Source: Neospora caninum Liverpool (taxonomy: Eukaryota; Apicomplexa; Conoidasida; Eucoccidiorida; Sarcocystidae). From it: 64,000 nucleotides of DNA. The stretch spans positions 2,438,793 through 2,502,792 of the forward strand of contig NC_018392.1 in NCBI RefSeq assembly GCF_000208865.1, in the 5' to 3' direction. Shown here piece after piece: positions 1 to 64,000 of this stretch. Within the stretch, counting starts at the first letter, position 1. The number at the start of each line of letters is the position of its first letter. The position numbers and the translations under genes were made by a program. The notes under the pieces are model-generated. The model was not told the origin of the DNA. It did no database searches and worked only from the letters and a program-made list of their open reading frames with translations.

Positions 1-849
1 CCCTGGAAAGGTCCAGGCAATTGTGAGGAGAGCATCTGGAATCAAGAGGAACCCCAAGAGGGCCGGACGACAAAGAGAAAACCGCCCAGGCGGACAGGTT
101 GGATCAGTGCGCGTTTCTGGTTTCCTTGTTCGTTCCGCGTTTCGTCTTACCACTCCTGCAGCGCCACGATGTCAGCATTCAAGAGGCACAGTTCTTTTCC
201 CAGCAGAGCCTTGCGGTGATGCAGGTCGAGGTGATGCCCACTGCAGTAAGGATACATGGCCTGCACTGCATGCGGCGTGCGCGCATAGGCCCCGGCCAAA
301 ATGTTGAAGCTGCAAACGCGAAGACTGGAAGCTCTCGACGAAGAACGCGAAGAGGACAACGAGGAGGACTTGGAAGATGAAGGCGAAGAGGAGGGAGGGA
401 AGTCGGAAGGCGAGAAGGACTTGACGCGTTCGCAGTGCCAGGCGAGTGACGGGCACGGGAGCGCCGGCGGGAGGACGAGCGTTGCAGTAAAGCCGCTGTA
501 GAGAGGATGATAGGCTGCCCGAAGCAAGAAAAGGAAGAAACAGACGAAGCACAGCTGAAATAGACGGATCTCTACGTTCGTTCGAAGCAGAAATGATTTA
601 CGTTTTTGCGCAGAGGGGGATGCCGCTGACTGGAAAAAAGCACGGAGGTTGTTTCTTGATTCAGAGCCAGAGCTTGGTGAACACGGGTACTTGCAATTCG
701 GGTAGGAGATTCTCGCACGGCTGTACAGCTCAACCGGCGAGACGATGCGATGCATTCACAGGTGTTGAAGAAGGTCCGAGTACATAAATATATTATTCTA
801 CTTCTGAATACGTGCATGTAACATCTACCAATGGAAACATTCACATGAA

Positions 850-883
<34 letters not shown>

Positions 884-3800
884 TTTCTATCTGATGTCTA
901 TAGGAGACTGTGGGGGTACCGAATAAGGAGATTCGTGAAAGGGTCACCCGAGCAGGCGGGGCGCGCTTGGTGCAGAAGGTGGAAAAACTTGCACAGACGG
1001 GGTCGGCGGTTTACAGCAAAACGTCACCAAATGGATTCGCTTCGCCGATAGGTGATTATGTGTCTTCTCTTTCTTGCTGCGTCCGCTGGGTGCGTTGCCG
1101 TGCCTCTCTTTGGCCGCCTTCGCTTCTTTCGGGTCGGCCCCCTCCTCACCTTTGAGAGCGATAGATCTGCCTTCGTCAGCCGGCTTGGGTGTGTAGTGCT
1201 GACACACACACACACACACACACACACACCACTCAGGCCGAAAAGGACAATGGAGAAGGACAGGTAAGAAGAGAGAAAACGAAACGAGAAGACCGAACAA
1301 GAGAAGAAACAAGAGAGCGACAAAGAGAAACAGGAGAGATGAAGGGTCAGAGACAGGCAGCACAGAAACGGACAGCCGCACTCCAGCGCGAAAAAGAAAG
1401 ATCAGGGGAGAGAGGGGGGAAAACGCATGTAGGAGCACATGTCGCAGGAGGGCAATCTGTGCGAGGCGAAGAAGTGAAAAAGGGACAGAGTGGACGGCCG
1501 GAGCAGCGTCGTCTCGAAAGCGAAGCACGATGGGGCGAAGCAAACTTGATTCCCAAATGTTAGGACAAACGAAAACGCTTTTCGACGGTGCTAGCCAGGG
1601 TCGGCACAAGGACAGCTCAAGAGAACGCATTCAACCAGACCAGGTGACACATCCCTGAATCGCACCAAACGTACATCTCTACTACATATGTATAGGAAAA
1701 CAACGTTCAAATTCATATAAACGAATATATATATATATATATATATCTGCATTGCAAATCCATGCAGAGACTCGGTGATGTCTGTGGTGATTTTTTGCGA
1801 GTATGTGTACACCGTTCCAATATGCCTTTTGACAATGCATGTGCTTATACGTTGGTGAAATGTCTGTGTGTTGTGCGTTGACTGCATGCATCTACAGACA
1901 GGTGCGCGTCAATGTGCAGACTAGTCGAACTCTCTTTTCAATCGGAGCCTTCTCCTCTCACCGGTCCTCGGTGAATCACAGGTCCGTTCGGGCCGCTGTC
2001 GTCGTAGCGCCTGAACGACGAGGACGCGAACGAAGGCGAAATAAAAAAGAAAGTGAAGAAAACCGGGAGAAGAAGGGAGCAAAGGAATAAGAAGGCCGAT
2101 CGGGGACCACAGGGCGCGAGGCACGCAAAGGTGGAAACGCGACACGAGAGAGACGACGCAAAGCCGTGTAGGAGGAGGCAGCGAGCCGATGCAACGCACG
2201 CGTTTGAAAACGCTCAAGTGAAGAACCCCGCGAAACATCGCGGAACTGAGAAACGGCAACGAAAGCCGCCTGGCACAAACGGGAGGCGGAGAAAGCCGTT
2301 GGACGGCACAGATAACGCCGGAGAAAAGGGAGGCACAAAAAAAGAGAAGAGAAGGCAGAACCTGTGGAAGAAAAGAAGCGAAAGAAGACAGAAAAAGAGA
2401 TACGCCGTTTGCAGAGCGCAACCAGAAGCGAATTCGCAGGTATCCACACGCCTGAAAAGAGATGCGGACGCCTGTCCCTTCGCCCACCGCGCGAACGCAA
2501 AAGGATCTGGACCGTGCTCGAACTCACCACTCAACCACAAACTCGTCTTCGTTCGCATGCTCCGTGGCCACGCACGCGAGAACCGGACACCTAAAGAAAC
2601 AAGCAGATTCGACCGAACTATCAAGAGAGTGGCGCAGAACGGCGGAAGCCACCTACATAGGAGAGCGGTGGGCTTTTGACTCGCCAGAGAAAGAAAGCGA
2701 AAAGCGCCGAAACAACGTGAGCTTGATTTCGAGACGACGCGTGGGAATTCGGGTCCGCCACTTTGTTTCGGTGCGTTTGCGGAACCCTCTCAGTCCACAT
2801 CTGGGGTCGAGACCTCGGGGCTGTCGATTCGTGATGTGGCCCTTTGCCGGGATTCCCGTACGAATCTAAGTCTGGAAACCGTCCGTAATCGGATGCTTGT
2901 CTTCCCAAGCGTGTGTCGCCGGGTTGCTGGCAGCATGCTCAGAGTTACGAGAACGGCTTCAGACACGAACGCGCTTTCTTGCTGCTTGTGCTCCACACCA
3001 TTTACCCGGTATAGACAGCTTGTGGGACGTAGATACACCGTGCGACGGGCGGATTCCAGACGACCTCGAGGACGTGTTCGGTCTCTGCGTTGTCTTCAAC
3101 GGAAGAGTTGCTCCTTGCTGGGTCTTCTGCGTCTCCAGGCGGCGCGTTGTCGCCGTCCTTCTCGATCGGGTGCGAAGCCGCGAACGGCGAGCCGGACGAA
3201 AAGCACACGAACGCTGCTCTCTGGACGGCCACGCCGCACGCTTCATCGCCTGGAGCCACAGTCCCGTCTTTCCTGAGACGATGGTTGCACACCAGACGTC
3301 GCGAAGGGAGAGAAAAAGGCAAACGCGAGGCAGATGAGGCACGCATTCTTCCCGCATGCGCCTCTGCGAAATCCACAACAGTACGCTTCAACCTAGCAGA
3401 GCTGCTGAGTCCTACGTACAGCCGGAGAAGGCTCGTGAGAAGCGTGCACCAGGGTGGGTTTGTGAAGAGGCAACCGTGTTCTCACCTCTTCCGTTTCGGC
3501 TCGACAGGGAAGAACCGCGCTGGCCGCCAACTGCCCGTGACAGACGTAACGAATAGACTCTCTCCCTTTTCCCTCCCAGCACACCTTTGCTTCCGAAAAC
3601 AAACCCTCACGGTGGTCCCCCGGGGACGACATCTGTCTGGTCAGAAAGGCATTCGCCGGGTTTGCCTTCGTCTGTTAAACTGTTCCGAGCAAATACGCAT
3701 TTTTGCCTGCCTTCCCGGGAGGGTAGCACAAGGGTTGCTGTCTCCCGTGTCCCTTCGTTCTTCTCTTGCGAAAGAAAATGTCGCTCTCTCTTTCCCGTTC

Positions 3801-4751
3801 TCCTTTTTCAAGGCCTGAGCGGCTGTCCGCGCCTGTCTTACCTGCGAAGGTAGACATGCTGTAAATCCTCGATCGGCGTGTCCTTCTTTTCTTCAGTGTG
3901 CCCAGGGTCAGGTGTTGCTTGCGCTCCAGGCGATGACGCCTCGGCCTTCTTCCGCTGTTTCCTCGCTGCTTTTCCCTTCCGCCCTTCCTCGGCTCCTCGC
4001 TTTTGCGTCACCTTTTTGCACGACAGTCTCAGGCGTTGAAGAAGGCGGTCGAGAGGCTCTGCAGAGGAAAAAGCCGCAAAAAGAACCACGCGCACAGGAT
4101 GGGTTTTCTCTTTGAAGCGCATCTGCATTCAGAGAGGACAAAACCAAAGAGAGAACGAGAGAACAGAACCGTGCGAGACGAGGGGAGACGTGCAGAAGAA
4201 GAAAGACTGGAAGGGAAAGGCAGAACCCGAACGTGGGCAGAAAGAACTCGAGCGTCGGTTTGAAGCCGGAAGAAAATGCGACGCGAAAGACTCCCTCGGA
4301 CCCCCGAGCGGATCGGGAGCGCGGGAAGAGGCAGCAGGAAGGGGGGACGAAGGACAGAGGAGGTTTTGGCGAAAGGGAGGGACACTTGGAAGCGCATGCC
4401 GAAGTGATCAGTCGAGCAACATACCTCACGAAGAGTAGAAACGCCAGCGGTGACAAAAACACAGAGACAGAGAGACGACGGAAGCGACGAGACGAGAAAA
4501 CACGAGGGGGAAAAGGTAGGGAGAACCAAAGAGGAAGGCTGATCGGGACTAAGGAAAAAAGCAAAGTACAAAGAATTCGAGGTCGGTTGCCAGGAAGACG
4601 AAGCACTCGGGCGGGAGACAGTGGAAACCGGACCTTCTTCCGAACGCTCAAGATTGAGGCGTTGGCCGTGCCAGAAAAACGTAAGCAGCAGCTTGCCGCC
4701 AGGTGCACGCGTCACGAGAATCTCTCCAATTTTCGCTCGGCGGCTCTCCAT
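1..4751 (-). CDS. PDE12-like 2',5'-phosphodiesterase / CCR4-family deadenylase, 3' end off the left edge
   Basis: Endonuclease/exonuclease/phosphatase (EEP) family nuclease. Supported exons on the minus strand, 5' to 3': about 4751-4634 (start at ATG 4751 is tentative; MESRRAKIGEIL, then GGKLLLTF); 4058-3842 (EPLDRLLQRL and a lysine-rich stretch); about 3404-3006 (ends EVVWNPPV...IYVPQ); 1198-1150 (HYTPKPADEGRSIALK); 514-151 (LRVCSFNILAGAYAR, then LLNADIVALQE). Splice phases agree for 4634/4058, 3842/3404 and 1150/514. These blocks match human PDE12 in order: KLSLSF, SEPLGRVLSRI, ERNPPAF, YTPSNADIGLRLKL, IRTVSYNILA, YNADVICLQE. One block between 3006 and 1198 was not found. The rest of the catalytic domain lies beyond position 1. 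Human PDE12 trims poly(A) in mitochondria and degrades 2-5A; a mitochondrial site here is inference. A serine/proline-rich open frame continues upstream of 4751 and may be partly coding. Confidence 0.75.
852..881. repeat. (TA)15 microsatellite
   Basis: Thirty bases of uninterrupted TA in an intron of the PDE12-like gene. Likely polymorphic between strains. Confidence 0.95.
1202..1229. repeat. (AC)14 microsatellite abutting a splice acceptor
   Basis: On the minus strand this is (GT)14 followed at once by the CAG acceptor of the 1198-1150 exon of the PDE12-like gene. It sits where the polypyrimidine tract should be. Confidence 0.95.
1725..1746. repeat. (AT)11 microsatellite
   Basis: Twenty-two bases of AT in the intron between the 3404-3006 and 1198-1150 exons of the PDE12-like gene. 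Confidence 0.93.
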
Positions 4752-7700
4752 TTCGGCGACGCGGTTTGTGCACGGGGACGAAAGCGAGGCTGCAGGCTTG
4801 ATCGATATACCCTCAGCAAAGCGAGACTCCGCAGACGAAGAAGCAGAAGAAGAGGAGGAAGGAGAGAGAGAAGAAGAGGAAAGAGAAGGAGAGGAAAGAG
4901 AAGGAGAGGGAGAATGCGAAAGAGGAGAGACGGAGAGAGACAAAGCTGGAACGAGAGAGAGAAACGATTCACAACAACGGGGGACTGCTTGACGCCCCCC
5001 CGCTAGTAAGATGAAACATGGAGGAGACGGCGCAACAATTCCTTGACGACGAGAACAGCATGAGGAAGGCCAAGAAGGCGGAGAAAACTTTGATGGCGAA
5101 AAAGCCAAGGAGATAGAAGGCGGAAAGCGTGCAGCAGCGGCAGGGTACGAGAACGAGACAGCAGAAGGGGAGGAAGAGGACAAGAAGAACGTGGGTAGCA
5201 GAAAAGGACGAGAGGACGGCGACGCACACCCGAGAGGCAAAGAGAGACAGAGGCGCCTGAGAGGGATGAGACTTGTGGAAGGAGACGCTGCAATCGAACG
5301 GAACGCAAGAGACGGAATCGTTGGCGGCAGGGAGGGAGGCGTTGGAAGACAAGATACCGACCTCAGGACCGCCTTGCTCTCGGCAAAAGTAGAGAAGCCT
5401 CGACAGACCTGCTGCACGACAGACGCGCAAAGAGACGACGAGAGAGAAGGAAGAGGTAAAGAATGAAAAGGAGAGCAAGCAGGGAGAAGCGAAAGTGAGG
5501 TGCCGAGTACAGGGGCTTGAAGGGAGTATAGAAGAACTCCGGAGAAGAAAGGCGGGAAGAATAAAGGCGATACCATTGGACAGGGAGGAACAAACTGTTT
5601 GCACTGGTGGAGCGCTTAACGGAGTCACGCATAGGCGAAGAGAGGAATGGAAAGAAAGTAGTGGAGAGAGGAAAGAGAAAGACGAGCAACGACCGGTGTA
5701 GAGAACACGGAAGTGAGAGTAGAAACAGACCAGGGACGAGACAAACGAAAAGGAAGAAGACGGGAGAGAACGGAGGAAACAGAAGAGAAGAAACACAAAG
5801 TGACAAAAGGTATGGGGAAGAAGGGACGAGACTTTCCGAGCACGTCGAGTCGAAGTAATGCTAGAGGACCGACAGTCAAAATCCAGCCTCGGAAGGTTCC
5901 GGCGCCGTGTGTGTCTCACGCTAGGAGACACACAGGAAAGCAAGAAGGGGAAAGACTGGAAACAAGAACGAATTGAGACGAAGGAGAAAAGCGAGAAACA
6001 TGTGCGGGAAAAGTTCTCGAGGAGACACAATAGAAGCAATTTCCCGACTGCTTCGACTGCTTTTGGGCTCTGCATGCGGCGGCAACTTTTTCGACTGCAT
6101 GCAGCCGACAGCTCCGGAATAAGAACGAATCTTGGTCCATTTCCTTCTTCTTGTGCTTTGTTTTGTTTTCTGCTTGAGTTTCAAAGCATCTTTAAGGGCT
6201 GAATTCACGGGTTTGCCGGACGTCGAGCAACACTAGCCGCAGTGGAGTATCCCGGTGGCTGAGCGATTGTATCGGTGCTTGAGTTCTTTGCTGGCCGACC
6301 ACGAATTGTGCGACAGTCCATAGGAGGGGGATCTTGCGCAGTGGAGCAACCTCGTCGCTGACACATCACACACGTAGCTTGTGGAAAACGAAGAAGAGCG
6401 ATTGAGCACAACAGCCGTAGCTAAGATTCCAACCACGGCGGAAAGGGGCAACACAGTGACGCAAGAGAAGAGAGAGAAGCCTGATCGAGCACAGCACCTG
6501 GGCGTGTTCGCCTGGTGCTATGAATCACTCTTAGGCACATGCGCTCTAGCCGCCTCTTGCATGTTCATGCGCCGTAGAAGGTTCGTGTGTACGTACACTC
6601 TGCGAGGTGTCTTGGACAGCAGAGGGTGATGTTTGGATTTTGTACCCGCCGGGATCTCGAGTTCCGCCGCTTCAGCCTCGACCCGTGGATGAGACGTGGG
6701 ACGAAAAACAGTTTTCGCGTACTCACCATGCCGCAGCTGCAGTGTTCCGGTTCGACAAGAGATTGACTTGAGTTCGATATTATAGCTACAACCAGCCCTC
6801 AGGTGGAATGCTGTGTTGTGATGCTGGGGGATGGTGAGCTAGAAAAACGGAAAAATCTGTAGAGATTCCTTGCACAGGTTGCGGACTAGCCGAAGGGGAC
6901 AACACAGACCCGCTAGGCGTATCTCGCCGGTAGTTCGACAGCAATTCAGGAAGAACTGTTTCAGCCTCCATTTTTAGCACTTGACGGTGCGACCGACACA
7001 CAGCTAAAACGGAGAAACAGATGGCGTTGCTTCGAAATGACGCGCAGCTATTCACTTTACGAGAGCGACTACACGAATCTCATCCTAACTGGCGTACATA
7101 TATTCGAGTGCAGGTGGAAACAAATGAAATCTGCATGCGTCCTTGAAAGAGAGCGTCTGAGTTCCCGGTGTGAATTACAGGCATAGCGTGCAGGGTTGCC
7201 GCCACTGGCACAGATTTTCCGCAGGGACCGAGGAGCGAGTCCCGAGTGTTGCTACCGGATGTGCACACGCTCAGCTCGCAATAGGCGTACATTCGTGTGT
7301 GGAAGGCGGGGGAAACTCACCGGTTTTCGTGACTCCGCCACAACTCTCACCGCGACTTCAACCACCAACACACGGCCTGACATGTTCTGATGCGGGCTTC
7401 CGGAAAGTGTGTCGACGCCTGGTGTAAAGCCTAGGAACGCGGGGAGCGCTCTAGTGGTAGTACTCGTCGAGTTGCTGATCTTCGGGAACGGAGATGGAGG
7501 GTGGAACCTTTTCTCCTGTCTAGTCTGCAGAGAGTGACCGTTCAAAATGCGCTTTGCGCAGAAACCACGTGAGGCCTCGGTGAGAGCGACACATCGTCTG
7601 CCGAGTCGAGGACAGTGATAGACACCCACTGGGGCAAGGGAGTGGCATTCGAAAGCCGGAACAGTCCCGGTCAAGTTATAAGGTATGAGACGCCCGTGCG

Positions 7701-8739
7701 AGTGGTGACCCGGTGTTGCGTTTCATCCGGGCACACGGACAGTGCCGCACTTTGGATATCTTGGTTTATCCGCACACACCGCTGTCTAGTTCCTGACCAA
7801 GGGAGCAAGGATAAGGCAACTAACAAGGCCGTCGCGGGAAGCGCAGTCGCTTTTCACCAGGTCCTCTGCACTCTCTCTGTGTCGCCTTTCCTCACTACTC
7901 GGTCTCACTGCGACTCCGGGATTCTCGTCTCACAATCTGTACCGTCGTTAGAACGCAGTCAATCTTGTTTCCTCAAGACACCCACAACACAAATGTGCCC
8001 TCACGCGCGCGCTCTTGTCTGCGAATGAAGACTCCTCCCCCCTTCAAACCGGAACGAAGTAGGGAGGGCGACTCCCGCTGTGTGGCCCCAAGGAGAGCCG
8101 TCGCACTTTGCTACCCGCAGAGAGGCATGCACGAAGCCACACGAAAGAAAAAAAAGACGTACATAAAAAACCGGAAGGCGCCAAAGACACAAATCATGCG
8201 GCGGTGGCTGTCGGCCGTTCAAAAGAAAAAAGAATCATACGAGACGCTTCTTCGGAGACGAAGACGACCAAAGTATGCGACCGGGAAAATGACACGAATC
8301 GTGAGGCCCAAGGTGGTAATCATCTACCGAGAAAAAGCAGGATGAACTTCGCAGAAATGCACACTGAAACGCATTTTTTTCTTGCCAGCTGTCTCCAGGT
8401 GTATTCCTTTCTCATGTTCTGTCCCTTCCAAATTCGCTGCCTTCTCCAGCGCCGGCTCCAGTGCTCTGGACGTGGAGGTCTGCCGGCCGGGACAAAGAGA
8501 TTTCTGGACCGCCTGTAATTCACACACCCAAATCTGGCTCTCACCGTCGCTCTCCGTTTTCGTTCCCCCCAAGAAGTCGTGTTCTCTCGCTGTTAACACG
8601 AGCGATTTATTCGGATCCTCCCCTTTTCTCTGTCCTGCTCCTTCTCCATTTTCTCGTCTTTCCGACGTTTCCTCGCCGCTATTTGTGCTTTTTCCCTGCG
8701 CTTCCCCTATTTTTTCATTCGGTCTGTACAAAACTGTCT
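4752..8739. other. Unresolved 5' part of the PDE12-like gene and intergenic DNA
   Basis: From 4845 to 4914 the plus strand is pure purine, which on the minus strand reads as serine/leucine-rich sequence. A minus-strand block near 5410-5360 (VCRGFSTFAESKAVLR) could be an upstream exon of the PDE12-like gene, and a minus ATG at 6208 (MNSALKDALKLKQKTKQS) could be its first exon. Neither has a match I recognise. From about 6210 to 8739 I see no supported gene. The stretch separates the 3' end of the GNAT gene at 8740 from the upstream limit of the PDE12-like gene. Confidence 0.4.
4845..4914. repeat. 70-bp homopurine tract
   Basis: Uninterrupted A/G on the plus strand (GAA, GAG and GGA mixtures). 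On the minus strand it is a pyrimidine run upstream of the MESRR segment of the PDE12-like gene. It may act as an intron tract or encode serine/leucine low complexity. Confidence 0.9.
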
Positions 8740-10293
8740 CTAGAACTCGAGACGCAGGACAGAGGTGTCCACGGCCTTGAACCCGAGTTTGTTCTCATAG
8801 ATGTGTCGAGCCTCAAGTTTTTCGACTGTCAAGTCTAGACGGCCACACAAGTCCCTCTCTCGGACTTCTTGAACGACTGCTTCGCACATTTTTGTCGCCA
8901 AACCTCGGCCTCGGAACCGCTCGCTGACGACGACGCGTTCTAGACGACCGTCTGGTTTCCGGCCCAAGTGCGGCTGTAGAAGGACTTCGCAGTAGCCGAG
9001 AAGATCTCCTTCTCTCTCCCGCTCGTCTCCTCCTTCGCTCTCCGCGTTTTTCACGCTGAAACAGCACCAGGCATAGAAAACGGGAAGACTAAGAATCGAA
9101 GCAACCTGTGCATCTGACAGGGTGGTTGGGCACCGCGAGACGGACGGAAGCAGCACACGCACCGCAGGGTAGTCGGACAGTTCCATCCGACGCAAAATCA
9201 CCTGTTCTCCAGTCTTGCACGTGAGGATCTTTACAAAATCACGTGGCACAGAAGAAAAGTATGGACAAGGAGAGACAGCGTCATCTGCTCCGGCCATCAT
9301 TTCACACATTTTCTCGCGGTAAGACGAAGCTGCCTTTCTCACGGGGTCACCGCTTCTCTCCTCGTCTTTTGGCGTTCTCTCTCTGTGTCTCGCTGTCCCT
9401 AAACGTTCTTCCCTTCCTCTTTCGCCGCCACGCATCATCGCACCTTTCTGGGCCTGGCTTTTCTTGCTCGCGCAGCAAGAGCCGCCAGTTACTGCGCCGC
9501 TCTTCGCGCAGCACGCGCAGTCGCATCCGCATGCACCCGTCTTGTCTCTCGAGACTCGACAGCACTGGCATTCGCACGGGCATGTCTTTGTGCAGCATTT
9601 GCAGCATTGACATTCCGTCTTTTTGCAGCAAGCACAAGAACAGCCACATCGGCCCTGATCTCCGTCGGAGCAGCAGGAGCATTTCTTCTTGTCTTTGCAG
9701 CAGGCGCACGAACACGTGCACGGCGCACAGCACGCACACGGGCAAGCGCATGCGCCCTTGCTTGCTGAGCAGCACATACACTTTTTGCATCCCTTGTCTC
9801 CGGTCTTCGTTTGTCCTTCACCTGTGCGGCAACATCGGCCAGTGGGCGATCTTTCCTTGCAGCAGGTGCAAGTGCATGCGCAGGAGCTGTCGGAACAGCA
9901 CACACACTTGCATTTTCCGCTACTTTTCTGCTCCGCTCCCCCTGCCTCGCCGGACGTGATCGTCACATCCGACGAGACCTTTTCGGGTTCTGAGGAACTT
10001 GGCGCAAACATTGTGCGGCACTCGGTTTCCGTCGATGTCACGGTCTTCCCGTCGTCGCCCTCGATGACCACTCTCTCCTGCGTCACCTTCGTCACTGGTT
10101 CCTCGGACGAAGCCAAAAGTGTGTGTTCGACGATGCGGGTAAAGCTCGCCCTGTCGCTTCCTGGTTGACTGCACTTGCTACTTGTTTGACAGCACCTGCA
10201 CGAACAATCGCATTTCTTGTCCAACGCGCAGCATGCGCCAGTGCGACGGTCCGGTTGCTTGCAGCACGTGCAATTGCACACACACGTTGACAT
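8740..10293 (-). CDS. Cysteine-rich (metallothionein-like) domain fused to GNAT acetyltransferase
   Basis: Intron-less gene of 517 residues. ATG 10293 (MSTCVCNCTCCKQ) was chosen because the cysteine domain starts there; the open frame continues 38 codons further up but that part is not cysteine-rich. Residues 4 to about 280 hold more than 60 cysteines, including about eight copies of CxCxCxCC (CVCNCTCC, CDCSCRCC, CACTCTCC, CACPCACC, CTCSCACC, CGCSCACC, CPCECQCC, CGCDCACC). A cysteine-free acidic and threonine-rich segment separates the first two copies from the rest. A basic linker follows. The last 170 residues are a GNAT domain: RLERVVVSERFRGRGLATKM carries the acetyl-CoA loop RxxGxGLA, and YENKLGFKAV is the usual end of the fold. 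The end resembles the glucosamine-6-phosphate acetyltransferase branch, but the substrate is unknown. Metal binding by the cysteine domain is inferred from composition. Confidence 0.87.
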   Translation of the reverse strand: MSTCVCNCTCCKQPDRRTGACCALDKKCDCSCRCCQTSSKCSQPGSDRASFTRIVEHTLLASSEEPVTKVTQERVVIEGDDGKTVTSTETECRTMFAPSSSEPEKVSSDVTITSGEAGGAEQKSSGKCKCVCCSDSSCACTCTCCKERSPTGRCCRTGEGQTKTGDKGCKKCMCCSASKGACACPCACCAPCTCSCACCKDKKKCSCCSDGDQGRCGCSCACCKKTECQCCKCCTKTCPCECQCCRVSRDKTGACGCDCACCAKSGAVTGGSCCASKKSQAQKGAMMRGGERGREERLGTARHRERTPKDEERSGDPVRKAASSYREKMCEMMAGADDAVSPCPYFSSVPRDFVKILTCKTGEQVILRRMELSDYPAVRVLLPSVSRCPTTLSDAQVASILSLPVFYAWCCFSVKNAESEGGDEREREGDLLGYCEVLLQPHLGRKPDGRLERVVVSERFRGRGLATKMCEAVVQEVRERDLCGRLDLTVEKLEARHIYENKLGFKAVDTSVLRLEF

Positions 10294-12860
10294 GGCGGTC
10301 CAGAAAAGCAAATGGCAGAGAAAGGTTTCCTGCAACAGACGATAAAAGTGCACCGCCTCAGAAGTAGCAAAGATGAAGCGTCGCGCAAAACACGGCTGAG
10401 GGTACACGGCCTCGTGGTCCTTCAGAGATTAGCCTGCTAGAGATGGACGGTGAATCGACACACAGGCCGGTCAACCAGCTGCGCCGGCGCGTCAAAAGTG
10501 AAAGAATTACCCCCGAGGGGAAAGAATTATCCGCTTGAAAGAATTGTATGTGTGGTGCCCGAAACTATACCAGCGAAATCGCCTTACTTGACAAAGACGT
10601 TCACGCATATACTGCTCGAATCCGCGCCTCTTCACGGCCAGCAAGAGCTATTTCGTGGACGAGGGCAAGACTAGCCAGTGTGACCAAAGCAGCACGAACA
10701 CACCCGCGGTCTGGTTTCTCCGTCTCCGCAACAAAACGAACCGAGCAAAATCCGGTGCACTCCGTGGATGAGTTGGCAGACCAACAGAAAATGCTTCCTA
10801 CGCCAAAAAACAAAAAGAGTGGAGAACTGCGTTGTTTTTAAAATGCTTCGTGACTCCCCAGGCAAGCGCGCGGGATGCCCGCCGTAGCGCCGCACCTCAC
10901 TCCGGTAGTCGCCGGTAGAAAGCTTGTCCGTTACGCGGGGTGGGGGGAGGCGAGCGTTTGCATTTAGTAAGAGCATCGTAAATCCGGTTTTTTGCTGTCT
11001 GTTGGTTACGAGTAGGAGCACTGCAACTGACACGGGAGGCAGAGAACTGTTGGTTCGTTTTTTCCCTGCCGCACTTGCTAAGAACCCCGTAGCGAGGAAC
11101 GTAGTACGCGATAGCCCGGTAGCATATAGCAACATGACTCTATGTTTTCAGACGGCTCTGGCCATGCCCCTGGCACGTCATTTGGGATGTATGTTTCTAG
11201 ACTTTTGATAAAGAAGCACGCCTCATTTTTTGTCACTGGCCAAAAAGTGGCGGTAACCTGAATCGTATAGTTTGCTGTCGCGGTGCACACGGCAGATATA
11301 GGTAGAGGTGTCGGATGCGTTTCCCCGCGAGGTCTCGCCGCTTGTCGGCACGAATGGAGAGAAGTTGCCATAGAAACAAACCATCTTTTCGGTAAGCGAT
11401 CCCTTGTTCCTTTGTTGGTGTCGACACACGCAAGTCCGGAAAACCGGGTTTCTTTCCCGCGGTCAGGAGTATGTACTCTCCTGGGAGGCCGTGCGAGCGT
11501 GCAAGGCTCAGGGATGCGGAGATCTACTGGCTACGTTTTTCCCCATTCGCTTCTTTTCTGAATTCGGGACGGGGCTGGGATAAATCAATAAGAGCCATGG
11601 AAGCTCATGTAGTTCACTGGTCGTGCCCGTTGAGCACGCACGCAGATGGCTTCTTCGTGGACCGCCCTCAGACGGCGCCGTGTCCCTTAGACGGGGACGG
11701 GACGACTAGAACACCACTCACCTATTTCAGCTTGCTTCCTGGAATAGCCGCACAGAAATGCCGTACATGTCCACTGCTTTCGGTTTGCAGTATCCCAACA
11801 CCAGAGAATCTCTAGCTTTTTGCACCCCGTGTCCACAGTGGTTATCCACAAGCGATCTTTAAAGGCACGCGCCGCTAATGACTCGTCGCCCGTCCGCACA
11901 ACAACCCTGGGCAACGTCACGCGTTCCCCCTCCTCAACGGTTTTTCTGCTCGACGCCTCGTGGGCAACCCACGCATGACTTACCCGGTGAGGACGCCCTG
12001 GTTTTTTATAAAGCGACCTCTCTCTCGCTGCTTCGCTCCACTAAACTCCCACGGTGAGGAGCCACTGGCGGAGAGCGCCTCTCTGTTCCCTTCGCGGCGC
12101 TGTTTGTACCAGATGCAACAGAATCCGGAAGCCCCGCCGCGCATGCGCTGAATGCGGCGACGTAAGTGACCTCGCGGTGACAGTCCTCGACGCGGGGAAA
12201 CAGGGCGTCTACGTTGTCGTCTGAGAGTCAGAGGTTTAGAATTTCGGTGAAATGAGAAAATCCGGGATTGTGGTTTCCCTGTGTGCATCGTCCCTGGCGG
12301 GTAGCGCGCTGGGATCTCGCAGGACGCGTGGCACGTGCTGTGCTCCCCCCCCTCTTGTCCGAGGGTTAGGGCCATCGAGACGGCTCCCACAGCCCCAGCT
12401 CCATCTCCCTCGAGCTTTTACAGCTCGCTTCTTTTCGTTGTAAATTCCTGATGAGGCCGTTCTCGGGGGGACACTACGAGCGCTCCGGCTCCGTACTACG
12501 TGCGGCGAGTGCGCGTCCGTGGACGATCGTTTTCCGTTGGGAGGGCCGCAGGGGTTTTCAGGCATGATTGCTTCGCCCTAGGACGTACAACTCTGCTCTC
12601 TGCTCTCTCCTTCCGTCTTTGCGTTTCCCTCGTGGGTTCTCCGTTTCGGCTCCTTTTCTCGGCGCTCCAGACTGCTTCTTCGCGCCCTGCAATTGCACCG
12701 TGTTTGCGCCCTGCCCCGGACGTGGGTGCGGGCTCCACGTCCGTGTCTTCATATCCAGGCGCCGAACCTCCGACCCTTGCTGCTTCGAGCCCTCACTCCG
12801 CGGAACTTCGTTTCCCTTCTCCAGCCTCCTCTTTCTCTCCCGTCGGTCCGCCTCGTCACG
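10294..12860. other. Intergenic region between divergent genes
   Basis: It separates the start of the cysteine-rich GNAT gene (minus) from the start of the DNMT2-type gene (plus), so it should hold both promoters. Short open frames occur on both strands, but none shows a recognisable domain. The frame that leads into DNMT2 stays open from 12693; I treat 12693-12860 as 5' untranslated sequence. Confidence 0.5.
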
Positions 12861-15800
12861 ATGACGCTAAAAGCTCTCATCCTCTACAGCGGCATAGGGG
12901 GCATGCACTGCGGCCTCTTCCACGCCCGCCTCCTTCGGCGCCTGCGCATGCGCGGCGTCTCGCCGTTCCCGCCTCGATCCTCTGAAGAGCACGAACAGGA
13001 GACGAATCGCGATGCGAGCGCACACGGCGAGAGCGCCGCAAGGCAGCGCACGGATCCCGTCCCGGCGACAGATCGAGAGGTTACGAGGCATGAAACCCAG
13101 GAGGAACTGGAGAGCAAGCACAGCGTGGAGGGGAAGGCTGGCGGCAGCGCCGCATGCGAAGAGACGAAGGCCAAAGCCGGAGAGATGACACAGGATGAGC
13201 AAGATGAAGCGGATCTCATCGAGGCGCTAAAAGGGATTTCCCGCGATGGCGATAACGTCTGTATTCACCCAATAGTCAGCGAGTACATTCGCCTCCCGCC
13301 ACCGGGTCCTGAGGCGACTCCGTCTTCCTGCACGGCCCGCCCAAACACCCTGATTTTGTCTGAGAGAAAGAATCCGAACAGACGGCGTGCGCAGAATGCG
13401 GCAAGCGCGCAGGGAGAAGAACCCGAGAAAGAACAGGACGAGAAAGAACAGGACGAGAAAGAACAGGACGAGGAAGAACAGGACGAGAGAGAACAGGTCA
13501 AGAAAGACTCGGACGGCGTGTTTTCCGAAGAGCGGCAGGTGAACCCTTCTGAGTGCGCGGCAGGAGGGAAGCAAGACGGCAGTCCCGTCGAAGAAACGAC
13601 GACTACCGCTACAGTGACCCAGTCGCCTGGAGAGAGGGGAGAGAGTTCAGATTCCCCGTTGCTTTCGGATCGAAGACCGCTGTCCCCGAAGGCGCGAACG
13701 CTCCGTGGGCGTCCCGAGGAGAACACTGCGACAGCGCATGCGGTATCTCCTTCCCCAGTTAAGCGTGTCGCTTGTCTCGGCGCGTCAAAGTCGCCTTCCT
13801 CTGGGGGCAGTTCAGGAACGGATCCCAAGATGGATGTGGGACGCGCTGACAACGCAGTTCCTGGGTTGTTTTCGCCCAGCAGTCTGCCGCGCCCACGGGA
13901 ACTCTCGGGTCCCCCTTCCGCGTCTTGCGCTTCTCCGTTTCGCGCCCTTCCCTTCGAAGTGGTGGGAGTGATCGACGTGAATCCCACTGCGATGGATGTC
14001 TACCGTCGAAACTTGCTGCCTCCGTCGGCGGAATCGCCGAGTGCCTCGCGCCGTCAGCCTTCTCAGACTCTGCAGTCTCCGGGAGTCCCGTTGACGTCGA
14101 CAAAGTCTATCGACTCGTATCCGGCGTCGTTCTACGGGGCCTTCGAGGCGGATCTCTGGCTGGTGTCTCCGCCGTGTCAGCCGTTCACGCGGATCGGGCT
14201 GCAAAAGGGAAACGCTGACCGTCGGAACGCGTCCTTTCTGTATCTCTTGGACGTCCTATGTCAGCTGCCGCATGCGCAGAGACCCAAGTACCTGCTGCTC
14301 GAGAATGTCGTCCGCTTCGAGGTCAGCGACACGTTCGACTGTCTCCTGCATGCACTCGAGTGCGTGTGCGGCTACCAGGTGGACGTCTTCCATCTGAATC
14401 CTCTGCACTTTGGCATCCCGAACTGCCGGTCGCGGTGCTTCGTCACGGCGAAGAAATCCGCCGCGGCACCTAAGCTCAGCAACTCGGGCGGTCTCCTGCG
14501 CTCCGCGCTCGCCTGGTTCCGGTGGGAAGGAAGCCGCGATGCAAGGAAAAGCGACAGACGTCTGCAGACGCTTCCAGAGGGGAAGGGAGGCAAGGCAGCA
14601 GAGGAAACGCAAGAGCGTGGAACGTCCAAGGGCGGTAAAGGCGGCGACGAGTCTGCTACCGCGGGACAGAAACGAAGAAACGCGTGGTCATTCTTGCTGC
14701 CCCAGAGGCGGCGGGGAGAGACAGGACGCGCGAAAGAACAGGGCAACACGAACGGCGAAGGAGAAGGCTCCACCGAAACGGGGCCCCGTCCTGCCGAGGA
14801 AGAGGACTGCGCTCCCGTAGGGGGACCGAAAGGGGAACGTGCAACATCCGGAGAGACCCGTGGAGATCAGACCGCTGGCTCTCAACGTTCGTCCAGCGCG
14901 AGCGACACCCGGCAGAGACGCGAGAAGGAGACTCGGGGTCAGGGAAGCCCCGGGGAGAAGGCGAGTCCGGACAAGGGGCGAGGGGAGAAGAACTCCAACA
15001 AGGACGTCCCGACCACTGGGCCGAGCTGTTTGGATTGCTGGACCTGTGCAAAGTGCGTGCGCAGACGCAGAAGACAGGACGCGGGAAAGCAGGAGCGAGT
15101 GGTGCTGACCCACATTCCGGGCGTGTACGCGTCCCCGGCTTTCTTCTGCTGTCCAATTCGGCCTCTGGAAGACTTCCTGGACGCGAAGTTCCCGCCAAAG
15201 GCGCCGTTTGTGCCGGCGGAGAAACCCGGAACCTCGTACCGATTCGTCGACGAGGCGCTTCAGGAGCGGAGCACTCCGCAGCGGAACGCGCAGGCGCCTG
15301 TGCGGGCCGGCAGCCGCAGAGTGAGTGGCCGAGGCGAGGAGGTGGAATCCAACTGCGAAGAGCAGTGGGAAGATATTTCGCTCGCCCACGGCCCGAGTTT
15401 AACGAGCGAGTTGTGTGCAGTCGACGCCGTCCGGCGGAGCAGCCTCCCCACTCCGGGTCCGGTCTATACTGCTGGCGGCGTGTTTGTCCCCGCCGACGTG
15501 CAGGGGCCTTGGCGGAGACAGACTGCCGCACTGGTTCTGTCTCAGCAGCAGAAAGACCGCATTTGGTTCAACGTGGACCTCGTCCGTCGCGGCGAAAAAC
15601 GAAGCAGCTGCTTCACGCGGTCCTACGGCCGAACTGGCCACGCCCAGTACGGCAGCCTGTTAGTCCTCGATGAAGACCTCGCGCTCGAACAGCGGTGGGC
15701 GGCGTTTGCTCAGCAAAAGGTGGCAGCGGAGAGACTTCAGGAGGCTCGAGGTGACGACGAAGAGCACGGGGATGGCATCCGCGAGGGCGAGCCTGCTGGG

Positions 15801-16613
15801 AAGCTCGAGGCCCACAGGGCGGGGAAGTGCGACACGAAAACGGAGGTGAGGAGCGGAAAGACGCGGAAGGACAGGGAGGCCCTTTCCAACAAAGAGGGTT
15901 CTCAGGGCGCAGAGGCCGGGAACGCTTCTCGACCTCGAGGGGAGATGTCTCGGGACAGCCTGAGGACGGGAGAGGAGAACGGAGAGCCGTCGTGTGGCGG
16001 GCCGGAGCCTCGCCAGGTGGAGGTAGGAGACGCCGCTGAGACGCAGGACGGGAAGCGCGGGAAGACGAAGGCGGGGAAGGAGGACTCTGCAGAGGGGCGT
16101 GGACAGGCGACGGAGAGCCAGGAGGCCTCACGCGAGGCAGGCGAGTCCGAGCGGAGGGAGCGAGAAGGAAAGAAAGGCCGAGGGAAGAAAGCGGAGGGAA
16201 CTGCATGTGAGGGAGCAGGGGAGAGGCCAGTCGTTCCAAGAGCCGCAGGGAGGCGCGCGAGGGACGCGTCCGAGTGCAAACGCAGGGGGAAGTTCGCGTG
16301 GCTTTTTCCGAGGCAGTTCTTCTCCCTGCGCTTTTTCGTCGCGCAGTCCTTTTCGGCCACTGTCCTTCCCGCAAAGAAAAAAGGCAACAAGGGCTGGGAG
16401 CTCCACGACATCCTCCCGCCCGAGACCGCCGTGCGCTTCTTCAGCCCCCAGGAAATTCTCGCGCTCCACGGCTTTCCTCCCTCCTTTGCTTTCCCCGATG
16501 CCGACGAGCCTCGCGCGTGGCCTTCCCAGCGAAGAATGGTGGGCAACAGCTTAAACGTGCACCTTGTTGGCATGCTGATAGACTTTCTCGTGGACGACGA
16601 GGACTGGAACTGA
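12861..16613 (+). CDS. DNMT2/TRDMT1-type tRNA (cytosine-5) methyltransferase with giant inserts
   Basis: Single exon, 1,250 residues, against about 390 in human DNMT2. Start ATG 12861 gives MTLKALILYSGIGGMHCG, the AdoMet-binding motif I at the extreme N-terminus as in DNMT2. Further motifs: VVGVIDVNPTAMDVYRRNL; SPPCQPFTRIGLQKG near residue 436, with the catalytic cysteine; LLLENVVRFE near 483; FGIPNCRSRCF near 520; the DNMT2 signature CFT near 915 (SCFTRSYG); FFSPQEILALHGFP and QRRMVGNSLNVHLVG at the C-terminus. All catalytic residues I can check are present, so it is likely active. The family methylates C38 of tRNA-Asp; DNA activity is usually weak. Three hydrophilic inserts, of about 350, 360 and 260 residues, separate the motifs and are rich in E, K, R, G and S. 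They probably form disordered loops. Confidence 0.93.
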   Translation: MTLKALILYSGIGGMHCGLFHARLLRRLRMRGVSPFPPRSSEEHEQETNRDASAHGESAARQRTDPVPATDREVTRHETQEELESKHSVEGKAGGSAACEETKAKAGEMTQDEQDEADLIEALKGISRDGDNVCIHPIVSEYIRLPPPGPEATPSSCTARPNTLILSERKNPNRRRAQNAASAQGEEPEKEQDEKEQDEKEQDEEEQDEREQVKKDSDGVFSEERQVNPSECAAGGKQDGSPVEETTTTATVTQSPGERGESSDSPLLSDRRPLSPKARTLRGRPEENTATAHAVSPSPVKRVACLGASKSPSSGGSSGTDPKMDVGRADNAVPGLFSPSSLPRPRELSGPPSASCASPFRALPFEVVGVIDVNPTAMDVYRRNLLPPSAESPSASRRQPSQTLQSPGVPLTSTKSIDSYPASFYGAFEADLWLVSPPCQPFTRIGLQKGNADRRNASFLYLLDVLCQLPHAQRPKYLLLENVVRFEVSDTFDCLLHALECVCGYQVDVFHLNPLHFGIPNCRSRCFVTAKKSAAAPKLSNSGGLLRSALAWFRWEGSRDARKSDRRLQTLPEGKGGKAAEETQERGTSKGGKGGDESATAGQKRRNAWSFLLPQRRRGETGRAKEQGNTNGEGEGSTETGPRPAEEEDCAPVGGPKGERATSGETRGDQTAGSQRSSSASDTRQRREKETRGQGSPGEKASPDKGRGEKNSNKDVPTTGPSCLDCWTCAKCVRRRRRQDAGKQERVVLTHIPGVYASPAFFCCPIRPLEDFLDAKFPPKAPFVPAEKPGTSYRFVDEALQERSTPQRNAQAPVRAGSRRVSGRGEEVESNCEEQWEDISLAHGPSLTSELCAVDAVRRSSLPTPGPVYTAGGVFVPADVQGPWRRQTAALVLSQQQKDRIWFNVDLVRRGEKRSSCFTRSYGRTGHAQYGSLLVLDEDLALEQRWAAFAQQKVAAERLQEARGDDEEHGDGIREGEPAGKLEAHRAGKCDTKTEVRSGKTRKDREALSNKEGSQGAEAGNASRPRGEMSRDSLRTGEENGEPSCGGPEPRQVEVGDAAETQDGKRGKTKAGKEDSAEGRGQATESQEASREAGESERREREGKKGRGKKAEGTACEGAGERPVVPRAAGRRARDASECKRRGKFAWLFPRQFFSLRFFVAQSFSATVLPAKKKGNKGWELHDILPPETAVRFFSPQEILALHGFPPSFAFPDADEPRAWPSQRRMVGNSLNVHLVGMLIDFLVDDEDWN
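13425..13499 (+). repeat. 15-bp tandem repeat, five units, coding for EKEQD
   Basis: Five in-frame 15-base units (gagaaagaacaggac with small changes in the last two) in the first insert of the DNMT2-type gene. They encode an acidic/basic EKEQD-like repeat that should be helical or disordered. Confidence 0.93.
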
Positions 16614-18848
16614 CACCTTTCACTGCCCGAGAGAGAGCGAGCGGGGCAGCGCGGCGCGGAGAGAGCGTACAAAAAGCGAAGGATGACGCAGAAACGGGGG
16701 GCGGAGAGGACAGACGAAGCAGGAAGCGTCGGGAAGAGCGACTCGGGTTGCGAGGCGGAAAGAGCAGATCAAAAGCTGTGAGGTGCGAGGGGAAAAGGGG
16801 GAGCGACGGCGGGCAGGGCCATGTCTTTCCCCATCCCAAGGATTTTGCCCTGTGTTGCCTCGGAGGGCGCGCGGCGTAACGGGAAGAAAGAACGACCCAG
16901 GGAATCTGGGTCACCCCAAACGTTTTCATTTGTCCTTTTCGTGCTGCGATGTATTCCTCCGGTTGCGGACTTGTGTACAAACCTTCAAGGCCGATTGTTT
17001 CCTAGTCTTCGGGATTCTCCATTTTTTGTTTTTTGTCGCGCTCGATCTTCGGTCTCTCTTGTGTGTGCTTTTTAAAGTTGGTCTCCCGTGAGACACACTG
17101 TCAAGCATGGTGGAAGCGTTTCACTCTGGATCTTTCAATCTTGCCCCTCCGGTTCCCATTTGGCTTCCGGGGACTTCGAATGGTGCTCAGCTTCCAACGG
17201 AACGACAGCGAAACCTTCCTGTGTACTCTCGTCTGTCGCTTTCTTCGAGGACACACGACACCACGCACGACGCGCTTCTCCCTTATTTCTGTGGGCTTCT
17301 TAGTCTGTCGGGGAATACGACAGAGAGCACGGAAATTCAAAAGGCACGGTAGCATCTGTGTGGACAGATTCAGAAAGCCCGCAATCCCACACCCCTTCTC
17401 CAGCGAACCGAACGAAGAGGAAAAATGTGTAGAGTACCACAGATCCGACTGCGGTCGCGCTGCCTTCTGTTGGCTCCACAGAGTTAACAGGAACAGGAAG
17501 CAGACTTGAGGCCATCACACGCCTTCTGAGTTGAACTTCCGCTCCGTCCACAGCACGGATTTACTTTTTCCCGGCCTTCTACGGCCAAAATGGCTGTCGA
17601 AGACACGCCGTGGTGAGTGCGGGCGATCAGATCTCTGCGCCTGAGCTGGCTGCTCAGAAAATCGAGAGCCGGCGGCATAGCACAGGCGATGTTGGTTCAA
17701 GAACCTAAGGTGTACGGCGACTCTCGAGTTCAGACACCCCGAGGGGCTAAATGCGGAGTCTGCGGTCTCACACGCCTACATGCATCAGCTGTTTCTTCAC
17801 AGCGCAGCGTCTGGTGGCAGAGGAGCATGCAAAAAGCTCTGGAATTCACCAGCCCCAGACGGCGTGCTAAGTACGGTCTCCCAGGCTCAAAAAATTGGGA
17901 GATGCGCGTAGGGGTGAAAGGAGCATCGCTCTCGTGCTGTGGTTGCACAGAACAGGGTTTAGGTCTGCTTTCTGTTGGAGGTTCTCCTGCGGCTGTCCGC
18001 GTCTCTCTCTCGCGTTTAGGGACGATGCCCGTCGAGGGAAAGCGAGAGCAGCGAAAACGAGGGAGGAAAAAATGAAGGGCGAGAAGTGGAAAGAACAGAT
18101 GAAGATGAGACAGAAAGCCGGAGGAGAGTAGACATGAATAGCAAAGTAGGAAGAGGAAAGAAGAAAGGCAGAGGAAAATATGAAGACGGAAGAACCCAAA
18201 GAGCGATCAGGGCCAAGGCAGCGCAAGCCGTTGCCCCACTCAAGGACGCGGCTGCGAGGGAGAAGGAAAAAGTGAAATCGCCAGTGTGTGAACCCAGTGT
18301 CGCGTCGGCGTCTGAGCCATAGCAAAGTGCGTGCAGAAAGCCCAGGGAGACGCCACACAGACAAAAACGCGAGAGAAGGCACGAGCAGACGCGCGACAGC
18401 CCTCTCAACTGCTGTCTTTGCAGGTGTTCGCGCAAACTGGGAAAAGCGAAGAAAGCACCTTTCTGTTTCCTTCTTTCCTTAGACCTAGTCGTAGTCAACC
18501 ATCTCATCCTCCTCCCGGCTGTGTGCGTGCGAAGACGAAGCGACGCTGTCTCCTGCGCTTCCGTTGTGAATCGAAGGATGCTGAAGGTCCGAAAGATAAG
18601 ACAGGAAGACGCCACGCAGGTGTGGAGGGCCGCGACACGCATCGCATTCCACGAGCCGTTAACGTTGTCCAAAAGGACGAGCTACCTTACCACGCACTAG
18701 CGTTCACTGAATCGTCACCGGACAAACCACCTGTGTCAAGCAAAGCAAACCTGAAGACGTGTACGGGCAGATGCACAAACAGTTCTATAAATATGTATAT
18801 GCACTCGCCTCTCTATACAAACATAAACATATATACATATATATTTAT
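16614..18848. other. Intergenic region between convergent genes
   Basis: It lies between the stop of the DNMT2-type gene (plus) and the stop of SPF27 (minus), so it should hold both 3' untranslated regions. The right end (18781-18860) is AT-rich with TATA/CATA runs. I see no further gene. Confidence 0.5.
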
Positions 18849-21837
18849 TTATAGATGTAGATAGATGAGTCGGTACGTCGGGGACTCGCAACCGGGATGA
18901 GAAGCGCCGGCGCTTGAACGCACCTCGCGTCTTGTGGCACTGGCAGAAGACGAGAGCGGGAGAGAGGAAGCTGCGGGTGAAGTCGTTTGAGATTCCGACG
19001 TCGCGTCTTGTCCCGGCGCCGCTGAAGCGATGGGCACGGCCCACGTCGCTTCCTCCTCTTCGACGTCACTGTCCCAGTCCTCTGGGAGCAGACCTCTGTT
19101 TTCGGGAAACGAAAAACGAAAAGAGACGCTCTGCGAATGTTCGCCGAAAAAAGAAGCAAAAGAGACGGGAGACGGAGACACGCGCAGCCTCGCCGAGGAA
19201 AGGCGGAGACCGACGCCCGAGACGCACGCGCGGAGCGGAGCACGGAGCAGGGAGACTAGCTCGCAGTAGAGGCAAAAAAAGGAAGGGGAAACAGAGGGAG
19301 CGCAGTGGAAGAAAGAAGGATCGAGGAGGGAAAGAAAAAGCAACGAGCGAGGAAAGGAAGAGGACGAAGCCAACGGCAGGCTTACCTGACACGGCACTTG
19401 TGTTTCAGCTCAGCAACTTCTTCGTTCAGGTGTGAGAGTGCACCCATAATTTCCCGGTTTCTGCAAAGGCAAAGGAAAACAAAGAGAACATGAGGATAAG
19501 AGCGACAGGGCGGCGCGCAGGGCCACGGCAGAAATGACGCAGGAATTGGAACTGCCAAGAACATCGGCCGAACAGAACGAAAAGACTTCCGGGAACGACC
19601 AAGACGTGATGCAACACCAAGCGAGAAGAACGAGGAAGCCGGGGGAGGACAGGAGGAGCGAGAAAACAGCGAGAGGAACGGCCGGAGGATGAGCTCCCCG
19701 AATACTCCGCGAACCGTCAGAAAACTGACACAAAAAGAGCGCAATAGGTGACGAAGATGAAACGTCTTGCATGCAAACGGAGCGGGCCGAACGCGACGAA
19801 TGAAAAGAACAGAGAGCGAGAAGCGACGCAAAAGAAGTCGAGAAACAGGGCGCTGGGTCCTTCACCGCACCTGCCGCGAAAAGGCGACTTACCTGGCCTC
19901 GTAGTCCTCTCTGGTTCGGTTTAGATTTCGAAGCGCATTGCCGCATTCCACCTGCTCGAGCTTCCGCGCTTTGCTGACGCCATCGACCTCTGTGCGCACC
20001 CGTTTCAACGCCGATTCCCAGCTGAGAAAAAGACGAAAGAAGAGACAGCAGGCACAGAAACAGCCAGGGCGGATGCATGCCCATATCAAACTGCAGAAAC
20101 TGACAGAGGCTCCCGGCCGTAGACACACACGCAGAGGCGTAGACAGACATGCAGGGACAGAAATGCAGATATATGGAGATATAAGTATATATATAAATAT
20201 ATTTGAGGAAATATATGTTTCCACAAATAGAGAGATACACGCAGATATTCAAACACGCAGACTGAGTGACAGAGAAAACGGGCCACCACGTCGAGTGTAT
20301 TCAGATGTATAGAGATATAAACAAGGGCGAGGTGTAGATGTGCAAGCAGGTCGACTGTGCCAAAGGTTTCCATTCCGGTTTGCGGGCGAAGCAGCCGTTT
20401 TCCCTCTCCCGCGACGTACTGGTTCCCCTGCGCCATGAGACCTTGGAGATGTCTCGTCCAGGACGATATCGCGTGGATGTTCATCAAGTCGAGATTGGTT
20501 TGGCCCACGCTCAGGTGCTCGAGAAGGGACTCGCAGGTCGCGATGGATTTGCGCCACTCCGCAGTTTCTCCAGACTTTGGGGGCGCAGGCGCTTCCTCGT
20601 ACAAACGGGTCAGGTCCAGCTTCTGCATCGGTTCGCCTGGAAAAAAGAGCCGGAGCAGGGGAAAGACACACGAAAGCGCACAAAGCATGTGACGGCGGAA
20701 AGTGGACACACGAAGTCGTCGCTGCGAGAAGATGGGCGAATCTCGCGCGGCCCAACGTTTGCATTTTTTGTAGAGAGGCGGAAGACGAAGGGAGCAGAGC
20801 GGTTGGCAGCGCAGATGGAAACAGGCGAGTTCAGAAACTTTTTTCCAAGTGATGGGCAAAATATGCGGAAGCAACGCCGAAGAAAACGGAATGCGCACGA
20901 GACGAGAGTGGAAAGGCGAGGCGGAGCGGGGGAAATGCGGGCGCAGCGAACCGGAAAAGGAAGAACGGGCGGAAAGGAGACCCACGTCCAGCGAAGGACG
21001 AAAACAGGAAGAGACGCCGCGGTGCGGGGGACACGGAGCACGCGACAGATCATATGGGAAGAAAAAAGCTGGAGAGCGTCAAAAGAGAAGCATCACGGAG
21101 GAAACGAGAAACACAGTCCGAAGAAGAAGCAGAGGGTCAACACACCAGTTACACGCAAAGCAGAGAGGTCCGCCTCCGTCGCACTTTGCGACGTCACATG
21201 AGGATTCCGGTTTTATCACGGAGAGGCGCCTCCACCTGACGAGCAAGCGCTCCTGGTCACCGGCTCGCTGGAGATTGAACGGCCCACACGATCACTTCTG
21301 AGAGAAGACCGGATGCCAGTCGTCGCCCGTAGCCCCCTGGATGGAGAAAAAGCGCGTCGTGCAAATGCTCGCGATTCAACACAGATGAACGGGGCGTCAG
21401 AATATGGAATTCGTTTCTCTAGGTTGGCCTTTCCCACCTCGTTTAATCCGCAGGAGTTCTTTTCCGACCAGCGAGTTCGGGTTGTCCAGATGTGGAGTTT
21501 TCGGTGGCGGGAGAAGCTCGTCAAGGTACTCTTTGAGAATCTCTTCCTCGAGAGTAGACGGATCTTCGTCGCTGCCTGGGCCCGCGCCTTGGCGCCTGGC
21601 CTGGCGCTCGCGGTTCATGAGCACCAACTCCTGCTGTATCAAACTTTTCGCTTCTTCATTCTGTTCGGGTGTCAACGCATCTACGTACGGAAGGGTATCG
21701 ATCAAGTGTGCGAGCGGAAGCATTTGGGAAAGAAACTGAGAAGATGTGCCGTTTGCCAGGGGTTGAGAAGCTGGCGCGGAGCGCAAGGCGAGTGCCGAGG
21801 CGGGCGAAGACCCCTCCGGCATTTCTGTAACTGGCAT
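18849..21837 (-). CDS. Pre-mRNA-splicing factor SPF27 (BCAS2), NineTeen complex subunit
   Basis: Five exons on the minus strand: 21837-21438, 20636-20420, 20021-19893, 19460-19386, 19095-18849. All junction phases fit and the sum is 1,068 bases, 355 residues. Matches to human BCAS2 run in order: LIDTLPYVDALTPE to VVDALPYFDQGYE; QKLDLTRLYEEAPAPP to IELLSMKRYELPAPS; EHLSVGQTNLDLMNIHAISS to the NLELMSQHGCNAW region; WESALKRVRTEVDGV to WQRKNMQLTAGSKL; ALRNLNRTREDYEAR and NREIMGALSHLNEEVAELKH to the final coiled coil. The protein belongs to the Prp19/CDC5L (NineTeen) complex that activates the spliceosome in the nucleus. It has an N-terminal extension of about 45 residues and an extra acidic tail (LPEDWDSDVEEEEATW, then Ser/Ala-rich) that human BCAS2 lacks. 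The donor after 20420 is GTACGT and that after 21438 is GTGGGA, both weak. Confidence 0.9.
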
Positions 21838-22503
21838 TTGCAGGAACCTAGGGGAACGTCAGAATGAAGGTCCAGTGTATCGTTTGCGCTGAAAGTGGCG
21901 TGAAACGGACGGAGACGGGTTCCCTTTCGCGCAAAGACCTGCTCCTGAGGAACGACAGCGAATGCAGGAAGAAAGGAGAAAAACGAGTAGAAACCGGGAA
22001 GGAGTAAGGGAGTTAGGGAAAGTTCAGAAAAGTGACACGCAAGTGCAGAGGAAAGCAAACGACGGAATTCCAGTGTACATACACTCGAGGAGACGCTGTG
22101 CAGCCCAACGACGGGAGCAGCAGCCTGTCTGGAGCAGAAGAGGAACTCGGTAAAGAATCAAACAATATGCCGATGAGGGAAAACTCGGAAGAACCAAGTG
22201 AATAACGCGATTGTGTTCCACTGCTGAACAAGGAAATTTGCCGGCCGACCAAGGGGCAAAGAATCCCTGCAGCAAAATGGCGGCGGCGGCAGTGTCCCGT
22301 GTCCCAAATCGGCTGCCCCTGCCTATGCATGGGAACCGTTTACTCCCTCGCTGCAAGGAAGGGATGAGTCAAAACGACAAGACTTTGCTGACTTTCTCGA
22401 CTCCGCCGTTCGAGTCGTGTCTTAGAATCTCCCTTTTCCTACTGGGACCGTTATACCGACAGGCATTCTACTCCTCACTCACGGTCCGCAGAAAAAACAC
22501 CCG

Positions 22504-22513
22504 GGCATGCATG
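22504..22513. promoter_or_regulatory. GCATGCATGC box upstream of SPF27
   Basis: Palindromic TGCATGC-type elements are over-represented in T. gondii promoters (established knowledge). This copy is about 670 bases upstream of the SPF27 ATG. A role is inference, since such short words are frequent in this genome. Confidence 0.2.
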
Positions 22514-23097
22514 CACAGATGTACCCGCTTTTGCAAGTGAAGAGTACCAAGGCCAACGATCGTGGCTGCTGGGCCGCTTTATCAGCTAGTCAGCGTTTTC
22601 TCCACTTTGGGAATTCCTATCTTTCTGAGGGATTGGCACGTGGTCACGAAGGCAAAGTCGGTTCAAAGTCGAAGCAAGGCCGTTAACGGCGAACCCCTTA
22701 GGGAAAAAAGGAAAACGGGATTTCACGGTGGTTCGCCTGGGCTGGTGCTGTGCTTTAGCGAAAGGGGAGCACAACGCTGCCTTCTTCCCCTTTACCTATC
22801 AGTTCTTCATGTATCGGAACCGCAACGGAGGGCAGTTTGCGTGGGGGTCACACTTGCGGAGGTAGCGTTGCCTGACTGCCGTAACCGGACAGAGAGGTAG
22901 AAGTTCTCTCGCGAGAGTCCACTCTCTCTCCCTGAATCTTCTCCCCATTCGTGAGCGTCCGATTTCGGTACCCTTCTGGCGTTCGGAAACTAAAAGCCCT
23001 AGAAAACTGGGCTAGGTTCGCAACGAGTATCCGAGCCAGGAGCTGTGGCTCACGTTCCCCCCGAGCCATCGAGACTCGGAGACTTCTATAAACTGGT

Positions 23098-23119
23098 TGA
23101 CTGCTCGTACGAGCAGTCA
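23098..23119. repeat. 22-bp perfect palindrome
   Basis: The two arms of TGACTGCTCGT meet with no spacer at TAC|GAG-type symmetry; every base from 23098 pairs with its mirror to 23119. It could form a cruciform or be a dimeric protein site. It lies in non-coding DNA. Confidence 0.9.
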
Positions 23120-24196
23120 GAATCACCATTCTTTAAGGATCGGCAAACGATGTTTGTGGTCTTACTCAAGGCAGTGGAAAGGAGCAGGTATGGGGTCGAG
23201 CTGATGGTGTCGAAAGACTACATAATTCTCGATGTTTCTGGTCCGGAGTCATGTAGAGGCGACTCCCCAGCTACACTGAACGAAGACATGCGGCTCTGGA
23301 GTGAGAAAAGGCAGCTTATCACGTCGTAGTGTCCCGTGTAATTCTCCTCAAGCGAGATGGCCCCAGTGGAAGTGTCACCCTCGCGACTATGGGGAAACCC
23401 ATCTCCGTGGAACCGCGGTCAGACATATCGAAACTCTGTCGCAGGAATGCGGAAATAGTAACACACGCCAAAAGAAACTGCATGCATACACATTTGAATG
23501 TAAGGATAAGGATATCGCGTTATTTTTGTTTCGTCACACCGGAAAAAGGTCAGCGATTAGAGGAGGGCGGATTCAACGGTGTGCTCCACCTTTTCATCCG
23601 GACAGTTACTTGTTCGTCGTCGTCTGCGGAACGGCTCTTGAATTCAGCGCAACAGTAGCAATAGACATTTCGAGTCCTCTGTTGCCGAGAATGTTTCTGC
23701 ATTTTTCCGTGTGAGTAGCAAATGCACGTTCGGTATAATGCCACGTTATACGCGCGATACAGTGGTTTCAAATACTTCGAGACTATCACAACGGAGAAAC
23801 GGCAAGTCACCATTTTGTTTGAAGCCACTTTTTGTTTCACGTTAATTGATTGCCATATAACTGCCGGTATTACAGAACAGTTAAGTTACTCCCTCAGGTT
23901 GGACCAGGAAAGAACGTGCTGGCGCCTTTCCCTGAAATGAAGAACGGTCGACTCTAAATTTGGGATAACGGAATATCGGGAAGTGACAGCCTGTCGCTAC
24001 CAAGGAATGTGTGCAAAGGAACAAGCACATCTAGACTTGAATCTCTTCTGTGGAAGATAAACTCGTGAAGAACTGATATAATGCGTGCCTCTTGTCTTCC
24101 TTTCCCCGCACGACTCTTGTTACTTGGACCACTGGTTTCCTGCCCCCCTCCCCAGGGGCTGTAGACACGATCGAATGATGCATATGAATGTCCCAC

Positions 24197-27100
24197 TCAG
24201 GCACCTGTCGCTTCCTTGCTGTCTATTTGTCTGCCTTTTGCTCCTGGTCCTGGCGTCTCTGGACCTTGTACAAACGCAGGCAACCGGACGGGGGGTGGAA
24301 GCGCAGGGACGCGCAGAGAAACGGTCAATTCGTTCTCCGTCCTAACAGAACGCAACCCTTTCCGTGTCGGCCGGCGGTGAAAGGATGCATAGGTGATACC
24401 TGCTGCATTTTCGCCCGAGAATCGAGAGGCAGCGGGGGTGAGTGTAACGCGTTTGACGGACAGCGCCTTCTGGCCAAGAGCACGAAAACTAGGAGAAAGC
24501 GCATCCTCTGTGTCGGTCAAAAGCTCTTTTTTCTGGGATGTCTGAGAGCCAATGCAGGCTTCTTTTCCGGGGTCCGTCTCCGCACTCTCCGCGCTATCTG
24601 GCTCGACCCCGTCCTCGATGATCTTCGTCGTCCACGCCTTTTGGGTCTGCCTCTCACTTTCTCCAAGTTCTTCATCTCTCTCTTCCCGACTCGCCCGCAT
24701 CTCTTGTTCGTCGCGCTCGGGTCTCTTTTCGTTCTCCTCTTCCTGCGACCGCCTGTCGCCTTCTTTCCCATTCCCTCCCTGTGCATCAGTTCCGCCCGCG
24801 TCCGCGTGAACAGAAGACAATGAGAGCGAATACCTCTCCTTGTTCCTCTGTGGCAACGAAGCAAGCCGCCGCCTAGGACCGGAGCGGAATGAGAGCGAAC
24901 TGGATGGAACCGAAGCGCTCGCGCGAGCCCCTTGAAGAGGAAAATTCAAAGACGCGGTACGAGAGCACAAGCCAGAGAAGAAAGAAGAGAGCGGAGGAAA
25001 AGAAAAGCTGGAAGAGAGCGACGACGGCGCGACCGGAGCTAAACACGATCCAACCGCAGACGCCTCTAAGCAAGCTTTCCGTGCACATTTGCGGCATTCT
25101 GAACGGTGGAAAGTTGCTTTCGGACGGCGTGAGAAGACAGCACGGCGTGTCGGGCGTCCTGCCACCTGCCTTCCCTGTTGACGGGAAGAAGACCCAGGAC
25201 GGGAGCAAGATGCGCTTACGAGCGGAGAGGTAACAGAAGCGACAGGCGCATCTGTCTCCTTTTCGTCGTCTCTGTCCTCTCGCTCAGTGTGCTCTCGATC
25301 CTCACCGGCCTTTTCGCTCCACCATTTGCTGCCTTTTTCCCCTTCTGGTTTTCCATTCCCTTCTTGCTTCTGTTCTCCTTCCTCTTCCGCGGCTTCATGC
25401 GAGCCGTGCTGACGCTCCGAGAATCCGTCGTCTTCCGCGACGAAGTCGCTCCGGCCTTCACCGTTGTCTTCTGCCTTCCGGGGTTCTTTTGCCTTGTCTT
25501 CTTTGTCCAGGGTTGCTTCTCGCTCCTCGGTCTGCGTGGCCGCACGCGCTCGAACACTCTGTGTTTCTTCTCTCTTTCGGAGATTTCTGCATTTCTTCTC
25601 CTCTCGCTCGTGCTGGGAGGTGCTCTCGAGGGTCTGTGTCCGACCCTGCGCCGTCTCGCGTCTCTCCGCCATCGGCTTCGCCTTTCTCTCCCCCCATGCC
25701 TTGACCTCCGTCCTCCCTGCCTGCATGTGCTGCTCTTCCCCTGCGTCGTTTTCGCTCCTCTCTTTTTCCTTCATTCCGTCGTCCGCAAAGGGTGTGCTTG
25801 CTTTGTCTCGCCACAACCCTTCCCCAGGTCGGCCGTCTCGTCTGCTTGAACTTTCTTCGTCTCGCTCTGCCGCTTCCGCTTCCTCCTCCTCTTCTCTCGA
25901 TCGTCTTCCGCCCTCGCTCACGTGGCGGGTTGTCGCTTCTCGAGTCTCGCGACCTCTAGCGGCGTCCCGCCTGCAGAAAGCGGAAAATCCACGAAGAAAC
26001 ATCCGCGTCGAAATTACCGGGAAGTCGTGGAGGCGCGGACGCGCAGCCCCAGCCTCCCGCGCATCTGCAGCTGTCAGGGAAGCGTGAACGAAGAGCGAGG
26101 ATGGGACTTGGACGAAAGGCGAGAAGAACCGCTGGCTGTCCGAGCAACTAGACGTTCCCCTCTCGTCGCCAGGCTGGTCTTCGCAAGAGGACGAAGCGTT
26201 GCTATCGCGGAAACGTGGAGGGTCTGAGGCCGAAGAAGAGACGGCAGAAGCAGAAGAAGAGGAGGGAAAGTCGAGGAGAATGGAAGAACAGCGACAGGTC
26301 CATGGCACCCCGTGAGCATGGAGAGAAGTCCGAGGGAGAGAAGGGTGGCTGGGCAAAAGGGGGCTCGAGGCGGAGGCAATCGCAGAGACTCTGGCGACAG
26401 CTGTCGATATTTCGACGAGCAAGTGAAGGATCCAGAGAGCGCGGAGAGAGTCTCGAACTTCTCCACTCCGTCTGACTTGGTACTGGCTCTCACAGAGCGC
26501 GAGATACAGCCCAGCGAGGCGTACGAGAAGCGTCTGCGACCTGCGGCGGTCGAGCTGAAAAGGGGGCTCTTTGTTCGTAGCCTCCGCCGCCCCGTCCTTC
26601 ATCTCTCCCACCATCGTCGCCTTCTGCGAGAGTGTCGTCTCGTGGGATGCCTCGACGCGCCGCCCTTCCCTTGACGAGTCCCCGACACGCGCTGCGCCTG
26701 TGTCGCACCTCGTCCTCTCGCCGTCGCCTGCGTCTCCACTTTCTTGCTGTCCCTTCTCGCTTCGCCGGCACACACTGTGTCCAGGCGAGGCGAGCAGGCG
26801 CGACAGACCTCGCTCGAAGGCTCCGAGCGATATGTGCTTCCGCAGCGGCGAGCTCGGCACTCTCTCCTGTTCGTCTTTTGTTCGGGTCTTTCCGTTCCGG
26901 GGGGCTGGCTCCAAGAAGACTGCAATGTCCTTTTCGGAGAGGCCGAGCTCTCGCAGCCGACTGAAAAGTTGATGCACGGACGCACGCCCCGCCACAAGTG
27001 CTCGATCACGCAGTGCCTTGGTTCGTTGAACCAAATCGCGGCAAAACGCGCGCCGGTCTTCTTCTGTGTCTGTGCCCTGGCCGTCTTGACCATTTTTGTC

Positions 27101-30100
27101 GCGCAGGCGTCCGCCCTCGCTGGCTTCGAGCTCGAGAAAGGCGCAGCTGGAGTGCCCGGGAAACGGGGCGGAAACGGAAGAAGGGAAGAAGGCGGAAGCG
27201 GAGACGGCAGGGAAGGTCGGCGGAGAAGACGCTGAGCAAGGGCGAAAAGGGAAGGAAGGGGAAACGGAAGAGACCAGCTCGGGGTGCAAAGCCTGCAAAG
27301 CCCACAGCTGCGCCAGTTGACGCCCCGCCTCGATGTAGGCATGCAGCAAGGGAATAAAGATGGCGCCTGAACTGACAGACAATGCCCCAGAGGAAGACGC
27401 AGACGGCGCGTGAGAAGACGCAGCAACGCGAGAGGCACAGAAAAAAGATCGACTCGAGGCGTTGCCAGCAGAGAAGGAAGACGATGTAGGGAACGAGGTG
27501 CGGGAGGGCTCGAGTTCCGCCGGATGAAAAGCGGTTCGGCCTGCTCCGCCTGCCGACGCTGCCGGCTCTTGGACGCCCTCGTCGCTTCCTTTCGCACTTT
27601 CCCTCGTAGGTTCGTCTCGCCCACAGGAAAAACCGTGGGGGCAAAGCGTCGCCGCGTCCTTCGCGTCCCCACGAAACGCGACAGAGAGCGCCGCCCGGCC
27701 GCACGTGCTGCCCGAGAAACGAGGACTCGAAGTTTCTGCTGGCTGCTCGTCAGCCTCGGAGCGCCGTCGCGCCTCCGCTGTCGGCGAGGGTGCCGCTGTC
27801 GAGACACCTGAGAGCGGACGGGACGATGCCGATTCTGCGCACAGCGAGAAGGGTGCCGAGTCAGGCTTTTCAAACGGCACCCGTTTGAGACTCGGCGACT
27901 GCAGGACGTGGGCATTCTTTTCAGGTTCGCGCGGGCTCTCAAGGAGGCTCACGAGAAGTCTCCAAAGAACGGGAACCGAAGACGAAGCAAAAGGCAAAGA
28001 AGAGAAAGAAGAGCGCGGGGCGGCTTGCGAGGACGCAGCAGGGAAGAAACGCGCTGAGAGGCTGGTGAGCCGGTCAAGAAGAACTGCGGCTTCCAGTCGA
28101 GCAAAGCCGAAGCTCGCAAGGCGCACACAGACGAGGCTGGCCGGAGAGGAAACAGAGAGGCCGCGGGAGACGCAGAGGGGCGGGATAGAGAGCACACAGG
28201 AGGAGACGCGAAAAAGGAAATCATGACTCCAGCTGAAACGCGGAAACGCGGAAACGGTGCAGAGTGCGAGAAGCCGAGTGAAGCGAAGAGGCGTCTCGAA
28301 CGACGCAGCAGAAAAGATACGGGGAGAAGACGAACCCACGTCCAAACGCCCTGCCGCAAGATCCGCGCTAACTCTCTGGTAAGGCCGGCATCGGGCGCTT
28401 GGTATTTGGCACTCTGAAGCGGCGAAAAAATGAGGAGCTACGGACAGCCTGGACAAAGGGAAAGCTGAAGGCGGCGGAGACAGGAAGGTGCCAGAGACCC
28501 TAGGAAAGACGCAGGCAAGCAGCAGGTTAAGGCGAAACAGGCTTGCCACCCAGTGACTGTCCAAAGTGGAGTCACAGATTAAAGAGACGGGGCGTGACGC
28601 CGCCGCTGACTTACTTACAGTGGACGAAGGAATCGTCTACTTCGGGACGGAGATGCTCTTTGGAGCGCCCTCCTGTTTTCCGTCTCACCAAGGATTTGCA
28701 CTTGGACCCTCCAGGAGGTCTTGCTTCCTGTTCTAACATGAATCGCGTCGCAGATGGTCCCCACTCGATTCCTTCATGCTCAATCCCTTCCTGTACTTCT
28801 GCGTCTGCTTTCTTCTCGGCTTGTACGTCTTCTCCGTTCCCTTCTTCCTCTTTCTTCATCGCCTGCCTGCCGCAGCCTGCTTCGTTCCTGTTTTCCTCGC
28901 CTCTCCGCTCCGCGCTGGCACCTCCTGTTTCGCGTTCCCGTCTCTGTTTGTCGTTTCCTCCCTCGCTCTCGCTCTCGCTCGGCGGCTGTTCACCAAAGCT
29001 CTGCCAGCAGACAGGCCACACGTCGTTCCCTCTCAGAGAGTCTCGCAGGAGCCGCCGATGAATAGTTTCAAGCAAAGTGCGTCGATCGTCGTCGGTGTCG
29101 CTTTTCGGCGATTCTCCTTGTTCCTGGGCCGCGCGTCTGCTCGCGGGCAACCCGTCCGCTTCTCCGAGCGGCCTCTTCTCTTCCGTCGCATCTCCCTGTT
29201 TCCTTTCCCCACTCCGCAGAACAGGCTCGCTCTCGCTCACGTCGCGTTTGCCTTCGACCGCGAGTCGCCGCCTTGCCCACACTGCCTCCTCGTGGACTCC
29301 AACGGGCGTTTGCCGCTCCTCAGGGTCCACATGTGTCTCCTTTCCCTCTCGCTCCCTCTCGGGTCTGTCGCCCCACCCGGCTCGAATTCCGTCGTAGCTG
29401 CGCTCCAGCAGACCGAAGTGCGTGCCGACTTCGGTTCGCCGTCCTTCCGCCCGGTCGCCTGCTCCTTGCCTCTTCGAAGCTGTGCTGCACAGCCAGTCTG
29501 TTCCTTCTCGCTTCCTTCCCTGAAGCAAGGGGTCTGCGCTTTCCGACTCCGCTCCCTCGCTTGCTGTTGCCAGGCGCCTGCCTTCACTTGAAACGCCGCT
29601 CCAGTTACCAGAGGCGAACGCAGGCTGCGTCTCTGTGCTGACGGCCAGCAGAGCTGCCAGCTTCTCTAAGGCCTCCTTCGGCCCCGCGTAGAGAGCGACG
29701 CGGCAGCGCGCAAGGTCGTGGTCGCCTGCGAAATCTCGCAGGAGCTCGTCTCCCTGGTCGAGGAGAAAGAAGTCGATTCCGCGCGTCAACGCCGGCGCCG
29801 CAGGTTGGCGAAAAACCGTCGATGCGCGTGCCGACTCGCCTGTGCCCCTGTTTGTCAGAGCCGTTTCCGCGCGAGGCCATTCCGTCCTGCTGGTCGAGGG
29901 AACAAAAAGGCAACTACGGGGAGAAGACGCGCCAGGGGAAACAGAGAACACCCTGTCAATTGCGCCCGCCACATCACATGTGAGAAAGCCGAGGCACTCC
30001 GTCTCTGCTGCTCCTGCGCTCGCCGGGGTGCCTGGACACCTGGCAGTCTCGCGGGTGTCTGTACAGCTCCCACTGTCTAGATCGTCTGCACAGCTCGTCG

Positions 30101-33100
30101 CCCAGAACTCGATAACGACTGCCTTTCTGCGGCATGTCCAGAGGGCGGCCGGTGGGCGCTCTGGAGAGAGTGCCTCGTCTGGTTGCGCGTCCGAAGCAAG
30201 CATCGAGGCGTCGAAGCCGGGGTTCCGCTCCGAGAGGCTTGGAGGACCCGAGCTGCCGCGTGCAGCAGGGGCCGCGGGTGTGACTCGGGTGCCGTCCGCC
30301 ACAAGTGCGGAGGCGGCGGAGCCTCTGCAGCGTTGATTGGTTCGACGCGAAGGCCAGAAGAAGGGAAGCTCTGAAAGCGCAGTAAAGTGAAAACTCCCGT
30401 CACTGCGTCCTTCCTGGCGACTTCCACTGTTCCGGCCGTTCGGCGTGGAAGCCTGCGACCTAGCAGATAACAAAGACAAGTGTGAGCGAGGCGCCAGGTG
30501 CGTCGTTCTGCTGCCGCCTGCTTCGTCACCTACGGTCGCGTTTCGCTTCCCATTCAGTTCTTCTTCTCGCCTCGCAACAGGAAAGACGCGCAGCAGCCGG
30601 GACCGTTCTGACTGTTCTTGTCCCAACTTGCATGCGCAGAACAGATCCCGAGGTGAGGAGTCCAATGCCCCGCTGCTGGCGGTGAGTCTTCTTCTTAAAC
30701 TGTCCAACACAGAGAATTCGCCGACATGCACGAGGAGATGGAGAGGACGCAAGAAGGCCTGTCTCGCCCTCGGAGACAGCGGCGGCTGAGCCACCCCTGC
30801 TGCGTCTCGCGAGGACGAGGAAGACACCGAACAGGAAGGAGAAGAACACGAGCGAGCGGAAGAGGGGGACGAAGACGCGCTGGAGTCGCCCTCGAGATGT
30901 GGAACTGCATGTGGCATCGGAGGGACTGAGGGGAGTAAAGGCCCCCCACGATCATCGCCTTCTCCGCTCGCGTCTCGCATGCTCTTCCGGACATCTCTCA
31001 ATGTCGCTGCTTGCGCTCGAACTTGTGCTCGCTTCCCTCCATTCGATTCGGTCGCGTCCTCACGCCCAGTCTCCTTTTGCGCCCCCACCGTCCCTGCCTG
31101 GCCGTGTTTCTCGTCGACTCGCTCGCCATCATCTTCCTCTTCGCTGCGACTCCACTGAGCGCATGCTGGGCACATTCGGCCGCAGTTGCCTCGAAACGGA
31201 AAACGCGATCTGTCACCGTCTACCTCTTCGCCCTCTTTGCGTCTCAGAGCCTGAGCTCGGCACTCGCGAGGGAGAGGCTCGTTTCGTCCTGCGGCTCCGC
31301 CTGTGCACGCGATGGAAATGTGAAGCGTGGCGACCGGGAGTTTCGGTCTTCTCTCCTGTGCAGCGCGTTTCCCGCCCACCTCCACTTGTCGCCCCCTCGC
31401 TCTCAGCTTCACCTCAGGCCTTCGTGGGCCATCCGCGTTCTCCAGCTCCTCTTCCCTTGCTGCTTTCTCTCCACCTGATGCGCGGCTCGCCTCACCCGGC
31501 CAGGCTCTGATGCTGGCCCTGCCTGGACGCACACCGCTGGCAGGCGGCGGGAGCTCGAGGCAAGAGGGCGCATGGAGCTGGACGGCCAGAGACAGGTGTG
31601 GGGTGTCTCCGTTCCGTCCGAAATGGGTCAACAAGGCTCCACTCCACGTTTCGAGCGTCCCGACTGCGAGAACCGAGACCGTTGGATCTGCAGGAAAGGA
31701 ATGCGTCCAGCCCCACAGCGCGAGTCGGTCGTGGTCTTTCGCGGTCTGTGTTTGTCTCTCGAGACGGCCGTCTGCCGCCGCTTGCCGAGAGCCCAGCAGG
31801 GCTCGCGAGTTCCCGGTGGCCCTCGCTCTCTGGAACCCTCCCGCTCTCCCCTCGCGCACGCACTCCGCAGTTGCGCTGTGGACAGCCTGCGCGGCCGCAG
31901 TTCGCGGCTCAGTCGACGCACAAAGGAGGAAGCGAATCGGCTGACGCAGAAGTACCGAGGCCGCCTCGGCTTCGGACAGGAGGGCCGGGGCAGCGGAAGA
32001 AGAGCCGGGATTGCGCCGTGAAACGCGGAGCACAGCACGAGCGAGAGCCGGGGACGGTGGCCCGAGACGGAGAGCGTGGCAGCTTGCGCAGTCAAAGAGG
32101 AAACGCCTGCTTTCTCTCTTCACACAGTGCGCCGTGACGAGGTCTTCTTCGACGAGAGGCTCCCCTTCTTCCTCGCCTCGACCCCTCGCGGCCAGGCGAC
32201 GCAGGCCGTCAGGGTCCACGACTCTTCCTGTCTCTCTCCCGGCTGTCGACAGGACACCGACAACCGACACAGGCACACTGCAGCACAGAAACAGACGCGC
32301 AGCCGGTCCCAGAGGGAAGGGACTGAGCCGCGAAGCCACGGTGACATGCGAGAGATGCAGATGAAGGTGCGGAGTGTCGAGCGGTGGCGGGGCGGCGGGA
32401 AGCAGGAAGGTATGCCAGGAGGTTTCTCTTTGCGGAGGGAAGCGCCTCGCCGTCGCCGAATGCGTGCGAGAAAAAGACGAAGAAAACAAAGGCGAAAAAG
32501 GAAAACGTGGTCTCCGTCTGTCGCAGGCAAACAGATTCCGCCACCCGATACGGCTAAGATGCTTGCTCTCTCCTACTGCGTCTGCTGCCGTGGAACGGCG
32601 AGGCACATGAACACAGCCTTCCTGGAGGTTGAGGCAGCACGCGCCCGAGCGTCCGTTGGGGATTCGAACGTCCCCGTCAGAATCAGACGACGTCCTTTCT
32701 GTTCCACCGTGTCCACGCGTCTCCGTGTCTTGACACCTCGAACTGAGCAGAGAAGGAAACGACACAGATGAAGATCCGTCTCCGGCCATCGAGTCCAGCG
32801 CGTGGCGCGCCCGGCTTCTCATGCCGCGCTTGCCTCTACTCTGAGACAAGCTAGGTCCTCTTTGCTTTCGTGATAAGGGCGGAACCAGGCAAGTTGCATG
32901 CTGCGGCCTCTGGCGAGCTCGCACACGCGAGGGGCTCGCCGGCACACTGACGACGTCGCGAACGGGCGATGCTGCGCTGTGTCCATCGGATATCCTGTCG
33001 TCGCGCCTTGGGAAACCGTCTGCGGTCGAGATCGCTCGTTTCTTGAGCGAGAATCGGTTTTTTGCTGGGCACTGGAACAGGGGATCTGCTGCACACAGTC

Positions 33101-35192
33101 GAAGCCAGGAATCGAGGAACGAGGACTGAGGAAACGGTCCTGGCCTTTCGCCTCCGTTGCCCAGTCGCCCTTTTCCGAGTTCGGCGCCTGCTTCTCTCTC
33201 AGTTCTCTGTTCGCCGTCTCCCGCTTTCTGGGTTCCTGCTTCTCCTGCATAGGTTTCCTGTGCCAAATTTCTGACTTGCATCTTTTCGCGGTGTCCGGTC
33301 TGGGGGGCATCAGATGCGAATTGTGTTGGGTCCTCTCCCGCGCCGCTGTCTGTCTCCTCTTCCGCCTCTTCTCCGCGCTCTGCGAAGCTGTGTGAGGTGT
33401 CCTTCTCTCTCGACTCGGCCAGAAGGCTGTCCGAGACGCGCGGAGAAGCTGCCAGTGTCCTCGCCAGTGCCGCCGCAAAGAGAGCGAGATTGTTCGAGTC
33501 CCGGAGTGTACACAGAGGGTCCGTTTGCCTCACGACGGAAGGATCTCTAGCCTTTGTTGCTGCAGAAGAGCTTTTCGTCGAGACAGCCGTGAGCACAGAG
33601 TTCACTTGCTCGTCATCTCTATAGCCAGCATCCCGCCCGGCGAGTGAAGCCTGGAGAGCGGGAGTTTTTGTGGCCCGCCCTCGTCTGAAGGCGACGTGAA
33701 GGGACTGTCTCTCTTCTGCCGCAGGGAGGCGCCCGAAGACAGCATGTCGAAGATGAGATGAAGAGAGGAATTCCCTTTGCTCGCATCTCTCTTTCTCCGC
33801 CTCAACCTGTCGCTGGTCGCGTGCCCCATCCCATCCCGCCTCGGTCTGTCTTTTATCGTGCTCGGAAGAGGCCGCATCTTCCTTCTCAGGAGTTCTCAGT
33901 GGAGGGAAACCGCAAAATCTTCGCACGATCAGCAGCTCTGACTCCGCGCCGTCACACGCTGCTGCGAGGCCGGGAGACACTGAAGGGCTCGAAGCGGCCA
34001 GAGTCATCGCTTCTTGTTGAAGACGCATCAGACGCGCGAGCTTTGCTTCTTCTTTCCGATCGATTTCCTCTAAGTGGGCCAGCTGCGCTCGGCTGCACTC
34101 GCCACCCTGTAGCAGCGCAGGAGTCACGAAGTCGTCGCCCTCATCGTTCCACGACGCTGTCGACGCAGCGAATGCAGCCTCGCGTGTGGCCTCGGCGTCC
34201 GTGCCTGGCTTTACGGACTGGTCCTGCGTCGAGTCTAAGAAGTCGCTGGGAAGCGAGAAATTCTCAGGCGGGCGAGGAGCCCCGACAGACAATCGTGGCA
34301 TTGTCCCTGGTGCAGCAAGGGAGAAGGCCGAGTGCCTTGGCGTTTCTGATCGCTCGGCTTTCGGATCGCCATCGGAGCCTCGATTCCAGTCTGTCGGTCC
34401 ACCAGTGTCTCTGTTTCCGTTCCAGGAAGTGCCCAAGAGACTGTTCCGGACAAGGAAGAATCTACTGTCCTCTCTCGCGCCGTCACCGCCACGCAACGGC
34501 TGTGGAGCCTGCACTTGCAGAGTCGAGGCAGCATCTAGAGCGGCTTCTCGGCGACCCCGCCCATGCGCTTCTGGGCACCTCTCCCCTCCAGGCGACGGGC
34601 CAGGAGAGCTCAAGCGACGAGTGCAGCGGCCGGGGATCGCGCGAGAAAACTCAGGCAGGCTTGTGCTCGTGGGCTCAATAACATCTGAGCCACTGTACCC
34701 GTTGCTGGGCAGACTGTCGCGATGCCCCATGGCGTCTCGCTCCGTGGGAAAATGCATGCGCGGCATGCCTGGAAGCCTGCAGCCGTCAAGGGCTAAAGCA
34801 GGCGAACGTTCAGAGCTCGGCAGGCCGCAAGGCGTGCCCAGGTCAAGAGGCGACGCAGATGAAAACAGGAGAGAGGAAGAGAAGCTTGGGAAAAGGGGCC
34901 GATTGTCGCCGAGGAAGGAACCCCTCGCTGTGTCGTCTTGCACTTGTCTTTTCCTACCCTCACGGGGACTGTCCCCAAATCCTCGAGTTCCAGGGCCTCT
35001 TTGCCGTCCGTGGTTCGCCGTCGCACGGCCTAGCACGAAGTCGCATGCAAGTCTCTCTGGTTCTTTATCTGGCGCAGCAGACCTTCTCGCGCTGCTGTCA
35101 CCTCTCTCGCCAGGAAACCGGGTGCCGTCCGGAGAAGACAAGAAACGCCTGTTTCCTCCATGGCGTAGACGTGTGGAATACGCCTCCTCCAT
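24197..35192 (-). CDS. Very large hypothetical protein with C2-like segments and long disordered regions
   Basis: Two exons, 35192-28619 and about 28464-24197, roughly 3,600 residues. The start is ATG 35192 (MEEAYSTRLRHGG). Exon 1 ends at a GTAAGT donor with one extra base; the acceptor before 28464 keeps the phase, and the second exon is then open to the TGA at 24197. Several segments look like C2-domain strands: near residue 975 LHLHLSHVTVASRL with FLCCSVPVSVVG; near 1480 LRPLHLLVHVGEFSVLD; near 1695 AVVIEFWATSC followed by CLGFLTCDVAGAI. The second exon begins with hydrophobic blocks (RVSSCVLSIPPLCVSRGL, SLVCVRLASFGFARLEAA) and has a degenerate EF-hand-like stretch (LGLSEKDIAVFLEPAP ... 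ISLGAFERGLSRLL). The rest is charged, R/E/S/G-rich and probably disordered. C2 repeats with this spacing recall centriolar proteins such as C2CD3, but that is only a hypothesis. I do not recognise a close family. Confidence 0.62.
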
Positions 35193-35984
35193 CGAATCTG
35201 CTTTCGCGCGTCGCAAGGAGCATGCGGCGAATCACGAGAAGCGAGACGCCAACTCCAGGAGCAGAGCTACAGACTTTAGGGCGCTGAGTTTGCCTACGTG
35301 TTTTTTTCGAAAGTGCGCGCTCCGCACTGCGTCCCCGAGGAGGCAAATTGGAGAGCGGCAAGAAGGGAGGACTTGCCAGGTTTTGAGCGGAAAGGCGTGG
35401 CCGTCACTGCTCGGATCGACCCAAGAGTCCGGAAACACGGGAAGAACGGCGAACACATGCCGGTGCACGAAAACCAAAACCATCACACTGGGAGTGCTAC
35501 ACCGGCTGACTCAGAGTTGTTGGGAAAGAGGCAAAGAGGCAATCCTCGTGTGCGCCATTGCAACTAAAGCAGACTTGAGATACGTCTCGAGGAGAGCAGG
35601 AGCCGGAAGCAGAGAAGAGGCGCATACGACGGGCGAACGGCTTACGGCGTGCGACAATCCGCAGGAGGAGTCTCTTGCGATTGAAAAGGTCTGTTTAGAG
35701 TCACGCTGTTACATATGAAACACGACGCCGTGGGTCATTCTACACGGCCCAGCCGACAAGGACGCGACAGGCAGGTCATGACAAAGGCAACCGTGGCTGG
35801 TGTGGTAGAGCACTGGATGGTGTCGATGCCTTTCCGGAAAATGAACTCTCGGCTGTGCCGTTCAACGCCTGGGAAACGAATGCAGAGCGACACGATTTAA
35901 CGCGCGAAAGTCGCAGCTGGTCCGGTGAAGCTTGCCGGCCGCAGCAGCTGCAAAAGAAAAGTTGCGAGAGAAGTGATGATGCAC

Positions 35985-36027
35985 GATTCGTTCCTCAAGA
36001 GACACGATTCGTTCCTCAAGGGACACG
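35985..36027. repeat. 21-bp direct repeat, two units
   Basis: The unit gattcgttcctcaagagaca occurs twice in tandem with one base different. It lies in the divergent intergenic region. Confidence 0.85.
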
Positions 36028-36854
36028 GTTGAAGAGCTGATTGCCCTCTCAGGGCGCTCGGTGGACGCGCTGTGGAGCGACGGATGGATCCTTGTCATTT
36101 TTTGACATGGTTGGACACCGAAGCGAACTACAGAGAGCAATGGCTGTCAGAAGAAAAGAGTGTAACAAGACCTGGCGCCGCAGAAGTCAGCCTGAGACGA
36201 GTCGCAACGGAGGAAGAGAAGCTCCGCCAAAAGTGGAGTGCATGCATGCTTCTATGGTTGCTGCCTTGTCAAACATTAATTAGAGAAGACTTTTCGTGTG
36301 CGATTCACTCCTGTAGTGGTTAGCTGTAGTTCGTCGAGTGAGTGGACGCACATTCGTCGCGTTCACGGTCAATTGCTAGTTAACACGGGATCTCTCTTTC
36401 AGAGAGAAAAGATACTAAAGCCACACAAGACATCCCATAAAGAAAAGTGCGCATCTGCAGAGAAGAGACTGACTTGAACTATCTTGCGCACCATAACTGG
36501 TGTTCGCGCATGCAGTTTTGAAAAAGATTTCTCTCCACAAGACAATGTGTGCGCCGACACATGAAGACAACGTAGCGGGACACCGGGGGGGGAGGGAGGA
36601 GAGGCGATCGTCGCTCAGGAACGCACCCTGTTGAAACCCTGCTGCGTGGTTATCCACCCTAGCTCACTGGAGGGGCTACTTAAACGCAATATTGATGGCT
36701 TTCTGCCAACTGCAAGGGACCCATGAATGCAGAGGCTTCTGCTTGTGCAATTCATCGTCCTCCACCTTCCGCTGTGCCATTCAAGTGGTTATGTCTATGC
36801 TCTGCATGCACACGTGCATGCTAGAGGTCCGGGTGACAGCCAGTCACAGAGAAC

Positions 36855-36871
36855 CGACTTTTTTTGTCGGT
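36855..36871. other. Short hairpin: CCGAC, T7 loop, GTCGG
   Basis: A 5-6 bp stem around seven T residues in non-coding DNA. It may be chance. Confidence 0.4.
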
Positions 36872-38670
36872 CTGGTGAGTGATTCGACAAAACCCGGATC
36901 GAGGCAGGTTCAGCTAAAGGAAGCGTGAAAACTGCTTTTTTCAAAATGGCAAGCGGCAATGCAGACGAGAGGGGTGAACCGAGTACACACTTTCACTCGA
37001 GCGGCAGCAACGGTGGCAACACGCCACATGCTGTGAAGGACAGGCAGTGGTCGTTTTGCTGATACTTGACGAGACGTGCTCTGCTGGATACATCGACCAG
37101 TCTTCACCTTAGACCTTCAGGGTACGTATAACTAGGTGGGACGCTGAATCGGATCAGCACAATCCGACTTTTTTCGGACACTGCGACAGAAGCAGGCTAC
37201 AACCGCTTCCTCCAGTGGTCCAAAGATCGCCAGGTGCTGTAAACGTTATCCGCCATAGCAAATATCTAACGGCAGTGTAACAGTGCTTCTGAATCCATCC
37301 AGAACAGCACGATGGAGACCCATCGAACAGCATGATGGAAACCCGAACAGCATGCGGATGGAACACCTGAGGCGCAGACTTTACGGTGTCGCTCCAGACG
37401 AGCCAAAGGCGCTGAAACTACAGTTTTTTTACACTGGCATACCTGCGAATGAGCAGTGCATCCCGGAGAGACACCCCGACTCTGACACACCAGAGGCTGC
37501 CGCAGCTCCACTAGCTCCACTGAAGTGAAGTGTTCAGTGAAGTTGGCCATAATAGGTGTAGCTTGATTCTCAATCGCCAAACATGAGCACTGAGGAATCA
37601 ACCGGTGTCCATTGGCGTGTATCGCGCATTATTTGCTAAGCCACAACAACGGATGTCCGAGAAGTGTTGTTGACATTTCAGCATAAACGCGCGATGGCAC
37701 GGATATTGATTTTCGCCCTCTCGACGAATGAAGCTACCCAAGCTTGACAACTACTTGCGAATCTATTTTAAAATGGATTGGGCCATTTCAGACTACCCAG
37801 GAACTCTGAAGCGACCTGCAAAGGTACTCAGATTCAGACAGTGGAGCGGCATTAGTTAATGCAGCCGAACTCGACCACGAGTGTCGATCCATCGGTGTCT
37901 ACAAACACGCATTCCATTTTTAGCAGGCGTGTAAGTTTTTGACGAAGAGGTGGGTAATGTGAGAGGTGTTTTCCTTTGGAATGCTCCGTTGTTTACATGT
38001 GCGGAACCGCGTATACCCGGAGCAACTGATTTGCGGTATCTACAACCCGGGGGAAAACTTAAACCGATATTAACGTGTACCGTTTGTGAGAGGAAACTCG
38101 TTCGCAAAATTCAAAAAGGTGGGAATAACCGTGTATAGTCATTGTGGTAAATTTGCAAAGGTCACTAGCTATGATCGACGTGAACGACCGAATGTGCCGC
38201 AAAATGTCTACCCTGCTCGCCGGTCCAGTGTAATTAGAGATGACAAATTATACAGCGGGCTTCTGCCGTTGGTGGGGCATGGCGAACATAGTACGGATGC
38301 TTGCTGATTGACACATTGAAGAAGTTAATAGACAGAGAACTGCGGATCATCACGGAGGCTTTAGCCACATCCTGGTTTTTCTTTGAAGACAGCCCACCGT
38401 TGCAAGACACCGTCCCGTTGCGTTGGTGAAGAGTGCCGCCACGATTTGACTGGCGCTGGCTATCGGGCAGATATCGAAACGGATGCACGTTGGGATGATG
38501 TCCTTTTTCTCCGGTGCACGGCGAGCCGTGTCTAAGCAACTGAAGACGGAATCCATCTCGGCACAATGTAATGATCTTAGAAACCCCACACATCTTTGTC
38601 TCGACAAAATTTTCTCTTCTGTTCCAGTGTTTTCGTTCATAGTCCTTTCGTTCAACGTTTTTTTCAGACA

Positions 38671-41600
38671 ATGACACTTCCTTTTTTTAGTCAGTTCGGC
38701 TTGAATGTAGCTGCATCTCTCTGCGGCACGTTCCGTGGGAATAGGAGAGGTGGTGTCATTTTTGTTCTGCCTTCAACTCTTCTGGCGGTTCTGCTCTTGC
38801 AGGTCTGTACCCAGCCGCCACAATGCGTGTTCGTTATGGCAGGTCCTCCCTTTGTTGCCGAACAACGCGCTGAAACACTGCACATGGGTGGCATAGAGAA
38901 TACTGTGGACGCTGCTTCTGTTGTCGACGACGTGATGCTTCGTCAGAAGCCTGGTGCTGTGTCACCTCTGACTGTACTGGTTGGTGGCCACAGCCGGAAC
39001 TCGACGGGCTTTCCTCTCCAGGAGGAAGTACCGCTACCTGCCGAACACCTCACCAAGCAAACAGATCCCATCACCTCAATGCCTGAACTGGGAACATTGA
39101 AGCAAGAAATAGGAAGCCGATCCACACAAGGGACGGCTATGGGAAATGTGAGGGAAAGGGTAAAACTGCCTGCGGACGAAGACACGGCAGAACCGCAACA
39201 AAGACAACATGATCCACACCAACACGGCTCAGAAAGGGCGGCAAATGCGAGGAGAGAGAGCGCCACAGATCCGGTCCCCACATGCGGAATAGGACAGCTC
39301 ATGGTGGCAGACTCGTGTGTGTCTGTAGATGAAGATAGACTTTTTGATTTTATCGTGGTTGGATGTGGAGCCGTCGGTTGCCCTTTGGCAAGGACACTGG
39401 CAGACGCCGGTAAGTTAAAAAAATCACATCCAGTGGCTAAGCATTGTATGCGCCTCCGATGATCATCCCAACAAGCCACTGTGAGCACAACGTGGCATTG
39501 ATGCGATTAGAACCACTTCATTGACACTTTATGTTTTATTTTTTAGGCAAACGAGTGCTTGTCCTGGAAAGAGGAAAGGAGAGGACAAGCGAAAAGACAC
39601 CCCATGCCGTCGATATTTTTGGTGCTGGTAAAGCGGTGGCTGATGAGGATGTTGCTCAGCTAATTCAGACAAATCAGGGAGTCCGGAGCCAGACTGCAGG
39701 AGTGATGGGTGGCGGGACCAGCATCAACATGGGGATAGTGGCGATGGAAAACAGGGAATTCTTTGAGTACCTGAACGAAAAGCACGGCTGGCGGCTCGAC
39801 ATAGACTTGCTGAACGAGGTGAGCTTTTCGATGCGGCGGGTAGCCTGGGAAACAAATCATTTTGGCGTACGTGAAGCTCGTTGGTTCACTACTGCAAGTT
39901 AAGCGGTTCTGTCAAGCATCACTTTTGAAGTGGTTACTCCGTGGTGTTTACCGTGCGGCTACGCTATATATCAGTAACGTCGCGGCTGTTCAACTAAGGT
40001 TGGTTAGCTTTCTGAGGAAACAAAATTGTGCACTGAGTGTGGAATTGGCTGCATTCAGGCTCACCAGTGGATCAGTAAGGCATTCAAGCCTATGCCTCAA
40101 GATACAGACTACGGGTCCAGGGTGGCGCTGAGTCTGCAAGATGAGGGGTATAAACCGCTTTTTCAGTCGGATGAGCGGGCGAAGAAATTTGCTTGCGCTC
40201 GATCAGGTCTTGGTTGTCATGCTGAGCTGTTGCCTGGTCACGTGTGGGGAGGTGTAACCGTGTTTGACAAGGACAACAAGTTCTTCAGGAACGCTGCTGA
40301 TGTCTTCTTGTACGACGCTCCCGGAGAGTTTGCTCACCCGGTGCGTCTTCTGGTGAAGACGGAGCAGTTTGTGGAGGTGAGTATTACCCGGACAGTGACG
40401 TCTGCTGTGATGATCTCGCGACACCACAAACCGTGACAGAACGTCGGTGCTTGGTCGATCGCGTGCTTACGTAGTCGCAAGCGAGGCAAACTGTGTAATA
40501 ATTTCTTGATCTGCTGAGATTGAAAAAAAAACTGGTGGAACATGCTGCACCATGTCTCTGTTTACTGTGATCAGAGAGTTCTCTTCGCTAGTACAAACGC
40601 CGTCCGGCCACGGGCTGTTTGTGTGACTTACCGGCCCGCCTCGGCGGAAGACATGGCTCCGATAGGCCTTGATGCACCCCCGCCGAGAAAGCCCGAGGAA
40701 ACTGGAGGTAATCAGCCGTCGGCGAGAGATATTGTGGCCTGAAACGCTTGGCGAACAGGACGAAAACTGGTAGCCTCTATTTAGCTAAACCGAGTAGGGA
40801 GTGTCTGGAATCTCGTAAGAAGGGAGCGGATATGCTAAGTCAATACAACCCGTCAAGAGTAGTACTTTGTTAGCGTACTATTCCGTACGTCTCTCAGGGC
40901 CGTGGTACCCGGCATGTGGAATCTCATCGCTTCGTTTGTTGTGTGGTTGTGCCGTACAATACAGGGATATTAGATTATTTGCTGTCCTACGTTCGCCAGC
41001 TGATTGAATGGGCCTGGCCCAGTGAGCCACCGTCGGAAATGGCGTGCATCCGTGGGCACGGTGAGGTCATTTTGTCTGCTGGAGCAGTCCACACCCCACT
41101 CATTCTTTTCCGTTCGGGTGTCGGACCACGAGAACAACTTCGGGAAATAGGAGTTCCGGAGGTCGCGGTGATGGAGCAGCTGGGACGCAATCTTTCTGAC
41201 AGGGTACTTATTCCTATCCAGATGTTCCTAAAGGACAAGAAAAGAAAGACAGACCGAGTTCCGAGAGTTTGCCAAGTTCTTGGCGCAAGACACCACGGAC
41301 CGCAGTGCGACGGAGTTGGGTAAGAAATGATCTACTGCCGGCGACAAAAAAAGACTACATACGAAGTTGTTGCCCTGGTGTTTTGTTTTTGCCGCTGTGT
41401 TGCTGTGAGATGGAACAGTACTTCACATGTAGGAAGCTTGCAGAAAGCACTCGAGAGTCACCTGCCCCAGGCGATGTGAAACGGTCAGGCCGCCTATTCG
41501 ACTTGTAGCATATTGAAGCAGACCAATTTCTAGCCAAAGCACATTTACTCACACCAACCTGCTCATGCCCACGCAAGGTCTCTTGTCGTCTTTGCAGCAT

Positions 41601-44017
41601 CAGCGAACGGACTCTCAAATGTTCGCTGCTGACAACGGAAGAGCTGTCGGGTCCGAACGTCATCCACGGTCTCCTCTGGGCATCTCATCTGCTGCTGCCA
41701 CCTTCATGGAGGGACCATCCTGCAGCCCACGCTGTCTTCAAATTCGTTCGATTCTGCGAAGGAAAGGTGCAGTTCCAGGGCACACTGCAATACCCGCCTG
41801 CTTGCATGCTTGTCGAAGGGCTCCTTGACTGTTTGGAGTAAGATTACCACAGCATCCATGCCGGTTCATGGAATGCATTTTTCCGTTCTTAGAGTCACCT
41901 AATCTCGTTACGGACGGCGTTCACGATGCAACTCGTGGTTTGTGCGTACGTGCGGCAGCCGGAGTATTTCTCTGTTCTACTTTACGACCGAGCCCAAGTC
42001 ACGAGGATACATTCGTCAACACAAAGACGGAAGAATTGAAGTTGAGGCTAACTACCTCAAAAACGAGCAGGACTTGTTCGATGCCACAAGGGGCGTTCAG
42101 TCTCTCATTCAGGTAAATTCCGCTACGAGCCGATGCAGGGAATGGGACCACTAATCTGCTGTCTCCAGTATTCCCTATCGAGTTGGCCCGCGGCGTCACA
42201 CTGTGGCGGGCCATGGTTCCTGAAGACTCGGATCTACATTTTCCAAACTGTCTGAAATGTACTGTTTTCATCCTCAGCAAATCAACGGTGGCCGATTCAA
42301 TAACATCGTCGAGCCTCTACAGCCTGGTTCTTGCCCAGTGCTGATGCTTCACACTGTCGTCCAGCTCTTCTTGGAATTCGCTCAGGCAGACGATCTGCCA
42401 CAGTACGAAAAGCAACTTCTTTCGGTAAGCCACTGGCATTAACTTTTTCATGGGCAGATGGAAGCGTGATTCTGATAGTAAGTGGAGGGATTTTTGTCAG
42501 GTTGCCACTTTTTGCTTTTCATGTTGCGGATCGTTTGTTCTGTGTGTCAGGTTCGACGGCATGCCGCGGATTTTCAGCCGTATCGTCATGAGCAGGGTCG
42601 TCCCCAGATGCCTTCGACCTCGGAAGACGAGTTATCCTTTCTCAGACTGATACAGAAGCTAACCGAACCAACTGGAGAGCTCAAAAATGTGAACGAACGG
42701 CCGATATTTCGCGCTGCTGCGGAGAATCCCGGGAGGCCCGAGGGAGCAGGGGCGCAAGATAGAGCCGCACGGCCGGTAGAAAGGTTTGAAGAGGCACTGG
42801 GTCAGGTTTTTAAAGAGAGAGAGAAGCTCAAGCAGTTATTTGAAACTGGGAGCGCTCAACAACGCCGGCGACAAGAACAGGCGTCGCCAGAAACGACCAA
42901 GCCACCAATACCAGAAAAAGATACATTGCGGAGGGATCAGTCAGCGGCACAGTCTGGCGTATGCGCCGATCATGTAGAGCCTGCCTGCAAATTCGGGCCG
43001 ATTCATAGTGACCTTTACACCACAACATGTAGCACACACGACATCTTTACCAAGCGATACGGCTTCTCTGCGTGCTCTTCATCACCCGGAGCGTCTACAG
43101 TCCAACAGGAACGCTCTGATAATTTTACGGCTTGGGAGGCGAGTCTCGCCGAAGCCGGGGTGCAGCAGTTTTTCAAAGAGAGGCTGCCGTCGGGGTCGGC
43201 TCAGTGGGCAGCTACTTATCCCCCCATCTTGCCGCGTGAGGATCTGACCAAAAATAGATTCATATTAGGCCGGAACGTCGCAGGCGCATACAGATAGCAA
43301 TGCTTTTCAAAACGAGTGCGGAGCTGCACAGTACTGCGCTCTAGCACCACTGCTGATACCATGTATCCGTAGCAAACGAACAGGTCCTCAATGCGAGGAA
43401 TACGCAGAAATGTCACTTGTTCGTCTCCATTTTGAAGCAGCGGTGAGTGCTGTACGAAGTGGTGTACCACTTTATTTCCGTTCTCGTGGTTTCTACTATT
43501 TCTCAGGAACTGACGATCCGGAGTCACTGGCGGCCTTCGCGGTCACGTACATGACAAGCATCTGGCACTTTGCCGGCACAGCAGCTGTGGGAGACGTGGT
43601 CAACCATGAATTTCGGGTGAAGGGCGTTAAAAATCTGTCCATAGCAGACGCTTCCGTACTCAATCAAATGACGCGTCTTAATCCAACCGCGACTTTAATT
43701 ACTCTCGGAAGGTAAGAAAGAAATACTTCAAGGAGGCACGAAGGGCCAGGTGCAGCGAATGCAGACGAACCAGCGAAGATACACACATGAGCCTACGTTC
43801 CAACCAACGAGCACATTGCCGGATGTCACTAAGTGAATGGAACCTGTTGTCAATGTTTCAAGAAATGACTGCAAAATAGCCTTGATGGAGCTCTTCATGA
43901 TATTCTTTTTTGGTTAATGTATCTGCCTTCATCAGATATATCGGCTTGCTGAAGGCCAAGTCCACCCGAACCAAGACTGCGCGTAACACACAGTCTGAGC
44001 GAAAAGATCGGCCTTAG
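38671..44017 (+). CDS. GMC (glucose-methanol-choline) family FAD oxidoreductase, 11 exons
   Basis: Exons: 38671-39409, 39547-39818, 40059-40376, 40575-40707, 40974-41319, 41598-41837, 41959-42112, 42278-42424, 42551-43235, 43507-43711, 43936-44017. Phases agree throughout; 3,321 bases, 1,106 residues. Signature segments: the FAD loop FDFIVVGCGAVGCPLARTLA across exons 1-2; VMGGGTSINMGI; GEVILSAGAVHTPLILFRSG; TTEPKSRGYI followed by VEANYL; and the C-terminal WHFAGTAAVGD...SIADASVLNQMTRLNP with the catalytic His and Asn, ending GRYIG. The N-terminus has about 50 basic and then hydrophobic residues (VIFVLPSTLLAVLLLQVC), a probable signal peptide or anchor, then about 150 non-conserved residues. 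Exon 9 codes for a 228-residue insert of low conservation. Family members oxidise alcohols, sugars or choline; the substrate here is unknown. The acceptors of exons 5 and 7 have poor pyrimidine tracts and were chosen because they keep the frame. Confidence 0.9.
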
Positions 44018-44472
44018 CCACCGCCGTCAAACATTTCTGAATTTTTCCCCGTAAGGCTATAAGTCTTGTATGTGCAGTTTGCCTGACTATCTTGCTTACG
44101 TTGTAAATACAAAGCCTATGCGATAATGCCGTACTCCATTCCCACAACAATGTTTTGTGTTGCAACGTAGTACACAATTCTGCGTTATTAAAAAGCACTG
44201 GTGGAAACAGTCACTTTCTCGTCGCGCAGAACACTGTTCGGATGCGGATAACCCACCCCCGCCAAAAAGACAGCGGCAAAAGTAGAGACAGGACAGTGCT
44301 TGTGCACCGCCGTTTGCCGGTTAGACGATTCAGCAGGCAGATTAAGAACGCATTTCATTCGCGCTGAGAGAGTTGACCGAAGCCGCAGGGGTGTCTGGCA
44401 GCCACAACACGCAACCAGCTAAAGCATAGTTGTTACTTCCGGGTGGCGTGTCTCGCATCAGATGCCAACCAG
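44018..44472. other. 455-bp gap between convergent stop codons
   Basis: The GMC oxidoreductase stops at 44017 (plus) and the RSPH14-like gene stops at 44473 (minus). The 3' untranslated regions of the two probably overlap. I see no other feature. Confidence 0.6.
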
Positions 44473-47400
44473 CTATGGACCCAGCTTGAGGACGTCAACC
44501 GCAGCCGCAGGCTGGGTTAGACTTCCCAGGATTCCTCGGGCGCCGGCTCGGTGGAGGATGCCTTCAAGCGACTCTTTTATCTGAGTGCATGTGTAGAGAA
44601 AGAAGCTCCAAATTCCGCTGTTGCACGGAAGTAGTATGTCATTTTTGGGAGGTGAATCAACATATTCAGTGTCGAATGGCTCAATGCTGCGGACGAAAAA
44701 ACAGCCCCCCTCTAATGGCGAGCAGCCCGTCCGGACACCTCCTTCATGAGCATATGTATCCAGTGTTCGGTGGGGAAAAAAGAGCGACGGCTCACTCAAA
44801 GAGTGCTCGGCCGACACGGCTGAAAACGTCTCTCACCTCTGAGTCTTGATAGAAAATTGCCACGCATTCCAGGGCGGTGCAAGCGAGCAGACTTCCAGGG
44901 AACTGAAGGGCGACGCCGACAAGTGTCTCTGCCCACAGAGGCAACCAAAACAGGAAGATAGATAATTAAAACAGATATACACCACGATGGTGGAACTTCG
45001 CAGTGAACCACGCGCTGCACAAAGCTGCGTGACTGCTCATGGGAATGACGGCATGTTACTGTTGCTGTGCTGCAATGGAAGGTGCCATTTCAAGCTGTCG
45101 TCTAGGCCGTAGTGGGGCGGCGCGTTCACGCGATGAGCCATGTTCTTTACCGATTGTTAGCGGCACGTGTCGCCATGCCCATTGCGCTGGTGTCCTCTGT
45201 AAAAGGTTGGCGGAAGCAGCAAACGCAGAACAAGATCTATGATGCTGAATGGTCTTTTTTCCCGTTAAAAGATACGACAAGCCACAGAGATGGTGCAGTA
45301 CCGCGCTGTCGCAGTCCAGACTGCAGGAGCTGACCAGCCCCAAAGTGGCGTCTGCGAACGAGGCACAGGTAGTGTATCGGACACCGTGCTGATAACCTTT
45401 TCGGAGCATCAGTGGCCATCAAGGGAACACGCAAGTACCGTTGCTTATCTCACTTCTCTAACGTTTTCGATTCCTGTTGACTCCTTCTTCAGAAGGTCTC
45501 TGAGGCAATACATAATCTGCACGCATAAGACCTCAGCAACGCATGACAGCGAAAAACAAGAAATCAACAGCAGCCGCAGCGTCCGCCCTCGATGTCAATG
45601 TGCTTGGAAGCGTTGTTGAATAACTGAACGTCGTCACTTGTCTCAGATTAGAACGGAACGAAGTGGAGCCAAAGCATTGGAAGCACCTCGCACCTACTCA
45701 CGGAACAGGACATGTATCGGACATCCGATTTTAGAGACTGTGCGACAGATTAAGGAATTGAGCAAAGGCCCCATATGAATTCAATCCTAGTATAGGAGCT
45801 GCAGCACTCTGCAGACAGACGGAACAATGTATATTTTTGTCCCACCCCGTAACTCCTTTCGCAATATCATAATCGTTGCTTGGAATAGTCTGAATAGTCT
45901 CTTCTTCGCGCCAGCCCAACGCTTTTTATCCCCCCACATTTGTAAAGGTTAACATTCCACAGATGCTGTTTTCGAAACGCAACCACTCTGGTCGTTTGTT
46001 TATGCGATTCATCAATGCTATTCATCAATACTCTCTGCAAGCGCCAGTCTATTTAGAGGCTTCGACAGGAATGTCTTTGACTGAAGACCACCACGTAGGG
46101 ACAACAACAGGCTGCTGTAGGAAGGCAGTGCTCGACGTAGAAGTACCTCTCGGATGGATTAGCATATCGGGACGGGCTTAGCAGCACAACCAGTCTTTTC
46201 TACGCACCGTTAGCAACTCCTCTCTGCGCGCATCCGTGAGCAAGCAGGCGCGGCAGCAGCAATTTCCAGACTTTTCCCCTCCGTAATTAAATGCATTCTT
46301 CTCATTCAACTGCTGGAGCAAATCCAAGAATCGCTCATCTTCGGCTTGATGCGTTTCTTGTCGATGTGCCGCCCCGCGGCCGGAAGTGTCGCTTCCCTGT
46401 TCTGTCTCACTTATCGCAGCCCTTTCTGCGGGAGACCCCTCTTTTGGGGTATTTTCCACTGAGGGGAAACTGTTCTGTTCCACAGATACAGGAGTCGTTT
46501 CGATTGCTGTGCGGGACTTCACTGAGGTTACCATTATCTTATCCTCGTTATTCGTGAACCAGGATGCGGGCACTCCATGGCCGAAATCAAAGACCTCACA
46601 GCTTCCGAGGGCCAGTCCTGACGTGATACCACTCTCATCAGCATTCATTTCCGTTCCTACACAGCCACTATTGCTGCCTCCCAGCTTTCGTTGTCCATAT
46701 TCAAGGCAAAGGAGATGCTGAATATGTCCAGCTTCACTAGCTCTTTCTCGCTGTCGATGTTCGTCCTGCTCCTGCGTTAACTCGGCGCGCAATATCGATG
46801 CGATCTCTCTGATAGCGGAGGAACCGTACAGCTGCAGCACGCAGTGGCGAGACGCATTTGCTGCCGTTACCCCAGAAAGGGCTTCGCTGGTGCGTAGTGG
46901 GTCTAACTCTACTTTGATACTCCCAGATGCTGCTGTCGTCAGGAGTCGAGCACTACACGGACCTCCAAACCTTGTGAAGTCTTACACAAGATGACAGACA
47001 CGTCGTTCTATATTGAGTAGCTTTCGGGCTGGTAGACAATGGTGACAAACAGTAAATACTCACGGCTGCCGCCCAATCATGCAACAACAAGCATTACCGG
47101 GGCCGTGTTCACTTCTGCGTATGTTCGGTAGTCAGCATGACCAGACCGGCCGTCGGCTCACCCGGTGTAAAAGCTCCGGATGTTGCCTCAACTGTTGAAC
47201 GACCTTCCTCTTCAGAAGGAAGCATTCGCTGCAGACTCTAAGCAGCTTGTATAGTAACAGGCCGTATCGTTCATCAAGTGGTCTGCCGATGAGGAGATCC
47301 GGTAGGACCTGAATATAGACAGGCCAGCGTTTCCCGTGGCTGCGGGCTCTGTTGCAGTGCCGCTCTCTAAGTAATAGTATATGTAATACACACGTGCAAA

Positions 47401-50400
47401 ATTGTAGCAGAGCCTCTCTTCCGATTCGATGTTGGAAGTTTCCAACCATAGCATCCCTCGTTGGAAGCAACGTCTTGTCACAAGTTATGCAGAAGTTTGG
47501 TGTACAGCTCGTTTCCAAGTGAAGCGGAGCTTCAAGTTCGGCTACACCAGAAGAGACAAAATAGCTTGCCTCCACAAATATTGGGCTGTCCAAGAGAGCC
47601 TTCTTCCCTTCAGGGCAAAGTGCGATGAAGTTGAGCAGCTCGAATAGCAGGATTTTCAATTCTGCCTGTGTCCGCGTTAGAGTACGCAGAGCCGCATCGA
47701 CGATCTGCAAATGCGATGACACACATCCTCAGGTTATCACCAAATAGATACCCCTCTGATACACTTTGTTCTTTAGCAGTTCAGTGGCTCATAGATGCGT
47801 TGACTTGCATCCAGGAATCACCGGGAATGCGCGAGCGAGCTGGAAGTGCGTTTCGATACGCTTATAGTTCATGTGTATCTGTTTTCGCTGAACCCCACCA
47901 TGTGCTTGCTGCGCCGTGTGTTCTCTGTGGCTGTAAATAAGAGAACTTCGCGCAAGGCGACAAAACCAGCACTTCTAAAACTGATTTCCTATCTGTCGTC
48001 AAGTATCCAGTATTTACCCCAGAGGTCGCAGCTGTTTTTCTTCCGTCCATGGTTGCACAAAGGAAGCAAAGCAGTCTCGACACCCTGGAAATTAGAAGAC
48101 AAAAGTCGCACGTGCAGGCTAAAACGCGCCCTTGTCCGTCCCGTCCGCTGGCGTGGCAAGCGAGCCTGAGTTCGGGCAAAAGCAGGTTATCCCGGGGAGC
48201 TGGCTGACCGAGAAATCAGCGTTTGAACCTGCAGGAGCACCGTTTCTCCACAGTTCAATGTTAGCGCATTCCTCCTGCCAGTTTGAGGAAGCGTTAGTCC
48301 CCTTACCTGATTTGGAGATCGAGCAAACATTTCTCCCCCACTTCTGTGTATGCAGCGAAGCCGATTTGTAAAATAGAAAAGAAACGACACAACCCGTCGA
48401 CCATGGAAAACTTCAGGATAGCTGCAAGGGCTGCAGGTTCTCTTACGCACGAACAACACATCCCCACAGAGGTAGAGTGAACCAGGAGCTCCTTGTCCGC
48501 CCCTTTCCCGGCGTCACGTTTCTTCCTGCACAGGGGCCATTGATGGCGGTTATCTTTCGTGGAACGTGCTAGTTGACTGCTGCGTCTTACGCATTCGACA
48601 GCAGGAAAAAGCCGGCTTCCAGAAAATCTACTTTACGAGATCGTTCGCACTCCGGGCTCCGGCTTCAGTTGCCCCGTGATACGTGAGCAAGGATACAATA
48701 CTCGCTACGGCATTGCTCGCATAGATTGGACTCCCAGCATTCGCATAATGTTTTGCCGGCATCATTGCCCGGGTGCCTGTCTCTTCGGTCGACTGTCGCC
48801 TGTACGCGGTGCCGCTCCCGGAAGAGCGCTTACGGGGAGAGGCGGCAAAGGACTTCTAGAATAGCAGCCAAGCACTTTGCGTCAGTCTGGTGGCCACAAC
48901 AGATGAAGACAACCGCGATCGGTAGCCCGGGTCAGCCTGACACTTCACACGCGCGCTAGCAGGGGAAACTGAGGCGACGCAGTCTTCGAGCGAGTAAATC
49001 GTTTGTTGCAGTGTAGGGCAAACCTTGAACATGTTCTGGGCGGCTGTCTGGCCTTAAGGCCTCTGCGAGAAGACTGCAAGCAGAGCTATACAGGTTATTG
49101 TTACCTACGTGGTTGGCCGGAGCCTCGTTCAGTCTGATCTGGACGAACGCGCACAACCGCGACACCGTCCCTGTGAAACGGGTCAGCCACTCGCACACGT
49201 CACTTTGCTTAACATTTGTCGACAGATCAGGATGGTGGAGTAATGTGCGGAAAGCACCTTATCACTGAAACACTTGTGAACCGGAGCAGAGTTTCCTGTG
49301 TGACAGATGCTCCCATTTCGCAATGTGCTCTTTTACGATCTGGACCACACCAGTTGCTTTACATGCAGTGGCAAACACGTGCCAGTGGATTTGCGCGGTA
49401 AAGGCTGACCTGTGTTTATTTTTTTCTGGAAGCCATGTTTGCTGTTGCACTCTTGTGACACATTGTCGAAACTACACTCAGTTGTTGCTACACCCACGAA
49501 GTGCTCTCTCGGTGTCAGGGGGAGCAACACTGAAAAACCGACACTGCACACTCCGAAAGCGGCAGGAAACGAGGGGACACAAGACCAAGAGGGATGACGC
49601 ATCGGCGGCTTGTGAACCACGTCTTTTGTCTTGACAATGATTGCCCGTCTCCAATGAACTGGCGTGGAGCCCAGCGGTGTCTCGTCACTGTTCGGTGGCT
49701 TTTCGTTTTGGGAGTACCTTCGCCGTGGTTAGAAGGCAAGTGACATTTCTCGCGTTGCCGAAGCCTTTCTTAGATCTGCTACCTGCTTGCTGAAGAAGTT
49801 CGGTTCCTTCTCTGTGTGACGTCATCTTCCGGAGCGCCTCTGCAACCGCTAGTCTGCACAGGGGCGGCGACACACGTACAGATCCACGTACCATATTCGT
49901 CGCTCCTCATCTGGGCCTATTTCTGGACAAGCTCATGGACTCTGAGGACTTCCTGTGAAGACCGTCCGCTGTGTGGCGCGACTCGAGGCTGACAATGGAA
50001 CAGCTCGTGTGGACGAAGAGACCAAAGGTGAAGCACTACGAAAAAGCCGCACATGTGTTCGCTACTCCCGGCTGAAACAACAAGGACGCTGCGCGCGTAG
50101 AAGGGCTTTGCTGATGTCGTGCAACACGTTTGGTAGTCAGGCAGCTGCGCATCCGTTTCAGGAGGTACGAACGTAAATAAAACGGCATACCGAACCACGC
50201 CTGACTGAGTCACCAACAACCGCTCGCCAAGACGCTCAGCCGCTCCGGACTCCTTAGCTGCTCTTCGTCCGGCTGGCAGCAGAGCCGCACAGCCTATAAC
50301 GTCTGCAGCCGCAGCCTGAATCATGAAATCGCAAGATGAAGACTGGTACGGACACGCAGCGCCGCAGCTGCCATTGCCTATCCTCGTCTGAGGACTTCCA

Positions 50401-53212
50401 TGTCCTTCGATTGAGCAGCTTCCACCGAAACGAATATCGTTATATAAGTCACCATTTGCTTCATCCATGTCCCCATTTCCACAATTGAATGCATCGCCGT
50501 CACTTGCATTCCCAGTGTCCTCTCCGTGTGTGCCTGCGTCCAGCGAAGCCACCGAGGCATCGATCTGCTGGCACTCTTGGACGCTTCCTGATGCGCGAGT
50601 AGCGAATGAGCTGGTAGCAGCAGGTTCCCGAGTACGTTCTAGCGAAGCACGCATAACCGATTGTCGCCGAGCACGGGCTCCGAGAAACATGCACTCGAAT
50701 GGGTGCTCAGTATTGAAATCGAGGAGCGGTGTAGCTGCAGCCACAACGTCGTATCGTAGCGCCTTGCACTTTTCTTCCTGAAACGTCAATGAAGGTAGTG
50801 GCAGTCTCAGTCGGATTATCAGACGGGCGTGAGACTTTAGCAAAGGGATATGCGCGTGCTGGGACCGCTTCCACACGATTGCAGTAGTGATGGGGCATTC
50901 CCCGCCATGTTTACACGGGACTTTTTCCCCGAAGGAGGCAGGATGCGGACACCAAGAAAGTCACCGCCGCGCAGATTGTGCACTTCACACTACTTTCACA
51001 ACGCTCAGGGAGGGACGCACAGAGCCAATGAGGGCCTAACGCGTGAACTGAACGTGTCCAACATTATATCCGATGTTTAAAACATGCTGAGAGCATCGGT
51101 TGCAAGCAGTGGTTTGTGACCAGGCATGTAGCATTGAAGCTCCACCGTTACTCACCTGGTCAGAAAGAATCCCGCTAAGTGTCAATAGAGCCTCCAAAAC
51201 CTTAGCTGGGCCGATAGATGGGGCACGGCGGAGCTGTTCGATTAAGCGAGGCAGTGCTCGAGATCCGTAGCTGCACTCATATCGCGAAGTCGACGGTCGT
51301 GTGCTTCAGCTTTTTGAACGTCACTTCTCAACCTCCCTCTGTGGTTGTTGGTGCTACCACATTGTACTCGTGTGTACCTATGTGAACAGGGGTGTAGGTA
51401 TACATGTACGAGGTAAATAGAGACGTGTGTGCCGGTATACTAGAGAGCACTCTAGCCCAAGCAGAATTAGAGTGGTCCGATCAGGTCCTCCATTGACAGC
51501 GCAGAAGGCACATGCTGCATGGCCATTTCTCGGAAGTGAGCAACCCTCTCTGTAAAACCATGGAAGCCCTGAGTACCCCTTTGAACAGCGCAGTACATTT
51601 TGCGTAGACAGGCCAGTGGGCCTTGCAGAGTCCTCCGCACTTTCATTGTTGGAGGCGTGTGGCAGACGGACACCGCGTTCGATAGGAAAGCCATCACTTT
51701 CGACATTTTCAGTGCAGCTGTCGGCCGCGATGCGTCTGACGGTCACGTGATACGGAATGAGGTCCACGAATAATGTGAACTGCACCACGAGACGATGTCA
51801 CCTTTCAGATCTAGACTTCAGTATGTGACGTCTTCAGCGAAGCAGCGGGGGGATCGTCAGTTGCTCTGGTGATGAACAGAAAAGCGCTAAAACATCTGGC
51901 GCGCTCACTAACCGACACTGGCTTGGCAGGGTTATGAGAAACTCCCTGCCTGGTTTCGCGTACGCTCACATGTCGCTGTCTTTGTCCTGGTGGGAGTGGG
52001 TCAACGAGCTAAAAATACTCACGCGGTCGTTATCTCATTGGTATGGCATGTTGCATCCTTCTTGTGGTCGTAAGGATGTCTGTAATGCAGTGCTTGATTA
52101 TCCACCAGCCGGTTATATGCTTGCCCATGGTGGCAGGTTCCCTCTGGCATTGCGATGCTTGACTTCTCGGCTGCCATTCCTAAAAAGCTTCTTGCGTGCG
52201 CCTACTTTCTTCAGCGACTGAAATCACCTGCCGTACAGAGAACGGGCAGACGGGTAAAAACCAGACGACGGTTTCAGCAGATCCCAGGTAGCGGTGATGT
52301 ATGGCTCTGGCTATCGCCTGTGCCATTCAACAGCTTGGACGTCGGCAGTTCTCGCCCTGTGCTGTACCATTCCGTCGTTTTGACGTCCAGCGACTTACAA
52401 AAAAAACATTGATCTACATCGGGAGCCGTCCAAAATGAGACCTGGCGGAACCGTAAGGCACCGGAACTTAGAGCAAAAAATTGGCTGCCGCGTGCCCACC
52501 TTATCGATTCGTTCAAAACGTAACACACTTTGAGATGAGATGTACGCAACGAAGGGGGGGGTTTCCTTGAAACAGGTATCCAATGACGACACGCGACGTG
52601 ACGGGTCTTCAAGAGAAGACCCTGGCGAGAAAAGGGGATGAGAAACTCACTGCATGCCCTCCAGCGGCAACAGAGCACTCAACCTACAGTTTTGAGTCTT
52701 CACTCACCGTGAAGGTCTGCTTTGCCGAAAGCGTTACAATGTTGTTTTGCCGGCAGCAACGCCGTCTACTAGAAATCACACTCAGTGGGACACCGCGGTG
52801 ACCTAATTTTATTCGCGCCCTCTCTCTGAGAAGGGTTTCTCGCTTTTATTTGGTGGTGCTACGTTCAGGAATGGATACAAAAGTTCCTGCAGAGTCCTGG
52901 CTCAGTCTGGTGCTGAGTTTGCGATACCACGAACGTTTTCTCACCAAGAAAACGATGCAGTGAGCAGGAGACTAGCATGCTTCCAAGAGGGAGGAAATTC
53001 GATCTCAGTTCCACTTCATATCGAACCCTATCAGCATGCAGTTGCTATTTTGGGGCCACTAAACCCAGCGCTTCTGCATGTGGTATTGGGCTTTGGAGAC
53101 CAAGACAGTCGTTGTTGGAGCTGTTAAACAGCTACCGCTTCCAGGACACTCAGCTGAACGTTGCTGTTGGAACGAAAGCTATCCAAAGAGAGGATTTGTC
53201 CATATTCCATGT
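44473..53212 (-). CDS. Radial spoke head 14 (RSPH14/RTDR1)-like armadillo protein, many exons
   Basis: Exons seen on the minus strand, 5' to 3': 53212-53136 (MEYGQILSLDSF; less certain), 52683-52651 (LSALLPLEGM), 51270-51156 (YGSRALPRLIEQL, KVLEALLTLSGILSDQ), 50777-50191 (EEKCKALRYDVVAAATPLL plus a long insert, ends LLVTQSGVV), 49853-49783 (RLAVAEALRKMTSHREGTEL), about 49208-49105, 48874-48834 (CLAAILEVLCRLS), 47704-47162 (LLFELLNFIALCPEGKKALL), about 46889-46190 (ALSGVTAANASRHCVLQLYG), 44920-44837 (LLACTALECVAIFYQDSE), about 44640-44473 (stop). Phases agree for 52651/51270, 51156/50777 and 50191/49853. Human RSPH14 gives the same order: AYGCRALPKLNEEL, RQKALMALCDLM, IKTTEVLYIMATHS, then the PLEGK, VITEGKYAAL and APEGRKAL repeats. 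RSPH14 is a radial spoke component of motile flagella; in coccidia only the male gamete has these. The insert within 50777-50191 is Asp/Gly/Ser-rich. The 5' end and some exons are unresolved. Confidence 0.72.
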
Positions 53213-56005
53213 CTGAGGAAAGCCGGGAGGATAGACGCGGTGGAGGAAGACAGCGGGTCCAGCAGCGGATGAGGTGCTGAGGTGGTCGAGTGTCTGGTCG
53301 TGCCAAGGGCCCCGCAGCAACCTTGTCATCCATTTCTCTTCGACTTTGTCGCTTGTACGGGAGGCGTTCAGGCGTGGACGACCCTCGGTGAAAGGACGTG
53401 ATCACTGGTGTCTAACGTATCGAAAATCCTACAACGTATGACACCGGGGAGTGTTTTGCACCGCAGTGTTTTGCGGGGCCATCATCGGATCAGCAATAAT
53501 TGAAGGAAATGCGGAAACGCGTTCGGAAAGGTAACAAGGGTGACCGCCTGGGAGCGGCCGAATCGGAACGATGACCCTCAGTTCCTCAACTCGGCACCTG
53601 GAGACTACTTTCGCATTCTATTAGATTAGGCTCGGTACGTAGAATGTTTCTTCACGCTCAAAATGGAATATCGTCTCGAAGAATGCTAGCAGTACAGAGA
53701 CGAACAGAAGCCAAGAAGAGGCAATTGTACAGAATTCGTGAACCGATAAATTTTCCGGTCCATGGACAAGTTTCCTGCAGGGCTAAAGTCGACCAACAAC
53801 ACCTCTTTCATTGTTCTGGAGTTAGGGCAATACCAAAGTTATGACCTATGTGTCAAACGGCTCAGTCGTGAAGGTGATTCATCCCTCGCACCGTCATTCA
53901 TTTGTGGATGCTTTTTCTTTCTTTCTCCCAAGCCCCGAAGTCTAGTACTTACTAATCGTCGTGTCAGTAAGCAGGCACACTGTCGAGAGGTGCGTTACCC
54001 GCAAACACATCTGGCTGTCTTGTTTGAAAGAAATGTCCCTCATGATGAGGATAGGTGACAGAGAGGTACAGTCGTTCCGTGTGACTCTCTGTTAGGGGAA
54101 GGTGCTACGAAGCCGCGTGTTGGACGCAGCCAGGAGAAGGGGTGTATCTGCTGGCGATGAATAAAACCTATTGCGGCAGACAGATCCGAATGCAACTCCA
54201 TTGCACGAACATGAGTGGTTGAACACAAATTGTCTGTAGGTGAGCGAGCATCTCTTCAGCGGAGGCTGCGCCACTAGAAACATGCACTACAGCAAATCAT
54301 TGGCAGTCACATCTATACCACAAAACATGAATGGTTTCGTTGGTTTTCGAACAGCTTTTTGCAATCTGTTCATACGCTACGGATGCCGTTAAGCTAGTTC
54401 AGCTGCTCTTCTCCAACATCTGCTCTCAGTCTCTTAAACTAACTTACAATTTTACTGTTCACCGTCTCTCGACATTTGGAAATCTTTTTGGGCGGGTTTC
54501 GACTCAAGCGGGGGAAAGCCTCTTCTAGACGAGTTGGGCCTCGAATCTTCACTGCCCCAGAAAAGGCACGAAAACGGGTACCCACCAGTGGAATGACCCG
54601 GGCAGTTGTCCTTTCATGCGAAAGATAGAGGCGGCGGCTGATTGGACGGGTGAAATTCACGTGTGTGGTGCCGGCTTCACACGAGCTGACGGGACCGAAC
54701 TTGGTACAAAAAATGCAGGAGTTGGGTTTCGTGTAGGCCGCCCCAACGGAGTCGAACGTAGCCCCTGTCGAGCTCTCGCATCTGAAAGCTACACTGAACG
54801 TCGAACAATTTGGTGCTTTTCCGTCCCGGCCGAACCCGAGGGAGGTGCTGCCTTAGGCCAGCTTTCCCCGCCGTGTATCAGCCAGTCGGCTAAGAGACGA
54901 GCTTACACATTTCTCAGACTCTTTCCCTAAGTTCCACTCTACATCCGCTTATTGAGTAAGACCACGTATGGACGAGTTTACTTGGAGGCTTTAGAAAATA
55001 TCCTCGGCAGACACAGCATTTGCTTTGCTGGCGCCAAACGGCTCCCCTTCAACCCGGCAGTAAGGAAGGAGCTGTTTACCGCATCCAACGCAGGAAAATA
55101 TCCGGTTAACGCTGGCGGGGCTGAGCAAACTGCCTCCGTCTCCGCTACTCCCCGTCTCAAGAGTCTAGTGGGTATCTTTCAAGGGCGGCATAAGAGAGAG
55201 TTTAGCGGCGCCGGTTGGGAAGCGACAGCAATGACAACATGCGGTGGCTAGTGGGAGACAGCAACGGAACTTAACGCTGGCAGGCAAGACACGGGTCTCA
55301 GTGGCGGGCTCGCTCTCTGGGAGCAGTTTTTCCAGCGTTGGACTGTCTCGCTAAATCGTGATAGGGTTTTGTGTTTGGTTAGGGCATCAATTGTACGGGG
55401 AAAGGTCGTAACACTCAGCCGGCATCTTCTTTCTGCAATTGCCCGTGGACAAGTGCATGCAAGCAGTGGCAAGGAGACACGGCATTCGAGCACAGGGAGC
55501 GTAATTCCCTTGCGTTCATGCGGTTCGAGGCACGTCCTTTACTCAGCGCGCGGCTCGCTCGGGCCAAAAGACGACCTCAGCAAGTGAACACATCTCTGTT
55601 TCGAGTGTCGTGTGTCATTATTCCAGGGGGACCTATTCGTCTCAGCTGGAGTATTACTACTTTTCAGTGGCCCAGCCGAGGAAAGTTGCAGTTGGTGCCA
55701 TGCCGCTGTCTCGCAACGGATGTCGGGGGACCCGCGAAGCTGGAATCATGAGTTGTTTTTTCCCGAATTACATGTGTTCACTGAGATCAGGCTAGGATCG
55801 GTATTTTGGACCAAGGTCCTAGTAGCCGTTCGAAACTCGACCTGCTGAGGTGTTCCCTCTCTTCGTCGACAGTATCCCTGCACCGCCTTCAGTGACCCTG
55901 TCGTACCTCGTCCCAAACGTTCTCTCTTTTTAGAGTGTCTTTATTTTCTGGAAGCTACTTGCCTTTGTGTCGGAATCATCGGCGTGTATCGTTAAACGTC
56001 TCTCC
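53213..56005. other. Intergenic region between divergent genes
   Basis: It lies between the 5' part of the RSPH14-like gene (minus) and DapB (plus). Open frames such as 54616-54930 (plus) have no recognisable domain, start context or splice partner. It may hold an unseen first exon of the RSPH14-like gene. Confidence 0.45.
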
Positions 56006-58154
56006 ATGGCTCCTGCAGCGGGAGCTCTCAAAGTCGCCATTGCAGGCTGCACTGGCCGCATGGGCGAACGGCTGGTTGCTTTGACTCGCGCGGATCCTGC
56101 CTTACACTTTGTTGGTGGCCTGCGATCACGAGTTCAGAAAGACGCTCTGGTGGCCTCAGCAGTGGGGCAAGTTTCACTCCATCCACCGAAAAAAACCGGA
56201 GAAAATCTAGCCGGAGACAACCAGGAGGCGGTACCCAATAAGGACACGGCCCCTGGTGTGTACACTTCACTGGACAAGCTGATCGAGGAAAGTGGTCAGA
56301 AACCGTCAGTAGTTATTGACTTCAGTAACCCCGCAGGTATGGAACAAGCATGCGAAACGGGCGAAGCAAATCGGTTGTACAAGAACGATCTCTGTAGCCA
56401 CAGTCGGTGTGCTCCGGCGACCATCATAGATTATATACGGAGGAACAGCAGAGCTCGCTATGTACGCGCAGAATTATGGAAGACATCTAGCCAATGTAGC
56501 ACTTAAATGCTTGAGAACTGACAAGAGTATAGTAACCGTAGAGATTCTAGGTCAGATGACAGACATGTAACTTGTGGTCACCCCAAACCGACTCTTGAGA
56601 GTGCTCCTCGCGAGTTTCAAGACCGTGTTGCAATATTCTCTTTCTGTGTGAGTAAGGCTTGTGGGAACCATACGATGTTAAGGAGTTCCATATGATGTGA
56701 CAGTTTTTATGGCACCACGGTATCGCATGATCATGTAGCTCCTGAATGTAACGGCACACGCATGGTCATGTGGGCTCCTCAATGTAACGGTACAAGCAGT
56801 AAACAAAGGACTCCTCAACTTTATTTGAGGAGGCAAGTGGTTGCTACGTCGCGTTGTCCCCCGGCTATACCCCCCGTTCGGGAAAATGTAACAGCCTCGC
56901 CGATGTTCACTGGAAGGTAGAACTAGGAATAACTGGTAGAGTGAGTGACATGTTGTCATTTTCGGACTGTATGCCTGTGCACTGTTCAGTTGTGACTACT
57001 TCTCAAGCCCGATCGGAATCGTTTCTTTTTTCACGGGTGGAGATCTTATGGTTTCGTCTTTTCCATACCCTAGTGCACTGCTGCGACCCAAAATTGCAGG
57101 AACGATGTCGCTTATTCCTTCGTGTATCCGCCACAGCGTGGCATTAGTGATCGGCACTACTGGATTCACTCCAGCGGAGCAGGAGGTGGTGGAGGCAGCA
57201 GCGCGAGAGATTCCGCTTTGCATCGCGGCGAACTTTTCTCTCGGTGTAAACCTGCTCGTTCGTATTGCAGGCGAGGTGAGAGTAGCGCAGTGCACGGTTG
57301 GACGTCGTCACTCAAAAGGAGCACAGGTCAATCCCATGTCGATGCTTGAACTCAAGAACCACCATCGACAGTGAGGCAGTCAGATCCGCGGGAACTGACA
57401 AGCGGGGGACTCCGTACCGATTTCAGAGGGCTTCCTGTTGTGTTATCATCCAGAACGTAGTATCATAAAATAGATTACTAGGAAGACGTGATTCTTTCTG
57501 AGGGAGCGCGTTCCTAGTGTGTTAGGCCTCGGGCAGTAGAACGGGGAGAAAAGTCAGTGCTTGTGCAATTCGCTGTAAGACAGGTCGTTTGAGTTCCTAA
57601 CCAGTATAATACACAACCACTGAAGAGAGCAAGTGTAGTTCCTGCGATGTACCATGGTGGTCGTTTGCACGCCTGGTCGTGTTTCTTCGCAGGTTGCAGC
57701 CAGTCTTGGGGAAGACTTTGACATCGAGCTCGTTGAGGCACATCACAATCGCAAGGTCGACGCGCCTAGTGGTACGGCCATAGCTCTGCTTGACTCCATT
57801 GCTGCAGCCACTGGACGGACGACCTGTAAAGGTAGTGCTGATGCCGAGACCACAGCAGAGACTCACCGAGATAAGATGGTGCTCATCCACGGGCGAGAAG
57901 GTCGCAGTGTCAGAAGAAGGCGGGGAGAAGTAGGTGTGCATGCCCTCCGAATGGGTAATGTGGTTGGCGAGCACAGTGTGATGTACGCTAGTGACTTTGA
58001 ACGAATAACACTCAGTCACCATGCGGAAACGAGAGATGTATTTGCCTCCGGTGCGATTCGCATGGCCAAGTGGATTGCTCACCGTCCAAAGGGCAAGTAT
58101 CAGGTTAGTGACATGCTCTTCCAGAAGGCGAACAGCAACCCAGCAGAGGTGTGA
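56006..58154 (+). CDS. dapB: 4-hydroxy-tetrahydrodipicolinate reductase (DapB)
   Basis: Exons 56006-56336, 57100-57275, 57693-58154; phases fit; 969 bases, 322 residues against about 270 in bacteria. The first ATG is 56006 (MAPAAGALKVAIAGCTGRMG), which puts the NAD(P)H loop GCTGRMG close to the N-terminus, so no clear organelle signal is present. Other landmarks: VVIDFSNPAG, ALVIGTTGFTPAEQE, CIAANFSLGVNLL, and the family hallmark VEAHHNRKVDAPSGTA with the catalytic His and Lys residues; the end GKYQVSDMLF matches the usual end of the family. The enzyme reduces 4-hydroxy-tetrahydrodipicolinate to tetrahydrodipicolinate in the diaminopimelate route to lysine. The pathway is bacterial or plant-like, so the gene was probably acquired from a plastid or bacterium; the two introns show it is fully domesticated. 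Residues between the NAD loop and VVIDFS include a non-conserved insert of about 25-30 residues. Confidence 0.93.
56725..56796. repeat. About 36-bp tandem duplication in DapB intron 1
   Basis: The unit begins cgcatgatcatgtagctcct and ends aatgtaacggcaca; a second copy follows with a few substitutions. It lies in the first intron of the dapB-type gene. Confidence 0.8.
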
Positions 58155-59463
58155 AATTGTTGTAACAGCCTAACCAGCAAATTTCAGTGGTTTTCTTCAA
58201 AATGTCGGAGTTATCGTATCCCGCTTCTTTTTTACCGAGGCAGGACACGTGGTTGGTGTTTTTTTGGCACGCCGGAGCCGACCATGTTGCTCTGCGACTG
58301 GCGACCATATTTCCGGAGCATTACGGACTAAAGGGACATGGCTATATGAGATGGATCAAAAAATGTTACTCCCTCTGGAGTTCTCCAGTTGCCGGGTTTT
58401 CCAGTTGAAAGTATTGTGTGTAATTTCGTTGGAAGTCGCCTCGCTCTTTCTGCCATCTTCCGGTCCACGGGGAACCCCCACTTCAGAACCTCAAATTATC
58501 GATGTGTGTAGTTCGACGGAAATGGCCTCTATCTCAGCCCTAGTGTGTGAGCGCATCGGGTCGTCCCAACCAAGAGAAGCCCAGGGATGCCACCACTTCA
58601 TGTGGTATATGCATCAACAGCTTCTGGTGCCAAGAGGGGTTTGCAGAAATTGATTGCATACGGCCGGCACACACATTCGAGATTACCGTGATCTCCTGAG
58701 GATGACAAAGTCCGTCTGTGCCAGAGGCCTGCCACGGTCGTTCACACAAAACGGATAGTTATCATAGCAGGTAGTGCATTATCAAAAAGATAAAGAAAAC
58801 TAGTGTTTCCTCCCCTCCTCTCGCACCACAAAGCCCTGTAGCAGCTTCCGCTAACTACGTTCCACCCGTACTGACGAGTTCTGCATGACTCTCTCCACAT
58901 TTGGCAGCAGCAGCAGCAACGCTTGCTACAAGACGTTACAGACCGTCTGTAGTCTTGCGTGAAGAAACCTTGAGGAAAGGCAATCGCCGGCGCCACTCGT
59001 ACTTGGCCCTGATTCTGCCTGCTTGAAAAAACATATACACCACTGAAAGCCAAACATCCGTATTTGCCCAGAGTCTTCACTCTCGCAAGCGCGGCCCTTC
59101 ATTCGCTCCTTCCAGGTCTTGTTGTGTATAGCAGTTATCCGGAGAAAGCCGGCCAACTTGTGAAGCCATGTCGTTCCTGCTCAGAACTCATCCTTAGTTA
59201 GAAGCTCTTTCCAAGCCGCTGTCAAGCGGATTCACGCCAGACACGGCTTTGGATGGACGTGGAACTCACTCTGGCACCCGAGAGAAAACGAGCAATCTGC
59301 AGCAGCCGCCTGAGGCAACCCATAAATGACGCTTGTAGCTTGAACGATCACACCACCAGCCGTGCAAAGCAGCTACTCTATGAGAGTTCTTGGCCGTCCA
59401 GCTGGAGCGGTTAATAAAGTTGGCAGGGCACAAGGTCGAGATTAAAACCTCTGACCAACATTG
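58155..59463. other. Intergenic region between convergent features
   Basis: It runs from the DapB stop to the stop of the minus-strand hydrophobic-tail exon and should hold both 3' untranslated regions. A short CAG/CTG run is present near 58904-58920. I see no gene. Confidence 0.5.
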
Positions 59464-59805
59464 TCAGCCAAATAGCATCAGGCTAACCGTGATCACCAGA
59501 GATGCTGCCCCAAGAGGCAGGGCATATAATGTAGACCGATCCAAGCCGTCTGAGCCAGCCCTCATGTCTCCTGGCATTGCTGCGGGACCACCATACACCA
59601 TCCCGGCACCTTCCATTGCCGCCTGGGGATAATAGGGCATCTGTGGGCCCACGGCTGGTGAGGGCTGCAATACCATTCGCGGATCAGGACCTTGGAAACC
59701 GATGGCCATGGGTGGAACCTGTTCCGGGGCCACAATATCCATTTCGTGACGGACCGCTTCGACGTAATCGACCGTTGTGGGTTTCTTCACAGCCTTACAA
59801 AGAAT
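59464..59805 (-). CDS. Terminal exon of a proline-rich protein with hydrophobic C-terminus (GPI signal or membrane anchor)
   Basis: The acceptor TTCAG before 59805 opens a 113-residue frame to a TGA at 59464. It starts ILCKAVKKPTTVDYVEAV, continues with a Pro/Met/Gly-rich part (PPMAIGFQGPDPRMVLQP, PYYPQAAMEGAGMVYGGP) and ends with a hydrophobic run right at the stop (LYALPLGAASLVITVSLMLFG). There is no charged residue after the run, and small residues (AGSDG) lie before it, which is the layout of a GPI-attachment signal; a single membrane anchor is the alternative. It is probably the last exon of the gene with the signal peptide at 61559, but the reading phase of that exon (two extra bases) does not fit this acceptor directly, so at least one middle exon is missing or the genes are separate. 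Confidence 0.5.
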   Translation of the reverse strand: MLCKAVKKPTTVDYVEAVRHEMDIVAPEQVPPMAIGFQGPDPRMVLQPSPAVGPQMPYYPQAAMEGAGMVYGGPAAMPGDMRAGSDGLDRSTLYALPLGAASLVITVSLMLFG

Positions 59806-60861
59806 CTGAAGCAAGCCAAGGTGAAAGCAAAAAACCGATCGATGTAGGTTTTCCTACAGTTCAGCTCGGGTACCTAAGGTTCCAGAGAAAATGCACACTG
59901 CCAGCCGAGCTCACAGAAAGCCTTATACACGGACACTGTTACGTCCTACCACAAGGAGTGGCACGAAACAGCCGTGACCCGGAACGTATTATCACCTGTT
60001 ACAGCACTACAGCACTCTTGCCCATATTGTGAGGACGCTCATTTGGTGCATGTATGTAAATGCATTTTCTGGCGGAAAGGCCCTCCAATCGAATGAACAC
60101 CTGCATGTGCATATAAAAAGAACTACTGCTGGAAGTCACGGTGTATACTTTCTGTACCACACATGCCGCGCGTGATCTTCCCGAAACAGTCGCGCGTGGA
60201 GCCCCTGGTCGGGCAGTAACAAGTAGCTGGATCTCTGTTGCACTAAATTTCTCACTAATGTTGGAGGGAATGATATTATCCCATAGAAATGACCAGCTCT
60301 GTTTCGATGTTCCTCACATTTCTGTGTGATTTGTTGGCTGGTGTAAGACAAGGCTTCACACGCTTAGCATCAGCCACAAGCGTCCAGGAACTCTTTGCTG
60401 CGCACAGTACACACGAAAAGAGAAGACAAAACCACAAATGCCGCTTCTTGTCGAAAACTAGACTGTTTCATCTACATCCTTCCTGCACGCTAAGAAAAGC
60501 CTCTGGGACCAGCTCCTGTCTAACCAGGCAGCAAGGAAGGGTAATCTTACAATCTTGGCTCAAGAACATCCAGCTTTCGCATCCGCGACCACATCGGCTC
60601 CAACAGAAGCTGAGAAAAAAAAGAACAAATGTTGAAATTGTCTGTGAGAGGGGTAAAGAACAGCTTCATCCGTACTTTCTGCTCGAGCTTATGTACGCAC
60701 ACACCAGTCGGATCCTTGATGCCAGGTCGACGGTCAGCGTATACGAAGATTGTAGATGAGCGAGCTGGCTCCTCTCGTCAGCTGGCGATGCCATAGTCCT
60801 CCCACTATCTCTGGGAAAAAAGCAGAGGGTCGACACTGAGAGCTCGGGCCGCTGCCCTTAC
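59806..60861. other. Intron or intergenic DNA between two minus-strand exons
   Basis: A possible small exon lies at about 60612-60547 on the minus strand, between TTTTTTTCTCAG and GTAAGAT, but its phase joins neither neighbour cleanly. No other coding signal was found. Confidence 0.35.
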
Positions 60862-61559
60862 TTGTCTGTCGAATCGTCGGGGTGAAATCCTCCGAAGCCA
60901 AGGTCCTTGCAAAACGGCACCTCATTGACTTGTTCTTCGCGTCTCCACCCGGCACGGAATTCTTCCGCAGTGGTGGGAGCATAACGAAGTTCATCCTCTG
61001 TGACGTCTTTGTTCCGATGTTTTTTCTTCCGGGTTTTCACAACTCCCATGGTGCCAAAGAAAGAGATCTCCTGCGGTGCGAGCACAGATTGGCTCGAGAC
61101 CGCAAGGCCCCCTGCTGTCAGACTCTGACTGGCCCCTTTTCCTCGAAAAGAGTCAGGCAATTCGAGTCCTCCCCGGTGTTTGGCTGCTGGTGTGGTATCC
61201 TGACGACGAAGCCGGGCGAATTTATCGGAGGATACTCCCACGCCTTGGCCTGATACTGGATCGATGACGCCAGGCTGTGAGTCTTGGGAAGAATCGGTCC
61301 TTGACACAGCATCGGCACTACTGAAAGCACTTATAGTCAGTTTACTTGGCCGTTCCCCATTTGCCCCATATGACCGCCTTGCTGGAAAAGTGCCAACATC
61401 TTTCCTGTAGGCGTCAGAATTCACATTACTCAGCGTCTCGCCATAGGAGGTGAGACTCAGTGAGACGCAAACTAGCAATAGGGCGACCGCATAGATGAGC
61501 GAGGGTCCACTGCATGAGGCTCTGCCTCTTCGCAAAATAGATTCTGTGGTCTTTTCCAT
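60862..61559 (-). CDS. Secreted protein with N-terminal signal peptide, first exon
   Basis: ATG 61559 gives a basic start (MEKTTESILRRGR) followed by a hydrophobic core (LIYAVALLLVCVSLSLTSYG), a convincing signal peptide with likely cleavage near SYG. The open frame also continues 43 codons upstream, but starts there would bury the signal. The mature part is hydrophilic and Ser/Gly/Arg-rich, with a basic cluster VKTRKKKHRNK and a more ordered end (AEEFRAGWRREEQVNEVPFC, KDLGFGGFHPDD). The exon ends at GACAA|GTAAGG; if that donor is not used, the frame stops in TAA three bases on. I do not recognise the family. Signal peptide plus low complexity is typical of dense-granule or surface proteins in coccidia, which is inference here. 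Confidence 0.62.
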
Positions 61560-64000
61560 CACAGTGCTGCACTGCCGGGTGCGATCGTAGCACACAAGTC
61601 TGTCCAGAGAAGCCCCGGTCATACCCTTGAGTGTCGGGTGAGCCATTTTGTATGGATTTTCACATCCACACGGAAGCCCCGAATCCATAAGCCTCCGGGG
61701 TCACCTTTCGTCGGAGACCAGTTCGGATCGGCTTCGCAACATTTTCACAAAGGACGTTCGAGTCACGGCGATTGGAAATTGAGGTACGCGAATTTGACTA
61801 GCCGGAAACCACAACCGAAAATGGTGCAATCTTCAGCCCGAAGTATGCAAAGAGTAGAATTGGAATTTGCATGTGATGCGGATAGAGAATTATTTTTGAA
61901 AGAACCCGTAAGATTTGCTAACTTGTTGCAAAGGCACGGCGCCTGGGTACCAGTCAGCGTACTGTGGTGACGAACTCACTCACGGAGTAAAACCATAATA
62001 CAAAAGACCAAATCCAGGCGACAGAACAATCTACATCCAAAATGTGGAGAAAGTCAGGAGATGTCCTCGGTGCTCGAAAGCAAGGGGTAGACGTGGGATA
62101 TTTGTTTTCCGGAGGACTGGAGGTGGCGGAACGTCGCCACAATGAAAACCGACTCCCCGGAGAGGGTGACGTCAATTTTAGTCCCCAATATCACTCCCTT
62201 CCACTTCGTCAAAAGTTCGTTCTTCTAACAAGGCATAGCTGGCTCATAAATATTCATGTTCCCCGTATGCATATCGATTGTTTCCCGCCAAAGGAAATTC
62301 GTTGACTTGGAAGCTTAATTCTAGCAAGACAAGGGACAACGGCACAGACACATTGACCACCGCATGTATGGCTAGCCTCGAAAAAGGGTTGCCAGCATTC
62401 GACGCGCAAGGGGTTTTCAGGAAATTAAATGACGTTTTTCGGCGAGAGTGCAAAGACAACATGTTTTAAAGCCACTAGTTTGCAGAACCGTAGATCCTTT
62501 CCTGCGTTACCGAACTTCGTAACGGTTGAAAGAAGCGCCATGACGGCGAACCCAGCTTGGCGTTATATGGCAGGTCACCAGTCGCTGATGGCGGCCCCTG
62601 ACAAGTTCGGGGGTTCCCTGTTTACTGGTTCTTCGTTGGATTCCTCGTCAAATCCTCAAAAACGCTTGAGAAACATAATCGACATTCGGATCCAGCACGG
62701 TCAGTCGCTGTGTTTTTCGTGCCGCTTTTTCGGCCACGCATCAGACACACGAGACACCCGGGCGACCGTTCGCCCCGCTCCTGAGAGGCTCACCACAAGG
62801 GCCTTTCGTAGCAAAGAGGAAAGCCAGCAGTGGTGGATGCTTCGCTATTTCCGCGCTTCCAGAAAACGTGGAGAAAAGCAGATGTGAAGGTTTCACGTTT
62901 GAGCGGGTTTTCCGTAGCGGTGCACTGCCAGCAATCACAGCCACATCCTGCCACTGCTACGCGTCTCGCCTCACACAACAGGGGGGTCGGACGGACAGCG
63001 CCTACGGAGGTCTTAAAGCCCCCTTTTGCTTGTTCCCACGCTCCCTCTTCTTTCCGCTTGTAAACGTGTACTGCAGGAAGATGGTCATGAGGGGCATAAC
63101 TATGCGTCCCGCGTTGCCTGATCCGTGAAAGGAACACAGATCATAGCTGGACGGCTCCGCAGACCAACTCGGCGTCTACGTGAACTTGTCAGAACTATAG
63201 TTTTGCCCAAATGGTGAGCTCTCTTTCTCTTAACGAAGCCTCTTTCTTTAAAAAAAACAGACTTTTTCGGCGGTGTGTGCTGCTGTTTCTTATGCAACAC
63301 GCTCCTCCTCAACGCTACAGTTACGGAGTCGTCGCAACGGTCGTCCCGATAGAACGCGTCTGCATACTACCTTTCACCGTCCCGCTGGGACACTCTGTCG
63401 CTACCTTAGCAGAAACAAATGTATGAAATTAGCAGTACCAGCCTGACTGTGGAGGTCAGCCACCAGTAAAGTGTTGGAGCCAATTTCAGCCGTCTGGCCA
63501 TGTAAAGCAGCTTCACCGTAACTTGTTCGTCTGGATGTGTGTAAACGAAACGCTGCACCCAAGCTCTCATCACTCATCTCAAGCATCTTTTCTGATCGGG
63601 AGAACAACAGCGAGGAACCACTTCCACCTTCGGTTCCGTAATAGAGGAATCGTTCTTCCCGAGAAAAAGCCCGCGGTGAGATTGCGTGCACATCGTTGCC
63701 GTGGGTTGGCTGCCGTCTGGGGAAACAACCGTCTCACTAGCCGTAATGTGTAGCGGCTGTCGGGGTCTGATGCTCATGAAAGCTCTGTTTTTGTGGATCT
63801 CACATCAAGATTGGGCGGCCGCACCCTACTGCAATTTTTCTGATGTGCGCGGCGATCACGGGTGTGTGGAGAGTGTCAGGGAGGGTTAAATCTGACTTAA
63901 AATATCTCACGACGAACTGCATAGCTGATCTCTGTGCAGATGCACGGTCATGCCATAGATGTTGGAGGCGCCAAATTCCGTGAGGAACGACTTCGAGCTC
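61560..64000. other. No supported gene up to the right edge
   Basis: The left part should hold the promoter of the secreted-protein gene. A plus-strand frame at 62540-62887 (MTANPAWRYMAGHQSL) is open for over 100 codons but has no domain, signal or clear splice site. Nothing else is supported. Confidence 0.45.

Follow-up and report, generated by a model that had tools for sequence, protein, structure and literature searches.

The identification of GNA1 as an apicomplexan family, together with its activity, goes back to PMC5838249 (accessible portion of the text). For the enzyme of C. parvum (CpGNA1), activity is reported for a 152-residue chain without an arm, and the enzyme of T. gondii is reported to acetylate glucosamine-6-phosphate. 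In the accessible portion of PMC11218972, T. gondii GNA1 (TGGT1_243600) appears as a growth-essential enzyme and proposed drug target with a predicted mass of 55.5 kDa and a long N-terminus, the function of which is recorded as unknown. Cysteine, thiol, zinc, palmitoylation, disulfide and metallothionein are nowhere mentioned in that portion of PMC11218972.

A cysteine arm and a GNA1-type domain in one frame

The window, that is, the whole stretch of 64,000 nucleotides of Neospora caninum DNA analyzed here, contains on the minus strand a frame of 517 open codons plus a stop, with no break; the first in-frame ATG, which lies 138 nt downstream of an in-frame stop, is its start. The features considered are the following.

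8740..10293, minus strand: whole frame, cysteine arm plus GNA1-type GNAT, 517 aa and stop (ORF; full-length relatives in Hammondia and Besnoitia)
10159..10293, minus strand: cysteine block 1, residues 1-45, with 13 Cys and two modules, at residues 4 and 28 (Cys and motif count)
9919..10158, minus strand: conserved spacer with one Cys, residues 46-125; three strands are predicted at residues 51-95 (alignment and model)
9442..9918, minus strand: cysteine block 2, the main array, residues 126-284, with 50 Cys and six modules, at residues 138, 182, 192, 216, 238 and 255 (Cys and motif count)
9232..9441, minus strand: linker, residues 285-354, low conservation (alignment)
8743..9231, minus strand: GNA1-type GNAT domain, residues 355-517
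10009..10011, minus strand: candidate internal start at Met95; the 45.5 kDa product would retain block 2; also in Hammondia, not in Besnoitia
9307..9309, minus strand: candidate internal start Met329, 21.3 kDa, without the arm; kept in all three genera
9184..9186, minus strand: candidate internal start Met370, 16.7 kDa, without the arm; kept in all three genera
12693..16613, plus strand: C-5 DNA methylase ORF (PF00145, 4.5e-21), the neighbor used as synteny evidence

The protein has 73 cysteines, 64 of them in the arm (residues 1-284), which bears out a preliminary description of this DNA that counted more than 60 in about 280 residues, arranged as repeated CxCxCxCC. The arm holds 8 exact CxCxCxCC modules, 30 CxC and 16 CC pairs, whereas 5000 shuffles of the two cysteine blocks gave a mean of 0.16 modules and a maximum of 3. 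The junction of this array with an intact GNAT domain in one frame, also claimed there, stands as well, the architecture being common to Hammondia and Besnoitia. Because the full-length relatives from both genera share the same architecture, the frame is neither a product of chance nor an artifact of assembly.

A degenerate codon pattern for CxCxCxCC matched the whole genome (57.5 Mb, 14 contigs) 67 times. Its reversed control matched 58 times, and single matches are accordingly noise. Of the 67, 8 fall inside 777 bp of the GNA1 gene; the other multi-match sites are C4:1920898-1921101 (three matches) and, with overlapping matches, C14:1737246-1737284 (five) and C14:3216302-3216331 (two). Separately, an ORF of 93 aa with a very high content of Cys and His (25 Cys within 60 residues) and a hydrophobic end was seen at L027:1387-1668 (plus strand; G000:C7 near 919435); it may encode a small metal-binding protein anchored in the membrane.

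On the enzyme side, the domain search suggested in the preliminary description returned PF00583 at residues 425-505 (6e-12). The closest solved structure to the GNAT domain is that of CpGNA1 (PDB code: 6yug), at 8e-21 with the next at 0.0098, and it was ranked first by both Foldseek and VIA-align 2. Residues R73, R113, R141 and Y127 of CpGNA1, whose mutation nearly abolishes activity, correspond to R445, R485, R514 and Y499 in N. caninum and are kept in all nine aligned proteins; this alignment covers 9 of 11 proteins, leaving out P0004, a tandem protein, and P0011, whose end is that of P0010. Among the other ligand-contact or mutated positions of CpGNA1, mapped by hand, 11 of 19 are identical in N. 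caninum. The remaining eight, H81 (Arg), I84, N90 (Gly), G94, R95 (Thr), I122 (Glu), K125 and L126, depart from CpGNA1 in all nine proteins, N. caninum included. The N. caninum protein shares with CpGNA1 the GNAT domain and the activity-critical residues, but the latter is a 152-residue chain without an arm. The GNAT domain belongs to the apicomplexan GNA1 family and is predicted to acetylate glucosamine-6-phosphate; with one match in the genome search, it is present as a single copy.

Position points in the same direction. The C-5 DNA methylase ORF sits 2.4 kb from the GNA1 gene. We take T. gondii gene numbers to correspond between strains and adjacent numbers to denote adjacent genes. In T. 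gondii, DNMTb is reported as TGME49_243610, and from the numbers 243600 and 243610 the N. caninum gene would be orthologous by position to T. gondii GNA1. The two have a nearly equal predicted mass and in-frame start series, and would share the DNA methylase neighbor, with the cysteines of the T. gondii protein being inferred. The methylase ORF itself is large and DNMTb-like, with long charged insertions between the conserved C-5 cytosine motifs.

The enzyme side of the finding is therefore more ordinary than was supposed in the preliminary description, which knew of no precedent for such a GNAT: the enzyme is an apicomplexan GNA1 whose T. gondii ortholog has been published with its long N-terminus noted. 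What stands of that claim is the cysteine nature of this recorded, unexplained extension, of which no description was found among the matches listed in the open-access literature. The repeat spelled CxCxCxCC was not found among the matches listed there either.

Conservation of the arm among coccidia

The same fusion, which the preliminary description had proposed to seek in other coccidia, is found in full-length GNAT family proteins of Hammondia (P0002; NCBI name marked UNVERIFIED_CONTAM), with 67% identity to the N. caninum protein (71% in the alignment), and Besnoitia (P0003), with 55% (56% in the alignment). Architecture and length are as in N. caninum, and each of the three has 8 CxCxCxCC and 30 CxC, with 64, 65 and 66 Cys in the first 284 residues of N. 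caninum, Hammondia and Besnoitia, respectively; in contrast, outside its cysteines the arm differs widely among the three. Among these three full-length orthologs, 10 of 13 Cys but 3 of 32 other residues are invariant in block 1, and 48 of 50 Cys but 25 of 109 other residues in block 2. A rough expectation from BLOSUM45/62 for Cys retention is 40-57%. For comparison, invariant non-Cys residues amount to 10 of 68 in the linker and 103 of 156 in the GNAT region (residues 355-517). Judged from these alignments, the arm cysteines are conserved as such, far above neighboring residues. Modules arising as young DNA repeats were also considered and are ruled out, because the variable codons of the modules are only 34% identical, near chance.

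The best conserved non-cysteine part of the arm is the spacer (33 of 79 non-Cys residues invariant at residues 46-125), for which the model places the three strands with low to moderate confidence. It has no Pfam family match, and no second copy of residues 46-115 was found in the genome search. According to the model, it may be a small folded element.

The first search for protein relatives scored the 7992 candidates sharing most words. A second, covering proteins of 284-905 aa, gave four matches, three with the arm and P0004 without it, and a third, covering short proteins, gave seven, so that the length ranges themselves partly determine how the relatives divide into long and short ones. 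The six relatives P0005-P0010 (143-204 aa) are without the arm, as are P0004 and P0011; for P0005 (204 aa, 60% identical), this holds for a record on a contig of 3921 bases. P0004 (transcriptome GHVS01058390), a relative of 373 aa, has a tandem pair of GNA1-type GNAT domains. Because all these relatives are without it, the arm looks like a gain within cyst-forming coccidia, on thin sampling and length-limited searches.

Internal starts and isoforms

In-frame methionines would give, among others, proteins of 55.7 (full), 45.5, 21.3 and 16.7 kDa in N. caninum and of 55.3, 45.4, 21.0 and 16.7 kDa in Hammondia. For T. gondii GNA1, in-frame starts leading to forms of 45.5, 21.0, 17.2 and 16.7 kDa are described (PMC11218972, accessible portion). 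Since the mass series agree, the T. gondii extension is very likely the same cysteine arm. Against this series, N. caninum has additional in-frame methionines (37.6, 26.3, 26.1, 20.9, 20.8 and 5.7 kDa), and the scan of its frame found none giving the 17.2 kDa form. The conserved Met329 and Met370 would allow an arm-less enzyme, as proposed for T. gondii.

An intron-less gene had been taken to leave no splicing doubt about the fusion. This was too strong, as the T. gondii ortholog has internal in-frame starts and two reported transcripts, the shorter being more prevalent and spanning only part of the coding sequence (PMC11218972, accessible portion). Two transcripts had also been named as the result that would speak against the fusion, and for T. 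gondii this is half the case: two are reported, but the tagged protein runs as bands of about 30-80 kDa, for which degradation is not excluded, and these suggest that full-length GNA1 is also made (PMC11218972).

Could the arm be a seldom-used extension ahead of the real enzyme, neutral or for the most part untranslated? The prevalence of the shorter transcript agrees with this, and so do the arm-less relatives P0005-P0010 and the fitness of T. gondii guides, with a mean of +1.02 for the four hitting the longest isoform only and of -7.50 for the three near the C-terminus (PMC11218972). However, a 45.5 kDa form would survive guides against the longest isoform; judged by the position of Met95/96, it should keep block 2, and because it would remain, the guide result does not show the main array to be dispensable. 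Moreover, cysteine-specific conservation at the protein level in three genera requires translation and selection, and the tagged bands reach about 80 kDa (PMC11218972). We regard a neutral extension as highly improbable.

The arm as a candidate metal buffer

Four points are established at the level of sequence: arm and enzyme share one frame, the GNAT domain matches GNA1, the activity-critical residues are retained, and Cys conservation lies far above that of neighboring residues. Metallothioneins have about 30% Cys and many CxC and CC, with no aromatic residue and almost no histidine. The two cysteine blocks match them in Cys content (63 of 204 residues, 31%), in CxC and CC patterns, in the absence of aromatics and in the near-absence of histidine (neither in N. 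caninum; no aromatic and one His in Hammondia and in Besnoitia). However, metallothioneins are small free-standing proteins, whereas the N. caninum array is part of a 517-residue GNAT fusion. Also, the metallothionein half of the domain search came out empty, with no Pfam family at E <= 10 for four arm pieces in a search limited by filters and low complexity, and the arm has no metallothionein structure match.

On balance, the locus is best explained as one 517-residue protein in which a GNA1-family GNAT, predicted to acetylate glucosamine-6-phosphate, carries a conserved eight-module CxCxCxCC arm, likely to act as a built-in metallothionein for zinc or copper, with an arm-less housekeeping form and a conditional long form; we consider this account as a whole rather probable. 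The arm, likely a zinc- or copper-binding metal buffer, would wrap around metal-thiolate clusters and be carried by the enzyme, not acting as an on/off switch of catalysis. By metallothionein-like ratios of metal to cysteine, there could be room on it for some twenty zinc ions. Selection among transcripts and start codons, as suggested by the T. gondii ortholog and the conserved in-frame starts, would provide arm-less enzyme for the housekeeping supply of UDP-GlcNAc, and the long isoform with its metallothionein-like store would be of benefit only in some conditions or stages. The missing profile and structure matches, the 8 of 19 differing CpGNA1 positions, the additional in-frame methionines and the missing 17.2 kDa start weigh against this account, and palmitoylation or disulfide scaffolding would need cysteines too.

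In the preliminary description, it was suggested that the array could couple metal or oxidative state to acetylation, so that metal loading or oxidation of the arm would alter GNA1 activity and hence UDP-GlcNAc supply. Thiol array and enzyme do lie in a single chain, and the GNAT domain itself has 6 Cys (residues 361-517), with 6 of the 7 Cys of residues 355-517 invariant in three genera. Nonetheless, the linker between arm and GNAT domain is poorly conserved and mostly of low model confidence, CpGNA1 is reported active without an arm, and T. gondii guides against the longest isoform carry no fitness cost, though the 45.5 kDa form is spared (PMC11218972, accessible portion). A buffer carried as a passenger is favored over a switch because of the poor linker conservation and the active arm-less CpGNA1, and regulation of this kind seems unlikely.

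The CC clusters might also be palmitoylated or cross-linked, and so attach the long isoform to membranes or assemblies. The abundance of CC pairs in the arm fits this, as does the punctate cytosolic signal of tagged T. gondii GNA1, but that tag reports every isoform and not the long one only (PMC11218972, accessible portion). Moreover, sixty-odd Cys in strict CxCxCxCC order, without aromatics or His, are more than lipid anchoring needs, and such a localization or scaffold role is improbable.

Returning to the built-in metal buffer, the cysteine arm may explain the N-terminal extension of T. gondii GNA1, and the conserved array offers a concrete and cheaply testable hypothesis for the long N-terminus of a proposed drug target. 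If true, it would be an unusual case of a metallothionein-like module on a core metabolic enzyme, and would give a metallothionein candidate to a group of parasites for which the review on metal storage, in its accessible portion, has that word in the reference list only. It is possible, though doubtful, that this is an unrecognized metallothionein of cyst-forming coccidia placed in cis on an essential sugar enzyme. In that case, isoform choice would set the share of GNA1 equipped with the sixty-odd thiols of the metal store, and zinc or copper handling would be linked to UDP-GlcNAc supply and, through it, to GPI anchors and cyst-wall glycans.
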